Shown here piece by piece: positions 1 through 64,000 of a stretch of 64,000 bases of DNA (positions are counted from its first letter, which is position 1; each line of letters opens with the position of its first letter). Under the pieces are notes generated by a model. That model searched no databases. It saw only the letters and a program-made list of their open reading frames with translations, and had not been told where the DNA came from. The position numbers and the translations under genes were made by a program. Origin of the DNA: Lacrimispora indolis DSM 755 (GTDB lineage Bacteria; Bacillota; Clostridia; Lachnospirales; Lachnospiraceae); assembly GCF_000526995.1 (NCBI RefSeq), contig NZ_AZUI01000001.1, forward strand, positions 5,560,001 through 5,624,000, in the 5' to 3' direction.

Positions 1-599
1 ATAATGACGACAGCCATAACCACAATGATACGGGAAGCTTTACCATTTACAAGGATGGAAATCCCATGTTTATTGATGTGGGAGTGGAAACTTATACAAA
101 GAAGACCTTTTCAAAAGACCGTTATGACATCTGGACCATGCAGTCCCGCTATCATAACCTCCCCACCTTTTTTGACGGAAAAACCCAGATCATGCAAAAG
201 GATGGAGCTGATTACCGGGCGGAAAACGTGACCCACCAATTAGGAGCTTCTGACTGCCGGATCTCCATGGATTTAGCTGCCGCCTACCCGGATGAGCGGA
301 TCAGATCTTATACCCGGAACGCTGTACTTAATAAGGGAAAGGAAATTATCATTTCCGATCACTATGAGGGGGATCTTCCATATCCGGTATTATCACTTAT
401 GTTTTATGAGGAGCCGGTTGTAAATGGAGATACTGTTAAAGTAGGAAACTTAGGCAGTTTCCTCATTGAAGGTGCATCCAAAATACAAAAAGAGGTAATT
501 CCCATCACCGATGAACGTCTGAAAATTTCATGGAAGCATGATGTATACCGGTTATTGGTCACCATGAAGAACAAAGATCTGGTTTTAACCATCCGGTAA
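1..599 (+). CDS. Heparinase II/III-like protein, C-terminal fragment
   Basis: The reading frame is open from the left edge and ends at TAA 597-599, so only about the last 198 residues are present. It begins N-D-D-S-H-N-H-N-D-T-G-S, which matches the His/Asn-rich motif at the start of the heparinase II/III C-terminal beta-sandwich domain, followed by a predicted all-beta region (GNPMFIDVGVETYT and on). Heparinase II/III proteins are polysaccharide lyases acting on uronic-acid glycans. No lyase activity can be assigned from this piece because the catalytic toroid domain lies outside the window. An internal ATG at 66 is not a likely start because the motif precedes it. Confidence 0.75.
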   Translation, partial: NDDSHNHNDTGSFTIYKDGNPMFIDVGVETYTKKTFSKDRYDIWTMQSRYHNLPTFFDGKTQIMQKDGADYRAENVTHQLGASDCRISMDLAAAYPDERIRSYTRNAVLNKGKEIIISDHYEGDLPYPVLSLMFYEEPVVNGDTVKVGNLGSFLIEGASKIQKEVIPITDERLKISWKHDVYRLLVTMKNKDLVLTIR

Positions 600-751
600 T
601 TGAAGAAAGCAGAATTTTAATTATTTATGAACGGAGAATTATTACTTACAGTTGAAGTCTTGCAGCAAAATTTTTCAAGTATCAAATCCATAAATGCCTC
701 AAATCAGCCAATAGATGACAGCCGTACAAGATATTGTCTATTGAGTTGTAG

Positions 752-797
752 CACATTTTTTTCTTGATAATATAATGTAGTATACCATGATGGTATA
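752..797 (+). promoter_or_regulatory. Possible promoter and perfect palindrome ahead of the first DUF4489 gene
   Basis: CACA at 752-755 lies 15 nt before TATAATGTA at 771-779. This loosely fits a sigma-K type promoter (AC, then CATAnnnTA), but it could also be read as a sigma-A -10 without a good -35. Directly downstream is a perfect 8-1-8 palindrome, TATACCAT-G-ATGGTATA (781-797), which could be an operator or a 5' mRNA hairpin. The rest of 600-839 shows nothing else. Confidence 0.3.
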
Positions 798-839
798 ACG
801 AAATATTCCTAATTTATTAAGTAAAGTGGAGGCCACATC

Positions 840-1379
840 ATGAATGATCTTGATATGAGAATATGTGATTGCGAATGTGATGAATGCCAGGATTGTGCGT
901 GCAACTGTAACTGCACATGCGAACGGCCCAAAAAGTACCTTAAACCCAACAGAACAATGTTAAAATGCGGCAGCCAAGGCAGCGTTAGCCTTCCAGTAGC
1001 AACGGTTGCCGGAGCAACTTTTACCTTGGCCACTGTAACCGTAGATTCAAAAGGCTTAAAAAACCCATGCATTAAATTTGAATTTGCAAGTAATATCGTG
1101 ACGACTGCTGCTGTTATCACTCTGAATTTCCAGATATTCAAACAGTGCAGAAACCAGCTGACTCCTATTCCCGTAGGATCGATCTGGACGTTCTCACGGC
1201 TTGTTGCTGTTACTGATAGTAACACCTTCTCCTTCTTCGTTTGCGATTGTGATACCTGCGGCGATGACTGCTGCACTTACAGCGTAGTCGCTACGGTTGC
1301 CGGCGTTGCTACGGTAGGCGTTACTGCCATTAACAATGCATCTCTTGCTGCAATCATCGTAGATAACGACTGCTTTTAA
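840..1379 (+). CDS. DUF4489 family protein (paralogue 1)
   Basis: This 179-residue protein has a Cys/Asp-rich head (residues 5-28, many C-x-C and C-x-x-C pairs). An all-beta domain follows, with the hallmarks I associate with DUF4489: LKCGSQGSVSLP near residue 41, a Phe-rich strand near FEFASNI, FQIFKQC, a W-T-F-S-R segment, and the block FSFFVCDCDTC-x2-DCCTYS. DUF4489 proteins are found in spore-forming Clostridia and have no known function. The start is supported by GGAGG just upstream (829-833 region). A second paralogue follows 138 bp downstream and a collagen-like gene lies further on, so a spore-coat or exosporium role is inferred, not shown. No signal peptide is visible. Confidence 0.8.
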   Translation: MNDLDMRICDCECDECQDCACNCNCTCERPKKYLKPNRTMLKCGSQGSVSLPVATVAGATFTLATVTVDSKGLKNPCIKFEFASNIVTTAAVITLNFQIFKQCRNQLTPIPVGSIWTFSRLVAVTDSNTFSFFVCDCDTCGDDCCTYSVVATVAGVATVGVTAINNASLAAIIVDNDCF

Positions 1380-1443
1380 TTCCAACTTTAAACGGTGGGT
1401 ACGAGGGGATGTTTGTCCAATAGCTGCATAAACTAACTTTTTT

Positions 1444-1496
1444 CATAGATAGGGTATTTGGCTGAACCAGGCTGAATGCTCTATCTATGAGCATTC
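1444..1496 (+). promoter_or_regulatory. Two mutually exclusive hairpins ahead of the second DUF4489 gene
   Basis: CATAGATAG (1444-1452) pairs with CTATCTATG (1481-1489). GAATGCTC (1474-1481) pairs with GAGCATTC (1489-1496). The two hairpins share bases at 1481 and 1489 and overlap sterically, so only one can form at a time. The second ends about 4 nt before the AAGGAG ribosome site. This could be a small riboregulator or just fortuitous repeats. Confidence 0.35.
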
Positions 1497-1517
1497 AAAT
1501 AAGGAGCTGGGGTCATT

Positions 1518-2114
1518 ATGTATAACCGCCTATTCAGTATGAGTATACCATGCCGTCCCAATTGTCCATATCATAATGCAGTAAACAGAAGCCCTCAGCC
1601 TGCTCCGCCAAAAAAAGACAACCACATCGAAAGTATTCAAAATATTCAAAAAAACACCTGTGAGCCTTCCCCTGGAAACCAGCTTTTATTAAAGAGTTCT
1701 GCTTTAGGAGGAATCATTTTACCTGAAAATACAGATAAGAACGCTACATATAACGTAGCTTCGCTTAACATGGATACATGCAGCTACAGGAACTTTTTGA
1801 TCCACTTCAATTTTTCCTGTAATATCGCCACCACCAATGCCCGCATGCATCTTAGATTTCAGCTGTTTAAGCGAGGAAGCGGCCAGACAATTTCCACACC
1901 TGTCAGTTCCAGTCTGGTTTACAGCAGAAATTCAGACAGCGGGGAAACAAATACCTTTTCTTTCACGGCTTATGACTGTGACTCCATGGGATGTAAGTGC
2001 TGCAATTACAGCGTATATGTAGAAATTATGAGCTTTGATACCACCGGTACCATTTCGATCACAAATCCGGTTCTCATTGCATCTGTTGTAGTTAATAATA
2101 ATGAAATTGTTTAG
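1518..2114 (+). CDS. DUF4489 family protein (paralogue 2)
   Basis: A 198-residue protein, colinear with the upstream DUF4489 protein from about residue 55. It shares a strand resembling LLLKSSALGGIILP, the segment FNFSCNIATTNARMHLRFQLFKRG, and the block NTFSFTAYDCDSMGCKCC-NYS. The N-terminal head differs: it is Pro/Asn-rich with only three cysteines in the first 50 residues instead of a dense Cys cluster. A strong AAGGAGCTG site precedes the ATG. The 11-nt gap to the next gene suggests co-transcription. The function is unknown; a structural role in the spore surface is inferred from its company. Confidence 0.75.
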   Translation: MYNRLFSMSIPCRPNCPYHNAVNRSPQPAPPKKDNHIESIQNIQKNTCEPSPGNQLLLKSSALGGIILPENTDKNATYNVASLNMDTCSYRNFLIHFNFSCNIATTNARMHLRFQLFKRGSGQTISTPVSSSLVYSRNSDSGETNTFSFTAYDCDSMGCKCCNYSVYVEIMSFDTTGTISITNPVLIASVVVNNNEIV

Positions 2115-2125
2115 AGGAGAATTTC

Positions 2126-2863
2126 ATGGCGAATCAAACGAATTTAAAATTTAAAGATTCTACCATAGCGATTGAAGAAAATACGATCAGATGGGAAGAT
2201 CATATGATCAAAACCGAAAATATTTCTCATATATGGATAGGAAACTGTCCTGACAAACCATTTCCTGTCCGTTTTGTTCTTATTCTATTGCTCATTGCCT
2301 TATCTGGTACCAGCCCTGGAAGTATCATTGGTGTCCTGCTGGCTCTGATCCTGTACCCGGCGGCGTGGATTTACTGGGAAAGGAAGCAAAAAGAATTCAA
2401 GGGTATTCATTTTGAAACCGGTTCCGGTAAAATTTATTCGTTTCTGTGCAATAACGAAGAATTCACCTACCAGGCCTATGAGTTAATCAGCGATCTTATT
2501 TCAAAAAACAGTGCCGATTCAAACCTTCAAATCAGTTTTGTTGGGGATGGAAAGATCACCGACGATTCCGAGGCGGCAAAGGAGCCCGCTCCCAGCAGCC
2601 AGGTCTTAAACATCATGAACAGCAGACTGAATGAAAAAGTACTCAATGAACTGCAAAAATTATCCATGTATTATAATCAACACAATGAAATCAACAACGA
2701 GGCTTTGAATTTGATCGACAAAGCGGTCCAATCATTAAATTCCAACGATAAGCAAGGAACCAAAAACTCCTTCGGCGGTTTTATTACTATGGGACTCATT
2801 AACGATTGTAACGAATTAGGGCTAAATGCTTTGATCGATGAAATAAAAGCGAATATCTATTGA
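2126..2863 (+). CDS. Membrane protein of unknown function
   Basis: A 245-residue protein starting at an ATG with GAGGAG 8 nt upstream. Residues 1-45 look like short beta strands (KFKDSTIAIEENTIRW, then KTENISHIWIG). Two hydrophobic helices follow (about 49-62 and 66-83). A second beta-containing stretch includes FKGIHFETGSGKIYSF. The C-terminal half is polar and probably helical (NSRLNEKVLNELQKLS, EALNLIDKAVQSL). The layout, a small beta domain interrupted by a transmembrane hairpin, resembles membrane-anchored PH-like small proteins, but I do not recognise the family. It probably shares a transcript with the second DUF4489 gene and is followed by a strong terminator. Confidence 0.65.
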   Translation: MANQTNLKFKDSTIAIEENTIRWEDHMIKTENISHIWIGNCPDKPFPVRFVLILLLIALSGTSPGSIIGVLLALILYPAAWIYWERKQKEFKGIHFETGSGKIYSFLCNNEEFTYQAYELISDLISKNSADSNLQISFVGDGKITDDSEAAKEPAPSSQVLNIMNSRLNEKVLNELQKLSMYYNQHNEINNEALNLIDKAVQSLNSNDKQGTKNSFGGFITMGLINDCNELGLNALIDEIKANIY

Positions 2864-2936
2864 CCGGTATCTAATATGAAAATTCTTTTGACCTTATTCC
2901 TGCAGGGTAAAATAACTTGTATGTTTACAGTGGGCA

Positions 2937-2993
2937 GCTCCTTTTTGATAAGTTCCTGGGTATTTGAACTCTTATCAAAAAGGAGCATTTTTT
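2937..2993 (+). terminator. Strong intrinsic terminator
   Basis: GCTCCTTTTTGATAAG (2937-2952) and CTTATCAAAAAGGAGC (2971-2986) form a perfect 16-bp stem followed by a T run (2988-2993). It closes the DUF4489/membrane protein transcript. The remaining gap to 3354 holds only the candidate promoter listed separately. Confidence 0.9.
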
Positions 2994-3220
2994 AATCCAC
3001 AGCATATCAGATACCCGGTGAGGGCAAGGCTGAAAAAATCTGCTGTAGCTGTATGTTAAATAATCTACAATTCTTTTGGGACAACCCCGTGAGGCAAACA
3101 AAGACCTTATCCTCTCCCATAAATTTCTATAAATTCAGAACTTTCCATACCATTATTCCAGAATGTTTCCCTCCCCTATACAGTGATCCTGACGGGGTTA
3201 ATAAGTTGATTTATCTTTCT

Positions 3221-3249
3221 AACAAACTTGCCATTTGGTACATATGATA
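3221..3249 (+). promoter_or_regulatory. Candidate sigma-K-type promoter of the collagen-like gene
   Basis: AACA (3221-3224), a 16-nt gap, then CATATGATA (3241-3249) fits the late mother-cell sigma-K consensus (AC ... CATAnnnTA). It lies about 105 nt before the start codon. A sporulation promoter would suit a spore-surface collagen-like protein, but the consensus is short and could occur by chance. Confidence 0.4.
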
Positions 3250-3354
3250 AGGTATAAAGGAGTACGAAAGCCCTTTATATTCTGATTTTAATCTTGTACA
3301 GAATGCTTATAAGCAGAAAATCACAATATCACACCTTAACAGGAGGGAATTATA

Positions 3355-5388
3355 ATGAATAATTATAGAAATTGGGACGATAATTGCGGCTGCAGTGGCT
3401 GTGGTGGCTGCTGCGGCCCAACTGGACCGCAGGGACCCAGAGGATGTCCTGGACCAATGGGGCCTAGAGGCTGCCAGGGACCAACCGGACCTCAGGGGCC
3501 TAGAGGACCACAGGGACCAACCGGACCAATGGGGCCTAGAGGATTCCAGGGACCAACCGGACCGACCGGACCTCAGGGACCGCAAGGACCTCAGGGACCT
3601 GCAGGAGCTCAAGGACCAGTAGGGCCTCAGGGACCTCAGGGAGTACAAGGGCCTACCGGACCAACTGGTGCTACCGGTGCTACCGGCGCTCAGGGACCAC
3701 AAGGACCAACTGGCGCTACAGGCGCTACCGGTGCTCAGGGACCAACTGGACCAACTGGTGCTACCGGCGCTACCGGCGCTCAGGGACCACAAGGACCACA
3801 GGGACCAACCGGACCAACCGGCGCTACCGGCGCTACCGGTGCTCAAGGACCTCAGGGACCTCAGGGGCCACAGGGACCAACCGGACCAACTGGTGCTACC
3901 GGCGCTACCGGTGCTCAAGGACCTCAGGGACCACAGGGACCACAGGGACCAACCGGACCTGCTGGCGCTACTGGCGCTCAGGGACCGCAGGGACCAACCG
4001 GACCGACTGGTGCTACCGGTGCTACGGGTGCTCAAGGACCTCAGGGACCGCAGGGACCACAGGGACCAACCGGACCGACCGGTGCTACCGGCGCTACTGG
4101 TGCTCAGGGACCGACTGGACCGACTGGTGCTACCGGCGCTACAGGCGCCCAGGGACCACAGGGACCGCAAGGACCTCAGGGACCACAAGGGCCAACCGGA
4201 CCTGCCGGCGCTACTGGCGCTCAGGGACCGACTGGACCGACTGGCGCTACCGGCGCTACCGGCGGCTCAGGGACCGCAGGGACGACCGGACCCTGCCGGC
4301 GCTACGCGCTCAGGACGACTGACGACTGGTGGCAACTGGCGCTACCGGCGCTCGGGACCGCAGGGACCGACCGACCTTCGGCGCTACCGGCGCTCAGGAC
4401 CGACTGGAGCGACTGGCGCTACTGCGCTACCGGCGCTCAGGGGACCGCAAGGACCTGAAGGCCAACTGGACCTGCTGGTGCCTTCCGGTGCCAGACAGAC
4501 TGGACGACGGTGCAACTGGTGCTACCGGTGCTCAGGCCGCAAGGACCTGAAGGGGCACAACTGGAACCTGCTGGTGGCTACCGGTGCTCAGGACCGACTG
4601 GACCGAGCTGGCGTACTGGTGCTCTGCGTGCTCAGGACCTGTGGCCGACTGGACCTCAGGACGCACAGGACACAGGAGTTGAAGGACCTGTTGGACCGCC
4701 GGACCTACGGGGCCTGCCGGTGCTACTGGTGGCTCAGGGACCTGTTTGACCGACTGGACCTCAGGGACCACAGGGACCACAGGGAGTTGAAGGACCTGTT
4801 GGACCGACCGGACCTACCGGAGCTACCGGCGCAACTGGTGCTCAGGGACCTGTTGGGCCGACCGGACCTCAGGGACCACAGGGAATTGAAGGACCTGTTG
4901 GACCGACTGGACCGACTGGCGCAACTGGTGCTACTGGTGCTCAAGGACCTACCGGACCTACTGGCCCTGCAGGACCATTTACGCAGTTACGTGGATTTGA
5001 CTTACAGCTCACTGGAGGTACTTCAGTAGCAAACGGAAGTCCTGTTATATTCAATACCATTTTAAACAACCAGAGCCTTAATATCTCTTATAACACAACA
5101 ACAGGCGTTGCAACGCTTAATGCGGAACAAAATTACTATGTATCCTGGTGGGTATCTACAGATGGTGCAGGCCCATCCACTTATGTGGAATTTTCTTTAG
5201 AGATAAATGGAAGCAGCGGCATCGCATCATGCTCGCCGATCGTAACAGGCCAGTTAAGCGGAATTACCCTGATTACTGTAGGCGCTATTCCATCTACCAT
5301 TGCACTTGTTAACACAACTGGGCAGACCGTTTCTTACGGTGCGACCCCAGTTCAGGCACACATGGTTATTTTTGAAGTTTCCCAGTAA
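3355..5388 (+). CDS. Collagen-like (BclA-type) surface protein, reading frame disrupted in the repeat
   Basis: The ATG at 3355 follows AGGAGG and begins a short Cys/Gly/Asn head ([20 protein letters not shown]), then a long Gly-X-Y repeat ([17 protein letters not shown] units). Frame 1 is clean to about 4263 and again from 4750 to the TAA at 5386-5388. That last part ends in a non-collagenous domain of about 135 residues (from [14 protein letters not shown] to [12 protein letters not shown]) resembling the trimeric C-terminal domain of Bacillus exosporium BclA. Between about 4264 and 4749 there are many single-base shifts and an in-frame TGA (4747-4749) where GGA is expected. Start and end are in the same frame, so the intact gene would encode about 677 residues. 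Consensus error in the repeat is the simplest explanation; a true pseudogene cannot be excluded. Family members coat spores of Bacillus and Clostridium. Confidence 0.75.
3415..4977 (+). repeat. Gly-X-Y triplet repeat tract
   Basis: About 1.56 kb of degenerate 9-bp units (GGACCACAG, GGACCAACC, GGTGCTACC variants) encode G-P-Q, G-P-T, G-A-T and G-A-Q triplets. Units such as [18 protein letters not shown] recur many times. The copy number is likely to vary between strains and to be difficult to assemble. The composition is far richer in GC than the flanks. Confidence 0.9.
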
Positions 5389-5427
5389 TTACTGATATGA
5401 AGTCATTTTAAAGATCCATGATCTTAT

Positions 5428-5465
5428 AAAAATGCGTCGGAAGCATATGCTTCCGACGCATTTTT
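5428..5465. terminator. Bidirectional terminator
   Basis: A perfect 38-bp palindrome, AAAAATGCGTCGGAAGCAT and its complement meeting at 5446/5447, with A and T runs at the two ends. It sits between the convergent collagen-like and cardiolipin synthase genes and can serve both. Confidence 0.9.
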
Positions 5466-5494
5466 CCATAGACAGCAGTACATTCCCCATCGCT

Positions 5495-7045
5495 CTACAT
5501 AAGCGGTGCAAACAACCGCAATGCCCGCCCTGCCAGCACCTCATACCAGGGATAATTTCTGCAGTCTTCCATGGTGATTCTCCGGCACTGGGCCAGGGTG
5601 TTATGAAAATCTCTCTGAATATCCCGGATCACCTCACTGCGGTATAAATAGACCGCGCACTCAAAATGAAGGTAAAGGCTTCTGAAATCCATATTAATGG
5701 TTCCGACTACTGCCTTGGTGTCGTCACTTGCGTATACCTTGGCGTGTACAAAACCAGGCACGTACTCAAAAATCTGGACTCCGGCCCTTATTAGCTCCTC
5801 GTAATGAGACCTTGCAAGGAGGAAAGCGTATTTTTTATCCGGTATCCGCGGCATAATGATAATAACCTCCACTCCCCGTTTGGCAGCAAAGGTAAGTGCC
5901 TGGATCATTTCATAATCCAGAATCAGATACGGCGTCATGATATGTACATAATGTCTGGCAGAATTTATGATATCTAAATAAACCTGCTCTCCCAAGTTCT
6001 CCTGATCCAGAGGGCTGTCCCCATAGGGGATCACAAATCCATCCATGTTTAACTCCAGGGGATAAAAATATTCCGGGTCCCTTAAATATTGCCCATAATC
6101 CTCAGTTCCTTTTTCAGAAATGTTCCACATTTGCAGAAACATCATGGTAAAGCTGGTAACTGCATCCCCTTTCAGCATGACGCCCGTATCCTTCCAATGG
6201 CCAAAACGCACACGCCTGTTAATATATTCATCTGCCAGGTTGATCCCCCCGGTAAAAGCCGTATGGCCGTCCACCACCAGTATCTTCCTATGGTCCCGGT
6301 TATTCTGGTAGGTGGTAAATGCAGGCTTAATGGGGGAAAACATCTTTGCCTTGATCCCTTTTGCCTGCAATTCCTTTGGATAGCTAAAGGGAAGAAGTAC
6401 AAGGGAACACATTCCGTCATACATGAACCGGACTTCTACTCCCTCCTTCGCTTTTCTCTCCAGGATCTCCAATATGGTATCCCACATTTCTCCCCGCTCC
6501 ACAATAAAGAATTCCATGAAGATAAACCGTTTTGCTGCCTCCAGCTCCTTCTTCATCGCTTCAAACATGGCTTCCCCCAGGGCAAAATACTGCACATTGG
6601 TGTTTTTATATGCCGGGTAATGGCCCGAATTTTTAATATAATGAGCCAGATTGGCATTCTGCCTGCTTATCCTGGACAAGTCCTCCATGACCCTGGGGTT
6701 TTGGGTCAGATAGCTTTCCGTATGCCCCATGTTAACGCGAAGCCTTTTATTCATCAGCTTTCCCACGATCTGCAGTTCTACAAACAGGTAAAAAAGCGTT
6801 CCAAATACAGGAACAGCCGCGATAGGGACCATCCAGGTCAGCTTAAAGCTGGGATTTTCTTCCTTATTCAGGATATAAATGATAACAAATGCACTGAGCA
6901 GAGCAAAACCGCCGTAAAAATACGCAAGGTAACGGCTCAAAAAACGGTATGACGCAATAAGAATCGCCACTTGTATGATAAGAGAAACGGCCGCAAATGT
7001 AGTCCGGCCAAAAATAATTCTTAGCATTCTCCTGATCTGTTTCAT
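5495..7045 (-). CDS. cls: Cardiolipin synthase
   Basis: A 516-residue phospholipase-D superfamily enzyme that joins two phosphatidylglycerols into cardiolipin at the membrane. Two N-terminal helices (about 18-36 and 42-60) and a third near 72-90 are followed by two HKD motifs: H-R-K-I-L-V-V-D-G at about 252 and H-A-K-V-Y-A-S-D-D at about 434, each with the usual downstream G-G-I-N / G-T-I-N-M. Length fits the family (480-520). I chose the ATG at 7045 because GGGAGG lies 8-9 nt upstream; a longer frame to 7123 has no ribosome site. The gene stands alone and ends at a bidirectional terminator. Confidence 0.9.
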   Translation of the reverse strand: MKQIRRMLRIIFGRTTFAAVSLIIQVAILIASYRFLSRYLAYFYGGFALLSAFVIIYILNKEENPSFKLTWMVPIAAVPVFGTLFYLFVELQIVGKLMNKRLRVNMGHTESYLTQNPRVMEDLSRISRQNANLAHYIKNSGHYPAYKNTNVQYFALGEAMFEAMKKELEAAKRFIFMEFFIVERGEMWDTILEILERKAKEGVEVRFMYDGMCSLVLLPFSYPKELQAKGIKAKMFSPIKPAFTTYQNNRDHRKILVVDGHTAFTGGINLADEYINRRVRFGHWKDTGVMLKGDAVTSFTMMFLQMWNISEKGTEDYGQYLRDPEYFYPLELNMDGFVIPYGDSPLDQENLGEQVYLDIINSARHYVHIMTPYLILDYEMIQALTFAAKRGVEVIIIMPRIPDKKYAFLLARSHYEELIRAGVQIFEYVPGFVHAKVYASDDTKAVVGTINMDFRSLYLHFECAVYLYRSEVIRDIQRDFHNTLAQCRRITMEDCRNYPWYEVLAGRALRLFAPLM

Positions 7046-7157
7046 CCTGTGCACCTCCCATGCTGCCGATTCCATTGATGATATCCCCTCAATTATACAG
7101 CCTGTCTCCTTTTCTTGCAACACCTTGCCGCCTCTGTATCCCTTTTCCCACTAAGCC

Positions 7158-7195
7158 GAAAAAACGGGAAAACCGCTGGTACCGCAGTCTTCCCG
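7158..7195 (-). terminator. Terminator downstream of the O-acetylhomoserine sulfhydrylase gene
   Basis: On the minus strand CGGGAAGAC pairs with GTTTTCCCG (one G-U pair) and is followed by a T run. It ends the transcript leaving 7220. Confidence 0.65.
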
Positions 7196-7219
7196 CCGTT
7201 TCTTTCCCTTATCTTAATC

Positions 7220-8503
7220 TTATCCCTCCAGTGCCTGCCTGATATCCTCAGCAATGTCCTCTGCGTTTTCAATGCCAACGCTCAGCCGGATCATGGACGG
7301 ATCAACCCCTGCTTCAACAAGCTGCTCATCCGTCAGCTGTCTGTGGGTATGGCTGGCCGGATGTAAAACGGAAGTACGTGCATCTGCCACATGCGTTACA
7401 ATAGCCGCCAGCTTCAGTCCATCCATAAACTTAACAGCAGCTTCCCTTCCTCCCTTTAAGCCAAATGAAATCACGCCGCAGGTGCCATCGGGCATATATT
7501 TTTTTGCCAGATCATGATATTTGTCCCCTTCCAGTCCCGGATACTTGATCCACGCCACATCTTCCCTGGAGCTTAAATACCGGGCCACTTTTAAAGCATT
7601 CTCGCAGTGGCGGGGAACCCGCAGATGCAGGGTCTCCAGGCCAAGATTTAATAAAAAGGAGTTCATGGGGGAAGGAATGGAGCCCAGATCCCTCATCAGC
7701 TGTGCTGTGGCTTTAATAATATAAGCCTTTTTGCCGAATTTCTCAGTATATACGATGCCATGGTAGGATTCATCAGGTGTGGTAAGTCCAGGATACCTTT
7801 CTCCATGGCCCTCCCAGTCAAAATTTCCGCTGTCAACGATGCAGCCGCCTACGCTGGTAGCATGGCCATCCATGTATTTTGTGGTGGAGTGGGTTACAAT
7901 ATCTGCTCCCCATTCAAACGGACGGCAGTTGATTGGAGTTGCAAATGTATTATCTATAATCAGCGGAACCCCGTGCCTGTGGGCAGCCCCTGCAAATTTC
8001 TCTATATCAAGAACTACAAGGGAAGGATTGCCGATGGTTTCCCCAAACACTGCTTTGGTATTAGGCTTAAACGCTTTTTCAAGTTCCTCCACCGAAGCAT
8101 CCGGGTCCACCAGCGTGGATTCGATTCCCATTTTTTTTAAGGTTACGGTAAACAGATTGGTGGAGCCCCCATAAATCGTGGCAGAACTGATCACATGGTC
8201 CCCCTCTTCACAGATGTTAAGAAGCGCATAAAAATTAGCCGCCTGGCCGGAAGAAGTCAGCATGGCCGCCACTCCGCCTTCCAGTTCGCAGATTTTAGAA
8301 GCCACAGCATCATTGGTGGGGTTTGCCAGCCTGGTATAAAAATACCCCTCATCCTCCAAATCAAACAGTCTTCCCATTTTATCACTGTCATCATATTTAA
8401 ATGTTGTGCTCTGAAAAATAGGAAGCACCCTGGCCTCGCCGCTTTTCGGCTGCCAGCCGCCCTGGATACAAACTGTCTCTCTGGAACGCCCGTTCTGACT
8501 CAT
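7220..8503 (-). CDS. metY: O-acetylhomoserine sulfhydrylase (aminocarboxypropyltransferase)
   Basis: A 427-residue PLP enzyme of the Cys/Met-metabolism class. It makes homocysteine from O-acetylhomoserine and sulfide in the cytoplasm. The PLP lysine is in THSTTKYMDGH (K209). TSSGQAAN near 83-90 (phosphate contact) and the IDNTFATP segment (183-190, Asp to the pyridine N) are both intact, as is the C-terminal RLSVGIENAEDI. Length near 427 and the long loop around YPGLTTPDESYHG favour MetY over cystathionine gamma-synthase or lyase (about 380). The start follows AGGAGGAAAAGAG. It is monocistronic and divergent from the DUF362 gene; no S-box or T-box leader is visible in the short upstream region. 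Confidence 0.9.
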   Translation of the reverse strand: MSQNGRSRETVCIQGGWQPKSGEARVLPIFQSTTFKYDDSDKMGRLFDLEDEGYFYTRLANPTNDAVASKICELEGGVAAMLTSSGQAANFYALLNICEEGDHVISSATIYGGSTNLFTVTLKKMGIESTLVDPDASVEELEKAFKPNTKAVFGETIGNPSLVVLDIEKFAGAAHRHGVPLIIDNTFATPINCRPFEWGADIVTHSTTKYMDGHATSVGGCIVDSGNFDWEGHGERYPGLTTPDESYHGIVYTEKFGKKAYIIKATAQLMRDLGSIPSPMNSFLLNLGLETLHLRVPRHCENALKVARYLSSREDVAWIKYPGLEGDKYHDLAKKYMPDGTCGVISFGLKGGREAAVKFMDGLKLAAIVTHVADARTSVLHPASHTHRQLTDEQLVEAGVDPSMIRLSVGIENAEDIAEDIRQALEG

Positions 8504-8586
8504 CTCTTTTCCTCCTGTAAAACTTAGTCATATGATTCTCCTAGTTTATCATAAATGGATCTGGAAATAAAGTCCTAATTGCCTTC

Positions 8587-8615
8587 TTGAATTCCCTGTT
8601 TGCTTACAGTATAAT
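8587..8615 (+). promoter_or_regulatory. Sigma-A promoter for the DUF362 gene
   Basis: TTGAAT (8587-8592), a 17-bp spacer and TATAAT (8610-8615), 34 bp before the start codon. The remaining divergent intergenic space has no further site I can support. Confidence 0.65.
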
Positions 8616-8648
8616 AGCGATATCATAAACTTATCAAAGGAGACCTCT

Positions 8649-9755
8649 ATGGAAAAATCAAAGGTTTACTATACGAATTTTCATACCACCTTTCAGGAAA
8701 ACCTTCCGCAAAAGCTTAAAAGGCTTATCAAAACCGCCGGAATGCTGGAGCAGATCGACTTCCAGAACAAATACACGGCCATTAAGATCCATTTTGGAGA
8801 GCTGGGGAATTTATCCTTTCTCCGCCCTAATTACGCAAAAGCAGTGGTGGACCTTGTAAAATCCCAGGGCGGAAAACCATTTTTAACGGACTGCAACACC
8901 CTGTATGTGGGAAGCCGCAAGAATGCCCTGGATCATCTGGATACTGCCTATGAGAATGGGTTCTCCCCCTTTTCAACCGGCTGCCACGTTTTGATCGCTG
9001 ACGGTTTAAAGGGAACTGACGAAAGCCTGGTTCCCATTGATGGGGAATACATAAAGGAAGCAAAAATCGGACGGGCAGTTATGGATGCGGATATCTTCAT
9101 TTCTCTCACCCATTTTAAGGGCCATGAAAGCACCGGATTCGGCGGTGCCTTAAAGAATATCGGAATGGGCTGCGGCTCCAGAGCCGGGAAAATGGAAATG
9201 CATAACTCCGGAAAGCCCCATGTAACCGAGGAGACCTGTATCGGCTGCCATGCCTGTGAAAAGAACTGTGCCCACAGCGCCATCTCCTTCCAAAACAAAA
9301 AGGCTTTCATAGACATAAACCATTGTGTAGGCTGCGGCCGCTGCATCGGAGTCTGTCCCGTGGATGCCGTTGAGACAGACTTTGATGAGTCTAACGACAT
9401 CCTAAACTACAAGATTGCGGAATACACCCAGGCAGTGATCGGGAACCGTCCCAATTTCCACATCAGCCTGGTCATGGATGTATCTCCTTACTGTGACTGT
9501 CACTCTGAAAACGATATTCCCATCATTCCTGATGTGGGCATGTTTGCTTCCTTTGACCCGGTAGCCCTGGATATGGCCTGTGTCCATGCGGTGAACCGCC
9601 AGCCTGTTATGGCAGGAAGCATCCTGGAAAAGCACGGCAGTCATCACCATGACCATTTCAAAGATACCCATCCAAACACCAACTGGAGATCCTCCATTGA
9701 ACATGCGGTGAAAATCGGCCTGGGAAATGAGGAATACCAGCTGATCACCCTGTAA
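8649..9755 (+). CDS. DUF362 domain protein with two [4Fe-4S] clusters
   Basis: A 368-residue protein. Residues about 35-180 match the DUF362 fold (KIHFGELGNLSFLRP, LTDCNTLYVGSRKNALDHL, FISLTHFKGHESTGFGGALKN). Then comes a two-cluster ferredoxin domain with C-I-G-C-H-A-C-E-K-N-C (about 198-208) and C-V-G-C-G-R-C-I-G-V-C-P (about 226-237). The tail continues DUF362 (DVSPYCDCHSENDIPIIPDVGM). Family members are presumed redox proteins; the substrate is unknown. AAAGGAG precedes the ATG. It is transcribed alone from a good promoter, divergent from metY. Confidence 0.85.
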   Translation: MEKSKVYYTNFHTTFQENLPQKLKRLIKTAGMLEQIDFQNKYTAIKIHFGELGNLSFLRPNYAKAVVDLVKSQGGKPFLTDCNTLYVGSRKNALDHLDTAYENGFSPFSTGCHVLIADGLKGTDESLVPIDGEYIKEAKIGRAVMDADIFISLTHFKGHESTGFGGALKNIGMGCGSRAGKMEMHNSGKPHVTEETCIGCHACEKNCAHSAISFQNKKAFIDINHCVGCGRCIGVCPVDAVETDFDESNDILNYKIAEYTQAVIGNRPNFHISLVMDVSPYCDCHSENDIPIIPDVGMFASFDPVALDMACVHAVNRQPVMAGSILEKHGSHHHDHFKDTHPNTNWRSSIEHAVKIGLGNEEYQLITL

Positions 9756-9805
9756 TACCACAGACTTTCAGAAATACTGTTTTATATAAACCATAATTAC
9801 GAAAA

Positions 9806-9833
9806 GGGAGGGCATATGATTTTGTGCTCTCCC
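9806..9833 (-). terminator. Probable terminator between convergent genes
   Basis: GGGAGGGCAT (9806-9815) and GTGCTCTCCC (9824-9833) form a 10-bp stem with two G-U pairs. On the minus strand it is followed by TTTT, so it mainly serves the LTA synthase-like gene. Confidence 0.5.
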
Positions 9834-9848
9834 ATATCCTTTCATTCT

Positions 9849-11768
9849 TTAATTCAATTCCCTGGCCCTGTAACGGGTTACTCCCTGTCCCAGAGGTACC
9901 TTGTCCCTTCCGATCTGCCAGACTGAAAGCTCCGAATCCTTCATCTTTTTTTCAGGAACATTTTTGGCAATAATAAGCTCCGGCCAGACAAAGGTGGTTT
10001 CCACAGCCTTTCCGTCAAAGCAGACCCTGGAATAAGGAGTGAAATTTTCTCCGTAAACCAGAACATTGGAATCATTGTACACCACATGGTCAATTATGAT
10101 ATCATCAATTCCCATTTTAAGGTCCGTGGACTGGTAAGGATTCTCTCCGCCGTAAACATCCCGGTTACCGTAGAGAATGTCATATTCCAGGGTCTTCATA
10201 TCCTTTAAATAGCTTTCTTCCTCTGCTTTTGGGTTGCTGAAATAGTTCTGATGGAATCTCATCATCGTCCCCTCATGAATATTAAGCATGTCCAATACAT
10301 GGGCAGCAAGCTGGTATGCCTCTACATCCTTTTTCTCCACAGGAAGGTTCATGTTATTCCAGATCACATATTCGGTCTGAAACAGGGAACGGTTTTTCAT
10401 CTGATGCTGTGACCACACAAATCCAGGCAAATGGTCCCCGTACATCACCAGAACAATGGGTTCCTTCCTGGTCCGTAAGGTGTTGACAAGGGAACGGATA
10501 AACTGGTCCATTTCCCCGATCTGCTGGCAGTAATACTCAAAGCTTGGATATTTCCCATGTCCCTGAACGGAAATGGTATAGATAAAGTCAGGACCTTTCG
10601 TAGAATCCAGGGTCCTGATGATCTCACCGGTGAGAATCTTGTCCTTGCACCAGCCCGTAGGATTTCTTTCTATATTATTCATATATTCAATAGGAGTAAA
10701 GGTATCAAAACCAAGCTGGGCAAATACCCGGTTCCTGTCATAAAAAGTGGCCTCATTGTTATGGATGGCATGGGCTTTATAGCCCAGATTTTTTAAATCA
10801 AAGGCAACGCTTTCACAGGAAGTTTTCTTTAATACGGTTTTATAAGGATACTCTCCCGGGCCGAAAAAGTCTAAGTTCATCCCTGTGATGGACTCAAATT
10901 CCGTGTTTGCGGTGCCCGCGCCCACAGCAGGCACGCTTAAATAGCCGCCGGGATAATTCTTCTGAAGCTGATGAAAAAAAGGGATAGGATCATAATTTAC
11001 CGGATTGTCCTTCCACAAGGAAGGGTCAAAAAAGGACTCCAGCTGGATCATGATCACATTTGGCTTTGTATCCTCTGACAAAGCATAAGTATTCTCCGGA
11101 ACCAGTTCTTCATCCCGGATGGCCTCCATTGTCTCAGTCCCATATCCCTCAGGCTTGGAGATCCCGGTGTTAAACAGGGAGTTGGAAAAACAATAGGGAA
11201 ACCCGTAGCTTTTAAATGCATCTCCGATATTGCCGAAATGAACCGCAACCAATCCTGTCTTCATGGCAGCGCTTGTGGCTCCAAGAACAACAACGATGCC
11301 TATGGCTATAAGCCCGGATCCAAGGCCGTACCTCACTCTTTCCCTGGAAACAGGCGCCTTGCGCCAGACTGCGGCTAAAAACAGAATTGCAAACACTATG
11401 CCTGCCACGATTAAAATGATCTGCATCCAGGTAAAGTAAACCGTGGCCAGACTGACCGCATACTTCACCAGGCGGAAATCCGCCGCAGTAAAAGGTGTGG
11501 TGCGGAAGATAAGCAGAATGCCATTTACCACTCCCATAAAGAACCATATCAAGGATAAGGTAATGCATACAAAAGCCTTGCGTCTTGTCACAAATATAAC
11601 CGTAAAAGGAAGGGTGATGATCAGCGTGTTCAGTAAAAAAACAGGGAAGCTTCCCCATATATAAAGACCAAGGCTTGTCAGAGATTTTCTGCTGGCCAGT
11701 TCAATAAAAACATTTATCATGGCTGAAAATACAAAAATCCTTCCAAGCCACTTCACATATAATTTCAT
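9849..11768 (-). CDS. LTA synthase-family membrane sulfatase
   Basis: A 639-residue protein with five predicted N-terminal helices (about 8-25, 33-60, 65-90, 110-135, 150-172) and an extracellular sulfatase-fold domain. Metal/catalytic motifs are visible: IMIQLESFFDP (Glu ligand), GAGTANTEFESITGMN (the Thr nucleophile of LtaS-type enzymes), HGKYPS, and MYGDHLPG (Asp-His ligands). Such proteins transfer glycerol phosphate from phosphatidylglycerol to build lipoteichoic acid or related polymers. The last 90 residues (after DVYGGENPYQ) form an extra beta-rich piece beyond the usual LtaS end, possibly an Ig-like domain. The gene is monocistronic. Confidence 0.85.
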   Translation of the reverse strand: MKLYVKWLGRIFVFSAMINVFIELASRKSLTSLGLYIWGSFPVFLLNTLIITLPFTVIFVTRRKAFVCITLSLIWFFMGVVNGILLIFRTTPFTAADFRLVKYAVSLATVYFTWMQIILIVAGIVFAILFLAAVWRKAPVSRERVRYGLGSGLIAIGIVVVLGATSAAMKTGLVAVHFGNIGDAFKSYGFPYCFSNSLFNTGISKPEGYGTETMEAIRDEELVPENTYALSEDTKPNVIMIQLESFFDPSLWKDNPVNYDPIPFFHQLQKNYPGGYLSVPAVGAGTANTEFESITGMNLDFFGPGEYPYKTVLKKTSCESVAFDLKNLGYKAHAIHNNEATFYDRNRVFAQLGFDTFTPIEYMNNIERNPTGWCKDKILTGEIIRTLDSTKGPDFIYTISVQGHGKYPSFEYYCQQIGEMDQFIRSLVNTLRTRKEPIVLVMYGDHLPGFVWSQHQMKNRSLFQTEYVIWNNMNLPVEKKDVEAYQLAAHVLDMLNIHEGTMMRFHQNYFSNPKAEEESYLKDMKTLEYDILYGNRDVYGGENPYQSTDLKMGIDDIIIDHVVYNDSNVLVYGENFTPYSRVCFDGKAVETTFVWPELIIAKNVPEKKMKDSELSVWQIGRDKVPLGQGVTRYRARELN

Positions 11769-11831
11769 GATATACCTCTTTGCCTTTTAGTACTTTTCAA
11801 AGTCGGATTTAGTCTATCACATTTTACGGGA

Positions 11832-11860
11832 AATTTACATACTTTTTTTTAAAAAGTCAA
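11832..11860 (-). promoter_or_regulatory. Possible sigma-A promoter of the LTA synthase-like gene
   Basis: On the minus strand TTGACT (11860-11855), 17 bp, then TAAATT (11837-11832), about 64 bp before the start codon. The -10 is weak. Confidence 0.4.
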
Positions 11861-11948
11861 AATAACAGGAACAGAAAGCCTGTTTTGCAGACTCTTGCGC
11901 CGGAGGCTTTTACTGTCACAGGACACATTTTCCTATGATATTAAGAAA

Positions 11949-11970
11949 GACCGGCTTATAAGGGCCGGCC
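11949..11970 (-). terminator. Terminator of the zinc-ribbon gene
   Basis: GACCGGC (11949-11955) pairs with GCCGGCC (11964-11970) with one G-U pair. The minus-strand continuation is TTTCTT, 10 nt after the stop codon. Confidence 0.65.
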
Positions 11971-11980
11971 TTTTAAGTAA

Positions 11981-12469
11981 CTATTCCTGTTCTTCTGTCT
12001 GTTCAAATGCGTCTTCACTAACCGTATTAATTCCAGCTGCCGGATTCACTTCCTCTGCCGGCTCTGGCTGTTCAACCTCTTCTACATTCTCATCTTCTGT
12101 ATCAGCTTTCTGGGATGCCTCTTTTACATGGGCTCCGCACTTTCCGCAATAATAGGAATTCTTTGGAACCTTGGCTCCGCATTCCGCACAGATACGGGTT
12201 CCTTCGCTTTGGGTCAGTTCAATCTCCAGAGCGGCAATTCTTTCCCGGCTGGCCCTGACAGCTTCATAAGCCTTTGCGTAAGCTTCCTCCGGCTCTTTGT
12301 TCGCTTCATAAAATTGTTTGCCGATGACTGCATAAGCTTCTTCCAGCTTCGTTTTCTCTACACTGATCTGTGTCTTCAGCTGTATCGTTTCAGTCAGCGC
12401 TTTTGCCTTGGTTGCAACCTCTTTGCCGGTATCACTAAGTGTCTTTCCCAGCTCTTCAAAAAATGCCAT
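11981..12469 (-). CDS. Zinc-ribbon protein with coiled-coil head
   Basis: A 162-residue soluble protein. Residues 1-85 are helical and heptad-like (LGKTLSDTGKEVATKAKALTE, RERIAALEIEL). A zinc ribbon C-A-E-C-G-A-K-V-P then C-G-K-C-G follows (about 93-110), and the tail is acidic, Glu/Pro-rich and disordered. Proteins with this layout are common single genes in Clostridia, often annotated 'zinc ribbon domain-containing'. The role is unknown. AAGGAGG lies upstream of the ATG. Confidence 0.75.
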   Translation of the reverse strand: MAFFEELGKTLSDTGKEVATKAKALTETIQLKTQISVEKTKLEEAYAVIGKQFYEANKEPEEAYAKAYEAVRASRERIAALEIELTQSEGTRICAECGAKVPKNSYYCGKCGAHVKEASQKADTEDENVEEVEQPEPAEEVNPAAGINTVSEDAFEQTEEQE

Positions 12470-12541
12470 CCGTGATTCCTCCTTTGACTTATGCTTCTAC
12501 CATTTTAACTTCATTGGAAGAAAAAGTCAATGAAAGACTGT

Positions 12542-14719
12542 TTACACATCTTTTTTTATCTTTTCGATCTCATTTTTTACAGATACCGGCAACCGGTCCA
12601 ATGAGATGGAGCATCCCACCTCATTTCTGTTTCTGCCGGATTCCGTAACAGCAGAAAAGCTGACCCACTCCCCTTTTTTACTGCCAAAAGGATTCATGCT
12701 GGAATATTCCTCCAACACCGCATTGCTCATGATCTGGCTGATCTGCTGGGGATCGGTGATGGTTAAGTATTGTGATCCCTTATCCTCATAGGTGTATTTA
12801 TAGGAATAAAACTGACTGGCATCTATGTTGATTTCTTTTACATGTTCCAGATTACCCCAGCTTTCCACATCAACCTGAGACTCTTTCAACAGTTCCAGGG
12901 TGTTTTTAAAGGACGGGTAGATGGGGTAATATCCTCTTGAAGTGACATCGCTGTACTTCCAGGAGCTTTGAGTTTCATCTCGTTTTGTTTCCGCCTCTGC
13001 CTGCATTTTCGTCAAAAACTGTATGGTGGCTATTGGATTTTCATTTTCCATGGTTTCCACCTTTAAATTTCTTAGATCCTCCTGATACGCAGAGAGCAGT
13101 TTTTCAGTCATGGCTTTATCTGTCCCGTTTCTGTCACGGCTTACGATATTGGTCTGCTCGCCTCTGCTCACCCTGACCCAGGAAGTATCCTCAAGCGTCT
13201 GAACAAGGATTGGATAAACTGCTTTCTTAAACTCCTGGTTTTCAAAGATCTCTACGATCTCCGGCCGGATTTCATCGCTGGATAATTGGTAGGAACGGTA
13301 AACATCCTTACCGTTTTTCAACGTATATTTTATGGAAAAACTATACCTTATACTTCCATCCTCCCAATCGTTGAAACCATCATCTTCATGGTGCAGCTTC
13401 TGGTTTCTGGCCACCGCATCACGTACCAGAGACAGAACCGGTGCAGTGTCCTTCAGTTCCATATGGCTGAATGCATAGTCATCAGAGTTCTGGTATTCCC
13501 AGTAATATTCTCCCAGGGAATCCTGCCGCGGGCTTCCGTAAGAGACCCAGTAGGTTGCATCCTGCATGGACATTGCAACGGACTCAATGGACGCTTCAGC
13601 CGGTATATAGCTGTCATACCCAAACAGATCATAGCGGAAGCCGCAGAATATCACTGCTGCCAGCAAGGCGCAGGCCACCATCTGCTTCCAGTGGGAAAAC
13701 AGCCTTCTGAATTCAAAATGATATATGATCTCAATGACGCAGTGGGATAAAAACATTCCGCAAATCAGCCCGAATACCGCCCAGCCCACACTGGTGTGCA
13801 TGGACCAGAAAAAAATGCTTCCGCTAAGGGACGACAGAACCACAATGGGGATCCGGATCACCGGCATACTCACCTTAAAAGCCATTGCTTTTCCTGCCGC
13901 TTCCGAACCTCTCTTTTTATATAATAAGAAAGAAAGGAAGGTCAAAACTGCCGTCACAGCTAAAACTGCAAAGATCCTGACAGCCTGTGTTCCCGCCGGA
14001 GTCCCCGGCTGAAGCCGTTCTAAATTCATCAGGAACAGGACAACTGCCGAACATTTATCCATAAAATAGCTGAATACATCCCTGCCGCCCCGATAACTGG
14101 TATAAAAGAAACGGCTGTAGCAGAATTCCAGAACCCCTATGACGCAAACAAAATAAAATTGCAGGACCATGGTTCCAAAAACGCCGATTAAGACATGCCC
14201 TGTCAGGATCATGGCTATTACAGTCACAGAATACATCATGCTGTAATGGATCATGAACAGCAAAAATCCCGTAATGGCCGATCCCAAAACCTCAAAAGGA
14301 GAAATGCCGTTTACTGCCACCACTCCCAGGGTGATGATCAGATTTATCCCATATACTGCTGCCGGAATAAAAATTCCGTTAAAATAGTTGACCCAGAACA
14401 AATGCTTCCTGTTTACTGGAATGCCGTGATAAAAATCCACTTTCTGTCTGGAATGGAGATAAGAAAAGCTGGTCACTCCCATGATCAGGGACAGGAGGAT
14501 GAGCAGCGCCGCCACCCAGCCGTTGCGAAAGCCCAGCCACTGTTCTAAGCTGGATACAATATACGGATAATCATATTGCCCTCTCAGCCTTTCGCTTAAG
14601 GAAAGAGCGGTCCTCACCGGAAAGGTAAAGAAAAATACCAAGAATGACAGTGCCATAGACCAAAGGCGTCTTTTGCCATCTTCTCTTAATAAATTATAAA
14701 ATAAGCTTTTTGATGTCAT
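12542..14719 (-). CDS. ABC transporter permease of a GntR-controlled exporter
   Basis: About 725 residues. Six or more hydrophobic helices fall in the first 370 residues (for example WSMALSFLVFFFTFP, GWVAALLILLSLIMG, FIPAAVYGINLIITL, MMYSVTVIAMILTG), with the typical YLHSRQKVDFYHGIPVNRKHLF segment. A large soluble C-terminal domain (about 385-725) follows, of the kind labelled DUF6449 in Lachnospiraceae permeases. I placed the start at ATG 14719 because GGAGGTGG lies 5-14 nt upstream; the 14740 codon has no such site. It overlaps the ATPase gene by 26 nt and is certainly its partner. The substrate is unknown; related YtrABCDEF systems respond to cell-wall stress. Confidence 0.8.
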   Translation of the reverse strand: MTSKSLFYNLLREDGKRRLWSMALSFLVFFFTFPVRTALSLSERLRGQYDYPYIVSSLEQWLGFRNGWVAALLILLSLIMGVTSFSYLHSRQKVDFYHGIPVNRKHLFWVNYFNGIFIPAAVYGINLIITLGVVAVNGISPFEVLGSAITGFLLFMIHYSMMYSVTVIAMILTGHVLIGVFGTMVLQFYFVCVIGVLEFCYSRFFYTSYRGGRDVFSYFMDKCSAVVLFLMNLERLQPGTPAGTQAVRIFAVLAVTAVLTFLSFLLYKKRGSEAAGKAMAFKVSMPVIRIPIVVLSSLSGSIFFWSMHTSVGWAVFGLICGMFLSHCVIEIIYHFEFRRLFSHWKQMVACALLAAVIFCGFRYDLFGYDSYIPAEASIESVAMSMQDATYWVSYGSPRQDSLGEYYWEYQNSDDYAFSHMELKDTAPVLSLVRDAVARNQKLHHEDDGFNDWEDGSIRYSFSIKYTLKNGKDVYRSYQLSSDEIRPEIVEIFENQEFKKAVYPILVQTLEDTSWVRVSRGEQTNIVSRDRNGTDKAMTEKLLSAYQEDLRNLKVETMENENPIATIQFLTKMQAEAETKRDETQSSWKYSDVTSRGYYPIYPSFKNTLELLKESQVDVESWGNLEHVKEINIDASQFYSYKYTYEDKGSQYLTITDPQQISQIMSNAVLEEYSSMNPFGSKKGEWVSFSAVTESGRNRNEVGCSISLDRLPVSVKNEIEKIKKDV

Positions 14720-15593
14720 ATCCTGCCACCTCCGTCTCACTAATGAATATCTCCTCCAGAGATAATGGTATGATCTCGTAAAATACCGGCTGGTATGATT
14801 CCATCAGCCCTTCCACTTCTTCTCTGGTTCCGCGTACCGTTATGGTATAGAGTTTTCCTCTTGCTTCTGTCTTAATACGCTGCAGAGCTGCCAGATCTTC
14901 AGCTGTCATCCCATCCTTTAACACACACTGCAGCTTGTGGATGTTAAGCTTCATATCATCCAAATCCCGGGAAAGCAGTATCCCTCCCCTGTGGAGAAGA
15001 CCCACATGGTCGCAGATATCTTCTAACTCCCTTAAGTTATGGGAAGCAATGATAGGAGTTAAGTTCCTCTCCGACATATCGTTGGCAAAAATGCTCTTCA
15101 CAGCCTGGCGCATCACCGGGTCAAGTCCGTCAAAGGTTTCATCGCAGAAGAGATAGTCCGTATTGGCACATATTCCGCATATGACGGAAAGCTGCTTTTT
15201 CATTCCCTTTGAAAACGTATGGATTTTTCTTCTGGCTTCCAGCCCAAAGCTTCCAAGAAGATTATGAAAGCGTTCCTTGTCAAACCTGGGGTATATCCTG
15301 CTGTAAAACTCCATCATATCAAGGGGCGATGCGTTATTAAAATAATACTGGTCATCTGAAATGTAAAAGAACCGGCTTTTCACCTTTTCATTTTCAAAAA
15401 TCTGTTCTCCATCAATGGTAACATTTCCTTCATCTGGTTTTAAAATACCGCTTAACATCCTTAAAAAGGTACTTTTTCCCGCTCCATTGGTTCCAATGAG
15501 TCCAAAAACGCTTCCATCCCGTATCTTTGCACTTACATGGTCTACTGCCATAATATCATCAAATTTTTTTGTCAGATTCTCTGCTGTTATCAT
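14694..15593 (-). CDS. ABC transporter ATP-binding protein
   Basis: A 299-residue ATPase. Walker A is GTNGAGKST (about 34-42), the signature region is FSKGMKKQLSV (a divergent LSGGQ), Walker B is YLFCDETFDGLDP, and the switch His is in IIASHNLRELEDI. The C-terminal 80 residues form the extra domain usual in drug or antimicrobial-peptide exporters. The ATG at 15593 has a GGGGAGG site and overlaps the GntR gene by 35 nt. It energises the downstream permease. Confidence 0.9.
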   Translation of the reverse strand: MITAENLTKKFDDIMAVDHVSAKIRDGSVFGLIGTNGAGKSTFLRMLSGILKPDEGNVTIDGEQIFENEKVKSRFFYISDDQYYFNNASPLDMMEFYSRIYPRFDKERFHNLLGSFGLEARRKIHTFSKGMKKQLSVICGICANTDYLFCDETFDGLDPVMRQAVKSIFANDMSERNLTPIIASHNLRELEDICDHVGLLHRGGILLSRDLDDMKLNIHKLQCVLKDGMTAEDLAALQRIKTEARGKLYTITVRGTREEVEGLMESYQPVFYEIIPLSLEEIFISETEVAGYDIKKLIL

Positions 15594-15984
15594 CCGCTCT
15601 CTCCTCCCCTGCCAAATATTCCTGTTTTACCCATTCTTCCGCAATCCATGTATGAGCCTTATCCTCTGTCATTCCTGCCCGTTTGGCTTCCTGGATCCAG
15701 CCCACAAGCTTTCTTTTCAACTCACTGTTTTTAAGTGCTTTTATGGAACTGGTGTCGGCTACAAAGCTTCCTCTTCCTTTTACGGAATAGATAAACCCTC
15801 TTCGCTCCAGCTCTGCATAAGCTCTCTGTATGGTATTGGGATTAATGGATAAGTCTGTTGCCAAAGCGCGGACAGACGGAAGCTGGGCATCCTGTTCCAA
15901 TACGCCGCATATCATAAGATCCTTAAGCTTTTCCACAACCTGCTCGTATATGGGCTTGCGGTCTTTATAATCAAGCAGTATCAT
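15559..15984 (-). CDS. GntR-family repressor, YtrA subfamily
   Basis: A 141-residue short GntR protein: winged helix (residues about 8-75, with the diagnostic QLPSVRALATDLSINPNTIQRAYAELERRGFIYSVKGRGSFVA region) and a small alpha-helical tail without an effector domain, as in YtrA. It is first in the operon with an ATPase and permease, so it very likely represses them and itself. A dyad overlapping the -10 box (listed separately) is a candidate operator. The ATG follows GGAGGTGG. Confidence 0.9.
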   Translation of the reverse strand: MILLDYKDRKPIYEQVVEKLKDLMICGVLEQDAQLPSVRALATDLSINPNTIQRAYAELERRGFIYSVKGRGSFVADTSSIKALKNSELKRKLVGWIQEAKRAGMTEDKAHTWIAEEWVKQEYLAGEERADDNSRESDKKI

Positions 15985-16002
15985 ATTCCACCTCCTAATC
16001 TG

Positions 16003-16053
16003 TACTAATACTCATAATACACTTAGTATAGCAAAAAACCTCTGACCTGTCAA
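16003..16053 (-). promoter_or_regulatory. Promoter and candidate operator of the GntR-ABC operon
   Basis: On the minus strand TTGACA (16053-16048), exactly 17 bp, TATACT (16030-16025). A dyad TACTAA (16028-16023), 14 bp, TTAGTA (16008-16003) overlaps the -10 and the start region, where a YtrA-type repressor would block initiation. The -35 lies in the loop of the upstream gene's terminator hairpin. Confidence 0.75.
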
Positions 16054-16063
16054 TCAGAGGTTT
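16033..16063 (-). terminator. Terminator of the DUF4397 gene, overlapping the next promoter
   Basis: AAACCTCTGA (16036-16045) and TCAGAGGTTT (16054-16063) form a 10-bp stem with an 8-nt loop. The minus-strand T run corresponds to A16033-16038. It lies 8 nt after the stop codon and shares its loop with the -35 hexamer of the GntR promoter. Confidence 0.8.
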
Positions 16064-16071
16064 CTGTTTTT

Positions 16072-16947
16072 CTAGGTTCTCCTGTCTTCCACAATCAGGA
16101 TACGGATGGCATCCTCCGCATTGCTCCAGTTAAACACATACAGGGTGTAGGAAGCATTGCCTCTTATATAGATATTAGAGTTCAAAAGGATATTTCCTCC
16201 GGAAGCATTGGCGTTGGACACGGAAACCATATAAAAGCCTGTTAAAACATACTGGAAGTTGGTCACTTCCTGATAATCCACATTGCGGAAGGTTACAACT
16301 CCGCCGTTTAATGCTACATGGACCCTGCGGTTTGTTATGGATAAATTGCACACACGGAAACAGCCTGTGTTAATCCCCCCATTACAATGGATATCTTCAA
16401 TCTCCATTAAATCAAGTCCTGAATCCGTATTGATGATTGCAACAGTGATTGCGCGGTTAACTGTAACTGTAATCTGCTTTTCGAAGTAAACATATCCGTT
16501 CTGTCCTCCTAAGATTACAGTCTGCTGTCCTGCCAAAACCCGGCCGTACTGGCTCATCTCCCCATTAGCCAGCCCATTGACTGCCAGCTGGTTGCTTATA
16601 TAAACGAGAAATGGATTATAGCCGGCCGCCGCGTTTAAGAACCGGACAAGTCCATATTCTCCGGAACCGCAGAAAAAGCATGGGATGATGGGTTTGGGAA
16701 ATACCGTAATAATAGAACTCCCGGTTCCATCAGTAGTTGTATTAGGAAAGGGGAAATTGGGAAGAGGCGTTTCCTTTTCCAGATTTGGAGGGGGCACGAT
16801 CTCATTATTTTCCTCCGGCGGCTCTTCCCCTGTTTCATCAGTAATGTCACTGTTTTCTCCTCCCGTGGGAAACTCGTCTTCTTCGGGGCCTGGCGGCGGA
16901 TTTGTTTCCATATCCGTATCATTCTGCATATAAGTTAAAATTCCCAT
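16072..16947 (-). CDS. DUF4397 domain protein with disordered acidic/proline head
   Basis: A 291-residue protein. Residues 1-75 are Pro/Glu/Asp/Thr-rich and probably disordered (ETNPPPGPEEDEFPTGG). From about 95 a DUF4397 fold is recognisable (YGLVRFLNAAAGYNPFLVYISNQ, then AGQQTVILGG and VTVNRAITVAIINT). A final beta region is rich in Asn (SNANASGGNILLNSNIYIRG). No signal peptide or transmembrane segment is visible, so export or spore assembly without a Sec signal is possible. The function is unknown. The start region reads MGILTYMQNDTDM; the first ATG is preceded by AGAGGG. Confidence 0.7.
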   Translation of the reverse strand: MGILTYMQNDTDMETNPPPGPEEDEFPTGGENSDITDETGEEPPEENNEIVPPPNLEKETPLPNFPFPNTTTDGTGSSIITVFPKPIIPCFFCGSGEYGLVRFLNAAAGYNPFLVYISNQLAVNGLANGEMSQYGRVLAGQQTVILGGQNGYVYFEKQITVTVNRAITVAIINTDSGLDLMEIEDIHCNGGINTGCFRVCNLSITNRRVHVALNGGVVTFRNVDYQEVTNFQYVLTGFYMVSVSNANASGGNILLNSNIYIRGNASYTLYVFNWSNAEDAIRILIVEDRRT

Positions 16948-17137
16948 AGAAACCCTCTTTTATGATAGTTATATAGTAAGTTTATTCCTTCATTAATGCC
17001 CAGTGCCTGTCTCCCTTTAAGTCCCTGTCTTTTTATTAATAATCTGAGGGAATGCCATGATTTGCATTTCATTTAATGAGGCATTTCCATCTGAAATTCA
17101 TAATTTCTTACTTTATATCCATATTATAATCTATATA

Positions 17138-17166
17138 TTGACATTTTTTACCTTTAGAAGTATGAT
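17138..17166 (+). promoter_or_regulatory. Sigma-A promoter of the DUF454 operon
   Basis: TTGACA (17138-17143), 17-bp spacer, TATGAT (17161-17166), 54 bp before the start codon. Confidence 0.75.
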
Positions 17167-17220
17167 AACAGTAATGAATTTCGTTATTTTTTGTAAAATA
17201 AAATCGAAGGAGGTGAGTAA

Positions 17221-17607
17221 TTGCAGATAAAAAACATTTTGCTCACAGGGTTCGGTTTTTTATTCCTGGGTCTTGGAGCGATCGGGCTTCTGCTGCCGGT
17301 CTGGCCTACGACCCCATTTGTTCTGGTTTCTGCCGCTTGCTTTTCCCGTACACCTCTTCTGAGAGCGTGGATTACAAGTATTTCATTTTTCAGAGAACAC
17401 ATAGAAAACTATGAAAACAGGACAGGCCTTTCGAGGAAAACGGTGACGATCAGTTTAAGCTACTTATGGGGAATGCTGGTGCTTTCCATGGTGGTAATTC
17501 AAACAGTCTGGATTTCACTTATGCTTTTTTCCATTGGCACTGCTGTAACGCTCCACATCCTCTGGATTTCCAAGGCTAAACAAAAAAAGGAGGGACATGA
17601 ATCATGA
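17221..17607 (+). CDS. DUF454 (YbaN-like) inner membrane protein
   Basis: A 128-residue protein starting at TTG with AAGGAGGTGAG 5 nt upstream; no ATG fits. Family hallmarks are GFGFLFLGLGAIGLLLPVWPTTPF (LGxxGxxLPxLPTTPF-type segment) and ACFSRTPLLRAWI. Three or four hydrophobic helices are present (about 5-22, 25-40, 72-90, 92-112). DUF454 proteins are widespread small membrane proteins of unknown function. The stop overlaps the next start as ATGA, implying translational coupling. Confidence 0.85.
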   Translation: MQIKNILLTGFGFLFLGLGAIGLLLPVWPTTPFVLVSAACFSRTPLLRAWITSISFFREHIENYENRTGLSRKTVTISLSYLWGMLVLSMVVIQTVWISLMLFSIGTAVTLHILWISKAKQKKEGHES

Positions 17608-18254
17608 AGCGGGTATTTGGTATTTTTGAAGCTGTCTTTGATATGCTGTATCTCATTACCGCCTTTACCCTCAGTCTTATGCTGCTTTTAACCAGATCCG
17701 CCAGCAGCGTTTCCATGCTTGCCGGTATGATGGCTTTGATTTTAGTCTGCGGCGATGCCTTTCACCTTTTGCCCCGCATGATGGTAATCATCACCCATCA
17801 AGAGGAACGGCTGCTTGAGGCTCTTGGCCATGGAAAGCAGATCACCTCAATCACAATGACCGTGTTTTATCTGTTTCTATGGCAAATCGGACTCCTTATT
17901 TTCTCCCCAAAGGGCATAAGCTTCTGGTCCTGCCTGATCTATTTTCTGGCTGCTGTTCGGATTCTGCTGTGCCTTCTGCCACATAACAAATGGCAGGAAA
18001 GACATCCCCCGGTCAGCTGGGGAATCTTCCGCAACGTGCCTTTTTTTCTATTGGGTACCATGGTTGCAGGATTGTTCTTTCTGCAAAGAAGCATAACGCC
18101 GGGTCTTGGCTTCATGTGGCTTGCCATTATCCTCAGCTTTGTTTTTTATCTTCCGGTAGTGCTCTGGTCCAGCCGGAATCCCAAAATAGGCATGCTGATG
18201 CTGCCAAAAACATGCGTTTATTTATGGATGCTGGTCATGTGCCTATCCTTGTGA
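17604..18254 (+). CDS. Multi-spanning membrane protein of unknown function
   Basis: A 216-residue protein with about seven hydrophobic helices (MLYLITAFTLSLMLLL; MLAGMMALILVCGDAFHLLP; MTVFYLFLWQIGLLIF; WSCLIYFLAAVRILLCLLP; FFLLGTMVAGLFFL; LGFMWLAIILSFVFYLPVVLW; TCVYLWMLVMCLSL). The start codon overlaps the DUF454 stop (ATGA). I recognise no catalytic motif. Position between DUF454 and DUF4491 genes suggests a joint membrane role. Confidence 0.7.
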   Translation: MKRVFGIFEAVFDMLYLITAFTLSLMLLLTRSASSVSMLAGMMALILVCGDAFHLLPRMMVIITHQEERLLEALGHGKQITSITMTVFYLFLWQIGLLIFSPKGISFWSCLIYFLAAVRILLCLLPHNKWQERHPPVSWGIFRNVPFFLLGTMVAGLFFLQRSITPGLGFMWLAIILSFVFYLPVVLWSSRNPKIGMLMLPKTCVYLWMLVMCLSL

Positions 18255-18292
18255 ACTGCAATCCTTCATAAAAAATAAAAAGGAGTGATCTT

Positions 18293-18586
18293 GTGATGCT
18301 TTGGTCAGGAGTAATAATCGGCGCTATTTCATTTCTTATTATCGGTATCTTTCATCCGATCGTGATTCATTGCCAATACTATTTTACGGATCGGATATGG
18401 CCTGTCTTTCTAATCGGAGGACTCATTTTTTGTGCATTGTCACTGTTCGCCCATCAAATCATCTTATCAGCCACATTGGCGGTAACAGGTTTCACCATGC
18501 TTTGGAGCATCGGAGAGCTTAAGGAGCAAACCAAGCGGGTGCAAAAAGGCTGGTTTCCTGAAAATCCCAATCGTGTCAAAAAGTAA
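18293..18586 (+). CDS. DUF4491 small membrane protein
   Basis: A 97-residue protein with hydrophobic helices at about 4-22, 36-52 and 58-75. It carries the family pattern IGIFHPIVIHCQYYF near the N-terminus and the tail WSIGELKEQ-x4-VQKGWFPENPNR. Either GTG 18293 or ATG 18296 can be the start; AGGAG is about 8-11 nt upstream. The function is unknown. It follows the two membrane genes by 38 nt and precedes catalase by 62 nt, so the four may form one transcript. Confidence 0.8.
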   Translation: MMLWSGVIIGAISFLIIGIFHPIVIHCQYYFTDRIWPVFLIGGLIFCALSLFAHQIILSATLAVTGFTMLWSIGELKEQTKRVQKGWFPENPNRVKK

Positions 18587-18648
18587 CCTTTCCCACAGGT
18601 ATTCATTTGGTATTTACATAAAAATAAAAAATAGAAAGGAGTTTTATC

Positions 18649-20166
18649 ATGAACGACGAGTACAAGAAATTAACCAATGAAGTTGGTGCTCCAGTAGCTG
18701 ATAATGAGAACGCCCTCACAGCTGGCCCCCGGGGACCTGTGGTAATGCAGGACGTATGGCTGATGGAAAAGATGGCCCACTTCAACCGCGAGGTTATCCC
18801 TGAACGCCGCATGCATGCAAAGGGCTGGGGTGCTTACGGCAAATTAACCGTTACCCATGACATCTCCCAATATACCAAGGCCAAGGTTCTGCAGCCCGGT
18901 GCTGAGACCGAATTATTCCTTCGCTTCTCCACAGTTGCAGGTGAGAGGGGGGCCGCTGACTGCGAACGGGACATCCGCGGTGTGGCTGTTAAGTTCTACA
19001 CAGAGGAAGGGAACTGGGACTTAGTCGGCAATAACACCCCCACCTTCTTCATCCGTGATGTACATAATTTCTCCGATTTAAACCGTGCCGTAAAGCGAGA
19101 CCCGCGCACCGGCCGCCGTTCCGCCCAGAATAACTGGGACTTCTGGACGCTGCTGCCTGAATGCTTTCATCAGATCACCGTGGTTATGAGCGACCGGGGC
19201 ATTCCTGCTTCCTTCCGCAACATGCATTTCTTCGGCGAACACACCTTTTCCTTTTACAATGAAAAGAATGAGCGTTTTTGGTGCAAGTTCCATTTCAAGA
19301 CCCAGCAGGGCATTAAAAACTTAAGCAACGAAGAAGCCGCCAAGATCAATGGCATGGACCGGGAATACCATGGAAAGGATTTATATGAAGCAATTGAGCG
19401 GGGCGATTTCCCCAAATGGACCATGTATGTGCAAATCATGACTGAGGAACAGGCCAAAAACCATTACGAGAATCCCTTTGACATTACGAAAATCTGGCGC
19501 CACAGGGAGTATCCCCTTATAGAAGTCGGCGAACTGGAGCTAAACCGGAATCCGGAAAACTTTTTTGCGGAGGTGGAGCAGTCCGCCTTTACTCCTGCTC
19601 ACGTGGTTCCCGGCATCGGCTTTAGTCCGGACCGATTCCTTCAGGGACGGTTATTCTCTTACGGCGATGCACAACGTTACCGCCTGGGCGTAAACCACAA
19701 TCAAATCCCGGTGAACCGTGCCAAGGTGGAAGTCAATGAGTATCACCGTGACGGCTCAATGCGTGTGGACGGCAACTACGGCGGCGCTCCTGCGTATTCT
19801 CCCAACAGCTACGGTGCCTGGACTGCCCAGCCTGAAGTTATGGAACCGCCTCTGGATCTGGAAGGCGCCATGTACCGTTACGACCCAAAGGATGACCCAA
19901 CAGATGACTGCTTCCGTGCCGGCGGTGATTTATGGCGCGTACTGACGGAAGAAAAGAAACAGATCCTCATTGAAAATACTGCTGGAGATATAGCTCCTGT
20001 CACAGAGAATATCAAATACCGTCATGCGGTCCACTGCTATCTGGCTGATCCTGAGTATGGAGAGCGCTTTACAAAAGCTGCAGGTCTGTCCATGGATAAG
20101 GTCATGGAGCTTTCCAGGCTGGACAATAACGGCCTGATTCAGGCGACGCTTCCCAGTGCGATGTAA
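18649..20166 (+). CDS. katA: Monofunctional heme catalase
   Basis: A 505-residue clade-3-size catalase that dismutates hydrogen peroxide in the cytoplasm. The distal His is H56 in [12 protein letters not shown], the distal Asn is N129 in [11 protein letters not shown], and the proximal Tyr ligand is Y338 in [14 protein letters not shown]. All catalytic residues are present and the frame is intact. AAAGGAG precedes the ATG. The presence of a full heme catalase beside PFOR suggests exposure to oxygen; heme must be made or acquired, and only hemB of that pathway is in this window. No PerR box could be identified by eye in the short upstream gap. Confidence 0.95.
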
Positions 20167-20230
20167 CCAGATTTCTGCCAGATAAACGTATAAGTTAACA
20201 ATGGATCATTATCCTTGCTCAACGTAAATA

Positions 20231-20275
20231 AAATAAGGGAGAGAATCCGCAAAATCCGGATTCCCTCCCTTATTT
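20231..20275. terminator. Bidirectional terminator between catalase and pyruvate:ferredoxin oxidoreductase genes
   Basis: AAATAAGGGAGAGAATCCG (20231-20249) pairs with CGGATTCCCTCCCTTATTT (20257-20275) with one G-U pair. T runs follow on the plus strand and T-rich sequence on the minus strand. Confidence 0.85.
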
Positions 20276-20316
20276 TTTCATGTATGCTGTATATGAAAAA
20301 ACAGATAGTGAAACTT

Positions 20317-20342
20317 ACGCCCGGATTTTCTCATCCGGGCGT
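20317..20342. terminator. Second hairpin downstream of pyruvate:ferredoxin oxidoreductase
   Basis: ACGCCCGGA (20317-20325) pairs perfectly with TCCGGGCGT (20334-20342). ATTTT follows on the plus strand, and there is no proper T run on the minus strand, so it may act as an mRNA 3' stabiliser. Confidence 0.5.
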
Positions 20343-20376
20343 ATTTTAGATTACTATTAAATAATTATTTAGCCAA

Positions 20377-23300
20377 TTAGTCATTACCGTATAAAGTAAC
20401 CAGTTTTCTCAGGTATTCGTACCTGTCTTTTGCATCTGCCTCATTCCTTGCGAACAATTCAGCTGCTCTCTCAGGGTTCTTCATTGCTAAGGAAGCGTAA
20501 CGAACCTCACCCTTTAAGAAATCCTGATATCCTTCTAATACAGGAGCCTTGCTGTCTAAGGTGAACTTCTTCTCAGCAGCTGGATTGTAACGGAAGTTGT
20601 TCCAGTAACCGCACTCTACAGCCAGCTTCTCTTCTGTCTGAGCCTTGGACATGCCCTTCTTGATACCATGGCTGATACAAGGAGCATAAGCGATGATCAG
20701 AGATGGTCCCGGATATGCCTCTGCTTCGGAGATTGCCTTAACAGTCTGTGCATAATCAGCGCCCATGGCGATCTGTGCCACATATACATAGCCATAGCTC
20801 ATAGCGATGCTTGCTAAGTCTTTCTTTCTTGTTTCCTTACCGCCTGCAGCGAACTGTGCAACAGCACCTGTCTTGGTAGCCTTGGAAGACTGACCGCCGG
20901 TATTGGAATAGATCTCTGTATCGAATACCATAACGTTGATATCCCTGCCGCTTGCAAGAACATGATCAACGCCGCCGAAGCCGATATCATATGCCCAGCC
21001 GTCGCCGCCGAATACCCACTGAGATTTCTTAGCCAGGAAATCCTTATCCTTAAGGATCGCCTTGCAGGTATCACATTCAACGCCCTCTATTGCTGCAATT
21101 AACTTATCAGTTGCAGAACCGTTGGTTGAACCTGACTCAAAGGTATCCAGATATTCCTTGCAGGCTGCCTTGATTTCATCAGAAGCCTTTTCGGAATTCA
21201 GAAGCTCTTCAACCTTTGCCTTTAAGCCGCCTCTGATGGCGCTCTGAGCCAGCATCATACCGTAACCGAACTCGGCATTGTCCTCAAATAAAGAGTTTGC
21301 CCATGCAGGGCCCTGTCCCTTTGCATTTACGGTGTAAGGTGTGGATGGAGAAGAGTTGCCCCAGATGGAAGTACATCCGGTTGCATTTGCAATATACATT
21401 CTGTCACCGAATAACTGTGTGATCAGTTTTGCATAAGGTGTCTCGCCGCAGCCTGCACATGCTCCTGAGAACTCAAGAAGGGGTTTCTTGAACTGGCTGC
21501 CCTTAACGGTGTTTTCTTTAAACTTATCGATAACTTCCTGCTTGATCGGAAGTGTCTGGCCGAAATCAAATACTTTCTGCTTCTCTGCGCAGTTTTCTTC
21601 CATGTTGACCATAACAAGAGCTTTCTCACCCTTCTTTCCTGGACATACGTTTGCACAGGAACCGCAGCCTGTACAGTCAAATGCGGATACGGTCACAGCG
21701 AACTGATATCCCGGCATACCTGTCATTGGAAGGGTCTTCATCTCCTCAGGTTTTGCTGCTGCTTCTTCTTCAGTCAGAGCAATGGAACGGATAACAGCGT
21801 GAGGACATACATAGGAACAGAAGTTACACTGGATACAGTTTTCCGGAACCCAGCCTGGGATGGTAACTGCAATACCGCGCTTCTCGTATGCGGCTGAGCC
21901 GGATGGTGTGGAACCGTTAACATAATCGCTGAATGCGGATACTGGCAGGGAATTTCCTTCCTGTGCGTTTACCTTGGACTGAACGTTATTAACGAAATCA
22001 ACAACATCTTTTCTGCCTTCTGTGATGAACTTATAATCAAGTCCTTCATCCTCGCAGTTTTTCCAGCTTTCCGGAACTTCTACCTTAACAACGCCTTTCG
22101 CACCTGCATCAATAGCTGCCCAGTTCTTCATGACGATTTCTTCGCCCTTGCGTCCGTAGGTTGCCTTTGCAGCTGCCTTCATCAGTTCGTTTGCCTTTTC
22201 GGAAGGAATGATTCCGGTCAGTTCAAAGAATGCGGACTGAAGGATGGTGTTGATACGGGTCTGTCCCATTCCGGTCTCAATACCGATCTTCACACCGTCG
22301 ATGGTGTAGAACTTGATGTTGTGGTCAGCGATATATTTCTTCACCTGTCCTGGCAGATGCTTCTCAAGACCAGCTGCATCCCATGGGCAGTTCAGTAAGA
22401 AGACACCGCCGTCAACCAGTTCCTGAACCATATTGTACTTGCGGATATAAGCCGGATTATGGCATGCCACAAAGTTAGCCTGGCGGATTAAATAGGTGGA
22501 TTTGATCGGCTTGTGTCCGAAGCGTAAGTGAGACATGGTAACGCCGCCGGACTTCTTGGAGTCATAATCAAAATAAGCCTGCGCGTACATATCCGTGTTG
22601 TCGCCGATGATCTTAATGGAGTTCTTGTTAGCGCCTACGGTACCATCTGCACCAAGACCCCAGAACTTGCAGTTTGTGGTTCCTTCCGGTGTTGTAACGA
22701 TCGGTGTACCTGTCTCAAGAGAGAGATGGGTCACATCATCGATAATACCGATGGTAAACGGTGTTTTCTCCTTGTTGTTATAAACAGCAACAATCTGAGT
22801 CGGTGTTGTATCCTTGGAACCTAAGCCGTAGCGTCCGGTTAAAACCTTCACCTGATCGAACTTTGTTCCCTTAAGTGCTGCAACAACGTCAAGGTATAAA
22901 GGCTCACCAATGGAACCTGGCTCTTTTGTTCTGTCTAATACGGAAATCGTCTTTACGGTATCCGGGATAGCTTCAATGAAAGCTTCTACACAGAACGGAC
23001 GGTATAAGCGGACTTTCACCACACCTACCTTATTGCCTGATGCCAGCAGATAGTCAAGAGTTTCCTCAATGGTATCGTTTACGGAACCCATGGAAATGAT
23101 CACATGTTCTGCATCAGGAGCTCCATAATAGTTGAATAATTTATAATCGGTTCCGATCTTTGCATTGACCTTGTCCATATATTTCTGAACGATTGCAGGC
23201 AGTGCTTCATAATACGGGTTGCAAGCCTCTCTTGCCTGGAAGAAGATATCAGGGTTCTGTGCGGAGCCTCTTAATTCCGGATGGTTTGGATTTAAAGCGC

Positions 23301-23916
23301 GATGACGGAATTCGTCGATCGCATCCATGCTTACCATCTCTTTTAAATCTTCATAATCCCAGGTTTCGATCTTCTGGATCTCGTGGGATGTGCGGAAACC
23401 GTCGAAGAAGTTAATAAACGGTACCTTGCCTTCAAGAGCTGCCATATGAGCAACCGGAGTCAAGTCCATAACTTCCTGTACGCTGGATTCGCATAACATG
23501 GCACAGCCTGTCTGGCGGCATGCGTATACGTCGGAGTGGTCACCAAAGATAGATAAAGCATGGCTGGCAACTGCACGTGCCGATACGTGGATTACACCTG
23601 GTAACTGCTCGCCTGCGATTTTATAAAGATTCGGGATCATCAGTAAAAGACCCTGGGAAGCTGTATAAGTGGTGGTCAGCGCACCTGCTGATAAGGAACC
23701 GTGTACTGCACCTGCTGCACCTGCCTCGGACTGCATCTCCGTAATCTGTACTGTCTGACCGAAGATATTGGTTCTTCCGTCTGTTGCCCATTCATCCGTT
23801 GCTTCAGCCATAGGTGAAGATGGGGTGATCGGATAGATAGCCGCTACATCAGTAAATGCGTATGACGCATGAGCTGCTGCATGGTTTCCATCCATGGTTT
23901 TCATTTTTCTTGCCAT
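20377..23916 (-). CDS. nifJ: Pyruvate:ferredoxin (flavodoxin) oxidoreductase, single chain
   Basis: A 1179-residue homodimeric-type PFOR, converting pyruvate + CoA to acetyl-CoA + CO2 while reducing ferredoxin. The N-terminal domain I begins GNHAAAHASYAFTDVAAIYPITPSSPMAE (pyruvate-binding; quoted in parts: YPITPSSPMAE). The central 2x[4Fe-4S] insert has C-I-Q-C-N-F-C-S-Y-V-C-P and C-T-G-C-G-S-C-A-N-V-C-P. The TPP domain has CAGCGETPY (proximal cluster Cys), GDGWAYDIGFGG and NTGGQSSKAT. Length matches the family (about 1170-1200). A sigma-A promoter and AGGAGG site precede it. It is the central fermentation enzyme of this anaerobe and is transcribed alone. Confidence 0.97.
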   Translation of the reverse strand: MARKMKTMDGNHAAAHASYAFTDVAAIYPITPSSPMAEATDEWATDGRTNIFGQTVQITEMQSEAGAAGAVHGSLSAGALTTTYTASQGLLLMIPNLYKIAGEQLPGVIHVSARAVASHALSIFGDHSDVYACRQTGCAMLCESSVQEVMDLTPVAHMAALEGKVPFINFFDGFRTSHEIQKIETWDYEDLKEMVSMDAIDEFRHRALNPNHPELRGSAQNPDIFFQAREACNPYYEALPAIVQKYMDKVNAKIGTDYKLFNYYGAPDAEHVIISMGSVNDTIEETLDYLLASGNKVGVVKVRLYRPFCVEAFIEAIPDTVKTISVLDRTKEPGSIGEPLYLDVVAALKGTKFDQVKVLTGRYGLGSKDTTPTQIVAVYNNKEKTPFTIGIIDDVTHLSLETGTPIVTTPEGTTNCKFWGLGADGTVGANKNSIKIIGDNTDMYAQAYFDYDSKKSGGVTMSHLRFGHKPIKSTYLIRQANFVACHNPAYIRKYNMVQELVDGGVFLLNCPWDAAGLEKHLPGQVKKYIADHNIKFYTIDGVKIGIETGMGQTRINTILQSAFFELTGIIPSEKANELMKAAAKATYGRKGEEIVMKNWAAIDAGAKGVVKVEVPESWKNCEDEGLDYKFITEGRKDVVDFVNNVQSKVNAQEGNSLPVSAFSDYVNGSTPSGSAAYEKRGIAVTIPGWVPENCIQCNFCSYVCPHAVIRSIALTEEEAAAKPEEMKTLPMTGMPGYQFAVTVSAFDCTGCGSCANVCPGKKGEKALVMVNMEENCAEKQKVFDFGQTLPIKQEVIDKFKENTVKGSQFKKPLLEFSGACAGCGETPYAKLITQLFGDRMYIANATGCTSIWGNSSPSTPYTVNAKGQGPAWANSLFEDNAEFGYGMMLAQSAIRGGLKAKVEELLNSEKASDEIKAACKEYLDTFESGSTNGSATDKLIAAIEGVECDTCKAILKDKDFLAKKSQWVFGGDGWAYDIGFGGVDHVLASGRDINVMVFDTEIYSNTGGQSSKATKTGAVAQFAAGGKETRKKDLASIAMSYGYVYVAQIAMGADYAQTVKAISEAEAYPGPSLIIAYAPCISHGIKKGMSKAQTEEKLAVECGYWNNFRYNPAAEKKFTLDSKAPVLEGYQDFLKGEVRYASLAMKNPERAAELFARNEADAKDRYEYLRKLVTLYGND

Positions 23917-23986
23917 TATTGATTTCCTCCTGCAAATGTGAATAATGTATAAATTGGTTCCCGTATAGGGAAAGTGACCTTACATT

Positions 23987-24014
23987 ATTATAACAATTAT
24001 TCAACAATTTGCAA
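23987..24014 (-). promoter_or_regulatory. Sigma-A promoter of the pyruvate:ferredoxin oxidoreductase gene
   Basis: On the minus strand TTGCAA (24014-24009), 16 bp, TATAAT (23992-23987). The 5' leader of about 65 nt includes a short TTCCC/GGGAA hairpin near 23958-23972. Confidence 0.65.
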
Positions 24015-24059
24015 ATATTAAAACAGGAAATTTAAGTATTATTTTCGAAACAATCCGAT

Positions 24060-24093
24060 AAAAAGGGACTGGAACGAATAATCTGTCCAGTCC
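24060..24093 (-). terminator. Terminator of the VanW/G5 gene
   Basis: GGACTGGA (24066-24073) pairs with TCCAGTCC (24086-24093). On the minus strand CTTTTT follows. It lies 21 nt after the stop codon. Confidence 0.75.
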
Positions 24094-24113
24094 TGTCTGA
24101 TTTTAATCTGTTT

Positions 24114-25832
24114 TTAGTTGAATGGGTTTGGAGGAATTACATTCTGGCCTCCGTCACCATCTGCCGCTTCTGTGGTAGAAGAAGGTCCCTGAGTCTGGGA
24201 AGGTTGGGTTTCCGTTGTTCCCGGTCCCTGAGGTCCGCCGGAATTTCCGTCTGGCTCATTGCCGTTGGGAGCGGTGGTTTCCCCGCTTCCCGGGGATTCT
24301 GCCGGACTGCTTTCAGCAGCGGAGCCGGCCGGATCCGTGGCCGGAATGACGACTCCTGATTGGTTCCGTTTGATGGTCGCCGGTTTTCCCCGGTAGGTGC
24401 TGTTATGCAAAAGCTCATCGCTTACTACAACGCCGTTCTTTTTAGTAACTAAGTTAGTTACCCAGCGGCTTCCCTTGGTCTCTGCCTTAACGATCTTTTC
24501 CTCTCCAAGCTGAAGGGTCTGATCCTCCTCATAGACCGGTGCGGGAGCATCTAACTCCGCTGTTTTCTTTGATGTCATGGACAAGGTAACGCCCTCCTCC
24601 AGAATCGGGATCCCTACAATGGAGATTTTTAACTTCCTGTCAGCAAAGCTGGTCCTGATGGCAATGGCTGTGGAAGAATTATTGACAAACTTCATATCAG
24701 GCCCGCCGTAGCTGACCATGGCATCTTCCCCCGGTGTTACATAGGAAGGTTCATAGCTGTGGGCATGGCGCTCCGTAGTGGAAAGCCCTGCAAATACAAC
24801 CGCATTATATAAGGTGGAAGACACCTGGCATACGCCTCCGCCGGGTTCTTCGATCAATTCTCCGTTTAAATATGCGCCTGCCGGACGGTATCCCTTTGCA
24901 GTGGAACGTTCCCCTGTGGCCTTATTGAAGGAAAACTCTTCTCCTGGTTGAAGGATCAGGCCGTTTAAAGAATCAGAAGCCAGCTCAATATTCTTATTCC
25001 TGTCACTATTGGTTGTTGTTGTCGTTGTATAAGTGCCGATGACCTTATACATCTCCTTTGCCTGGGCCTCGGTTATCTTAGGAGCGACTTCCTTGCCTGT
25101 GGCCTGAATGTCTGCCTGGAAATTCTTGGCCTGAAGCTGTGCCATGATATCAGATGCCAGCTTCTCCTGATCGATCACTACTCCGTTTTTCTCTCCGGAA
25201 TAAATAAACTTTCCGGTATTTTTATCAAATCCTGATATGGAGCCGTTTTTAGCTGCCACATCCCATTTTCCTGCAATGGCTTCTACTTCGGCCTGAACAT
25301 CCTCTTCCAGTCCGTCGAAGTCAATGGTATAGCTTTCCTTTGGTTCTCCTGAATATATCTCATCAAGCAGGGCATCCACTTTTTTATCCATCAGGTTCTT
25401 AAGCTCGTATTGCTCCTGATTATAGGTGACCTTCATCCCCCACGGGTATTGTTTATCAATAGCTTCTTTGGCTTCTTCCCTGGACATGCCGGTGATGGTT
25501 ATCCCATCCACTTTAACTTCCTTCTTCAGTTCCGGCTCCGAAACGGTTGTGGTATTTGCCTCCGCCTCCTTAGCTTTGCTTCCTCCAATAACCTTCATGG
25601 CAGCCATGATGCAGATAAAGGCGGCAACGGCCAGAATGATCCCCAGAAGTATCTTTGTGACGCTGTACTGAGGCCCTCTCTTTCTTTTCTTTCCCCGCCT
25701 CTGCTGATAGGGGCTGCCCGTTCTGTAGGCCTGTCCTGTTCTGCGGCCTGCTTCCGATGCACTTTTACTGCTGACCTTCCGGGAAGAATTGGTTCTTCCC
25801 CCACCTCTTTGTCTGTTATCTATCTGATTCAT
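24114..25832 (-). CDS. Membrane-anchored VanW / G5 cell-wall protein
   Basis: About 572 residues from the ATG at 25832 (AAAGGTGA upstream; the GTG at 25841 lies within that site). A basic, Arg/Ser/Gly-rich cytoplasmic head of about 58 residues precedes one transmembrane helix (ILLGIILAVAAFICIMAAM). An extracellular peptidoglycan-binding-4-like region follows (VDGITITGMSREEAKEAI ...). The VanW domain is about 275-410, with LQPGEEFSFN, GYRPAGAYL and EEPGGGVCQVSSTLYNA. A G5-like domain follows (LQLGEEKIVKAETKGSRW). The last 80 residues are Ser/Pro/Gly/Thr low complexity. Proteins of this architecture (YoaR type) sit in the cell envelope; VanW's own role is unknown. Confidence 0.85.
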   Translation of the reverse strand: MNQIDNRQRGGGRTNSSRKVSSKSASEAGRRTGQAYRTGSPYQQRRGKKRKRGPQYSVTKILLGIILAVAAFICIMAAMKVIGGSKAKEAEANTTTVSEPELKKEVKVDGITITGMSREEAKEAIDKQYPWGMKVTYNQEQYELKNLMDKKVDALLDEIYSGEPKESYTIDFDGLEEDVQAEVEAIAGKWDVAAKNGSISGFDKNTGKFIYSGEKNGVVIDQEKLASDIMAQLQAKNFQADIQATGKEVAPKITEAQAKEMYKVIGTYTTTTTTNSDRNKNIELASDSLNGLILQPGEEFSFNKATGERSTAKGYRPAGAYLNGELIEEPGGGVCQVSSTLYNAVVFAGLSTTERHAHSYEPSYVTPGEDAMVSYGGPDMKFVNNSSTAIAIRTSFADRKLKISIVGIPILEEGVTLSMTSKKTAELDAPAPVYEEDQTLQLGEEKIVKAETKGSRWVTNLVTKKNGVVVSDELLHNSTYRGKPATIKRNQSGVVIPATDPAGSAAESSPAESPGSGETTAPNGNEPDGNSGGPQGPGTTETQPSQTQGPSSTTEAADGDGGQNVIPPNPFN

Positions 25833-26013
25833 TAACTTCACCTTTTTACATGATTTTGTAGCTTTACACTGAGTAGTATACCATACTTTGTGGGAAATGC
25901 TATTACGATTTTATGAATTTTCTTAATTATTTTTCGCGTTTTTTCTACATTTTACAGATTAAAAAAAACATGTTACTATAGTGTTACCAAACTATTTCTT
26001 TTTGGAGGTTTCT

Positions 26014-26868
26014 ATGAAATTTGTCGATTTGCATGTTCATTCCAATGCTTCGGATGGCACCTTCACTCCCTCCGAAGTGGTGGCTCTGGCCGCAGAAAAG
26101 GGACTTGCGGCCATTGCACTGACCGATCACGATACCATTGACGGCATTTCGGAAGCACAGGCCGCTGCCGCCGGCCTTCCCATTGAGATCATTCCGGGGA
26201 TCGAACTCTCCTGTGTTTACCAGGGCGAAGAAATTCATATTCTGGGACTTTTTGTCGATCCGACAGACCGGGAATTTATCTCTGAAACAGATGCTCTTAA
26301 GGAAATCCGGAAAAAAAGGAACGAAGAAATAATACGCCGCTTCCAAAATGCCGGCATTTCCATCACACTGGAAGAGGTGATGGCAGGAAATCCTGACACA
26401 GTCATAACCCGTGCCCACTTTGCCCGGATCCTTCTTGAAAAGGGCTATGTAAAGAACATGGACCAGGCATTTAAAAAATATTTAGACTACAGCGGCCCTT
26501 ACTGCCCCCGCAAAGAAAAGATCACTCCGGAGCACGCCATGAAGATCCTTACAAGCTGTAAGGCTTCCCCTGTTTTGGCCCATCCATACCAGTATCACCT
26601 GGGAGATAAAAAAACAGAAGAACTGGTCCGCTATTTAAAGGAGCTGGGACTTCACGGACTGGAGGTCTATCACTCTTCCAACAACCAGTATGAAAGCGGC
26701 AAGCTGAAAAAACTGGCCATACAGTATGACCTTTTTCCCACAGGCGGCTCAGACTTTCACGGAAGCAACAAACCTGATATCAGCTTGGGAGCCGGACGGG
26801 GAGGTCTTCGGATATCCGTTCTTCTTCTTGATGACATCAAGAGGATACGGCGGGAAAAGGGGCTATAA
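26014..26868 (+). CDS. PHP-domain phosphoesterase
   Basis: A 284-residue protein with the PHP metal sites: D-L-H-V-H-S-N-A-S-D-G (His7, His9, Asp14), ALTDHDTIDG, GIELSC, a central ITRAHFAR, LAHPYQY and GGSDFHGS. The closest described relatives are YciV/RNase AM and 3',5'-nucleoside bisphosphate phosphatases, which hydrolyse pAp-type nucleotides or trim short RNAs. The precise substrate here is inferred. GGAGG 8 nt upstream of ATG 26014 fixes the start; an in-frame start 11 codons earlier has no site. The stop codon abuts the convergent hemB stop with no gap and no terminator. Confidence 0.85.
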   Translation: MKFVDLHVHSNASDGTFTPSEVVALAAEKGLAAIALTDHDTIDGISEAQAAAAGLPIEIIPGIELSCVYQGEEIHILGLFVDPTDREFISETDALKEIRKKRNEEIIRRFQNAGISITLEEVMAGNPDTVITRAHFARILLEKGYVKNMDQAFKKYLDYSGPYCPRKEKITPEHAMKILTSCKASPVLAHPYQYHLGDKKTEELVRYLKELGLHGLEVYHSSNNQYESGKLKKLAIQYDLFPTGGSDFHGSNKPDISLGAGRGGLRISVLLLDDIKRIRREKGL

Positions 26869-27852
26869 TCAGCCAATCTTCCCTTCGTCCATAAAACCGG
26901 CAAGCTCAATGGCATAATAGGTGATGAGAATATCCGCGCCAGCGCGGTATATGCTCACCGCCGATTCGCATACCACCTTTTCTTCATCAATAAAACCGGC
27001 TTTGGAAGCTGCTTTTATCATGGCATATTCTCCGCTTACACTGTAAGCAGCCACAGGAAGGTCATGGCGGTCAGCCACCTCTCTTATAATATCCAGATAG
27101 GAGAGGGCCGGCTTTACCATCACAATATCGGCTCCTTCCGCCACATCCAGTTCCACTTCCTTTAAAGCCTCTTTCCTGTTATGGTAATCCATCTGATAGC
27201 TCTTCCGGTCCCCAAAGGCAGGCGCAGATCCGGCAGCATCCCGGAAAGGCCCGTAAAATGCGGAAGCGTATTTGGCGGAATAAGCCATGACCGGCACATT
27301 CACAAAACCTGCGCTGTCCAGGGCCTGCCTCATGGAACCGATCCTTCCATCCATCATATCGGAAGGGGCCACCATATGGGCTCCTGCTTTTGCATGGGAA
27401 AGAGCAATGCGGTTCAAATATTCCAGAGTCCTGTCATTATCCACATACTCCCCTTCCAGGATCCCGCAGTGACCGTGGGAGGTATATTCACACATGCACA
27501 CATCAGTGACAATGTATACAGAAGGATACTGTTCTTTAATAAAACGGATGGCCCGCTGGACGATTCCCTCCTCGTCATAAGCCTGGCTTCCGCACATATC
27601 CTTATGGGCCGGAATCCCAAACAGCAGGACTTTTCCAACTCCGGCTTCCATCAGCCTGTCTATGATCAGCGGAAGCTGATCCACGCTGTAACGATATTGG
27701 CCCTCCATGGAAGGGATTTCTTCCACAAGGCCTTCTCCATCCACCACAAACAGGGGATAGATCAGGGACTCTTTTGAAACTCTGGTTTCCCGTACCATTT
27801 TTCTCAAGGTATCTGATGTTCTTAATCTTCTCGGTCTGTATAACAAATCCAT
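26869..27852 (-). CDS. hemB: Delta-aminolevulinic acid dehydratase (porphobilinogen synthase)
   Basis: A 327-residue enzyme condensing two 5-aminolevulinates to porphobilinogen. The Schiff-base lysines are K194 (AYSAKYASAFYG) and K247 (IVMVKPAL). The Zn-type cysteines are present in DVCMCEYTSHGHCG (C119, C121, C129), so a zinc-dependent form is likely. The start at 27852 is chosen because GGAGGG lies 6 nt upstream; the 27894 codon lacks a site. It is isolated from other tetrapyrrole genes here, and could feed cobamide, siroheme or heme synthesis. Confidence 0.93.
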   Translation of the reverse strand: MDLLYRPRRLRTSDTLRKMVRETRVSKESLIYPLFVVDGEGLVEEIPSMEGQYRYSVDQLPLIIDRLMEAGVGKVLLFGIPAHKDMCGSQAYDEEGIVQRAIRFIKEQYPSVYIVTDVCMCEYTSHGHCGILEGEYVDNDRTLEYLNRIALSHAKAGAHMVAPSDMMDGRIGSMRQALDSAGFVNVPVMAYSAKYASAFYGPFRDAAGSAPAFGDRKSYQMDYHNRKEALKEVELDVAEGADIVMVKPALSYLDIIREVADRHDLPVAAYSVSGEYAMIKAASKAGFIDEEKVVCESAVSIYRAGADILITYYAIELAGFMDEGKIG

Positions 27853-27964
27853 ATCCAATCCCTCCATTTTATTCCCGTATAGGCAACGTGCCAAAACCAG
27901 GCTTGCCTGATCTTGGCGGCTGCCCTCCTATTATACACCCTCTAAATGAAGATTCAAGTAGTTC

Positions 27965-27993
27965 TTGCAGCAATGGAAAAGATTGCTTATAAT
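27965..27993 (+). promoter_or_regulatory. Sigma-A promoter of the 84-residue gene
   Basis: TTGCAG (27965-27970), 17-bp spacer, TATAAT (27988-27993). The leader to the ATG at 28127 is about 130 nt and shows no clear structure. Confidence 0.6.
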
Positions 27994-28126
27994 AGTATCC
28001 ATAGTCAAGCGGATATTCCCAATCCACTCCGCCACTTACTCACATTATGCCCGTCTTTACCGGGCACATAACCGAATAGCAGCTTACTTAATTCGGTTAA
28101 ATGAATCAGAAACGAGGTACTGTTTT

Positions 28127-28381
28127 ATGGAAGAATTCTATCAGGCAATCGAAGAAGCCATACGCACGGCCGGATATAAAGGCCCTGTGGATGGGGAAGA
28201 AATCTACAACGAGATCTGTGACGAAATTGAGGACAAGGAGCCGGGGGCATATATATTCATGTCAAAGAAAACGGAGGATACCTTTTTTGAATATAAAATC
28301 CAGATTTTCGAAGACCAGTTTAATTTAAGCGTCATTGACATTCACACCACTGATCAAGTCTACCATGTAGATTTTGACTAA
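28127..28381 (+). CDS. Small protein of unknown function
   Basis: An 84-residue acidic protein beginning MEEFYQAIEEAIRTAGYKG. A helical first half (EIYNEICDEIEDKEPGAYIF) leads into a beta hairpin (FFEYKIQIFEDQFNLSVIDIHTTDQVYHVDFD). No motif was recognised. The start is set by GAGG 8-9 nt upstream and the good promoter. The TAA overlaps the convergent P1-peptidase TAG by 3 bp (shared bases 28379-28380 within CTAA), and no terminator separates them. Confidence 0.7.
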   Translation: MEEFYQAIEEAIRTAGYKGPVDGEEIYNEICDEIEDKEPGAYIFMSKKTEDTFFEYKIQIFEDQFNLSVIDIHTTDQVYHVDFD

Positions 28382-29421
28382 GGCCGATCCTTGGAAAGCC
28401 ACAGGTCTGTGAGGGAACGCACTATATTTCCCTTGTGGCCTGTGGTTGTTTTTGCCATGGCAAGAGAATTGAGGACCGCTTCCTCCGTCGCTTCCACCGC
28501 AGCAATAAATGCACTTTCCAGGGCGCTTTCCTTTAAAATGCTTATGGACATCAGCTCTTTTTCCGGCCGTTCCGGTATCCGGTTTGCCGTGGTAAAGCCG
28601 ACCATAATATCCCCGCTTCCATGGCCCATGTAGGAACCGGTTCTGGACAGCCCTACTCCTGCCCGCTTTAAAATCCGTTTTAACTGACGGTCTGTGACAG
28701 GAAGATCTGTTGCTACGATCGTCATGACGGAACCTCTGTCCAAAATTGACGGCTCTGTCAGCCGGAAAATTTCCTTTCCAACAGCCATTCCGTTCACCAT
28801 CAGGTTTTCCGTGCTTCCGAAATTTGACTGCACAATTGCCCCCAGGGTATAGGTCTCTCCTCCGATTTGAAACCTTCTGGAGGCGGAGCCGATCCCGCCC
28901 TTTAACCCATAGCATACGGTACCGCAGCCTGCACCTATTGCTCCTTCTTCAAAATCTGCCGTGGCCTCTGCAACAGCCGCTTTCACTTCTTCCAGGCCAA
29001 CCACCCTGTCACTGATTTTGTTTAAGACCGAATCATTGCATTCTCCTACCACGGGATTAATGGAGGTGACCTCTATTCCCTCCTTATTGCACTGCTCAAG
29101 CATGAAATCTACCAGGGCATCATGGACCTTCCCTACATTTAACGTATTGGTAAGAGCCACAGGCGTTTCCAGGGTTCCAAGCTCTTCCACCTGGATAAGA
29201 CCCTGGCTCTTTCCAAAGCCGTTATGGATATAGGCAGCCGCCACCAGTTTTCTGGAGAATGGATTGTCCTTACAGGGCAAAATGACTGTGACTCCTGTTT
29301 TATGATCTTTGGTATTGATGGTGGCATGTCCCACCAAAACCCCTTCCACATCGGTAATTTTATTAAGGGGCCCCGGAGCCAGTTTCCCCGTGATAATACC
29401 ATATTCCCGTATCCTCTTCAT
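28378..29421 (-). CDS. P1-family (DmpA/BapA-like) aminopeptidase
   Basis: A 347-residue N-terminal-nucleophile-type precursor. These enzymes self-cleave before a Ser and release N-terminal or beta-amino acids. The expected cleavage pair Gly230-Ser231 lies in LDRGSVMTIVATDLP, followed by the conserved RAGVGLSRTGSYMGHGSGD. The N-terminal part has ITDVEGVLVGHATI and TNTLNVGKVHDAL, and the middle has IGAGCGTVCYGLKGGIGSASR. GAGGAGGAAAGG supports ATG 29421; the longer frame to 29463 has no site. Cytoplasmic, no signal peptide. The substrate is unknown. Confidence 0.88.
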   Translation of the reverse strand: MKRIREYGIITGKLAPGPLNKITDVEGVLVGHATINTKDHKTGVTVILPCKDNPFSRKLVAAAYIHNGFGKSQGLIQVEELGTLETPVALTNTLNVGKVHDALVDFMLEQCNKEGIEVTSINPVVGECNDSVLNKISDRVVGLEEVKAAVAEATADFEEGAIGAGCGTVCYGLKGGIGSASRRFQIGGETYTLGAIVQSNFGSTENLMVNGMAVGKEIFRLTEPSILDRGSVMTIVATDLPVTDRQLKRILKRAGVGLSRTGSYMGHGSGDIMVGFTTANRIPERPEKELMSISILKESALESAFIAAVEATEEAVLNSLAMAKTTTGHKGNIVRSLTDLWLSKDRP

Positions 29422-29504
29422 GATCCTTTCCTCCTCTTTTGCATTTATGTTCTTATTATACATAAAAAACTTCGGAATACGTTCATTTTCTGGTTTTTTC
29501 CATA

Positions 29505-29533
29505 TTGTACCAGAGAAAAAACACTGCTATAAT
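29505..29533 (+). promoter_or_regulatory. Sigma-A promoter of the 79-residue gene
   Basis: TTGTAC (29505-29510), 17-bp spacer, TATAAT (29528-29533), 55 bp before the ATG at 29588. Confidence 0.65.
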
Positions 29534-29587
29534 AAAGGCGTAGGAATTGACAATTATTTCACGGACATTCCAAAAGGAGGAATTCAC

Positions 29588-29827
29588 ATGAAAATTCAAA
29601 ATATCACGGATGTAGAAAAATTTTTTAAGGTTATCGAGCAGTGCAAAGGCACTGTTGAGCTGGTCTCCAAGGAAGGCGACCGGATCAATTTAAAATCCAA
29701 ATTAAGCCAGTACCTTTCCATGGCTACCATTTTTTCCAATGGCAGCATCATCAGTGAACTGGAACTGGTTGCCCATGATCCGGAGGATGTGGAACGGCTC
29801 ATCAAGTATATGTACCAGGGTGAATAG
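29588..29827 (+). CDS. Small conserved-looking protein, function unknown
   Basis: A 79-residue protein: MKIQNITDVEKFFKVIEQCK, then a short strand-rich middle (GTVELVSKEGDRINLKSKL), then a helical C-terminus (HDPEDVERLIKYMYQGE). AAAGGAGG precedes the ATG, and it has its own promoter and a strong terminator, so it is a real gene although short. No catalytic motif was recognised. Similar short proteins in Clostridia carry only automatic names. Confidence 0.75.
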   Translation: MKIQNITDVEKFFKVIEQCKGTVELVSKEGDRINLKSKLSQYLSMATIFSNGSIISELELVAHDPEDVERLIKYMYQGE

Positions 29828-29828
29828 T

Positions 29829-29861
29829 AAAAAGAGGGGTTCCATGAATCCCTCTTTTTTT
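29829..29861. terminator. Bidirectional terminator with 3-nt loop
   Basis: AAAAAGAGGGGTTC (29829-29842) and GAATCCCTCTTTTT (from 29846) form a 14-bp stem with one G-U pair, a CAT loop and T runs on both sides. It serves the 79-residue gene and the convergent permease gene. Confidence 0.85.
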
Positions 29862-29870
29862 GTTGTACAT

Positions 29871-31013
29871 CTATATTTTTTTGTTTTTAATCGGCTTCTT
29901 CTTTTCCAGCCTTCCGTTTACGATCTCCCTGAGAATGGCATACACCACGGAGCAAAGAGGGATGAACACCAGCATTCCCACAATCCCCATGGCGCTGCCG
30001 CCGATGGTGACAGCCACCAGGACCCAGATGGAAGGAAGTCCCACAGAATTTCCCACCACATGGGGGTAGATAAAGTTTCCTTCCACCTGCTGAAGGACAA
30101 AAAATATGATCAGGAAGATGACCGCATCAAGCGGCTTTACCATCAGCATCAAAAATGCTCCGATGGCACATCCGATAAATGCCCCGAACATGGGTATAAG
30201 GGCTGTAAATGCAATCAGGACGCCGATGAGAAGCCCATAAGGAAGGCGGAAAACAGACAGGGTCAAAAAGAACATGCTTCCAAGGATGACCGCCTCCAGG
30301 CACTGTCCGGCAAGGAAATTGGAAAAGGTTTCGGAGACCAGCTTTAAAATTTCAAGGGTCCGCACCATTACCGCTTCCGGAAGAAAGGCCTTCATCAGCT
30401 TTTGAAACTGGCGTGAAAGAGTCTCTTTCTGAAGAAGAATATAAATGGCAAAGACCAGGGCAATGACAAAGGTTGTCACTCCGTTTATAATGGACATGGC
30501 GGCTGATACCGTGGAGGAAAGCACTGATCCCGCTCCGGTGGATAAAAATCCGACCACTCCTTCCAAAAAGGCTTTCCAGTCGATCTGGATGCTGTTAATA
30601 TAGTCAGCGATCTCCGGATTCTGGGCAAACAGCCTTTCCGCTTCCTCCTTCACACTTGCAAGAAAAGTCGGAATGCTGTTTTGCAGACTTAAAATCGTCT
30701 CAAAAAGCTGGGGCATCACCACAAAGATGACAAGCAGCAGAACCCCTACCACAAACACCAGGGTAAGGCAAAGGCTAAATGGCCTGCGGAGCCTGCTCTC
30801 TTCCTTTACCGGCAGCATCTTTTCAATTCTGCGCATGGGTACATTGAGGATAAAGGCCATGACCCCTCCCAAAAGAAAGGGCGAGACAAACCCTATAAGC
30901 CTCATGGCCAGGGCAAACAGGCTTCTGTAATTCCAGCCTGCCACCACCACGATTACGGCAAATACAATGAGTCCCCGTATTTTTTTTATTGTACTGTCAT
31001 TGAATTCCATCAT
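29871..31013 (-). CDS. AI-2E family permease-like protein
   Basis: A 380-residue membrane protein. Helices at about 12-28 and 32-58, a long soluble/amphipathic loop (VKEEAERLFAQNPEIADYINSI), then at least five more helices with FLAGQCLEAVILGSMFFLT, LPYGLLIGVLIAFTALIPMFGAFIGC and the family's IYPHVVGNSVGLPSIWVLVAVTIGG. The family (YdiK, PerM, YhhT, TqsA) includes efflux proteins and Na+/H+ antiporters, so autoinducer export should not be assumed. It starts at ATG 31013 or 31010, 9 nt after the alaX stop, so the two are one operon. Confidence 0.87.
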   Translation of the reverse strand: MMEFNDSTIKKIRGLIVFAVIVVVAGWNYRSLFALAMRLIGFVSPFLLGGVMAFILNVPMRRIEKMLPVKEESRLRRPFSLCLTLVFVVGVLLLVIFVVMPQLFETILSLQNSIPTFLASVKEEAERLFAQNPEIADYINSIQIDWKAFLEGVVGFLSTGAGSVLSSTVSAAMSIINGVTTFVIALVFAIYILLQKETLSRQFQKLMKAFLPEAVMVRTLEILKLVSETFSNFLAGQCLEAVILGSMFFLTLSVFRLPYGLLIGVLIAFTALIPMFGAFIGCAIGAFLMLMVKPLDAVIFLIIFFVLQQVEGNFIYPHVVGNSVGLPSIWVLVAVTIGGSAMGIVGMLVFIPLCSVVYAILREIVNGRLEKKKPIKNKKI

Positions 31014-31022
31014 TCTCTCCTT

Positions 31023-32177
31023 TTATAACTCTTCCAAAAAAGCTTTTTTGATCTCTTCCTCAAAAGCCTGAAAAGTTCCCTGAGCCATCAGGGCACTTCC
31101 CCCTCCCCGGCCGTTTAATCTTCCATTTAATGCTTTGCTCAATGCCCTCATGTCCTTTTGGCTGCTTCCAAGCGCATACTGAAAGGCTCTCTCATCTCCG
31201 GAACATGCCAAAACCACGCTTCCTTTCTTTCCTTCATACAGCATGGTACAAAACTGTCTCAGCTGTACCGGTGACAAATCACGGTCAAATACCAAGAGAG
31301 GCTCATCCATTTGTGGATAATCTGCGGCCTTTCTCTCAAGAAGCTCTTTGGAAAGCTGGCTGATCCTTCCTTCCTTTTTAAACCCTTCCTCTTTTAACCT
31401 GCCAACCGCTTCCAGAACGCCATCCGGTTTTGCCGATAACAGGACAGAAATGCCGGACACTGCCTTTTGTTTTTTGTGGTAATCCTCAAAAGCCATCCGT
31501 CCGCATACCATAGTCACCCTGACACCGCCTTTATAATGAATCATCCCCGTCACCTTCAGAATGCCGATTTCTCCTGAGGTCATTACATGAGTACCGCAGC
31601 AGGCACATACATCTCCTCCCGGAAATTCGATCAGCCGTACTTGTCCGGTTAATTCCTTTTTGCTCCGGTAATCTATATTGGAAAGTTCCTCCTTTGACGG
31701 ATAAGATTCCAGGACCGGAATATCCCGCCAGATGAGCTCATTCACTTCCATCTCTGCCGCTTCTATCTGTTCCAGAGTCAGAGGGCCGTTAAAATCCACA
31801 GTCACCTCATCCTTTCCCATATGAAACCCTACATTATCAAGACCATAATGCTTATGTACGATACCCGATAATAAATGTTCTCCGGAATGATTCTGCATAT
31901 GGCCGAATCTTCTCTCCCAGTCTATGGCCCCGGTTACCTGGCTGCCCGCTTTCAGAGGCTTATCCGTAATATGGACAATGCCTTCCGGCTTTTCCCTTAC
32001 GTCAAGGACTGCTGCCTCTCCCAGGCTTCCCATATCAGCCGGCTGGCCTCCGCCCTCCGGATAAAAGGCTGTCCGGTCTAAAAGCACCTGAAAAAAACCG
32101 TCCTTTCCCTGGACGCAATCCAGCACTTCCCCTTCAAAGTTTTTTACATATGGTCTGTTATAATATAATTTATCCAT
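31023..32177 (-). CDS. alaX: Alanyl-tRNA editing protein AlaX, long form with DHHA1
   Basis: A 384-residue trans-editing factor that hydrolyses mischarged Ser-/Gly-tRNA(Ala). An N-terminal AlaRS-II-like barrel is seen (TAFYPEGGGQPADMG). Zinc-ligand motifs are H-S-G-E-H (97-101) and C-A-C-C-G-T-H (about 198-204). A coiled helical region precedes a DHHA1 domain at the C-terminus with NGRGGGSALMAQG. The long form with DHHA1 is common in Firmicutes. GAGGAG precedes the ATG. It is co-transcribed with the downstream AI-2E-type permease. Confidence 0.92.
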   Translation of the reverse strand: MDKLYYNRPYVKNFEGEVLDCVQGKDGFFQVLLDRTAFYPEGGGQPADMGSLGEAAVLDVREKPEGIVHITDKPLKAGSQVTGAIDWERRFGHMQNHSGEHLLSGIVHKHYGLDNVGFHMGKDEVTVDFNGPLTLEQIEAAEMEVNELIWRDIPVLESYPSKEELSNIDYRSKKELTGQVRLIEFPGGDVCACCGTHVMTSGEIGILKVTGMIHYKGGVRVTMVCGRMAFEDYHKKQKAVSGISVLLSAKPDGVLEAVGRLKEEGFKKEGRISQLSKELLERKAADYPQMDEPLLVFDRDLSPVQLRQFCTMLYEGKKGSVVLACSGDERAFQYALGSSQKDMRALSKALNGRLNGRGGGSALMAQGTFQAFEEEIKKAFLEEL

Positions 32178-32331
32178 CTTTTGCTCCTCATTTCTCTGTT
32201 GTTCTAATTATACACAACATTTGGATAAGTTCAATCACATCAAATCTAAAAATTTTGAGAAAAATGTGGAAACAGTGGCAAGCTGGCATTCATACACTTA
32301 CAGTGTAAACAAATTATTTGGAGGAACCTAT

Positions 32332-32589
32332 ATGAGTGATCTGGCAGCAACTAACTGTGGATGCGGATGCGATTGCAACAGCGGAGGATGCAACAGCGGT
32401 GGTTTCAATCTTATTTGGCTGATTCTTATCCTGTGCTTCTGTGGTGGCGGTAGCGGCGGTTGCGGCAACAGTTGCGGTAACAGTTGCGGCGGTTGCGGAA
32501 ATGATGGTGGCAGTTGGATTTGGATCATCATTCTTCTGTGCTGCTGTGGCGGCGGCGGCTTCGGTGGCGGAAATAACTTCTGCTGCTAA
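32332..32589 (+). CDS. Cys/Gly-rich small protein ('high-cysteine' type)
   Basis: An 85-residue protein with 20 or more cysteines: CGCGCDCNSGGCNSGG, then a hydrophobic stretch FNLIWLILILCFC, a GGSGGCGNSCGNSCGGCG block, a second hydrophobic stretch SWIWIIILLCCC and a GGGGFGGG tail. TTGGAGG precedes ATG 32332; the longer frame from 32221 lacks a site. Lachnospiraceae proteins like this carry the misleading label 'chorion class high-cysteine HCB protein 13'. The two hydrophobic stretches suggest membrane or coat association, with metal binding or disulfide cross-linking as an inference. Confidence 0.8.
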   Translation: MSDLAATNCGCGCDCNSGGCNSGGFNLIWLILILCFCGGGSGGCGNSCGNSCGGCGNDGGSWIWIIILLCCCGGGGFGGGNNFCC

Positions 32590-32598
32590 GCAAAACAT

Positions 32599-32639
32599 AA
32601 AACAGGGCCCGATCTTCTTCACAGATCGGGCCCTGTTTT
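32599..32639. terminator. Bidirectional terminator
   Basis: AAAACAGGGCCCGATCT (32599-32615) and AGATCGGGCCCTGTTTT (32623-32639) form a perfect 17-bp stem. It serves the Cys-rich gene and the small minus-strand gene at 32643. Confidence 0.9.
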
Positions 32640-32642
32640 CAT

Positions 32643-32795
32643 TTATGAACGGCTCTGGCCGCTACCCTTTCCGGACGTTGGAAAAGGGTTCTGGCCGTTT
32701 CCGCCCTTTAAAGAGTTTCTATTCTGCTTTCTTTTCATACATTCTTCATCAATTTCATATACTGCATTTCCATCTATGATCAATCTGCTTTCCAT
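32643..32795 (-). CDS. Small 50-residue protein of unknown function
   Basis: The sequence begins MESRLIIDGNAVYEIDEECM (residues 1-20), followed by a basic Lys/Arg/Asn/Gly-rich tail. AGGAG lies about 11 nt before the ATG at 32795, and a strong bidirectional terminator follows its stop by 4 nt, which argues for a real gene. I recall similar short openings in Lachnospiraceae small proteins but cannot name a family. The start could be a few codons further upstream. Confidence 0.55.
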   Translation of the reverse strand: MESRLIIDGNAVYEIDEECMKRKQNRNSLKGGNGQNPFPTSGKGSGQSRS

Positions 32796-32872
32796 ATCTA
32801 AATCACTCTCCTGTAATACTAATATATGCAGACGCATATATTGTCAACAAGAAAAGTAAGGAATCTCATGCC

Positions 32873-33445
32873 ATGAACAATGAAGAAAATGTCCGCGCCA
32901 ATGATCTGGACTCCCTTATCGGTGATAATCATCTTCAGATGATGAAGGCCGCCCTGCCTTATATGAGTGTTTCCCAACAGCGCTTTATCTCCTACTTCGT
33001 AAAAATAAACGAGCTGCAGCGCACCATCAATCTGTTTGAAGAGGGAGAAGTGGCGACCATGGGAATCTGCTCCGCAGGAGAGAGAAGCCAGTCCGACTCC
33101 CCCATTGATATGCTTAACACCATAAAGCCCTTTGCCAATCCGGCAGAACAGGATCTCATCGACCTTGTTATCAACTTCTTCCAGGGCTTTAGGCTGGCCG
33201 GTTCTTTCCCTGACCCCGTTCCCAGCTCCACCATTCCTGTCCAGGCTCAGGCCCAGTCCCAGGCCCAGTCCCAAACCCAAACCCAGTCCGAAGGACCCGG
33301 CAGGCCTGCCAATAACCAAAGACAAAATAACAATCCCTTTGGACGGATGTCTTTTGACCAGCTAAAGAACTTCATGCCTCCGGATCAACAGTCCAAATTG
33401 GAAACCATGCAGCTTATGATGTCCGCCATGCAGCAGATGAATTAA
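32873..33445 (+). CDS. Hypothetical protein with Gln-rich linker
   Basis: A 190-residue protein: a helical N-terminal domain (DLDSLIGDNHLQMMKAALPYM, VSQQRFISYFVKINELQRTI, to about residue 107), a low-complexity linker of alternating Gln and Ala/Ser/Thr (about 123-142), and a short helical C-terminus (MSFDQLKNFMPPDQQSKLETMQLMMSAMQQMN). No transmembrane segment. The start ATG has a weak AAGGA about 10 nt upstream. The next gene, 59 nt downstream, also encodes a small helical protein, and the two probably act together. The function is not recognised. Confidence 0.65.
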   Translation: MNNEENVRANDLDSLIGDNHLQMMKAALPYMSVSQQRFISYFVKINELQRTINLFEEGEVATMGICSAGERSQSDSPIDMLNTIKPFANPAEQDLIDLVINFFQGFRLAGSFPDPVPSSTIPVQAQAQSQAQSQTQTQSEGPGRPANNQRQNNNPFGRMSFDQLKNFMPPDQQSKLETMQLMMSAMQQMN

Positions 33446-33504
33446 TCTTTGTTCCTACCTTGATTCCCTTTACATATCCCCATAGAAAGGAAAGACAGTA
33501 ATCT

Positions 33505-33792
33505 ATGAACGCAAACTGGAAACAAGACCCCAGACTAAAAAACATGAATCCGCAAAAGCTATCCATGCTGAATGAATTTGCAAAACGAGTGGAAACCACC
33601 CCAAAAGACCAGCTTCTTCCAACGCTTTTAAGCTTAAATGCGGAAGCGAGCCAGAAAGGCATTCAGTTTAATGACCAGGAAACAGATCTTCTCATCTCCA
33701 TCATGAGCGCCAACATGGATCAAAATGAGCGGAAACGGATCGATACCTTTCGGATGCTCTCTAAAAACTTCATGAAACGCAATACAAAATGA
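33505..33792 (+). CDS. Hypothetical small helical protein
   Basis: A 95-residue, all-helical, highly charged protein (LKNMNPQKLSMLNEFAKRVE, LLPTLLSLNAEASQKG, ETDLLISIMSANMDQNERKR). GAAAGGAAAG precedes the ATG. It follows the Gln-linker gene on the same strand and shares short polar helical themes with its C-terminus. No family recognised. Transcription probably ends at the hairpin 33860-33903. Confidence 0.65.
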   Translation: MNANWKQDPRLKNMNPQKLSMLNEFAKRVETTPKDQLLPTLLSLNAEASQKGIQFNDQETDLLISIMSANMDQNERKRIDTFRMLSKNFMKRNTK

Positions 33793-33859
33793 GAACCTGA
33801 CAAACTGCACCCTTTGTCATGGACTGCAAAAAAGAGAGAGCCGATGGTTATGATATAAT

Positions 33860-33903
33860 AAGAATAAAGTGCGTTTCCAGACATGGAACCGCACTTTATT
33901 CTT
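33860..33903. terminator. Long hairpin between convergent transcripts
   Basis: AAGAATAAAGTGCG (33860-33873) pairs perfectly with CGCACTTTATTCTT (33890-33903), with a smaller inner stem GTTTCCA/TGGAAC. It is a terminator-like structure for both the 33505 gene and the PTS operon, although clear T runs outside the stem are lacking. Confidence 0.65.
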
Positions 33904-33931
33904 GTCAGTATGGAATCTTAAAAACAGGCCT

Positions 33932-35338
33932 TTAATTGCCAAGGAAAATCTCCATGTTTTCATCCTTTACTCCCAATATGTTTGTAAAGAAAGCTGCACC
34001 GATCACTGCCGCCAGATAGCTCAATAAGTATGCACCTGGTTTGGTATTAACCAATGCACCCAGCAGCCCCGATACATTCATGGCAATGGCTCCTTGTCCT
34101 GGGAAAAGGCCTAATACAAAGCCGCCACATGCACCGCCAAGATTTGCAGCAATAAATGGCCGCCACAAAGGAATTGAAATACCATAAATCATTGGCTCAG
34201 ATATACCAAGCAGCTGTGTCGGTAAATTACCAATTACCGCAGCACGCAGTTTTTTATATTTTTCTTGTTTGCGATATTTAATAAGTAATCCTAAAGCAAC
34301 ACCAGCCAGTCCTGCCCCGGCAAGTGAAAGGAATCCTTGCAGGGATGTGTAACCAACTTCCTGTAATAAAGTGGTTTGGATCGGAGTAACAATGTGATGG
34401 ATTCCCAAAGCAACCAGCGGCAGGAATGTTCCGGAGATAATTGCACCTCCGACTGCTCCCGCGTTGTAAACAAGCCAGATAACAACGTTGGCAAGTGCAT
34501 TTGCAATCATACCGCTGATTGGCTGAATCACAAACAGTACAGCAATACCGGTGAGCAAGATTGAACATAATGCCGGAAAATGTACCTGCAAGACATTCGG
34601 AATAACTTTTCTGAATTTTCTTTCAAGTATTGCAACTAAGAAACCGCCAAGCAAGGCTGCAAGGGTTCCACCCATACCACTTTTAAATTCTAAGTTAAAG
34701 ATGCTCATTGATACACCATTTAAAAGGCCCACATTCGTTACAATTGCTCCAATTGCCATACCGACAAAGGGATTGCCTCCCATTGTTTTAGCCGCTTGTG
34801 ACGCAACAGCAATATTCATAATCGAAAAGAAAGATCCTGCAATAACGCTTAATGCCGCCATAAATACAGACCCCCCATCAGCGATTGCAGCAGGGTTGAA
34901 GAAATCCACTTTAAAATATATGAAAATATATTGAAAAATTCTCAACAATCCATAAAGCAGACCTGTTCCGGCCAATGCAGGTATCATCGGTGTAAACACC
35001 TGAGAAATCATCGTGAATATTTCGCTTCGGTTCTTTTTCTTTTCTCTGAAAATATCTGCTTTATTAACAACAGCCTGTTTCTGCGCGCGGGCATCCATCA
35101 TTTTTTGAACTTCACCCCGGACATATTCAGCATTTCCCGGACCAAGAATAACTTGTGGGTTGTAATTTTTCCCTGCTACACCAAGTACGCCGGGAATCTC
35201 TTTGAGCCTTTCTTTGTCGATCTTATCTTTGTCAAAAACTACAACTCTAAAACGTGTCATACAATTACTGATACGTTCAATATTGTCAATTCCACCTATT
35301 GCCTCAATAATTTGTTCAATAATATTTTGTTCAATCAT
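33932..35338 (-). CDS. PTS transporter, EIIBC component (glucose/sucrose superfamily)
   Basis: About 468 residues. The EIIB domain is first, with the phosphorylated Cys in I-S-N-C-M-T-R-F-R (about residue 27) and VLGVAGKNYNPQVILGPGNAEYV. A membrane EIIC domain of about ten helices follows, with TPMIPALAGTGLLYGLL, LVALGIHHIVTPIQTTLL and GISEPMIYGI. No EIIA domain is fused, so a shared EIIA is needed, as for MurP and sucrose-type IIBC proteins. It is the last gene of the antiterminator-FAD operon; its ATG (GGGAG upstream) overlaps the preceding stop by 8 nt. The substrate cannot be read from sequence. No phospho-glycosidase or kinase is in the operon. Confidence 0.88.
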   Translation of the reverse strand: MIEQNIIEQIIEAIGGIDNIERISNCMTRFRVVVFDKDKIDKERLKEIPGVLGVAGKNYNPQVILGPGNAEYVRGEVQKMMDARAQKQAVVNKADIFREKKKNRSEIFTMISQVFTPMIPALAGTGLLYGLLRIFQYIFIYFKVDFFNPAAIADGGSVFMAALSVIAGSFFSIMNIAVASQAAKTMGGNPFVGMAIGAIVTNVGLLNGVSMSIFNLEFKSGMGGTLAALLGGFLVAILERKFRKVIPNVLQVHFPALCSILLTGIAVLFVIQPISGMIANALANVVIWLVYNAGAVGGAIISGTFLPLVALGIHHIVTPIQTTLLQEVGYTSLQGFLSLAGAGLAGVALGLLIKYRKQEKYKKLRAAVIGNLPTQLLGISEPMIYGISIPLWRPFIAANLGGACGGFVLGLFPGQGAIAMNVSGLLGALVNTKPGAYLLSYLAAVIGAAFFTNILGVKDENMEIFLGN

Positions 35339-37250
35339 ATGATTCTCCCTTCCTGCTGCAATTGTCAATCTCTCCTGTTTTTGCCGCTTTCACGTAATCG
35401 GAGCCTTGCAGACCAAGCTTCCATTGAATAAATTCCCTTAACTTAAATGTCATATCATGTAAATCATTACGATTTGATTTCAGTGACGTATATACTTTAA
35501 AATCATCTCTGTACACAATCTGATGGATCCCGCCTGTCACTTTATCTTTCATATCTTCATTATGGTCTGCAATGTTAACCAGCGCTCTTACAATATGTGC
35601 AACGTATTGGAAATGATAATCCTGGCGGCTTCCTATAAATTTATCAAATTCCATTTCATCGTCAATAAAAGACTCATGCTCCTGCAGTAAACGGTACAAA
35701 ACAGAATAGCTCTCTTTTTGATGCAATCGTCCAAGACAATATACCGCACTCAAACCTCTCAGCATATTATATGACTTACTTGTCATCGGCTTATAAGAGT
35801 CACGTTTTTTCGCAGCCTGAACTAAAATGTCATGACCGGTGTTATCATCTAAAAGAGCAAGAACAATCCCGCTGTTCACCCTCATATTCTGGTTATTTGA
35901 CTGCAGTCCCTCTTTCAGCAATCTGGTTTTTCTTCCTCTATACGCTGCCAGCATGGCAAATCCAGGCCTATCTGATTTCATCGCTTTTACAATTTCTGAA
36001 TCTGTTTCCGGAAACCACATAGGCGTATTTATATCCGGAGGCGGGTTATCCTTCAATCCGTAATTGTTTTCTTCATTGAGGCAGCCGTCTTTTTCCAGCA
36101 GCGATTTAATTTGGCTGTATTTGACATCTGCCAATTTCAAATCATTTCTTAAAGCAGAATCAATAACAATAGCGCTGGCTTCGCCTGACTTCTGACAATC
36201 ACGCATCATTCGCGTATGGGATGCGATATCATGATCCAATGACATCATTCTTCCAATCGCCATAATATTCTCAATCCCCTTTGGTATCATTACTTCTTTC
36301 TCAATGGGAACGGATATCAAGGCTGACCACATGCTCAGTCCAACAACCCAATCACAAAGCTGTTCGCTTTCAAATGCCATCTCTTTTGTATGATTGTCGA
36401 AATTAGCACTTGAATAATATAACGGTTCTTTGGAAATATACCCATCGACGATTTCCTTCATGGTAATTTTCTTTAATCCATCGATGGAAAAACCTTCGCG
36501 GATTCCAATGATCGGAGACATTCCCAATGTGAATTGGTGTTCTTGCGGATTGGAATATACTGAATTATTTGTGGAATCAATTACAGATTTTGAGTACTCT
36601 TCCGGATTCTCCTGCTTCATAGTTCCGGCATCAATGTTATTGAATTCTATCCGATCCGCAAGAAAATCATAATACAGCCTTACATTTGAGAAAGGCTGGC
36701 ACAACCCATCAAACTCCCGGCCCTTATGTAATGTCAAACCGGCTATCCTGCATAACGAAGCGTCTGCTGTTGCATCAATAAATACTTTTGCTTCTACATT
36801 GACCTTTTTTTTGCACGTCAAATACTGAATTCCTTCTATCCTTTGATCCTGTTTGTATACACTCACAACAACAGCATTAAATTCTATGTTTGCCCCATAC
36901 TGTTCAAGAAGCTTATCATACACTACACGGCGAATCATTGGCTGAGAGCCAAATGCTTTGGATACCTGGTACTTATCCTGCATTTTTTCCACCATTGCAT
37001 CAAACTTTTCGTATATTCCACCAATGGACCCCCGATAGTACTGAAACATGGTGCTTGAATAAATGCCGCCCATAAAGCTCTTTTTTTCAATTACGAGCAC
37101 TTTGTGTCCCAAGCTCGCAAGCTTGACAGCCGCAATACTTCCGGCAGTTCCTGCGCCAACTACAATCACGTCAAATTTATCAACGTATATTACCTCGTTC
37201 AATTCTATCATTTTGGATTCTCCATCCGCCAGCCAATTCAGCGTCCGCAT
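35331..37250 (-). CDS. FAD-dependent oxidoreductase with C-terminal helical repeat region
   Basis: About 639 residues. The Rossmann motif V-V-G-A-G-T-A-G-S lies near 30-38, followed by VLVIEKKSFMGG, and KVFIDATADASLCRIAG is typical of the FAD_oxidored (PF12831-like) family. NIMAIGRMMSLDHDIASHTRMMRDCQKSGEA is the usual C-terminal FAD segment (quoted in two parts: NIMAIGRMMSLDHDIASH, TRMMRDCQKSGEA). The last 190 residues are predicted helical and HEAT-like (MRVNSGIVLALLDDNTGHDI, MLRGLSAVYCLGRLH, IVRALVNIADH). The start is ATG 37250, within TGATG, overlapping the upstream stop, with GGAGG 8 nt upstream. The substrate is unknown; a sugar or sugar phosphate is inferred from the PTS partner. Confidence 0.83.
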   Translation of the reverse strand: MRTLNWLADGESKMIELNEVIYVDKFDVIVVGAGTAGSIAAVKLASLGHKVLVIEKKSFMGGIYSSTMFQYYRGSIGGIYEKFDAMVEKMQDKYQVSKAFGSQPMIRRVVYDKLLEQYGANIEFNAVVVSVYKQDQRIEGIQYLTCKKKVNVEAKVFIDATADASLCRIAGLTLHKGREFDGLCQPFSNVRLYYDFLADRIEFNNIDAGTMKQENPEEYSKSVIDSTNNSVYSNPQEHQFTLGMSPIIGIREGFSIDGLKKITMKEIVDGYISKEPLYYSSANFDNHTKEMAFESEQLCDWVVGLSMWSALISVPIEKEVMIPKGIENIMAIGRMMSLDHDIASHTRMMRDCQKSGEASAIVIDSALRNDLKLADVKYSQIKSLLEKDGCLNEENNYGLKDNPPPDINTPMWFPETDSEIVKAMKSDRPGFAMLAAYRGRKTRLLKEGLQSNNQNMRVNSGIVLALLDDNTGHDILVQAAKKRDSYKPMTSKSYNMLRGLSAVYCLGRLHQKESYSVLYRLLQEHESFIDDEMEFDKFIGSRQDYHFQYVAHIVRALVNIADHNEDMKDKVTGGIHQIVYRDDFKVYTSLKSNRNDLHDMTFKLREFIQWKLGLQGSDYVKAAKTGEIDNCSRKGESYD

Positions 37251-38017
37251 CACAGATCCCTCCATAGTTCGACACCCTTGTCCATTGCTTCAAACACATT
37301 TTGTGTAAGACTTGAGCAAGCATAAATGATATTACCTGTTCTTTCCGCCTCATACTTTCCACGAATGCATGGCGTTTCTGCAATCATCAATAACTCATCT
37401 TCACTTTTCATTGGTTTTTCAAAATGAGCAAGGACCTGTCTCCTGTTATCTTTCATACTTGCGGTTTTCACAGGGATCTCCAGGCAGTATACGCCATTCC
37501 CAAGATCATAATGGCTTCCATCACGGCAAACCACTGGATCACTTCCTTTGCTTCTTACTAATGAACAACACGACATTTCATGTGGGAGTTTAAGATTATC
37601 AGCAGTCGTATCAATAAAATAGTCAGATTCAAAGGTCATCACCTGATCCCGGCAAAACGCTTCCACCGCTAATCCATGGGATTTTTGCACTTTTTCCATA
37701 ACCGTGCAGTCCAAAAGAATATTTATATTCATTTCTTTTACAAAATTCCCTATAACCGGCATGATTTCACTTATAATCAACAGATCCTCATAATACATAT
37801 GCTTGTTTTTTATAATACTTTGATACAATTTTTTCGTTGCTGCTTCTTTCATTTGGTAATTGCCCAAGCGGTCAATTCTAAGGCTCGTGTAATAGTCACT
37901 TCCCAGGACATTGCCCCGTTCAACAATTAACGTATTGTTTGGATCACAAGATGCCACAGCCAGTCCAAGGAAAGTGGCACCACTCACAATCGTCCGGTAC
38001 TTTTTCAACGTTTCCAC
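37250..38017 (-). CDS. Small FAD-dependent oxidoreductase-like protein
   Basis: A 255-residue protein, GTG start, 1 nt after the antiterminator stop. It begins KYRTIVSGATFLGLAVAS, a Rossmann-like strand-turn-helix with a degenerate G-x-x-x-x-G instead of GxGxxG. It includes LIVERGNVLGSDYYTSL, FESDYFIDTTADNLKLPHEM and a C-terminal CIRGKYEAERTGNIIYACSS. It resembles a shortened FAD_oxidored protein lacking most of the substrate-binding and C-terminal parts. Direct coupling to the 639-residue oxidoreductase suggests a two-subunit enzyme. FAD binding is uncertain because of the altered glycine motif. Confidence 0.72.
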   Translation of the reverse strand: METLKKYRTIVSGATFLGLAVASCDPNNTLIVERGNVLGSDYYTSLRIDRLGNYQMKEAATKKLYQSIIKNKHMYYEDLLIISEIMPVIGNFVKEMNINILLDCTVMEKVQKSHGLAVEAFCRDQVMTFESDYFIDTTADNLKLPHEMSCCSLVRSKGSDPVVCRDGSHYDLGNGVYCLEIPVKTASMKDNRRQVLAHFEKPMKSEDELLMIAETPCIRGKYEAERTGNIIYACSSLTQNVFEAMDKGVELWRDL

Positions 38018-38018
38018 C

Positions 38019-38864
38019 TCAATTCTTCGTATTCCTTCTGATAAAAGTATTGATATGAATTGCTAAATACATGATTTCAGCTTCTTCAACACTTACATCA
38101 AACGTATTCTCAATATAGTTCCTGATCTCCAATGAAATGCGGTATGCCTCCTCATACTCTTTCTTGATTACTTCCAGAATGCTTGAGTTATCCACCTGTA
38201 ATCTTTCGTTTTTTATTAAACGCATTGAAAAAAATTTAAGGTGAGTCATGAATCTTTCATAGCTGATTGAATCAGTATCAAATTCAATATTCAAATTTTT
38301 ACGTACTATGTTTAAGGATTGGTTGATAATTTTGGTCATAAAATCAGTATTGTTAAAGTAATTATCATCAAGTTGTGCATTCAAAATGTGCATGGCAATA
38401 AAAGATGCTTCATCATTTGGCAATTGTATATTCAGCGCGCTGTTAATAATTCCTACAGCTCTTTCACCGATATGATATTCAATCGTATAGAAACGCTTAA
38501 TTTCATTGTGAAGTTTATTCTCAAACATTTGATTGTTATGATATCTTTCCACAGCAAAATTAACGTGATCCAGCAAGGAAAAATAAACACTTGCAGGCAA
38601 TTCCCTTCCCATTGTAGATTCAGCATCTTCAACAATCTTGTTAACAACCTGGATATTGGAAAAATCAACATCCGATAACAGTGAAAGCAAATCATTCTCA
38701 TACTGTTTATCGGTTAATATATAGATCTTTTCAATTGCATGATCCAGAATATCATCACCAACTTTTTTCTGGAAACCAAGAGCCTTTCCAAGTAATAAAA
38801 CTTCCTGCCCCCGCTCATTCATTGAGCGCACTATATTATTATTAATTACTTTCGTTATCTTCAT
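38019..38864 (-). CDS. BglG/LicT-family transcriptional antiterminator
   Basis: A 281-residue protein. The CAT RNA-binding domain (1-55) starts MKITKVINNNIVRSMNERGQ. PRD1 (about 65-165) and PRD2 (about 175-281) contain candidate regulatory histidines in LLDHVNFAVERY, YHIGERAVG, THLKFFSMRL and YLAIHIN. It should bind the RAT element directly upstream when unphosphorylated on PRD1 by the PTS, so that substrate uptake opens its own operon. It is the first gene of the operon and is followed by the two oxidoreductases and EIIBC. Confidence 0.92.
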   Translation of the reverse strand: MKITKVINNNIVRSMNERGQEVLLLGKALGFQKKVGDDILDHAIEKIYILTDKQYENDLLSLLSDVDFSNIQVVNKIVEDAESTMGRELPASVYFSLLDHVNFAVERYHNNQMFENKLHNEIKRFYTIEYHIGERAVGIINSALNIQLPNDEASFIAMHILNAQLDDNYFNNTDFMTKIINQSLNIVRKNLNIEFDTDSISYERFMTHLKFFSMRLIKNERLQVDNSSILEVIKKEYEEAYRISLEIRNYIENTFDVSVEEAEIMYLAIHINTFIRRNTKN

Positions 38865-38929
38865 ATAGCTCCTTTCTTTTTTTCTTCTGACCTCAATATT
38901 ACCAATCCAAATGCTTGTATGATATATAC

Positions 38930-38988
38930 AAAAAAAAAGCAGACAACATCATACAAGATAGATGTGGCCTACTTAAAGTAACAACTCT
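38930..38988 (-). promoter_or_regulatory. RAT antiterminator element overlapping an intrinsic terminator
   Basis: On the minus strand 38988-38960 reads as a ribonucleic antiterminator: GAGTTGTTACT, loop, AGTAGGCCACATCT, matching the GGATTGTTACTG...CAGGCAAAACCT pattern of bgl/lic/sac leaders. Its 3' half (GTAGGCCACATC, 38972-38961) pairs instead with GATGTTGTCTGC (38950-38939), 12 positions with one mismatch and two G-U pairs, followed by nine Ts (38938-38930). This is the classical mutually exclusive antiterminator/terminator. Confidence 0.9.
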
Positions 38989-38995
38989 TGAGTAA

Positions 38996-39024
38996 AAGAT
39001 AGCATAGAATTTGTAAAATGTCAA
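38996..39024 (-). promoter_or_regulatory. Promoter of the PTS-oxidoreductase operon
   Basis: On the minus strand TTGACA (39024-39019), exactly 17 bp, TATCTT (39001-38996). The expected start lies a few bases before the RAT. No cre site could be defined with confidence by eye. Confidence 0.8.
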
Positions 39025-39109
39025 CAATTTTTTTCTAACCGAAATTTCCTTTTATAGATTCCACACTTAGCAATCATTGAGAATTTCCTTGGTTCCTGAA
39101 GCTGTATAA

Positions 39110-39147
39110 GGGCACTATAAGCCATATTTCTATGGCCTATAATGCCC
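39110..39147 (-). terminator. leuS downstream hairpin
   Basis: On the minus strand GGGCATTATAGGCCATA pairs with TATGGCTTATAGTGCCC (17 bp, two G-U pairs) closed by a GAAA tetraloop. It lies 45 nt after the leuS stop. There is no strong T run. Confidence 0.6.
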
Positions 39148-39192
39148 TCACATTTCATACTAATAGAATTAAGGTTTACTCCATTGACGGTT

Positions 39193-41607
39193 TTACCTGC
39201 ACACGATGTTTATAATTCTTCCGGGAACATAGATTTCCTTAACAATGGGTCCTGTTATCTTATCCGGGATCAAAGCCTTGCCGGCCTCAATGGCCTCTTC
39301 CTTTGATACGCCTACAGGAAGCTTCACCACTGCTCTGGTCTTTCCGTTAACCTGGACCGCGACCTCAATTTCGTCTTCCTTCATGGCCTCTTCATCACAT
39401 TCCGGCCACTGTGCATGGAATACGGAAGTCGTGCCGCCAAGCCGAAGCCACAGTTCCTCACCGATATGAGGTGCAAAGGGTGCAACCAGAACCACAAAAG
39501 CCTTTAACGTCTCTTTGTCAATTCCTCCGGTCTTCCCAGCCAACTCGATCAATTTATTGTTGTATTCCATGAATCCGGAAATAACCGTATTTAAATTAAA
39601 CTGGCTGAAACGCTGTTCAATATCAAAGATCAGCTTGTTGCGAAGGCGGAGCATTTCCCTGGTAGGCTCCACATTCTTACCGCTGCTTTCCGTCACCAGT
39701 TTCCAGAACCGGTTTAAGAAACGGCTGACGCCTTCAATTCCCCTGTCATCCCACTCTGCATCAAGCTCCGGCGGTCCTACGAAAAGCTCATACATACGAA
39801 GGGCATCACAGCCATAGTCACGAACCAGATCATCAGGAGATACCACATTTCCCTTTGACTTGCTCATCTTGATTCCGTTCTTTCCGTTTATCATACCCTG
39901 GTTGAACAGCTTGGTAAAGGGCTCATCAAAATCCACCACACCGATGTCGTTTAAAAATTTGGTGTAGAAACGGGAATACAGAAGATGAAGCACGGCATGC
40001 TCCACGCCGCCGATGTACATATCCACCGGAAGGTATTTCTTTGCTTTCTCTTTGGATACCAGTTCCTTATCATTGTGACTGTCCACGTAACGGAGGAAGT
40101 ACCAGGAAGAACCTGCCCACTGAGGCATGGTGTTGGTCTCTCTCTTAGCCGGAGCACCGCACACCGGACATGTGGTGTTCACCCATTCGTCAATGGCTGC
40201 CAGCGGAGATTCTCCTGTGCCGGTTGGCTGATAGCTTTCCACCTCCGGAAGGGTGAGCGGAAGCTGATCTTCCGGAACCGGGACATTGCCGCAATGAGGA
40301 CAGTGAATAATGGGAATCGGCTCTCCCCAGTAGCGCTGTCTGGAAAATACCCAGTCGCGGAGCTTAAAGTTTACGGTCTTCTTTCCCAGTCCCCGCTCCT
40401 CGATCATGACTGGAGCTTCTTTTTTAAGGACAGAGGACTCCATGCCATTCCACTCACGGGAATTGATCATGGTTCCATTGGCCTCGGTGTAAGCTTCGAT
40501 CATGTTTTCGATTTCTTTGCCATCCTTTGAGATGACCTGAACAATGGGAATATCAAACTTCTTTGCAAACTCAAAATCCCTGTCATCGTGAGCCGGTACG
40601 CACATAATGGCACCGGTTCCGTAGTCGGCAAGGACATAATCGGAGAGCCAGATGGGGACCTTGGCACCGCTTAAAGGATTCACAGCATAGCTGCCAGTAA
40701 AAACGCCGGTCTTTTCTTTATCCTGAAGGCGGTCCACATTTGACTTCATGGAAGCGTCGTAAATATATTTCTCAACCGCTTCCTTATTCTCCGGGGAAGC
40801 AAGGCCGGCGGCAAGAGCATGCTCAGGCGCCAGCACCATAAAGGTGGCTCCGTATAAGGTATCAGGTCTGGTGGTATAAACTGTAATACTTTCCTCTTTT
40901 CCGTCCACCTTAAAATCAACCTCGGCTCCATAGGATTTTCCGATCCACTCCGTCTGCATCTTCTTGACCTTTTCCGGCCAGTCAAGCTTATCCAGATCAT
41001 CTAACAGGCGGTCTGCATAAGCGGTGATTTTTAACATCCACTGTCTTAAGTTCTTTTTTGTGACTCCGGTTCCGCATCGCTCACAGCAGCCGTTTACCAC
41101 TTCTTCGTTTGCAAGTCCTGTCTTGCAGGATGGGCACCAGTTAATGGGGAATTCCTTCTCATAAGCCAGGCCTTTTTTAAACATCTGGACAAAAATCCAC
41201 TGGGTCCATTTATAAAATCCGGGATCAGTGGTGTTGACCTCCATATCCCAATCATAGACAGCTGCGATCTCATTGATCTGGCGTTTGATATTCATGACGT
41301 TTTCTGCCGTGGATTTCGCCGGATGGACTCCCATCTTGATGGCATAATTCTCTGCAGGCAGGCCAAAAGCATCCCAGCCCATAGGATGAATCACGTAATG
41401 TCCCTTTAAAATCTGATAACGGCTCCACACATCGGAAATTACATAGCCTCTCCAATGGCCTACATGAAGACCGCTTCCTGACGGATATGGGAACATATCC
41501 AGACAGTAATATTTCTGTTTCTTTCCGTCATCAACATTGATGGGGTTCTTTGCCCAGTTTTCACGCCACTTTTTCTCAATGGCGGTATGGTTGTATGATG
41601 CTGCCAT
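39193..41607 (-). CDS. leuS: Leucyl-tRNA synthetase
   Basis: An 804-residue class I synthetase. The HIGH motif is in YPSGSGLHVGHWRGY and KMSKS in NGIKMSKSKGNVVSP. The CP1 editing domain has TTRPDTLYGATFMVL. A zinc-binding CPSCKTGLANEEVVNGCCERC and HCPHCGNVP are present. The C-terminal anticodon-binding region ends at IVCR. The start ATG 41607 follows AAGGAGG; the upstream in-frame ATG at 41646 lies inside the leader. Expression is controlled by the T-box leader just upstream. Confidence 0.97.
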   Translation of the reverse strand: MAASYNHTAIEKKWRENWAKNPINVDDGKKQKYYCLDMFPYPSGSGLHVGHWRGYVISDVWSRYQILKGHYVIHPMGWDAFGLPAENYAIKMGVHPAKSTAENVMNIKRQINEIAAVYDWDMEVNTTDPGFYKWTQWIFVQMFKKGLAYEKEFPINWCPSCKTGLANEEVVNGCCERCGTGVTKKNLRQWMLKITAYADRLLDDLDKLDWPEKVKKMQTEWIGKSYGAEVDFKVDGKEESITVYTTRPDTLYGATFMVLAPEHALAAGLASPENKEAVEKYIYDASMKSNVDRLQDKEKTGVFTGSYAVNPLSGAKVPIWLSDYVLADYGTGAIMCVPAHDDRDFEFAKKFDIPIVQVISKDGKEIENMIEAYTEANGTMINSREWNGMESSVLKKEAPVMIEERGLGKKTVNFKLRDWVFSRQRYWGEPIPIIHCPHCGNVPVPEDQLPLTLPEVESYQPTGTGESPLAAIDEWVNTTCPVCGAPAKRETNTMPQWAGSSWYFLRYVDSHNDKELVSKEKAKKYLPVDMYIGGVEHAVLHLLYSRFYTKFLNDIGVVDFDEPFTKLFNQGMINGKNGIKMSKSKGNVVSPDDLVRDYGCDALRMYELFVGPPELDAEWDDRGIEGVSRFLNRFWKLVTESSGKNVEPTREMLRLRNKLIFDIEQRFSQFNLNTVISGFMEYNNKLIELAGKTGGIDKETLKAFVVLVAPFAPHIGEELWLRLGGTTSVFHAQWPECDEEAMKEDEIEVAVQVNGKTRAVVKLPVGVSKEEAIEAGKALIPDKITGPIVKEIYVPGRIINIVCR

Positions 41608-41739
41608 AACAAAATTTCCTCCTTCTCGCACACGCTTTTTGTGCATATAGGTATACCCGTAGGGTGCTTCCTCCTTTTACGAAAGGGATTTTCCCTGTTT
41701 TAAATGTCCGCGGATAAAATAATGACCTTAAGAGTAAAT

Positions 41740-42022
41740 AAAAAATGCGCCTCCGGCCGTTCATAAGGCCATAGAGACGCAGGATCTGCCGCGTGGTACC
41801 ACTCTATTTCATACGATGTCCGTATGCTCTCACTGGATATGATCATCATATCCGCCCGCTGTAACGGTCGGGACACCGGCAATGCCTACGCAGAAAGCAT
41901 GGCTTCCTTCAGCACGCTACTCAAAGGCCAGTTCAGCCGTCATCCACAACCGGCTTCCACCACCCGCCGGCTCTCTGCATGTTTCAGACAGCTTACTACT
42001 CCTAATCAAAGTATTTTTGCTA
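41740..42022 (-). ncRNA. Leucine T-box riboswitch
   Basis: On the minus strand the leader has Stem I features (AGTAGTAAG, then AGAGAGCCGGCGG-TGGTGGAAGCCGG) and a specifier region reading GAA-CTG-GCC-TTTGAG, where CTG (Leu) follows GAA as in other T-boxes. The T-box AGAGTGGTACCACGCGG is at 41805-41789. The terminator stem TGCGTCTC...GGCC/GGCC...GGCGCA (41781-41745) ends in a T run (41744-41740). Uncharged tRNA(Leu) would stabilise the antiterminator and raise leuS expression. The gap to leuS contains nothing else. Confidence 0.92.
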
Positions 42023-42028
42023 ACTACA

Positions 42029-42057
42029 AATGTAACATAATTGACGAAATGTGTCAA
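42029..42057 (-). promoter_or_regulatory. Promoter of the leuS T-box transcript
   Basis: On the minus strand TTGACA (42057-42052), exactly 17 bp, TACATT (42034-42029), placed directly ahead of the T-box leader. Confidence 0.75.
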
Positions 42058-42137
42058 CCGCATTTTATGAAATCCCAGGACACTCCGCAAATATGTGCCG
42101 GAGGGCTCCGTAAATACTGTCCATTCCACCCTTCCGA

Positions 42138-43058
42138 TTAAGCAGAAGAAACGACAAAGGTTACAGCCGAAAGAAGGAAAAACAGGATCATTCCAAGGTT
42201 TACAAACAGCGTTTTAAAGGAACCTTTGCCCCAGGTTTCCATAAGCCCCGGATGAAACACCAGCTTTCTCCGGCTGATAAAAAGCAAAATGATTCCTGCA
42301 AAAACTGCCCCAAGCATGAATATGGAGTAGCCCACAGCAAGCAGTGGATTATCTCCAATGTGAAGGGCCGCAATGGAGCCGAGAAAATTGATTATCATGT
42401 GAAAAATTATGGTATAACGAAGCTTTCCCGTCTGAATATAAATATAGGCAAACACAAGACCAATGCCAAAGGCATAGAAGAACTGGTAGAAATTTCCGTG
42501 GCTTAAACCAAAGACAACACTGGATACCAGGATCGCCGCCTTATCTCCATACAGCCGGATCCGGTCGACCAGGACCTTGCGAAACAGGATCTCCTCAAAA
42601 ACAGGGGCCATTATCACCATTGTGACAAAAATCGCCCAGGTACTCAAATCCTTTATCACTTCCTCTACCGGATTAATCATAGGCCTTCCCAAAAGGGCGC
42701 TGACAAGGCTCATAAGAGCCTGACCAATAAGATTCCCCAAAAACAGGGCACTCATACAGATCAAAAATCCGGAAACAAGCATTCCTGCCCCGGCCTTTTT
42801 CCCTCTGGGCCTGCATAAAACCGGCATATCCTTCACAATGAGATAGACGATAATTCCCCCGACAACGTAATTAGCCAGAGAAACAACCACCATATACCAG
42901 TTCCCAAAGGTTATTTCCATTCCGAACCGGGACAGGGCAAGGGCGATGACTCCCACCTCAAGCTGTATAATAATCGTCACAAGAAGGAATGCTCCATATC
43001 CGATTCCCACTCTTGAAAACGCTTTCCATGCACTTCTTCTGTCTTCCACTATTTTCAT
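42138..43058 (-). CDS. CPBP-family intramembrane metalloprotease (CAAX protease-like)
   Basis: About 306 residues with eight or so helices. Family motifs: motif 1 EEILFRKVLVDRI (E-E-x3-R), motif 2 VFGLSHGNFYQFFYAFGIGL with His, and motif 3 HMIINFLG with His-x3-Asn. Members process prenylated or membrane proteins or give bacteriocin self-immunity; the substrate here is unknown. The ATG at 43058 sits only 1 nt after GGAGG, so translation may begin at the GTG three codons later (43049), about 10 nt from the site. TTGCGC-17-TAAACT just upstream is a possible own promoter. Confidence 0.85.
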   Translation of the reverse strand: MKIVEDRRSAWKAFSRVGIGYGAFLLVTIIIQLEVGVIALALSRFGMEITFGNWYMVVVSLANYVVGGIIVYLIVKDMPVLCRPRGKKAGAGMLVSGFLICMSALFLGNLIGQALMSLVSALLGRPMINPVEEVIKDLSTWAIFVTMVIMAPVFEEILFRKVLVDRIRLYGDKAAILVSSVVFGLSHGNFYQFFYAFGIGLVFAYIYIQTGKLRYTIIFHMIINFLGSIAALHIGDNPLLAVGYSIFMLGAVFAGIILLFISRRKLVFHPGLMETWGKGSFKTLFVNLGMILFFLLSAVTFVVSSA

Positions 43059-43173
43059 ACCTCCTGCCAGTTGGTATCAGTTTATCACAGATCAGAGAAA
43101 AGCGCAATTATTCCACGATGGGCAGCCTGCAAAGCCTGATTTAACCAAAGAGGCGGAATTGAGGTTACAGTCC

Positions 43174-43911
43174 TTATTGACTCTTCATCCTGGCACAATG
43201 CCCGTTAAAAAAAGAAAACAGCCGGTTCATGGCGGGAACAGAATCAATTAAGTTTTCAGGATGCCATTGAATCCCCATAATAAGCCCCTCTTTATCCTCC
43301 AAAGCCTCTATCACTCCATCGGATGCATAAGCAGATGCCTTAAGCCCGCGTCCCAGCTTTTTCACTGCCTGATGGTGCATGGAGTTGGTTTCCAGCGTTC
43401 CTGCCCCCAGTACGGAGGCAAGCCTTGTTTCTTCTAAAACCTCCACGCGATGGGTCAGATAGCTTCTTTTCCGTTTCTGCATATGCTGCAGGCTTTCTTT
43501 CTCCCGCAGAGAAATATCCTGATAAAGGCTTCCTCCCATAAGAACATTTAAGAACTGATGCCCTTTGCATATCCCAAGCATGGGAATGCTCCGGGTTATG
43601 GCATACTGCCCCGCCCGAAAAAGAGCTTCGTCGATTTCCGGCCGGATTTCCCCCAAAACAGGCAGAGGTTCCTCCCCATAATACCATGGGTGAATATCTT
43701 CCCCTCCGGGAAACAGCAGGCCGTCGCAAAATGCCATTGCCTCTTCCGGTCCGGCCAGAATCCCGGTTGCCGGTATGACAACCGGAATGCCTCCGTTTCT
43801 GAGTACTGCTTCCACGTAGGCGGTATTGGCATAAACCCGTTCCATGCTGTTGAATATTCCCACTTCTGTCATAAATGTATTGCCCATAATACCGATCACA
43901 GGTTTTTTCAA
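43174..43911 (-). CDS. Peptidase C26 / gamma-glutamyl hydrolase-like class I amidotransferase
   Basis: A 245-residue protein with the triad Cys115 (MLGICKGHQFLNV), His and Glu in GIQWHPEN (about 216-218), the oxyanion Gly-rich GLLFPGGEDIHP, and NSMHHQAVKKLG. It matches PuuD-type gamma-glutamyl-GABA hydrolases, which cleave gamma-glutamyl amide bonds. The start is TTG at 43911 with AAGGAG 8 nt upstream; no ATG fits. It lies 21 nt after the M42 peptidase gene at the end of the opp operon, suggesting a role in digesting imported peptides. Confidence 0.87.
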   Translation of the reverse strand: MKKPVIGIMGNTFMTEVGIFNSMERVYANTAYVEAVLRNGGIPVVIPATGILAGPEEAMAFCDGLLFPGGEDIHPWYYGEEPLPVLGEIRPEIDEALFRAGQYAITRSIPMLGICKGHQFLNVLMGGSLYQDISLREKESLQHMQKRKRSYLTHRVEVLEETRLASVLGAGTLETNSMHHQAVKKLGRGLKASAYASDGVIEALEDKEGLIMGIQWHPENLIDSVPAMNRLFSFFNGHCARMKSQ

Positions 43912-43932
43912 GTCACCACTCCTTTTATGGTT

Positions 43933-45021
43933 TTACAGCAGATCCTGGCGGCAGATATGGCGGATCGCAGAAAGATCCAGCCTTCGGATCACTTCGGCTG
44001 CCAACTGGCAGGCCGCTTCCAAATCCGCTTTTGCACAGAAATTATAATGGGAATGAACGTATCTGGTGGGGACGCCAAGCACTAGTACCGGAACCGCCTT
44101 CCCCGTCAGACTGAGTTTTCCTGCATTGGTGCTTCCTCCCCTGCGGACAGCTTCCTGGTATTTGATTCCCAGGCTTTGGGCTGTTTCTATGGCATACTCC
44201 ACAAAGGCAGGATTGGAAATATAGCTCTTATCCATTCGGCGGATCTGCACGCCTCCCTTCATTTTCCCCTGAGTGACAGCCGCATCAAAGAAGAAATCAT
44301 CCGAGGGAGAGCCCTCAAAAACAATGGCCAGATCCGGCTTTACAATCTGGCTTGTGACAGTGGCTCCCCTCATTCCCACTTCCTCCTGGGAGGCGAAGGC
44401 TCCTACGACATTCACAAAAAGATCCTTTCTCTCCTCATATAACTTGTTCATGGTTTCAATAATGCAAGCACAGCCGGCCCGGTTGTCAAAAGCTTTACCA
44501 AAGCAGATCCCATGGTCCTTGTCGTAAGAAAAGGACACATCGGGAACCATGGGATCACCCACAGATATGCCAAAATCCTCTTCCGCCTCTTTCCGGCTGC
44601 AGGCTCCTATGTCCACATATATACTTTCTATGTCAAGGCTCTGGGAACTGCGTTCCTCGTCGTTCATGAAATGAACGGGCTTTGAGGTGATAATGCCCTT
44701 TATAAGCCTTCCGTCCCTGGTCTTCACAAGCACGGAATGAGCCGGGACATTGGTAAGATGGAATCCTCCCAGCATCAGGATCCCCAGACAGCCGTTGCTG
44801 TGTATGCATTGCACCATAAAACCGCATTCATCCAGATGAGCATCCAGCTGAATCACTGGCTTTCCTGACTCCGCCTCAGGCATGCAGGCATACAAATTGT
44901 TCATCGCGTCGTTTTCAACCTGATATCTGCCTAAATACCCTGCCGCCGTCCGCACCACATCTTCTTCAAAGCCGCTTGGACCAAAGGCATTTGACAGTCT
45001 GCCTAACATTTCCATATCCAT
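43933..45021 (-). CDS. M42-family metallo-aminopeptidase
   Basis: A 362-residue cytoplasmic co-catalytic zinc aminopeptidase (FrvX/PepA-glutamyl type). Metal and catalytic residues: QLDAHLDECG (His, Asp), FGKAFDNRAGCA (bridging Asp), ASQEEVGMRGA (catalytic Glu pair), VFEGSP (Asp/Glu position) and YVHSHYNF (final His). GGAGAAAA lies upstream of the ATG. It follows oppF by 27 nt, so it should trim peptides brought in by the transporter. Confidence 0.9.
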   Translation of the reverse strand: MDMEMLGRLSNAFGPSGFEEDVVRTAAGYLGRYQVENDAMNNLYACMPEAESGKPVIQLDAHLDECGFMVQCIHSNGCLGILMLGGFHLTNVPAHSVLVKTRDGRLIKGIITSKPVHFMNDEERSSQSLDIESIYVDIGACSRKEAEEDFGISVGDPMVPDVSFSYDKDHGICFGKAFDNRAGCACIIETMNKLYEERKDLFVNVVGAFASQEEVGMRGATVTSQIVKPDLAIVFEGSPSDDFFFDAAVTQGKMKGGVQIRRMDKSYISNPAFVEYAIETAQSLGIKYQEAVRRGGSTNAGKLSLTGKAVPVLVLGVPTRYVHSHYNFCAKADLEAACQLAAEVIRRLDLSAIRHICRQDLL

Positions 45022-45048
45022 AATTATTTTCTCCTCTTAACTCTGTTA

Positions 45049-46035
45049 TCATTTTTTACCGGTTTTATCATCATATAAATGGCAGTAAACGTAATGATCC
45101 TCATCCGCCTGATACCGGTCCGGCGCTTTCATGCTGCAGATACTCATGCACTTTGGACAACGGGTATGAAATTTGCAGCCGTCAGGCGGATTTAAAGCGG
45201 AGGGAATGCTCCCTTCCAGAATGATACGTTCCCGTTTCACTTCCGGATCAGGAACCGGTACTGCCGATAAAAGCGCCTGTGTATAGGGATGGAGGGGATG
45301 TTTATAAAGCTTCTCTTTGACTCCTGCCTCCACGAAATTTCCAAGATACATGACCCCTACCCGATCACTGATGTGTTCCACTACATTTAAGTCATGGGCC
45401 ACAAAAATATAAGTAAGGGAAAATTCCTTTTTTAACTGGTTTAATAAGTTTAACACCTGAGCCTGGATTGATACATCCAGGGCTGATACCGGCTCATCAG
45501 CGATGATAAGCCTGGGTTCTACCGCCAGGGCCCTTGCGATGCCGATCCTCTGCCGCTGTCCGCCGGAAAACTCATGGGGATACCGGTTTGCATGGTAATC
45601 ATCCAGCCCTACCTTCCGCAAAAGGCCCAGGACCCTATCCTTCCGCTCTTCCTTTGACGACGTCAGCCCGTGAATGACCAGAGGCTCCGCAATGATATCA
45701 AACACCGACATCCTTGGATTCAATGAGGCATAAGGATCCTGAAATACCATCTGGACCTTTTTACGCACCGGACGCATCTGCCTGCTGTTATAGCCGGAAA
45801 TATTTTCTCCGTCAAGAATAATCTCACCGGAGGTCGGTTCTTCCAGCATGCAGATCCCTCTCCCCAGAGTGGACTTTCCGCAGCCGGATTCTCCCACGAT
45901 GCCGAATACCTCCCCCGTTTTTGCCTCAAAGGAAACTCCATCCACAGCCTTTACATACTCGGTTTTTCCGAATTTGCGGCCGGAAACGGGATAATAAATC
46001 TTCATATCCTTAACAGTTAAGAGGTTTTCCGTCAT
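45049..46035 (-). CDS. oppF: Oligo/dipeptide ABC transporter ATPase (OppF type)
   Basis: A 328-residue ATPase. Walker [13 protein letters not shown] (about 44-55), [15 protein letters not shown] (quoted as [13 protein letters not shown]), signature [16 protein letters not shown], Walker [13 protein letters not shown], switch VAHDL. A C-terminal oligopeptide-type extension has cysteines at [10 protein letters not shown] (possible Fe-S or Zn site). The start overlaps the oppD stop as ATGA. It partners with the other Opp subunits in the operon. Confidence 0.93.
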
Positions 46036-47027
46036 TTGTCCTCACCACCCTTCCCTTCACAAAGCCAGCAGCGGCTCACATGGCCTCCGCCCATTAAAAA
46101 AAATCCCGGTTCCTCTTTCCTGCACCTGTCAAAGGCCTGGGAACACCGCGGCGCAAACTTGCACCCCTCAGGCATGAACCTGGGATTTGGAACATTGCCG
46201 GGGATGGATTCCAGCTCGTCAACCGAAACCCCCAGCTTTGGTATGGAAGCCAGAAGCCCTCTGGTATATGGATGGGCAGGTGCTGCAAAAATTGATCTTA
46301 CATCCCCCTTTTCCACCACCCGTCCGCAGTACATGACCGCCACTTCGTCACAGGTCTCCGCCACCACGCCTAAATCATGGGTAATAAACAGGATAGAGGT
46401 TCCGGTTTCCTTTTTTAAGTTGTTCATCAGATCCAGAATCTGGGCCTGTATCGTTACATCAAGAGCTGTGGTGGGTTCATCGGCAATCAGCACCTGAGGC
46501 TTGCAGACGAGAGCCATAGCAATCATGACCCGTTGGCGCTGCCCTCCGGAAAGCTGGAACGGATATTCCTTCATCATCCGCTCTACTCTTGGAACACCGG
46601 TCGTACGAAGCATATCCTCTGCCTTTTTATAAGCCTCCTTCCTGGAAATATTCTCATGCTGAAGCACGCATTCCGTCAACTGTCTTCCGATTTTCATAAC
46701 CGGATTTAGGCTGGTCATTGGCTCCTGGAAGATCATGGAGATCTTGCCTCCTCTTAATTTCCTTCTTTCTTCTTCTTTGATCCGTACGATATCCCTGCCG
46801 TCGAGAATGATATCTCCTCCAACAATCCGGCCTCTGGTTCCCATTAATAAGCCCATGACAGACAGAGCGGTAACGCTTTTACCGCTTCCAGATTCACCTA
46901 CGATCCCTAAGGTAGCACCTTCCTTCAGTTCAATGTCTACGCCATCCACGGATTTTATGATTCCGCTGTCAATATAAAAGTAAGTATGAAGATTCTTAAT
47001 TTCAAGTATGTTTCTCTTTTCTTCCAT
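46032..47027 (-). CDS. oppD: Oligo/dipeptide ABC transporter ATPase (OppD type)
   Basis: A 331-residue ATPase. Walker [28 protein letters not shown], signature [15 protein letters not shown], Walker [12 protein letters not shown], switch ITHDLGV. The C-terminal extension has [14 protein letters not shown] with conserved cysteines. GGAGGCGG precedes the ATG. It forms the nucleotide-binding pair with OppF. Confidence 0.93.
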
Positions 47028-47045
47028 ATGGTTACCGCCTCCTTA

Positions 47046-47924
47046 TTAATCCGTAAGCTTGGGGTCCAGGGCATCACGCAGACCGTCACCGAGAATGTTA
47101 AAGCTCAGGACCGTAAGAAAGATGGCAAGGCCGGGAAACAGAGTCGTGTGGACACTGGTCATCATATAGGTTCTTCCATTGGACAGAAGCAAGCCCCACT
47201 CGGGCGTGGGCGGCTGGGCTCCCATGCCCAGAAAGCTTAAGCTGGAGGCTGTCAGAATGGAGGAACCAATGGACATGGTATACTGCACGATAATGTCCGG
47301 CACCGCTCCCGGCAGAATATGCTTGAACAGGATCCTGGCATCCGAAGCCCCCAGATTTCTGGCCGCATGGACAAACACCATATTTTTAAGAGACAGCGTC
47401 CTTCCTCTTACAAGCCTTGCAAAAGTGGGAGTGGAAAATACCGCCACAGCAATGACCACATTATACAGGCCGCTGCCAAGAATTGCCACAATGGCAATCG
47501 CCAGAATGATCCCGGGAAATGCAAACAGGGTATCGCAAACCCTCATGATTACGGAATCAATCATACCGCCGTAATAACCTCCCATAAGGCCTAAAATGGT
47601 ACCGCACACCGCTCCCGCCGTAACCGCAAGCAGGCCGATGGAAAGTGAGATCCTGGCTCCGCATAAAATCCTGGAAAACAGATCTCTGCCAAATTCATCG
47701 GTTCCGAAAAAGTGAGCCGGGCCGGGCCCCTCAAGAATGGAAGAATAATCATATTCATTGATGCCGTAAGGCGCCAGAACCGGTCCCACCAGAGCGAGTA
47801 TTGCCAGGAACAGCACAAATACCAGCGCCGTAACCGCATTTTTCTGCCTTCTGAACTTTCGCACCATCTCAGATACAGGAGTTTTTATATCTGATCCTTT
47901 TTTTATTTCCTTTTTTTCAGCCAT
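47046..47924 (-). CDS. oppC: Peptide ABC transporter permease (OppC type)
   Basis: A 292-residue membrane protein: a short cytoplasmic head, first helix at about 32-52 (AVTALVFVLFLAILALVGPVL), the GTDEFGRDLFSRILCGARISL motif typical of OppC, and the EAA-like cytoplasmic loop VHAARNLGASDARILFKHILP. It ends with GDGLRDALDPKL. It pairs with OppB. Confidence 0.93.
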   Translation of the reverse strand: MAEKKEIKKGSDIKTPVSEMVRKFRRQKNAVTALVFVLFLAILALVGPVLAPYGINEYDYSSILEGPGPAHFFGTDEFGRDLFSRILCGARISLSIGLLAVTAGAVCGTILGLMGGYYGGMIDSVIMRVCDTLFAFPGIILAIAIVAILGSGLYNVVIAVAVFSTPTFARLVRGRTLSLKNMVFVHAARNLGASDARILFKHILPGAVPDIIVQYTMSIGSSILTASSLSFLGMGAQPPTPEWGLLLSNGRTYMMTSVHTTLFPGLAIFLTVLSFNILGDGLRDALDPKLTD

Positions 47925-47939
47925 ACGATGGAACCTCCC

Positions 47940-48860
47940 TTAACCAAGCTTGATTTCCGGGTTGAGGATTGCATAAAGGATATCTACAACCAGGTTGATG
48001 ATGATAAACTGCAAAGAAAAAATAAGGATCAGTGACTGAATGGCCGGATAATCCCGGTAGTTGACCGATTCAATGAGAAGGGATCCAAGACCCGGATAAG
48101 CGAATACCGCTTCCGTAACCACAGATCCTCCAAGAAGATAACCAAACTGAAGCCCCACCACCGTAACCACTGATATCATGGAATTGCGAAAGGCATGTCT
48201 CCAGGTTACGGCCTTTTCCTTAAGTCCCTTTGCCCTGGCTGTCCGTATATAATCCTCTTTCAGAACCTCTATGACAGAGGATCTTGTGAACCTTGCGATC
48301 ACTGCCGCTATGCTGATGCCCAAGGTGATGGAGGGAAGGACCAGATTCTTAAACTTTCCTGCTCCTGTTGTGGGAAACCAGCGGAGCTTTACGGCAAATA
48401 TCATGATCAGAAGAAATCCCACCCAGAATGCAGGAAGTGAAATACCTGAAACCGCTACGGTCATACCCGTATAGTCCTGCCATTTTCCCCTGTTTTTTCC
48501 GGACCATACGCCAAAAAACACACCGGCCAGGGTACTCCAGATAAGACTTGTTGCAGTAAGGACAAGGGTATTCCAATATCTGGCCCCTATTTCAACTGAA
48601 ACCGGACGTTTGGTACGCAGAGAATTCCCCAGATCCCCTTTTAAAAGTCCTCCGATATACCGGATATACTGAACTGCTATGGGCCTGTCAAGGCCAAGCT
48701 GGACCCTGACGGCCTCCACATCCTGCTGGGTGGCCTGCTCCCCCGCCACCAGCCTTGCAGGATCACCGGGAATCATCCTTACAAAGAAAAAAACAAAGGT
48801 TATTACAATGATCAGCGTGGGGATCGTTCCCAGCACGCGCCGGTATGTAAACTTGAGCAT
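47940..48860 (-). CDS. oppB: Peptide ABC transporter permease (OppB type)
   Basis: About 306 residues from ATG 48860 (AGGAG 9 nt upstream; the in-frame ATG at 48869 is directly against that site). Helix 1 is TIPTLIIVITFVFFFVRMIPGDPA, then QLGLDRPIAVQYIRYIGGLLKGDLGNS, the usual OppB motif (quoted as LGLDRPIAVQYIRYIGG). The EAA loop is YIRTARAKGLKEKAVTWRHA. It ends DILYAILNPEIKLG. Confidence 0.92.
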   Translation of the reverse strand: MLKFTYRRVLGTIPTLIIVITFVFFFVRMIPGDPARLVAGEQATQQDVEAVRVQLGLDRPIAVQYIRYIGGLLKGDLGNSLRTKRPVSVEIGARYWNTLVLTATSLIWSTLAGVFFGVWSGKNRGKWQDYTGMTVAVSGISLPAFWVGFLLIMIFAVKLRWFPTTGAGKFKNLVLPSITLGISIAAVIARFTRSSVIEVLKEDYIRTARAKGLKEKAVTWRHAFRNSMISVVTVVGLQFGYLLGGSVVTEAVFAYPGLGSLLIESVNYRDYPAIQSLILIFSLQFIIINLVVDILYAILNPEIKLG

Positions 48861-48890
48861 CCTTCTCATCTCCTATGATTCTATGGGGCA

Positions 48891-48932
48891 ATGCGGCAAA
48901 GGTGCCCTGGTAACAAGACACCCCCGCCGCAT
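48891..48932 (-). other. Hairpin between the SBP gene and oppB
   Basis: ATGCGGC (48891-48897) pairs with GCCGCAT (48926-48932), with additional GGTG/CACC pairing inside. There is no T run. Such hairpins after binding-protein genes usually protect the upstream mRNA and lower downstream expression. Confidence 0.55.
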
Positions 48933-48950
48933 CAATGATTCCACATCCAT

Positions 48951-50624
48951 TTATTTGGTCATTTTAGCATTCTTCATGTTAATGGCGCCATCGGGATAGA
49001 TCTTTACTCCTGACAGCTTACTGCCGGTCACCCATGTATTGTAATCCAGCGAAACACATACCAGGGGCACATCCTCCCAGATAATATCCTGCGCTTTTGC
49101 ATAAGCCTCTCTTCGGACCGAATCATCCGCACTCTGAAGACCTGCCTTTATGCACTCTTCCAATTCCTCATTTTCGTAATAACACATGTTATAGCTCATG
49201 GGCGGCTGTGATTCCCTGGCAAGCAAAGGCCTGATTCCCCAGTCAGCATCACCGGTGGAAGGAGACCAGCCGGATAAATAACACTCAACCTCTACCTCTG
49301 AGCCCGGGCCGGTAGCCCCCTGAACCTTTTCATTTACAATGGCGCTTTCCATACCGTTCAATTCCAGATTGATGCCGGCCTCAGCCAGCTGCTGCTTGTA
49401 AAACTCAGCCTTTTTCTGGTTGGCGGAAGTATTCTGATACATGAGAGTGGTTGTAAAGCCATCGGGATATCCGGCTTCTGCCAGAAGTTCTTTTGCCTTT
49501 GCCGGATCATAGGCAAGGGGATCATTTCCCTTGTAATATTGTACTGCCGGACCAATGATAGACGTAGCCGGCGTTCCCAACCCATTCATAACGACCTGGA
49601 CATAAGCTTCCTTATTGATAGCATAGCTGACTGCCCTGCGCACCCTTACGTCATTGAAGGGAGCTTTTTGGTTGTTCATCATGAAATACCATACCACAAT
49701 GCCCTCTCCCTGATTTACCGTCACATTGGAGTCTGTCTTCAGCGCCTCAACGCTTTCCGTGGGAGCCGGCCATATGATCTGTGCATCTCCGGACTGGATC
49801 ATAGCCACACGGGTCGCATCCTCTCCCACGGGTTTAAAGGTAATGGTTTTAAAGCCGGCATCCCGGTCTGCCAGCGCTGTTCCTCCGCTGATATCCGGAT
49901 CATAACCCCACCAGTCCTTATTCAGCTCCAGCGTCAGGTGATCACCTGCCACCCATTCCACAAATTTATATTGTCCAGTGCCTACGGGAGCCTGGGCGCA
50001 AACTTGCGGCCCCGCTTCGATCTGTTTGGGGCTCATGATCACACAGGCCGGATGAGCCAGGTTATTGATAAATGCGCCGAAAGGTGATGTTAAGGTTACC
50101 TTAATGGTATAGTCATCGACCTTATCCACATGATCCAGGGTATTGCATAAAAATGTGGTGCGCTTTAGCCCAAGCGTCTTATCGCCCCACTTCGTAAAGT
50201 TTGCAATGGCTGCCTCCGCATTCCATGGAGCTCCATCCGTAAAAGAAATTCCCTCCCTCAACGTGATTGTAAACTCGGTGGCATCCTCATTGGCCTCGTA
50301 GCCAGTGGCAAGCATGGGATAAATTTTCATTTCATCATCAAAGCCAAACAAGCCGTCCATCATCATACGCTGAATGCCGCCGGAAAGGGTATCACTGGTA
50401 TCCATAGGATCCATAGTTGTAAAATCAACTCTCACCGCAGCGGTGACGTCCATGTCCTGAGAAACCGAATCTCCCTCTGCCCCGGCCGTAGTCTCCGCAG
50501 CTTCGGAAGCAGATGTTCCGCCAGATTCTTTCTGCGTTCCTGATGAAGAACCGCAAGCCGTAAGCAATGTCATTGATGCAGTGAGCATTGCCGCTGTCCA
50601 CAACGTTAACCATCCTCTTTTCAT
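48951..50624 (-). CDS. Peptide ABC transporter substrate-binding lipoprotein (family 5)
   Basis: A 557-residue SBP_bac_5 protein. The signal peptide has a lipobox L-T-A-C-G (Cys24), followed by a Ser/Gly/Ala/Glu linker. Family motifs are DVTAAVRVDFTTMDPMDTSD (N-terminal), TLREGISFTDGAPWNAEAAI, and RVRRAVSYAINKEAYV with the downstream LLAEAGYPDGF. GAGGAGG precedes the ATG. It is the first gene of the opp operon and defines its ligand, most likely di- or oligopeptides; nickel or glycosides cannot be excluded from sequence. Confidence 0.92.
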   Translation of the reverse strand: MKRGWLTLWTAAMLTASMTLLTACGSSSGTQKESGGTSASEAAETTAGAEGDSVSQDMDVTAAVRVDFTTMDPMDTSDTLSGGIQRMMMDGLFGFDDEMKIYPMLATGYEANEDATEFTITLREGISFTDGAPWNAEAAIANFTKWGDKTLGLKRTTFLCNTLDHVDKVDDYTIKVTLTSPFGAFINNLAHPACVIMSPKQIEAGPQVCAQAPVGTGQYKFVEWVAGDHLTLELNKDWWGYDPDISGGTALADRDAGFKTITFKPVGEDATRVAMIQSGDAQIIWPAPTESVEALKTDSNVTVNQGEGIVVWYFMMNNQKAPFNDVRVRRAVSYAINKEAYVQVVMNGLGTPATSIIGPAVQYYKGNDPLAYDPAKAKELLAEAGYPDGFTTTLMYQNTSANQKKAEFYKQQLAEAGINLELNGMESAIVNEKVQGATGPGSEVEVECYLSGWSPSTGDADWGIRPLLARESQPPMSYNMCYYENEELEECIKAGLQSADDSVRREAYAKAQDIIWEDVPLVCVSLDYNTWVTGSKLSGVKIYPDGAINMKNAKMTK

Positions 50625-50707
50625 AGCATTTCCTCCTCATTTTTCTGGTTATACAAAAAGAGCAAGGCAAGCCCCTGAACCGGTAAGCTTCCTTGCTTTT
50701 AAGCCAT

Positions 50708-50742
50708 TTTATACGCAGCGTTTCTGATTTGTCAAACAAATC
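50708..50742 (-). promoter_or_regulatory. Promoter and candidate operator of the opp operon
   Basis: On the minus strand TTGACA (50735-50730), 16 bp, TATAAA (50713-50708). An inverted repeat GATTTGT-CAA-ACAAATC (50726-50742) covers the -35 and is a plausible regulator site. Confidence 0.65.
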
Positions 50743-50795
50743 TCCGGCAGCAAATACCTCCTCTCTGTAAAAATTAAGATTCTGAATCTTTTAGG

Positions 50796-50830
50796 TTGTT
50801 TTAAGGGGGCATTATTGATATAATATGCCC
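50796..50830 (+). promoter_or_regulatory. Promoter of the degenerate NtrC-like regulator gene
   Basis: TTGTTT (50796-50801), 17 bp, TATAAT (50819-50824). A dyad GGGCAT (50807-50812) and ATGCCC (50825-50830) brackets the -10 and could mediate autoregulation. Confidence 0.6.
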
Positions 50831-50858
50831 AATAACTTTATGAGGAGGTAGGAAAACG

Positions 50859-52838
50859 ATGCTGAAAACGCCCAGATACCATGCTTTGATCGTATGTATA
50901 AGCGCCGCCATACGCCTGGAGTTCCAGTCGTATCTTCATTCCATATTGGGTAAATATATCTCTTTTGATACCATTGACCTCTATCAGGTCCATACGCCCT
51001 CCCAGATCACTGGATACCAGTGCATTTTATTCTCCAGCGCCTATGTAAAGAGCGCCTTTCCCCTTCAGGTTCCTGAAGATGTGACGCAGCTTATCTGTAC
51101 CCGGACCTTTAACCATGCGTTTTTAGATCAGATCATCCGGATCCCTCCCGGCGAAAGAGTTTATCTGGTTAATGATGTGGGCGAATCCATTCCAACCCTC
51201 ATTGAACAGTTTCGGGAGGCAGGAATTACTCAGTATCAGTTTATCCCCTATTATCCGGGCTGCGGCGAAACGGATGAATCCATACAATATGCCGTCACTG
51301 TTGGGGAGCCGCAGCTGGTTCCAGCTTATATAAAAAATGTAGTCAATATAGGAAACCGCATCATAGACATCTCGACCATCAATGAATTATGTGTCTGCTT
51401 CCACTTACCGGCCAGTCTTTCCAACCAGATCACCCAGGGATACATCAACCGCATCCTGCAGATCACCAAGCTGACCGGAACCTATTACAGCAATTATATT
51501 TTTTCCCATCAGCTGCTGCAGGCTGTCATTCAAAACCTTTCCCAGGGGATCTGTCTGATCTCTTCGGAAGGGGAAATCACCATGATGAACCGGCAGTTCT
51601 CCCTGGACCTGGAAATTCAGGAATCGAATGCCTGCGGGAAGCAGTTTTCCGACTTACTTCCCGCTAAGTATTCTTCCTTAACTTTCTGCCAGAGCGCGGA
51701 TTATGAACTGGAAAACAAAAAAGGGAGCATTCTCGGATTAAGCATCCTGGAACTCTCCCTTCCCAACCATTCCCCTCTTTATCTGATCACCAGCAAAAAT
51801 ACCCCTCTGTCTCAGGACGAGGAACGGCGGCTTGCCTTTAAACGGGCTGACAGCCAGGAGGCCCACTTTTTAAACAATGGTTTCTCAAACATCCTGACCG
51901 CCACAGTCCAGGTAAAAAACATGCTGGAATATGCCCGGCGCCTGGCTCTCTATGATTTTCCGGTGCTGATCCAGGGAGAAAGCGGAACACAGAAAAAGAT
52001 GATCGCCGCAGCCATACACAGGGCCTCCAACCGAAGACAGAAGCCCCTTGCAGTTTTCCATTCTTTCTGTGAGCCCCCGGAAAAAGGCACATTAGGCCAT
52101 CAGCTGACCGGAGTCCTCAATTCCTCAGACAAAGGAACGCTGCTCATCCAACGGGCTGAGCTCCTTTCCCTTGAAATGCAGGATCTTCTCATTGAAGTCC
52201 TGCAAAACAGCAGTCAGGAGACCCCTTTTTTTCAGAGCCGCCCTCTTTCCAATTTCCGCATCATTGCCACTGCCGGGCACGACTTATATGAGGATGTTCT
52301 AAACGGCGCCTTCCGGGAAGAGCTGTTTTTTCTGCTGAACACAGCCTCCATTGACACCATTCCCCTGCGGGAAAGAAGAAAGGACATCCCTTTACTAATG
52401 GAGCACTTCTTTCAAAACCTGTTCCACGATACCAATCTTCGTCTGAAAGATATTATATCCCCAAGCCTGATGGATTTTCTGTTAAGCTATGATTATCCTG
52501 GAAATGTTCAGGAGCTCCTAAATCTCACCCGTTTCTTTTTCACCAATTATGCGGCTCATCCCCTGATACTCTCCCAGCTGCCTTCCTACATCAGAAAACG
52601 GCTGAAAAAGCCCCTGTCCGGACAGAGTGCTGTTAAAAACTCCATTCTGTCCCTGATTGCCGCCTCACCCCGTATAGGCCGCTCCGGCATAAAGGAAGTG
52701 CTTACCCTGCGGGGAACCGTTTTAAGCGAGGGAAAGCTGCGTTCTATTTTAAAGGAGCTTTCCGACGAAGGCCTCATTAAAATCAACCGCACCAGAGGAG
52801 GGTGCGAGATCACAGAACTGGGGATGACACTGCTTTAA
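50859..52838 (+). CDS. Degenerate NtrC/AAA+-type transcriptional regulator
   Basis: A 659-residue protein: an N-terminal sensory region (1-205), a PAS-like domain (about 215-315, ICLISSEGEITMMNRQFS), a sigma-54-activator-like AAA+ domain (about 340-570) and a C-terminal winged helix (about 590-659, LRSILKELSDEGLIKINRTRGG) instead of a Fis-type HTH. Walker A is G-E-S-G-T-Q-K-K (373-380), where GKS/GKE is expected, and the GAFTGA loop that contacts sigma-54 is absent. R-E-R-R-K-D-I-P and YPGNVQEL are retained. It probably regulates sigma-A promoters without ATP-driven remodelling. It is divergent from the opp operon, which it likely controls. GAGGAGG precedes the ATG. Confidence 0.8.
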   Translation: MLKTPRYHALIVCISAAIRLEFQSYLHSILGKYISFDTIDLYQVHTPSQITGYQCILFSSAYVKSAFPLQVPEDVTQLICTRTFNHAFLDQIIRIPPGERVYLVNDVGESIPTLIEQFREAGITQYQFIPYYPGCGETDESIQYAVTVGEPQLVPAYIKNVVNIGNRIIDISTINELCVCFHLPASLSNQITQGYINRILQITKLTGTYYSNYIFSHQLLQAVIQNLSQGICLISSEGEITMMNRQFSLDLEIQESNACGKQFSDLLPAKYSSLTFCQSADYELENKKGSILGLSILELSLPNHSPLYLITSKNTPLSQDEERRLAFKRADSQEAHFLNNGFSNILTATVQVKNMLEYARRLALYDFPVLIQGESGTQKKMIAAAIHRASNRRQKPLAVFHSFCEPPEKGTLGHQLTGVLNSSDKGTLLIQRAELLSLEMQDLLIEVLQNSSQETPFFQSRPLSNFRIIATAGHDLYEDVLNGAFREELFFLLNTASIDTIPLRERRKDIPLLMEHFFQNLFHDTNLRLKDIISPSLMDFLLSYDYPGNVQELLNLTRFFFTNYAAHPLILSQLPSYIRKRLKKPLSGQSAVKNSILSLIAASPRIGRSGIKEVLTLRGTVLSEGKLRSILKELSDEGLIKINRTRGGCEITELGMTLL

Positions 52839-52862
52839 ATGTTATTTCAAACCGGATCCGGG

Positions 52863-53609
52863 CTATGCATGATATTTCAGTTTTGTATCCACAAGAAAGT
52901 CAATGCCCAGCCCAGCCGGTTCTCTTCTTATCTCTTGGCTTTCACGGTCAAACAAGTCCGGATATTTGGATACCAGGGGCCATTCCTTGCTGACCAGACG
53001 GTTCAGATGATGGTTTAACACTCCGTGAAGCCGTTCAGAATCCTTTGCAAGGATGGCATCCACCATTTCTCTGTGCTGCTTTACAACCCCTGGCTCAATT
53101 CCTGAATCCGCCATGGCCAACATCCGGATCCTTCTGTAATGGCCGGAGTTGGCAGCCAGAATATCATTGCAGTATCCTTTGTTGGCTCCATCGTAGAAGA
53201 TGGAATGAAAATACATATCCTCTGCCAGAAATCCACGGATATCTTTCTTTTTTTCAAGCTGCTCCTGTCTGTCTAAAGACATCTCCAATGCGGTGATCGC
53301 CTTTAAATTGCATACTGCCATAAATTCCAGCATTACATTTTCTTCCACGCAGATCCTCAAAAACCGCTCATTGCGGACCTTATCATAATCAATCTTGGAT
53401 ATCATAGTCCCGCGCTGGGGAAGAAATGTAATAAGCCCCTCCTTGGAAAGGCTGATCAATGCATCCCTGACCGGAGTTCTTCCAACCTCATAGGACTCGC
53501 TTATGTCCTTGATACTGAATATCATTCCAGGGCGCAGCTTTAAATCCAGTATATCGGATCTCAATACATCATAAATGGTATCTTCCTGGTTGTTTTCTGT
53601 GCCGCCCAT
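52863..53609 (-). CDS. GntR-family regulator with FCD effector domain
   Basis: A 248-residue protein: winged helix 1-75 (LKLRPGMIFSIKDISESYEVG, GRTPVRDALISLSKEGLI, QRGTMIS) and an all-helical FCD domain with candidate metal/ligand residues in EDMYFHSIFYDG, KQHREMVDAI and LNHHLNRL. It is the last gene of the transporter-HyuA-HExxH operon, so it likely senses the substrate or product and binds the two palindromes upstream of the operon. The start follows GGGAGG. Confidence 0.9.
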   Translation of the reverse strand: MGGTENNQEDTIYDVLRSDILDLKLRPGMIFSIKDISESYEVGRTPVRDALISLSKEGLITFLPQRGTMISKIDYDKVRNERFLRICVEENVMLEFMAVCNLKAITALEMSLDRQEQLEKKKDIRGFLAEDMYFHSIFYDGANKGYCNDILAANSGHYRRIRMLAMADSGIEPGVVKQHREMVDAILAKDSERLHGVLNHHLNRLVSKEWPLVSKYPDLFDRESQEIRREPAGLGIDFLVDTKLKYHA

Positions 53610-53621
53610 GAATGCCTCCCG

Positions 53622-54269
53622 TTAATAACTTAATACTTCCCTGTACATCTTCAGGGCTTCGTTTGAATTATAATTATAATACAAAAGTATATCAAGCGCA
53701 AATGGTGAATAAAGAAATCCATTTATTTTCTTAGAAAAATACATGCCGGCGATCTCAGACAGCGCCCTGACAGTTGATTCACTCTTGTAGCCCAACAATC
53801 TCCACAGAACCACCTTTTCCCTTCTGGTGTAGATCCCCTCCTCCTCTTCCTCAAGGTAATGAAAAATCTCATGTCCCAGGATCAGACTTTTGATCTGATC
53901 CATTGTCAGCAGGCCTTCCGGCAGCCCGCTTTCCGCCGCCAGCTCTATGGGTTCCTTCATGATCTGTATCTGGTCAGGAGGTGTAAAAAGGGCAAATAAC
54001 ACCCTGTCTGCTATCTGCCCCCTGTCTGCATACTCTACCTTCAGCTTAAATTTTTCTGCCAGTTCCCAGGGATCCCAGGTCCCCAGACTGCTCATAACCT
54101 TATCTGCCATTTCATATCCGCAGCAGATCGCAAGTTCAATCATCCTCTTTTTTTCCGCTTCACTGATTTTGTCCCGGAGGATGTCCCTGGAGAATGCATA
54201 CATTCCCCAGGACAGATCATTTACCTGTGCCAGGCCTTCTGCCATTTCCCTCAATATCATTTCCGACAT
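53622..54269 (-). CDS. ImmA/IrrE-like HExxH metallopeptidase-type protein
   Basis: About 215 residues from ATG 54269, which has GGAG 6 nt upstream (the upstream TTG is less likely). An N-terminal helical segment is followed by a zincin core: ILGHEIFHYLEEEEEG (HExxH at about 137-141) and a distal RALSEIAGMYFSKKI with the third-ligand Glu, the arrangement of ImmA/IrrE peptidases. No XRE domain is fused and no antitoxin or phage gene is nearby. Its place between a HyuA-like gene and a GntR regulator is unusual for this family. The role is unknown, possibly processing of an operon partner. Confidence 0.75.
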   Translation of the reverse strand: MSEMILREMAEGLAQVNDLSWGMYAFSRDILRDKISEAEKKRMIELAICCGYEMADKVMSSLGTWDPWELAEKFKLKVEYADRGQIADRVLFALFTPPDQIQIMKEPIELAAESGLPEGLLTMDQIKSLILGHEIFHYLEEEEEGIYTRREKVVLWRLLGYKSESTVRALSEIAGMYFSKKINGFLYSPFALDILLYYNYNSNEALKMYREVLSY

Positions 54270-54285
54270 ATCCGTCTCCAAATAT

Positions 54286-56415
54286 TTAATTTTGTTTTAC
54301 GTTGGCACCTACAATTATAATTTCCTCATCCGGCTCCAGAGATGATAATTCCAGTTCGATCAGCAATTCCAGCTGTTCAAAATCCTGGGCCGCAAAATCC
54401 GTGACCCTGGCCCCCATACAAATATAATAGTCAGGCCTTATCACCAGGTCGGTCTGGTAAACAGCCATATCATCCCAAAGCTGTTTTAACGCATCTAAAT
54501 AATCTGCCGCTTTGATCTTCAGGCACATACCTCTTCCTCTCTGAACCTTAATAAATCCCTTTTTATCAACAATACGTATGGCACTGGGAGAATCGTCCTC
54601 AACATTTTCCCCATAGATATAAAAGTAATCCGAACTTGCCAGAAGCTTTGTATCCTCATCTGCAATCCGCATATCCTGGGCTGCCAGATGCCTGGCTTCC
54701 GATTCATCGCATTCCTGTAAAAGATCTGCAGTCTTAACCTCCGTGGATCCGGTTGCAATCGCAGTTACCTTGGAGGTCTGAGAATCAATCTCAATGTGGA
54801 TCTCTACCGATTCCGCCGTTGCTCCGGATTCGATTGCTTTGTTTAAAGCCTCATTCTTAATGGCGCGGATATCTTCCTTGGATGGAGAGGGTATAATGCG
54901 TTCCACCACATCCCGCACCATGGAAAGGGCAACTCCAATGGAGGAAATGACCTCAGCATTTTCCGGTATGGAATATTTGACCCCCATCTTTTCACTGAAA
55001 TATACAATCAGGGAGGCGGCTCCTCCGCCTACTCCCACCAGGGAAATCTGATCCTTTTCCAGCTTATATTTCTCAGCCAGTTCCAGTATGACCGGTTCAA
55101 TCTTTGCATAGGCTTTTTCCATGATCTGTTTTGCAATGTCTTCTGCTGTGGTACCGCAGTAATCGGCCAGAGCTGTCATGGCTTTTCTGGCGGCTTCCAC
55201 ATTTCCATAAGAAAAATGCTCCGGCTTTACCAGTCCCAGCACATTGGCCGCGCAGGAATTAGTAAGAGTAACCGCAGAACCATCCTCCAGCCGGATCCGG
55301 ACATAATCAGCAGGATCACCGGATTTGGGGGAGAAGAACTCCACCTTTGGCCCTTTGATTTTAACCGGATCCGTAAACACGGAATAATCCAGTCCTGCAA
55401 TATGGGCGGAACGGGGGCCTACATCCAGAACACCCTGCTTGTTCGCACGTACCATGGATCCTCCGGCCACGCCGAGAACCCGCACATCAAGAGAAGAAAT
55501 ATAGGTGGGATGACCGCCGACAATGGAATAATCAATAGCAGGACGGCCGTTTTTGATGACGCCGATGTTGGTGGTGGTTCCTCCTACCTCAAAATAAACG
55601 CCGTTGGAGGCGCGAAGATACATGAGAGAACCCATAACAGAGGCAGCAGGCCCTGACAGCATGGTCAGAACGGGGCGCTTTTTCATTTCAGAGATTTCCA
55701 TAACCCCGCCGTCGCCTCTCATAATCATGAGCGGCACATGAACCCCGGCCTCTCTTACGGAGTCTTCCGTAGAATTGGCGGTATCCAGCATCTTCGGAAG
55801 GATGGAGGCGTTGATTGCAGCGGTTCTTGTCCGTCTGGTAAGCCCGTAAAGCTTGGTAATATCAGAAGCCATGGTAGTGGGAACACCTCTTTTGCCGGCC
55901 GCCTCGCAGACCTCCTGCTCCGGTCCTCCGTCGTCTACGCCAAAAGCCATGGAAGAAACAAATACCTCTGCTCCTGCTTTCTGCATCTCGCTGATAGTTT
56001 TTTCCACTGCAGACTTTTCCATTTTTTTAACATTCAAAAAATCATTGACAATTTTAATTTTCTTTTGATTTCCCAGATCAATATCCGCAAGTCTGGTCTG
56101 TTTTTTAGCAAGGATTCCTTCCAGGCCGCCCTTTGCCATGCCGATAACACCTACCGCAGCCACGTCACCCTCGATCAGCGCATTGGTGGCCTGTGTTGTA
56201 GAATGGGCGACGAATACTACGTCTTCCGGACTGATTTGATTTTCACGCAGACAATTCTGAAAGGACTTAACCACTCCTGCCGCAACGCCTCTGGGATCGT
56301 CATGGGTTGTCTTTACTGAAGACTTCCCGATTATTTCATGGGTGGCATTATCAATGGCAACCGCCTTTGTATGAGTGCCTCCCACATCGATGCCCATTCT
56401 TACTGATCTTCCCAT
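54286..56415 (-). CDS. Hydantoinase/oxoprolinase A-type ATPase (HyuA-like), no HyuB partner
   Basis: A 709-residue protein. Residues 5-180 match the hydantoinase A N-terminal domain (RMGIDVGGTHTKAVAIDN phosphate loop, VAHSTTQATNALIEG). Residues 190-500 match hydantoinase A (TRRTRTAAINASILPKM, LTMLSGPAASVMGS, YFEVGGTTTNIGVIKNG, GVGGGAASLIVYF). The last 200 residues (after ERIIPSPSKEDIRAIKNEAL) are a further domain I cannot name. Family members use ATP to open cyclic amides (5-oxoproline, N-methylhydantoin) or activate ketones, normally with a B subunit. None is present here. It is the second gene of the operon. Confidence 0.83.
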   Translation of the reverse strand: MGRSVRMGIDVGGTHTKAVAIDNATHEIIGKSSVKTTHDDPRGVAAGVVKSFQNCLRENQISPEDVVFVAHSTTQATNALIEGDVAAVGVIGMAKGGLEGILAKKQTRLADIDLGNQKKIKIVNDFLNVKKMEKSAVEKTISEMQKAGAEVFVSSMAFGVDDGGPEQEVCEAAGKRGVPTTMASDITKLYGLTRRTRTAAINASILPKMLDTANSTEDSVREAGVHVPLMIMRGDGGVMEISEMKKRPVLTMLSGPAASVMGSLMYLRASNGVYFEVGGTTTNIGVIKNGRPAIDYSIVGGHPTYISSLDVRVLGVAGGSMVRANKQGVLDVGPRSAHIAGLDYSVFTDPVKIKGPKVEFFSPKSGDPADYVRIRLEDGSAVTLTNSCAANVLGLVKPEHFSYGNVEAARKAMTALADYCGTTAEDIAKQIMEKAYAKIEPVILELAEKYKLEKDQISLVGVGGGAASLIVYFSEKMGVKYSIPENAEVISSIGVALSMVRDVVERIIPSPSKEDIRAIKNEALNKAIESGATAESVEIHIEIDSQTSKVTAIATGSTEVKTADLLQECDESEARHLAAQDMRIADEDTKLLASSDYFYIYGENVEDDSPSAIRIVDKKGFIKVQRGRGMCLKIKAADYLDALKQLWDDMAVYQTDLVIRPDYYICMGARVTDFAAQDFEQLELLIELELSSLEPDEEIIIVGANVKQN

Positions 56416-56441
56416 TATTATGACCGTTCCTTTCTAAAGAG

Positions 56442-56469
56442 GGAACTGGCAGCATTCCCTGCCAGTTCC
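56442..56469 (-). terminator. Hairpin between the transporter and HyuA-like genes
   Basis: GGAACTGGCAG (56442-56452) and CTGCCAGTTCC (56459-56469) form a perfect 11-bp stem with a 6-nt loop. On the minus strand CTCTTTAG follows, a weak T run. It probably attenuates transcription into the HyuA-like gene. Confidence 0.6.
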
Positions 56470-56530
56470 TTATTTACTTCATATTTTAACCTCATCAGGC
56501 AGCAAAGCAGATTGTGAGTATCCCATTGGC

Positions 56531-57874
56531 TTACATCAAACCGCCGTAAAGGACAAAGGCGAGGATACAGCAGATAAAGCCGACGATCCACCCTGTGGGT
56601 ATGGACATTTTCATATAATCCTTTGTCGAAACCTTTGTATAGCCAAAGCCCCATGCCACCCAGGACTGGGTGATGTCCAGATGCTGCGGCGCAATGGTTG
56701 TTATGGCAAACAGCGGGTATAAGAAAGCAACCGGTGCGTCCGGAAGTGCGGCAATGACTACTGCCAGAATTGCGGTTCCGCATCCAACAAGGTTCAAAGG
56801 ACCTCTAAAGAAGCCCAGAGGAGTCAGGATTGCAAAAATAAGTGCAAGGATCAGTGCGCTTCTTGGAACAAAGCCTCCCAGAATCGCAGTAAAATACGGT
56901 GCGGCATATGCGGCAGCGTTGTTGAACATGGACAGAGTAAGCAAAAAACCGATCATAGGAGCAACATCAATGGAACCATCGGTAAACAGCTTGGCAAAAA
57001 GCCGGCAGATATCGGAATAGGTTCCTTTCAGCTTTCCTGTAGTGATCAGTGCATAAATACCTGCAAGGCAGAATCCCAGGATAATCGGGATCTGAAAAAC
57101 TACAACACCCAGAACCGGAAGAATTACGGAAATCCAGGAGATGGCCGGAGCATTGTCACTTACGGTAAAGGATTTTGCCGCCCAGGCATGAGCCGCTTTT
57201 TTGCTCATGGATAGGTTGGCTACGATCAGCACCACCACCAGTGCAACTACCATACAGATCACTCCCATCTGGAAATAATCGTTGTAAGTATAGTTTTCCG
57301 CAGCCGGGTTAAAGCCTGCATAAATAGTCTGATACTGCTTGAAGTTAACAATATTGCCAAATATACCGGCCATAATGGACCCCATGAAACTGAACATGGC
57401 AATTGGCGCCGGTACGCCGAGAGACAGCATGATAGGAAGCACAATAACCGCAATGGAGATTACAGGACCGATTCCTGTCATGGACATAAAGATGATTGCT
57501 GTAACAATGCATAACAATCCCATGGTGATTCTCGGTTTGTCACCGCCCAGCTCAACAACCTTACGGATCAGTGTTGATGCGATTCCCGTATCAACCAGAA
57601 CCCTGCCGAAGAATGCTCCGAAGAACACGTTGACCAGAATCGATTTTGCGTACCCGGCCGGACCGTCCGCATATACATAGGTCAGCACATCAATAAAAGA
57701 CTTGCCTTCCATAGCGGTATTGGGTGAAATGGAATTCCCCACCAGCGCAAGCGCTGTCCAGAAAGTTGCCATGACTGCAAATCCCACCATGAGGTTCAGG
57801 CCTTTTACACAATACCATACCATGCCCAGGAAAGACAGAATCATGATAATGCCGATGATAACATTGACGTTCAT
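56531..57874 (-). CDS. Ion-transporter-superfamily permease (citrate/carboxylate type)
   Basis: About 447 residues from ATG 57874 (AAGGAGGG 6 nt upstream; the longer frame to 57940 has none). Eleven to twelve hydrophobic helices are seen, including VIIGIIMILSFLGMVWYCV, IFMSMTGIGPVISIAVIVLPIML, FSFMGSIMAGIFGNIVNF and AILTPLGFFRGPLNLVGCGTAIL (two re-entrant-like Gly/Pro segments, as in inverted-repeat IT-superfamily carriers). It is the first gene of the operon with a HyuA-like protein; a lactam, hydantoin or carboxylate substrate is inferred. Confidence 0.75.
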   Translation of the reverse strand: MNVNVIIGIIMILSFLGMVWYCVKGLNLMVGFAVMATFWTALALVGNSISPNTAMEGKSFIDVLTYVYADGPAGYAKSILVNVFFGAFFGRVLVDTGIASTLIRKVVELGGDKPRITMGLLCIVTAIIFMSMTGIGPVISIAVIVLPIMLSLGVPAPIAMFSFMGSIMAGIFGNIVNFKQYQTIYAGFNPAAENYTYNDYFQMGVICMVVALVVVLIVANLSMSKKAAHAWAAKSFTVSDNAPAISWISVILPVLGVVVFQIPIILGFCLAGIYALITTGKLKGTYSDICRLFAKLFTDGSIDVAPMIGFLLTLSMFNNAAAYAAPYFTAILGGFVPRSALILALIFAILTPLGFFRGPLNLVGCGTAILAVVIAALPDAPVAFLYPLFAITTIAPQHLDITQSWVAWGFGYTKVSTKDYMKMSIPTGWIVGFICCILAFVLYGGLM

Positions 57875-57967
57875 ATGAACCCTCCTTAAAAAAATAAAGT
57901 TTATAGAAACCTGCAGAAAGCCCCTTAAGCTTTCCGCCACCCCTTAAGCGGCAGTAAACCACCACTC

Positions 57968-57983
57968 ATACTAATATATTAGT
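57968..57983. promoter_or_regulatory. Palindromic operator copy 1
   Basis: ATACTAATATATTAGT, containing the perfect 14-bp palindrome ACTAATATATTAGT, about 94 bp upstream of the transporter start. It is identical to the copy at 58125. A likely binding site for the GntR/FCD regulator of the operon. Confidence 0.65.
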
Positions 57984-58124
57984 ACTAAAATATCAGATTG
58001 TATACGGGTATTGTACCAATATTCTTGTGATTTTTTTGTATGATTTTCACAAAATATTTTGATTCATTTCTCTTTAATTCAATATATTAACAATGTCGAA
58101 TGTGCGGAAATAATGTCGGTTTTT

Positions 58125-58140
58125 ATACTAATATATTAGT
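58125..58140. promoter_or_regulatory. Palindromic operator copy 2
   Basis: The same 16 bases (ATACTAATATATTAGT) recur 157 bp away from copy 1. The 57875-58318 gap is very AT-rich and holds these two sites plus a further half-like TACTAAAATAT next to copy 1. No second gene or RNA is evident. Confidence 0.6.
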
Positions 58141-58318
58141 TTTATTTCTTTTAAACCACATTCTTTTTATTGTACCAATCTTCAGAATATCTATTCTTTT
58201 CTCTTATTATTTGTTAAATCAGCTTAATTTTTAACGGTTGAAAAACCATAGGCGGGCCCAGAATCAGGCGACAGAAAAGACGATGCGGCTCCGTTCCCTG
58301 CATTGCTCACACAAATAC

Positions 58319-58366
58319 AAAAAAACCCATGGCAATACCTTTCAAGCAGGTAATGCCATGGGTTTT
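58319..58366 (-). terminator. Terminator of the EF-G-like gene
   Basis: AAAACCCATGGCA-x-TACCT (58322-58340) pairs with AGGTA-x-TGCCATGGGTTTT (58348-58366), with one mismatch. The minus-strand T run is seven long (58325-58319). Confidence 0.85.
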
Positions 58367-58407
58367 GGGCTTTTGGCCCTTTGTCAATCATTTAAGCGGC
58401 GGTTCAT

Positions 58408-60510
58408 TTAAACTTCAACTCTGTCAATCTTAGAAGCCCGCTCTTCCACTTCTCTCTTCTGAACATCACCAGGAGCCAGTTCATAGCGGCTGAATTCATA
58501 TTCAAAGGTTCCGATTCCGCCTGTCATGGAGCGTAAGTCCGTATTATAGCCGAACAGTTCGGACATGGGCACGTCTGCCTCAATGACCTGCTTTCCGCCG
58601 TGGTTGGAGTTCATTCCAAGAACGCGGCCTCTTCTGCGGTTTAAATCTCCCATTACATCTCCGGTAAATTTATCCGGAACAGTAACCTTAAGGGAAGCAA
58701 TTGGTTCCAGGAGAACCGGATTTGCATCCATAAATCCCTTCTTAAAGGCCATGGTTGCAGCCATCTTAAAAGCCAGCTCAGAGGAGTCAACGGGATGATA
58801 GGAGCCGTCAGTCAGCGTAGCCTTTAATCCCACCACCGGATAAGCGGCAAGAGGTCCTTTTAAGACGCACTCGGCAATTCCCTTTTCAACCGCCGGGAAA
58901 TAGTTTCTGGGCACAGCCCCGCCAAATACACATTCATCAAATACGTAAGGAGTTTCCAAGTCTCCGGAAGGCTCAAAGGTCATCTTAACATCACCGTACT
59001 GTCCATGTCCTCCGGACTGCTTTTTATACTTGCCCTGAACTTCCACTTTCCTGCGGATGGTCTCACGAAAAGCAAATTTAGGCTTGCTCAGCTCCACATC
59101 AACCTTATAGCGGTTTAAAAGCTTGCTTACAACCACTTCCAGCTGCTGGTCTCCAATGGCATAAAGAAGAGACTGGCGGTTTTCCGTGTCATTGACTACC
59201 TTTAAGGTCCAATCCTCTTCCGTCAGCTTTGCAAGAGCGGTTGAAACCTTGTCATCGTCGCCCTTTGTCTTGGTCCTGTACCGCATATACGTATAAGGAG
59301 TGGATATCTCCGGCTTATGGTATACAATCGGTGCAGAACGAAGGGCAATGGTATCACCGGTCTGGGTCACATTCAATTTGGATACCGCTCCGATATCTCC
59401 TGCTCTTAATTCCGAAACCTCAACGGCTTCCTTTCCCCTTAACGCATAAAGCTTTCCGATCTTTTCCTCTGTGTCCTTATTCACGTTATAAATGGCGGAA
59501 TCAGGCTTTAAGGTACCGGTACAGATCTTAAGCAGGGAATACTTTCCGATGAACGGGTCCACAATGGTCTTAAACACACGGGCTGACAGGGATACATTAT
59601 CGTTATATTTGGCTGTAAAGCGCTCCCCTGTGGAAATGTCCACGCCGATGCACTCAAAGTAGTCGGGGGACGGGAAATACTTATCAATAGCCTGAAGCAC
59701 CATCTTGGCACCCTGGGCGTTGATTCCGGAACCCAGCATAACCGGAACGATATTTCCTTTTATCACATGTTCCCGAAGAGCAGAAGAAATCTCATCAATG
59801 GTGAACTCATCACCGGAGAAATAGCGCTCCATATATTCCTCGCTGGTTTCTGCCACGGCTTCCATAAGTGCTTCACGGGCAATCCCCAGGTTCTTCTGGC
59901 TATATTCAGGAATCTCACATTCTTCATAATCACTGTTGACAGTAAAACGCCGGCCTGCCATCTTTACAACATTGACAAAACCTACGAACTTTTCGTTTTC
60001 ACGAATGGGGAGGTGGAACGGCGCTATCTTTCTTCCAAACTCTTTTTCCAGCTTTAACAACAATTCACGGAAACTTGCATGATCGTCATCCATATTTGTT
60101 ACAAAGAAAATTCTGGGAAGCTTGTACTTTTCGCAAAGTTCCCATGCCTTTAATGTTCCAACTTCAATACCAGCCTTACAATTCACTACAATAACCGCTG
60201 CATCCGCAACGCTGATGGCTTCTTCAACTTCGCCAACAAAATCAAAATATCCGGGAGTATCAAGTAGGTTGATCTTGATCGGTCCATCCTCTCCTTTATA
60301 CTCCAAAGGAATCAGGGAAGTGGAGATGGAGAACTGTCTCTTGATCTCTTCTTTGTCATAATCGCTGATGGTATTGCCATCGGTGACTTTTCCCATTCTG
60401 CTGATGGCTCCGGTAATCAACGCCATAGCTTCTGCCAGGGTAGTTTTACCGGCGCCCCCGTGCCCAAGTAAGGCGACGTTACGGATTTGTTTGGTTCCAT
60501 ACACGTTCAT
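58408..60510 (-). CDS. Elongation factor G-like GTPase (EF-G2 class)
   Basis: A 700-residue translational-type GTPase with EF-G domains I-V (KQSGGHGQYGDV in domain IV, RRGRVLGM and MSELFGYNTDLRSMTGGIGTF in domain V). G1 is G-H-G-G-A-G-K-T-T (16-24). G3 is D-T-P-G-Y (84-88), where EF-G has DTPGH. G4 reads T-N-M-D (138-141) in place of NKMD. These differences mark a paralogue, not the housekeeping fusA, which normally lies with rpsL/rpsG. The ATG 60510 has AGGAGG 7 nt upstream; longer frames do not. The biological role of this class is unsettled. Confidence 0.88.
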   Translation of the reverse strand: MNVYGTKQIRNVALLGHGGAGKTTLAEAMALITGAISRMGKVTDGNTISDYDKEEIKRQFSISTSLIPLEYKGEDGPIKINLLDTPGYFDFVGEVEEAISVADAAVIVVNCKAGIEVGTLKAWELCEKYKLPRIFFVTNMDDDHASFRELLLKLEKEFGRKIAPFHLPIRENEKFVGFVNVVKMAGRRFTVNSDYEECEIPEYSQKNLGIAREALMEAVAETSEEYMERYFSGDEFTIDEISSALREHVIKGNIVPVMLGSGINAQGAKMVLQAIDKYFPSPDYFECIGVDISTGERFTAKYNDNVSLSARVFKTIVDPFIGKYSLLKICTGTLKPDSAIYNVNKDTEEKIGKLYALRGKEAVEVSELRAGDIGAVSKLNVTQTGDTIALRSAPIVYHKPEISTPYTYMRYRTKTKGDDDKVSTALAKLTEEDWTLKVVNDTENRQSLLYAIGDQQLEVVVSKLLNRYKVDVELSKPKFAFRETIRRKVEVQGKYKKQSGGHGQYGDVKMTFEPSGDLETPYVFDECVFGGAVPRNYFPAVEKGIAECVLKGPLAAYPVVGLKATLTDGSYHPVDSSELAFKMAATMAFKKGFMDANPVLLEPIASLKVTVPDKFTGDVMGDLNRRRGRVLGMNSNHGGKQVIEADVPMSELFGYNTDLRSMTGGIGTFEYEFSRYELAPGDVQKREVEERASKIDRVEV

Positions 60511-60626
60511 AAACATTCCTCCTGTTCGGTATTTAAGTCTATAAGGATATTTTACTAAAAATGTCATATAATTGCAAGCAAAAGGTGCAATTTGCACAAA
60601 TATTTTTTAGACATTTTCTTAATTAC

Positions 60627-60663
60627 AAAAAAGAGAAGAGGGCTTGACCATCTTCTCTTTTTT
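60627..60663 (-). terminator. Terminator of the BadF kinase operon
   Basis: AAAAAAGAGAAGA (60627-60639) and TCTTCTCTTTTTT (60651-60663) form a perfect 13-bp stem with built-in T runs on both strands. It lies 77 nt after the kinase stop; the stretch between shows nothing else. Confidence 0.85.
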
Positions 60664-60739
60664 CATCCGCTTTATAAGATTCTTCCTTACATTTTTCACA
60701 GAATTGGGAATAAAAATACACTACGGCTGCAATATCATG

Positions 60740-61663
60740 TTATTGCAGTGACATTGCTGCTTTAAGAGCCGTATCTAAGGCACTCATCGCCGGTATCCCC
60801 ACCACAGCGCCCGGCAGCCCTTCCTCTGCTTTCTCTTCCACCATCTTCCGTATCAAATGATTCTTAACCAGAACACTGCCCCAGAGCCAGAGGTCCAGCC
60901 TGTCCGCCGGATTCTTTTCCTCCATTTTGGATGCAGTATCCCGAATAAGGCCCCACAAAGCCTCCCCGCATTCCCGGTGAATGCGGATGGCTTCATGGTC
61001 TCCCTGGGCTGCTGCCTCATATGCAAGCAGGGATAATCCCGCAATTTCAGACTTTTCCATAAGATTTGCATTGATAAAATCGTCTATCTTTTCCAGGGTA
61101 TCAAGCCCTGTTTTCTCTGCAATAAGTGGTGTGAGAATGGGACATTTGATTCGTCCGGACAGATCATCTCCTACCGCTTTTAAGACTTTTAGGCCCATGT
61201 CAAACCCGCTTCCCTCATCGCTGATGATGTGGTTCCAGCCGCCGGTCCGGTGTATGGTTCCGTTTTTATCTCTCCCAAAGCATACCGAACCGGTCCCTGA
61301 TATGACTACCAGAGCCGGTTCCTTTGTCATATGAAGAAATACTTCACAGTCATTTAACACCAGAAGCTTTTCATGAGGAAATCCCATTTCTTCAAAGCTG
61401 GACTTACAAGCATGCTCATCCGAAGGAGAATCGATCCCGCTGGCTGCCACACAAATCCCCAGACAGCACCCCGGTTCCAGGTTTAACCCGTGCAGAGCCG
61501 GGAGCACCAGTTCCCGGTACCGAAGCCGGCTTTTCTCCGCTCCATCCGTATTAAGACTGCATCCCGGTGCCGTAAATTCCCCAAGTACGGTTCCATGAGA
61601 ATCGCAGATTTTAAGCCTTCCATTGGTTCCGCCAATATCCAATCCTGCAAAATATCCTTTCAT
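60740..61663 (-). CDS. BadF/BadG-type ATPase, N-acetylglucosamine kinase-like
   Basis: A 307-residue ASKHA protein. Phosphate 1 is GLDIGGTNGRLKICD (about 5-19). ICVAASGIDSP and VLNDCEVFLHM follow (position of the catalytic Asp). The adenosine/phosphate 2 loop is VVISGTGSVCFGRD, with GGWNHIISDEGSGFDMG next. In this family the closest enzymes are mammalian-type GlcNAc kinases and bacterial amino-sugar kinases; 2-hydroxyacyl-CoA dehydratase activators have a CxxC-type cluster that is missing here. AAGGAGAAGG precedes the ATG. It lies 26 nt after an acyltransferase gene in the same operon. Confidence 0.85.
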   Translation of the reverse strand: MKGYFAGLDIGGTNGRLKICDSHGTVLGEFTAPGCSLNTDGAEKSRLRYRELVLPALHGLNLEPGCCLGICVAASGIDSPSDEHACKSSFEEMGFPHEKLLVLNDCEVFLHMTKEPALVVISGTGSVCFGRDKNGTIHRTGGWNHIISDEGSGFDMGLKVLKAVGDDLSGRIKCPILTPLIAEKTGLDTLEKIDDFINANLMEKSEIAGLSLLAYEAAAQGDHEAIRIHRECGEALWGLIRDTASKMEEKNPADRLDLWLWGSVLVKNHLIRKMVEEKAEEGLPGAVVGIPAMSALDTALKAAMSLQ

Positions 61664-61689
61664 ATCCCCTTCTCCTTATTGTTTTATTT

Positions 61690-62748
61690 TCACGGCAGGA
61701 AACCTGCCGTTGTAAACATCTCCTTCCCTTCCAGGAGATATTTTTTTAGCGAGATCTGCAGCGAAGTGCTGCACGGGTAATTTTTCAGTCTTTCCATGGA
61801 GCAATCAAACCCCATGACCCGTTCCAGGATCTGGGGACATTCTGCCTTTAAGGGCATTTTATAAAAACGCTCCATAAAGCTTATGATCCGGCTTTTCTCC
61901 GGAAGGATAAACTTCAGATGAGGATCCAGAAGCCAGCTGTCGCAGACAAAAAGGCTTTCTCCATAATATTCCTTTGCCTCCTCCAGAGAGGAATCAATTT
62001 TATCCGGCGAAAGATCTGCACCTTCCGGGATATGGACTGCCACTGCCCTTTCCCCCGGAGCCAGATGAAGCTCCCAGTCAGACAGATGAAGGGTCACCGG
62101 CCTGTCCATGTTAACCATTCCCTGTTTTAAATCTGCCGAAAAGCCGGTCACCGTTTTATCCAGGCAGTTTACATAGGTTTCATACTCCCTGGTAAAGCTT
62201 CTTCCATTGGTCCCTGAAAAATAACCATCCTGATCCACCTTAAAGCCTGGACATGCCAATGCTCTGTATTCGCCGGTCTGTCTGCTTTTAAAAATCAGGA
62301 AGGGAAATTCATAAGTTACCTCCTCAAACTGCAGGCTGCCGAACCGGCGCACCTTTCCGGAAACAGACCGTAACACCCATTCAATCTGGTCAAGGCCTAT
62401 CCTGCCCTCATGGTATTTTTGATAAACCTTGATCCAGATTTCAACATCCTTCATGGATTCCAGAAAAATCCCTTCCGGAATCCCCTGATTCCGGGAATCC
62501 TCAAGAACCTCCGGCAGCATCCAGTCTATATAAACCACCGGAAGCATATAAGCATCCAGATTCAGCATTTCAGCGTGCCGGATCCCCAGTTCTATGGCTT
62601 CTGAGGCTTTTTCCGGGTTCTTCTCTTTCAGAAGAAGCTCCTTGCACCATTTGTAATTGCTCATAAAATAGGGATGGCTGCGGAAAACGGCGGATGCAGA
62701 AGCAACCGCCTTTTGAGTATCTTCACTAAATATATTGTGTCTTATCAT
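61690..62748 (-). CDS. GNAT-like acyltransferase (NAT_N / GNAT_C type)
   Basis: A 352-residue protein. Residues 1-130 form a helical N-terminal domain (ILEDSR... EGIFLESMKDVEIWIKVY). The C-terminal half has the family pattern LHLSDWELHLAPGERAVAVHIPEGADLSPDKIDSSL (quoted in part: GERAVAVHIPEGADLSP), then EAKEYYGESLFVCDSWLLDP and LPEKSRIISFMERF. These proteins are called acyltransferase domain-containing (DUF5596 family) and are common in Lachnospiraceae carbohydrate clusters. The acyl donor and acceptor are unknown. GGAGAATC precedes the ATG. It overlaps the upstream gene by 23 nt. Confidence 0.82.
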   Translation of the reverse strand: MIRHNIFSEDTQKAVASASAVFRSHPYFMSNYKWCKELLLKEKNPEKASEAIELGIRHAEMLNLDAYMLPVVYIDWMLPEVLEDSRNQGIPEGIFLESMKDVEIWIKVYQKYHEGRIGLDQIEWVLRSVSGKVRRFGSLQFEEVTYEFPFLIFKSRQTGEYRALACPGFKVDQDGYFSGTNGRSFTREYETYVNCLDKTVTGFSADLKQGMVNMDRPVTLHLSDWELHLAPGERAVAVHIPEGADLSPDKIDSSLEEAKEYYGESLFVCDSWLLDPHLKFILPEKSRIISFMERFYKMPLKAECPQILERVMGFDCSMERLKNYPCSTSLQISLKKYLLEGKEMFTTAGFLP

Positions 62749-64000
62749 GATTCTCCATAAACCTCACTAATAACCCGCCAGCTGTCAGAGTGCGTTCCTC
62801 CTTATTAAATTCCGGCCGGAGGCTTTCCGCATAAGCCGTAAACTCATCCAGGGAATGAACGTCATGGCTGCTGCTGCATACGCAGAAATATGCCATATCA
62901 TCCCCGTAGGTCCTGTATTCACAATCAAACAGCTGGTCATCAACTGGTTCCATGACGCCGCTGCACCACAAAGCAACATATCCGCTTTTCTGCCTGCCTA
63001 ACAGCCAATGATCCCTGATTCTGGTTTCCTGGAATTTGGGAACCGGAAAATAGGCATGGGTAAAATGAATGGGATGCTCCTCAGGAATGTGGTAAACAGC
63101 TCCCAGAAGATTCCCCTTTTGAACCAGAGCCGGCATCACGCCGTTTCCATACCAGAAGCCCGGCCGCATGGAACTGGAGTCACAGGTTCCTCCCGGATGG
63201 TTGGTGAACAAGTCCGTCTCTTTATCCAGCGCGGCATACCACATGTGCTGCTGGTAACCGTATACCCCCGGCTCAAAGCAGGTGGTTCCGTGGAATCTTT
63301 CATTGAGGGACTTGGTATACTCACAGGCTGAGGAATCTGCATCCGGGTCCAGAGTTAAATTCTTCCAGCGGTTAAATCCCTGATCCAGCCTTGGGGACTG
63401 AACAGAGGTCAAGCAGTATTCCGAGGTTTTTTTCAGACAGATCAGGGCATTTCCCGTAGAATAACTTTCATCTGCAGGCTCTTCCATAAGCCGTGTCAAA
63501 CCGTCAGGCAGACGGTATCTGCTGCTGGCGAAAAAGCCCAGCCAGCCCTCCCCAAAGGAATAAGGAACTTCCGGATTGATGAGATTCATCAGCGCCTGGG
63601 CTCCCTGTTCAAAGGGATGGACTACCTCCCGGTATACACGTCCCATGGGAGCGATAATCACTCCGTCATAAGTATGGCGGCACAGCATTTCCAACAGGCG
63701 GTCTGTGATCTTTTCAGCGCGTTCAGAAATCTTTGGCTCTGAGAAATCAATGACATTTAGCAGAGCTGCAAAGGTGACGCACATGTATACGGTGCTTAAA
63801 AATTCTTCAAAGCCATGTTCTTCCACGTCCTCCAGCCAGCATTCCACCTTTGCCCTGCCTGCTTCAGACAGCTCCTTTCCGGTCATATCCCCGCGGGGAA
63901 AGTAATCATCCGGATACATTTCCCCTGCATTCATGGCGCAGGTATAAAACATCAGGGAGTGATTCTCACTCCAGAAGCACATGGCATCGGAGCCGTTCTG
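62726..64000 (-). CDS. Large protein of unknown function, 5' end beyond the window
   Basis: The frame stays open to the right edge (Q-N-G-S-D-A-M-C-F-W-S-E-N-H-S at the edge), so at least 424 C-terminal residues are present and the start is outside. The ATG at 63982 lies inside a conserved-looking stretch and is not a likely start. Residues near the edge (CFWSENHSLMFYTCAMNAG) and the following helices (ERAEKITDRLLEMLCRHTYDG, VVHPFEQGAQALMNLINP) suggest an alpha/alpha toroid, as in polysaccharide lyases and unsaturated-glycan hydrolases. A beta-rich C-terminus follows (GVYGYQQHMWYAALDKETDL, ALVQKGNLLGAVYHIP). I do not recognise the family. Confidence 0.6.
   Translation of the reverse strand, partial: QNGSDAMCFWSENHSLMFYTCAMNAGEMYPDDYFPRGDMTGKELSEAGRAKVECWLEDVEEHGFEEFLSTVYMCVTFAALLNVIDFSEPKISERAEKITDRLLEMLCRHTYDGVIIAPMGRVYREVVHPFEQGAQALMNLINPEVPYSFGEGWLGFFASSRYRLPDGLTRLMEEPADESYSTGNALICLKKTSEYCLTSVQSPRLDQGFNRWKNLTLDPDADSSACEYTKSLNERFHGTTCFEPGVYGYQQHMWYAALDKETDLFTNHPGGTCDSSSMRPGFWYGNGVMPALVQKGNLLGAVYHIPEEHPIHFTHAYFPVPKFQETRIRDHWLLGRQKSGYVALWCSGVMEPVDDQLFDCEYRTYGDDMAYFCVCSSSHDVHSLDEFTAYAESLRPEFNKEERTLTAGGLLVRFMENHDKTQYI

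What the first reader, a model, noticed from the sequence alone, without database searches (positions are those of the whole stretch)
33932..39024. Antiterminator-controlled operon joining a PTS importer to two FAD oxidoreductases with no glycosidase
The operon order is promoter, RAT/terminator, BglG-type antiterminator, small FAD-like protein (GTG start 1 nt after the stop), large FAD oxidoreductase (TGATG junction) and PTS EIIBC (8-nt overlap). Known BglG-controlled PTS operons normally carry a phospho-beta-glucosidase, sucrose-6-P hydrolase or similar enzyme. Here the only enzymes are two flavoproteins. This suggests that a phosphorylated sugar or glycoside is first oxidised, for example to a keto-sugar that can then be eliminated. 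I know of no described pathway with exactly this layout.
Basis: partly seen in the sequence, partly recalled or inferred. Interest (0 to 1): 0.75.

Follow-up and report, generated by a model that had tools for sequence, protein, structure and literature searches.

The report
PTS operon with paired FAD enzyme
A rare, probably transferred bacterial sugar-uptake operon couples a dedicated sugar importer to an uncharacterised flavin enzyme encoded by two genes that nearly always occur together, so its sugar chemistry is an open but testable question.

Summary
The operon is real. Minus strand: promoter-like site, RAT/terminator, LicT-type antiterminator, small protein, large FAD protein, PTS EIIBC. 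"Two FAD oxidoreductases" is better read as one two-subunit enzyme: in 48 of 51 loci read, the small gene lies directly upstream of the large one. The small protein has a full FAD-oxidoreductase-like predicted fold, but GxGxxG is replaced by Gx[T/S]xx[G/A] in 48 of 48 N-termini. The large protein belongs to PF12831 and has a HEAT-like C-terminus.

The EIIBC seems dedicated: pair-linked copies are 59-68% identical, against at most 31% over long matches to 28 of 34 other EIIC loci of the host. In Paenibacillus-like genomes the pair often sits with AraC regulators or ABC sugar transporters.

"No glycosidase" holds for the window and Lacticaseibacillus absianus, but two congeners have a 6-phospho-beta-glucosidase directly after EIIBC, and the host has 19 GH1 matches elsewhere.

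The chemistry is inferred: most likely hydroxyl oxidation of the imported phosphorylated compound. Redox-neutral flavin bond cleavage is the boldest reading left open.

The parts
38996..39024 (-). promoter-like site TTGACA-17-TATCTT with TG before the -10
   Evidence: consensus scan, 10 of 12 matches; the scan as a whole found 21 sites against 18.3 in shuffles
38960..38987 (-). RAT-like antiterminator element
   Evidence: 2 mismatches to a RAT-type consensus, 0.02 expected; 18-nt core identical in L030; published C. acetobutylicum RAT has a similar core (PMC12628678, passage); no Rfam match
38928..38972 (-). intrinsic terminator overlapping the RAT 3' arm
   Evidence: fold -13 kcal/mol, 0 of 200 shuffles as stable; not flagged by the terminator scan
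38019..38864 (-). BglG/LicT-type antiterminator (CAT_RBD + 2 PRD), 281 aa
   Evidence: Pfam; NCBIfam LicT 305.6 bits, cut-off 300
37250..38017 (-). small subunit, 255 aa, GTG start; full FAD-oxidoreductase-like predicted fold with GATFLG in place of GxGxxG
35331..37250 (-). large subunit, 639 aa from the ATG of TGATG (longest ORF starts at 37265); PF12831 FAD_oxidored plus HEAT-like C-terminus
   Evidence: Pfam 170.1 bits, cut-off 27
33932..35338 (-). PTS EIIBC of the glucose/sucrose superfamily, 468 aa, no EIIA domain found
   Evidence: Pfam PTS_EIIB and PTS_EIIC; distinct subfamily; conserved NCMTR and ISEPMIYG
33858..33906 (-). inverted repeat about 30 nt after the EIIBC stop, possible operon end
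   Evidence: read by eye from sequence; not flagged by the terminator scan

Best explanation
This is an inducible uptake-and-conversion operon for one specific sugar or glycoside. A LicT-type antiterminator, presumably controlled by PTS phosphorylation, binds the RAT and lets transcription pass the leader terminator. A dedicated EIIBC imports and phosphorylates the substrate. The small and large proteins form one two-subunit flavoenzyme: the large subunit binds FAD and carries the invariant active-site-type residues (e.g. H292, D290, R256/E257), and the small subunit is a degenerate FAD-fold partner that shapes or stabilises the site. The complex acts on the imported (phosphorylated) compound by oxidising a hydroxyl, possibly transiently, so the product can enter glycolysis directly or after a GH1 6-phospho-glycosidase (beside EIIBC in two congeners, in trans here). 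Shown: gene order, RAT/terminator, pairing, a distinct EIIBC subfamily, altered motif; folds are predictions. Inferred: regulation, complex formation, FAD only in the large subunit, substrate class, reaction.
Against: No substrate, cofactor or reaction is known for any member found. GH1 lies beside EIIBC in two congeners, so hydrolysis could be the main sugar step and the flavoenzyme could act on the released aglycone. No electron acceptor, eliminase, hydratase or keto-reductase is encoded in the operon. Neighbours in Paenibacillus-like genomes are mixed (GDSL esterase, Fe-ADH, aldehyde dehydrogenase, Gfo/Idh, heparinase-like, GH130 and others), and 16 of 45 loci there have neither an AraC- nor an ABC-cluster gene in the strict run. 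Three of 51 large loci lack a recognisable small gene (L052, L058, L119). The small profile finds only weak sequence matches in the PDB (best E 0.006). The altered motif does not prove that the small subunit lacks FAD.
Confidence: 0.5

Rival explanations
1. The imported compound is an ordinary beta-glucoside. A 6-phospho-beta-glucosidase (in the operon in congeners, in trans here) splits it, and the flavoenzyme pair then oxidises or reduces the released aglycone (for example a plant phenolic or terpenoid).
For: GH1 above the cut-off of a 6-phospho-beta-glucosidase subfamily directly after EIIBC in L029 and L051; 19 GH1 matches in the host; nearest folds of the large protein include aromatic hydroxylases, halogenases and geranylgeranyl reductases.
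Against: No GH1-like sequence in the window or in the 21.8-kb L. absianus locus, yet EIIBC stays 59% identical there. None of the 45 Paenibacillus-like loci read has a GH1-like sequence (other GH families not scanned throughout). Matches to this common FAD fold do not indicate substrate.
Confidence: 0.25
2. One reading: two independent flavoproteins act one after the other on the sugar phosphate, oxidising it to a keto-sugar that is then eliminated.
For: Both proteins have FAD-oxidoreductase-like predicted folds.
Against: Tight gene pairing in 48 of 51 loci, the small protein's consistently altered GxGxxG motif, and no gene for the elimination or hydration step in the operon.
Confidence: 0.07
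3. The pair is not catabolic but a redox or substrate sensor, or an electron-transfer module, that adjusts the uptake system.
For: Among the neighbours annotated, transporters and regulators recur more often than any one enzyme class.
Against: Many invariant polar residues typical of an active site; CxxC occurs in only 5 of 65 large proteins and not in the window's; the operon already has a sensor-regulator.
Confidence: 0.06
4. The pair is a flavin-dependent, redox-neutral glycosidase (transient C3 oxidation, elimination, hydration, re-reduction), a flavin counterpart of the NAD-dependent GH4 enzymes that also act on 6-phospho-glycosides.
For: GH4 enzymes run all four steps in one active site on 6-phospho-glycosides (PMC10628242, passages). 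Here a PTS delivers a phosphorylated substrate, and the operon has no acceptor, eliminase, hydratase or keto-reductase; a self-contained enzyme would explain that.
Against: No precedent known to me in this fold; a GH1 is present in two congeners; absence of other genes is weak evidence because they may act in trans.
Confidence: 0.1

Closest known systems
BglG/LicT-controlled beta-glucoside PTS operons (e.g. bglGTH of Clostridium acetobutylicum, PMC12628678, passages read)
   Same: Antiterminator gene first, RAT/terminator leader with a TTGTTACT...AGGC core, Glc-superfamily EII
   Different: No phospho-glycosidase in the operon; a small/large flavoprotein pair in its place; no EIIA domain found
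FAD-dependent glycoside 3-oxidoreductases (FAD-GO of Rhizobium sp. GIN611, PMC4650693, outline and passages read)
   Same: Would be the nearest known reaction type: flavin oxidation of a glycoside
   Different: A GMC-family enzyme studied on non-phosphorylated ginsenosides; no GMC domain in the large protein at E<=1
GH4 6-phospho-glycosidases (PMC10628242, passages read)
   Same: Redox-assisted chemistry on 6-phospho-glycosides
   Different: NAD and metal dependent; no GH4 Pfam match here
Two-gene flavoenzymes of the DAO type (heterotetrameric sarcosine oxidase, dye-linked proline dehydrogenase; subunit make-up recalled)
   Same: Two adjacent genes for FAD-fold subunits; the small model aligns to this fold class
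   Different: Amino-acid substrates, different large subunit, no HEAT-like domain (recalled)
PF12831 FAD_oxidored family
   Same: The large protein is a clear member
   Different: Only two papers in the library print the family's name or accession (listing only, not opened); I know of no characterised sugar-acting member

Membership tests
BglG/LicT antiterminator system | CAT RNA-binding domain followed by two PRD domains | tested here: met
BglG/LicT antiterminator system | RAT overlapping an intrinsic terminator in the leader | tested here: met
   sequence evidence only
BglG/LicT antiterminator system | PRD histidines phosphorylated by the PTS | not testable with these tools
   needs biochemistry
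PTS glucose/sucrose-superfamily EIIBC | EIIB and EIIC domains, EIIB phosphocysteine | tested here: met
   Cys of NCMTR identical in 4 of 4 pair-linked EIIBC; the role of this Cys is recalled
BglG-PTS-phosphoglycosidase operon | phospho-glycosidase gene in the operon | tested here: not met
   no GH1-like sequence in window or L030, present in L029 and L051; the four operon proteins were all Pfam-scanned
PF12831 FAD_oxidored (large) | score above the Pfam cut-off and GxGxxG | tested here: met
   170.1 against 27 bits; GAGTAG
PF12831 FAD_oxidored (small) | score above the Pfam cut-off and GxGxxG | tested here: not met
   17.3 against 27 bits; GATFLG
GMC FAD glycoside 3-oxidoreductases | GMC oxidoreductase domains | tested here: not met
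   no GMC family among the 19 Pfam matches at E<=1 for the large protein
GMC FAD glycoside 3-oxidoreductases | GMC fold | tested here: inconclusive
   searches are capped lists and do not decide it
GH4 redox glycosidases | Glyco_hydro_4 domain | tested here: not met
   no such Pfam match in any of the four proteins at E<=1
GH4 redox glycosidases | transient oxidation-elimination on 6-phospho-glycosides | not testable with these tools
   needs purified enzyme
Two-subunit flavoenzyme | conserved adjacent gene pair | tested here: met
   48 of 51 loci
Two-subunit flavoenzyme | stable complex of the two proteins with FAD | not testable with these tools
   only single chains could be modelled here

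The most novel reading that the evidence does not exclude
The small/large pair is a new class of flavin-dependent, redox-neutral enzyme that breaks or rearranges PTS-delivered sugar phosphates in one complex: a flavin counterpart of GH4, in which one two-subunit enzyme does the work of separate oxidase, eliminase, hydratase and reductase.
Probability: 0.1. Interest if true: 0.85.

Novelty: new variant of a known kind. Interest (0 to 1): 0.5.

Why it matters
It points to an uncharacterised two-gene flavoenzyme family found in Paenibacillus-like bacteria, Lachnospiraceae, an Oscillospiraceae MAG and a lactic acid bacterium. The PTS-linked form supplies an inducible, compact test system: one importer, one enzyme pair, one RAT switch. 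Finding the inducing sugar would point to the substrate and so to a first function for the pair. A flavin route to sugar phosphates or 6-phospho-glycosides would widen the known ways bacteria open glycosidic bonds.

Tried and rejected
Two unrelated flavoproteins: rejected because of the pairing. Small protein as a decayed fragment: rejected, since it is conserved over distant genomes with a confident full-length predicted fold. GMC or GH4 membership: not met by Pfam; the structure lists show no GMC chain among printed rows, which by itself decides nothing. A GH1 lost just after EIIBC here: no remnant at E<=10 in window 33400-34100. Plasmid spread: no plasmid record matched the large protein at E<=1e-30 or EIIBC at E<=1e-60; phage records were not searched. 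RAT patterns with wrong spacing found nothing; the corrected ones did. Rfam gave only one chance-level microRNA match. Paper searches returned nothing; one listed two papers, not opened; others gave background. Papers seen: PMC4650693 (outline and passages), PMC10628242 and PMC12628678 (passages only); the rest as listings with abstract starts.

Limits. Genome searches scored only some candidates per genome (up to 3, 12, 4), so absences there are soft. Two places (G844, G845) were not read with the other loci. Neighbour genes are crude longest-ORF calls, grouped by BLAST, and not every neighbour was Pfam-scanned. L052, L058 and L119 are kept in the 51-locus count; L052 and L058 were dropped from the 63-row conservation count. 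Several Paenibacillus-like loci come from closely related or the same genomes and are not independent.
Full report
What is there. The window lies in a 6.38-Mb, single-contig genome. Its genus is Lacrimispora by inference: G008, placed in the same genus, has a contig of the same length (64,087 bases) as the Lacrimispora celerecrescens 152B record of L029. On the minus strand between leuS (39193-41646, named by eye) and a convergent small gene (33505-33792) lies a four-gene operon: LicT-type antiterminator 38864-38019, small protein 38017-37250, large FAD protein 37250-35331, EIIBC 35338-33932. The cassette is 39.0% G+C against 46.4% for the window; 2 of 118 sliding 5-kb stretches are as low. 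With presence in only 3 of 25 genus genomes, this suggests horizontal gain.

Regulation. The antiterminator scores just above the LicT cut-off (305.6 against 300). The leader holds a RAT-like element (2 mismatches, 0.02 expected by chance) whose 3' arm is shared with a terminator hairpin (z -4.65), although the whole leader is not unusually stable (z -1.15). The published RATs of the C. acetobutylicum bgl operon read GGATTGTTACTG-N6/7-CAGGCGAGACC (PMC12628678, passage). Upstream of the corresponding antiterminator gene of Lacticaseibacillus absianus (L030) the 18-nt core TTGTTACTTTAAGTAGGC is identical, although the two antiterminators are only 45% identical. In the two Lacrimispora congeners an RpiR-type regulator gene stands upstream instead (for L029; the L051 protein falls in the same BLAST cluster).

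The transporter belongs to the pair. EIIBCs of the window, L029 and L030 are 59-68% identical to each other. To 28 of the 34 other EIIC loci of its own genome the window copy shows at most 31% over its long matches; 14 of the 28 match at E<=1e-5, and short matches (48-72 residues) reach 44%. The large proteins of window and L030 are only 38% identical and the small ones 19%, so the importer is the most conserved part, which argues for a conserved substrate. At E<=1e-110 no further EIIBC of this kind was found in samples of 371 and 368 genomes, each of which held one known member. The tree of 65 large proteins puts the four PTS-linked ones with 13 metagenomic ones of unknown context in one group (100/99), next to an Oscillospiraceae member whose 16-kb locus shows no such EIIBC (L031), with the Paenibacillus-like ones apart. 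The PTS label by itself needs 4 changes on this tree, no fewer than shuffled labels, because the unlabelled metagenomic rows lie among the labelled ones; L030 and L031 are long branches.

Glycosidase. Of the 51 loci (the whole window included), only L029 and L051 show a GH1-like sequence (tblastn E<=1e-3). There it follows EIIBC directly and scores above the cut-off of a 6-phospho-beta-glucosidase subfamily. In L029 the GH1 frame also shifts near its 3' end. The host has 19 GH1 matches at E<=1e-40, none of them in the window. No GH1 remnant was found just after the window's EIIBC. So the lack of a glycosidase is not a fixed property of the system, and hydrolysis in trans is possible.

Elsewhere. 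In 45 Paenibacillus-like loci the close-packed strand run holds an AraC-cluster gene in 28, an ABC-transporter-cluster gene in 15, and either in 29; 16 have neither. Other neighbours vary: GDSL esterase, Fe-ADH with an aldehyde dehydrogenase, Gfo/Idh, heparinase-like or GH141-like proteins, GH130, a second FAD_oxidored, a chalcone-synthase-like protein. This fits, but does not prove, a general tool of carbohydrate use with varying substrates.

Mechanism. I favour one two-subunit flavoenzyme acting on the imported, phosphorylated compound. H292, D290, R256 and E257 (63 of 63) and H345 (61 of 63) are candidates for alcohol oxidation (role inferred). No acceptor, eliminase, hydratase or keto-reductase is encoded alongside. 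Either those act in trans, or the oxidation is transient and the complex is redox-neutral, as GH4 enzymes manage with NAD on 6-phospho-glycosides (PMC10628242, passages). The FAD glycoside oxidoreductase that I read about is a GMC enzyme (PMC4650693, outline and passages); this one is not, by Pfam.

Novelty. The pieces (antiterminator, EIIBC, PF12831) are known. The pair and its dedicated PTS were not found in print, which cover only open-licence papers. I rate it a new variant of a known kind, interest 0.5, with a low-probability, high-interest reading as a flavin redox-neutral enzyme.

Noticed in passing
L029:7404-8191 and L029:11440-12878: In the L. celerecrescens 152B record both the small gene and, near its 3' end, the GH1 gene are frameshifted, while the congener L051 has both in one frame; real decay or sequencing error was not decided.
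   Followed up: partly
window 33932-39024: The cassette is among the most A+T-rich stretches of its size in the window (39.0% against 46.4% G+C), suggesting acquisition between leuS and the convergent small gene.
   Followed up: partly
L058:7602-10693: A distant large protein without the small partner is followed by a 371-aa FAD_oxidored protein, perhaps an older form of the pairing with a canonical second flavoprotein.
   Followed up: no
window 32221-32589: Glycine- and cysteine-rich 122-aa open reading frame without a Pfam match at E<=1e-5.
   Followed up: no
window 28378-32177: Ordinary neighbours: S58 peptidase, AI-2E-family transporter, and a protein with alanyl-tRNA-synthetase-like and second additional domains, possibly a tRNA-editing protein.
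   Followed up: no
L117:5501-7003: A full FAD_oxidored protein lies in the same strand run directly after a small/large pair, giving three FAD-fold genes in a row.
   Followed up: no
G000:C1:4027815-4030285: Two adjacent high-scoring FAD_oxidored matches elsewhere in the host genome; context not examined.
   Followed up: no
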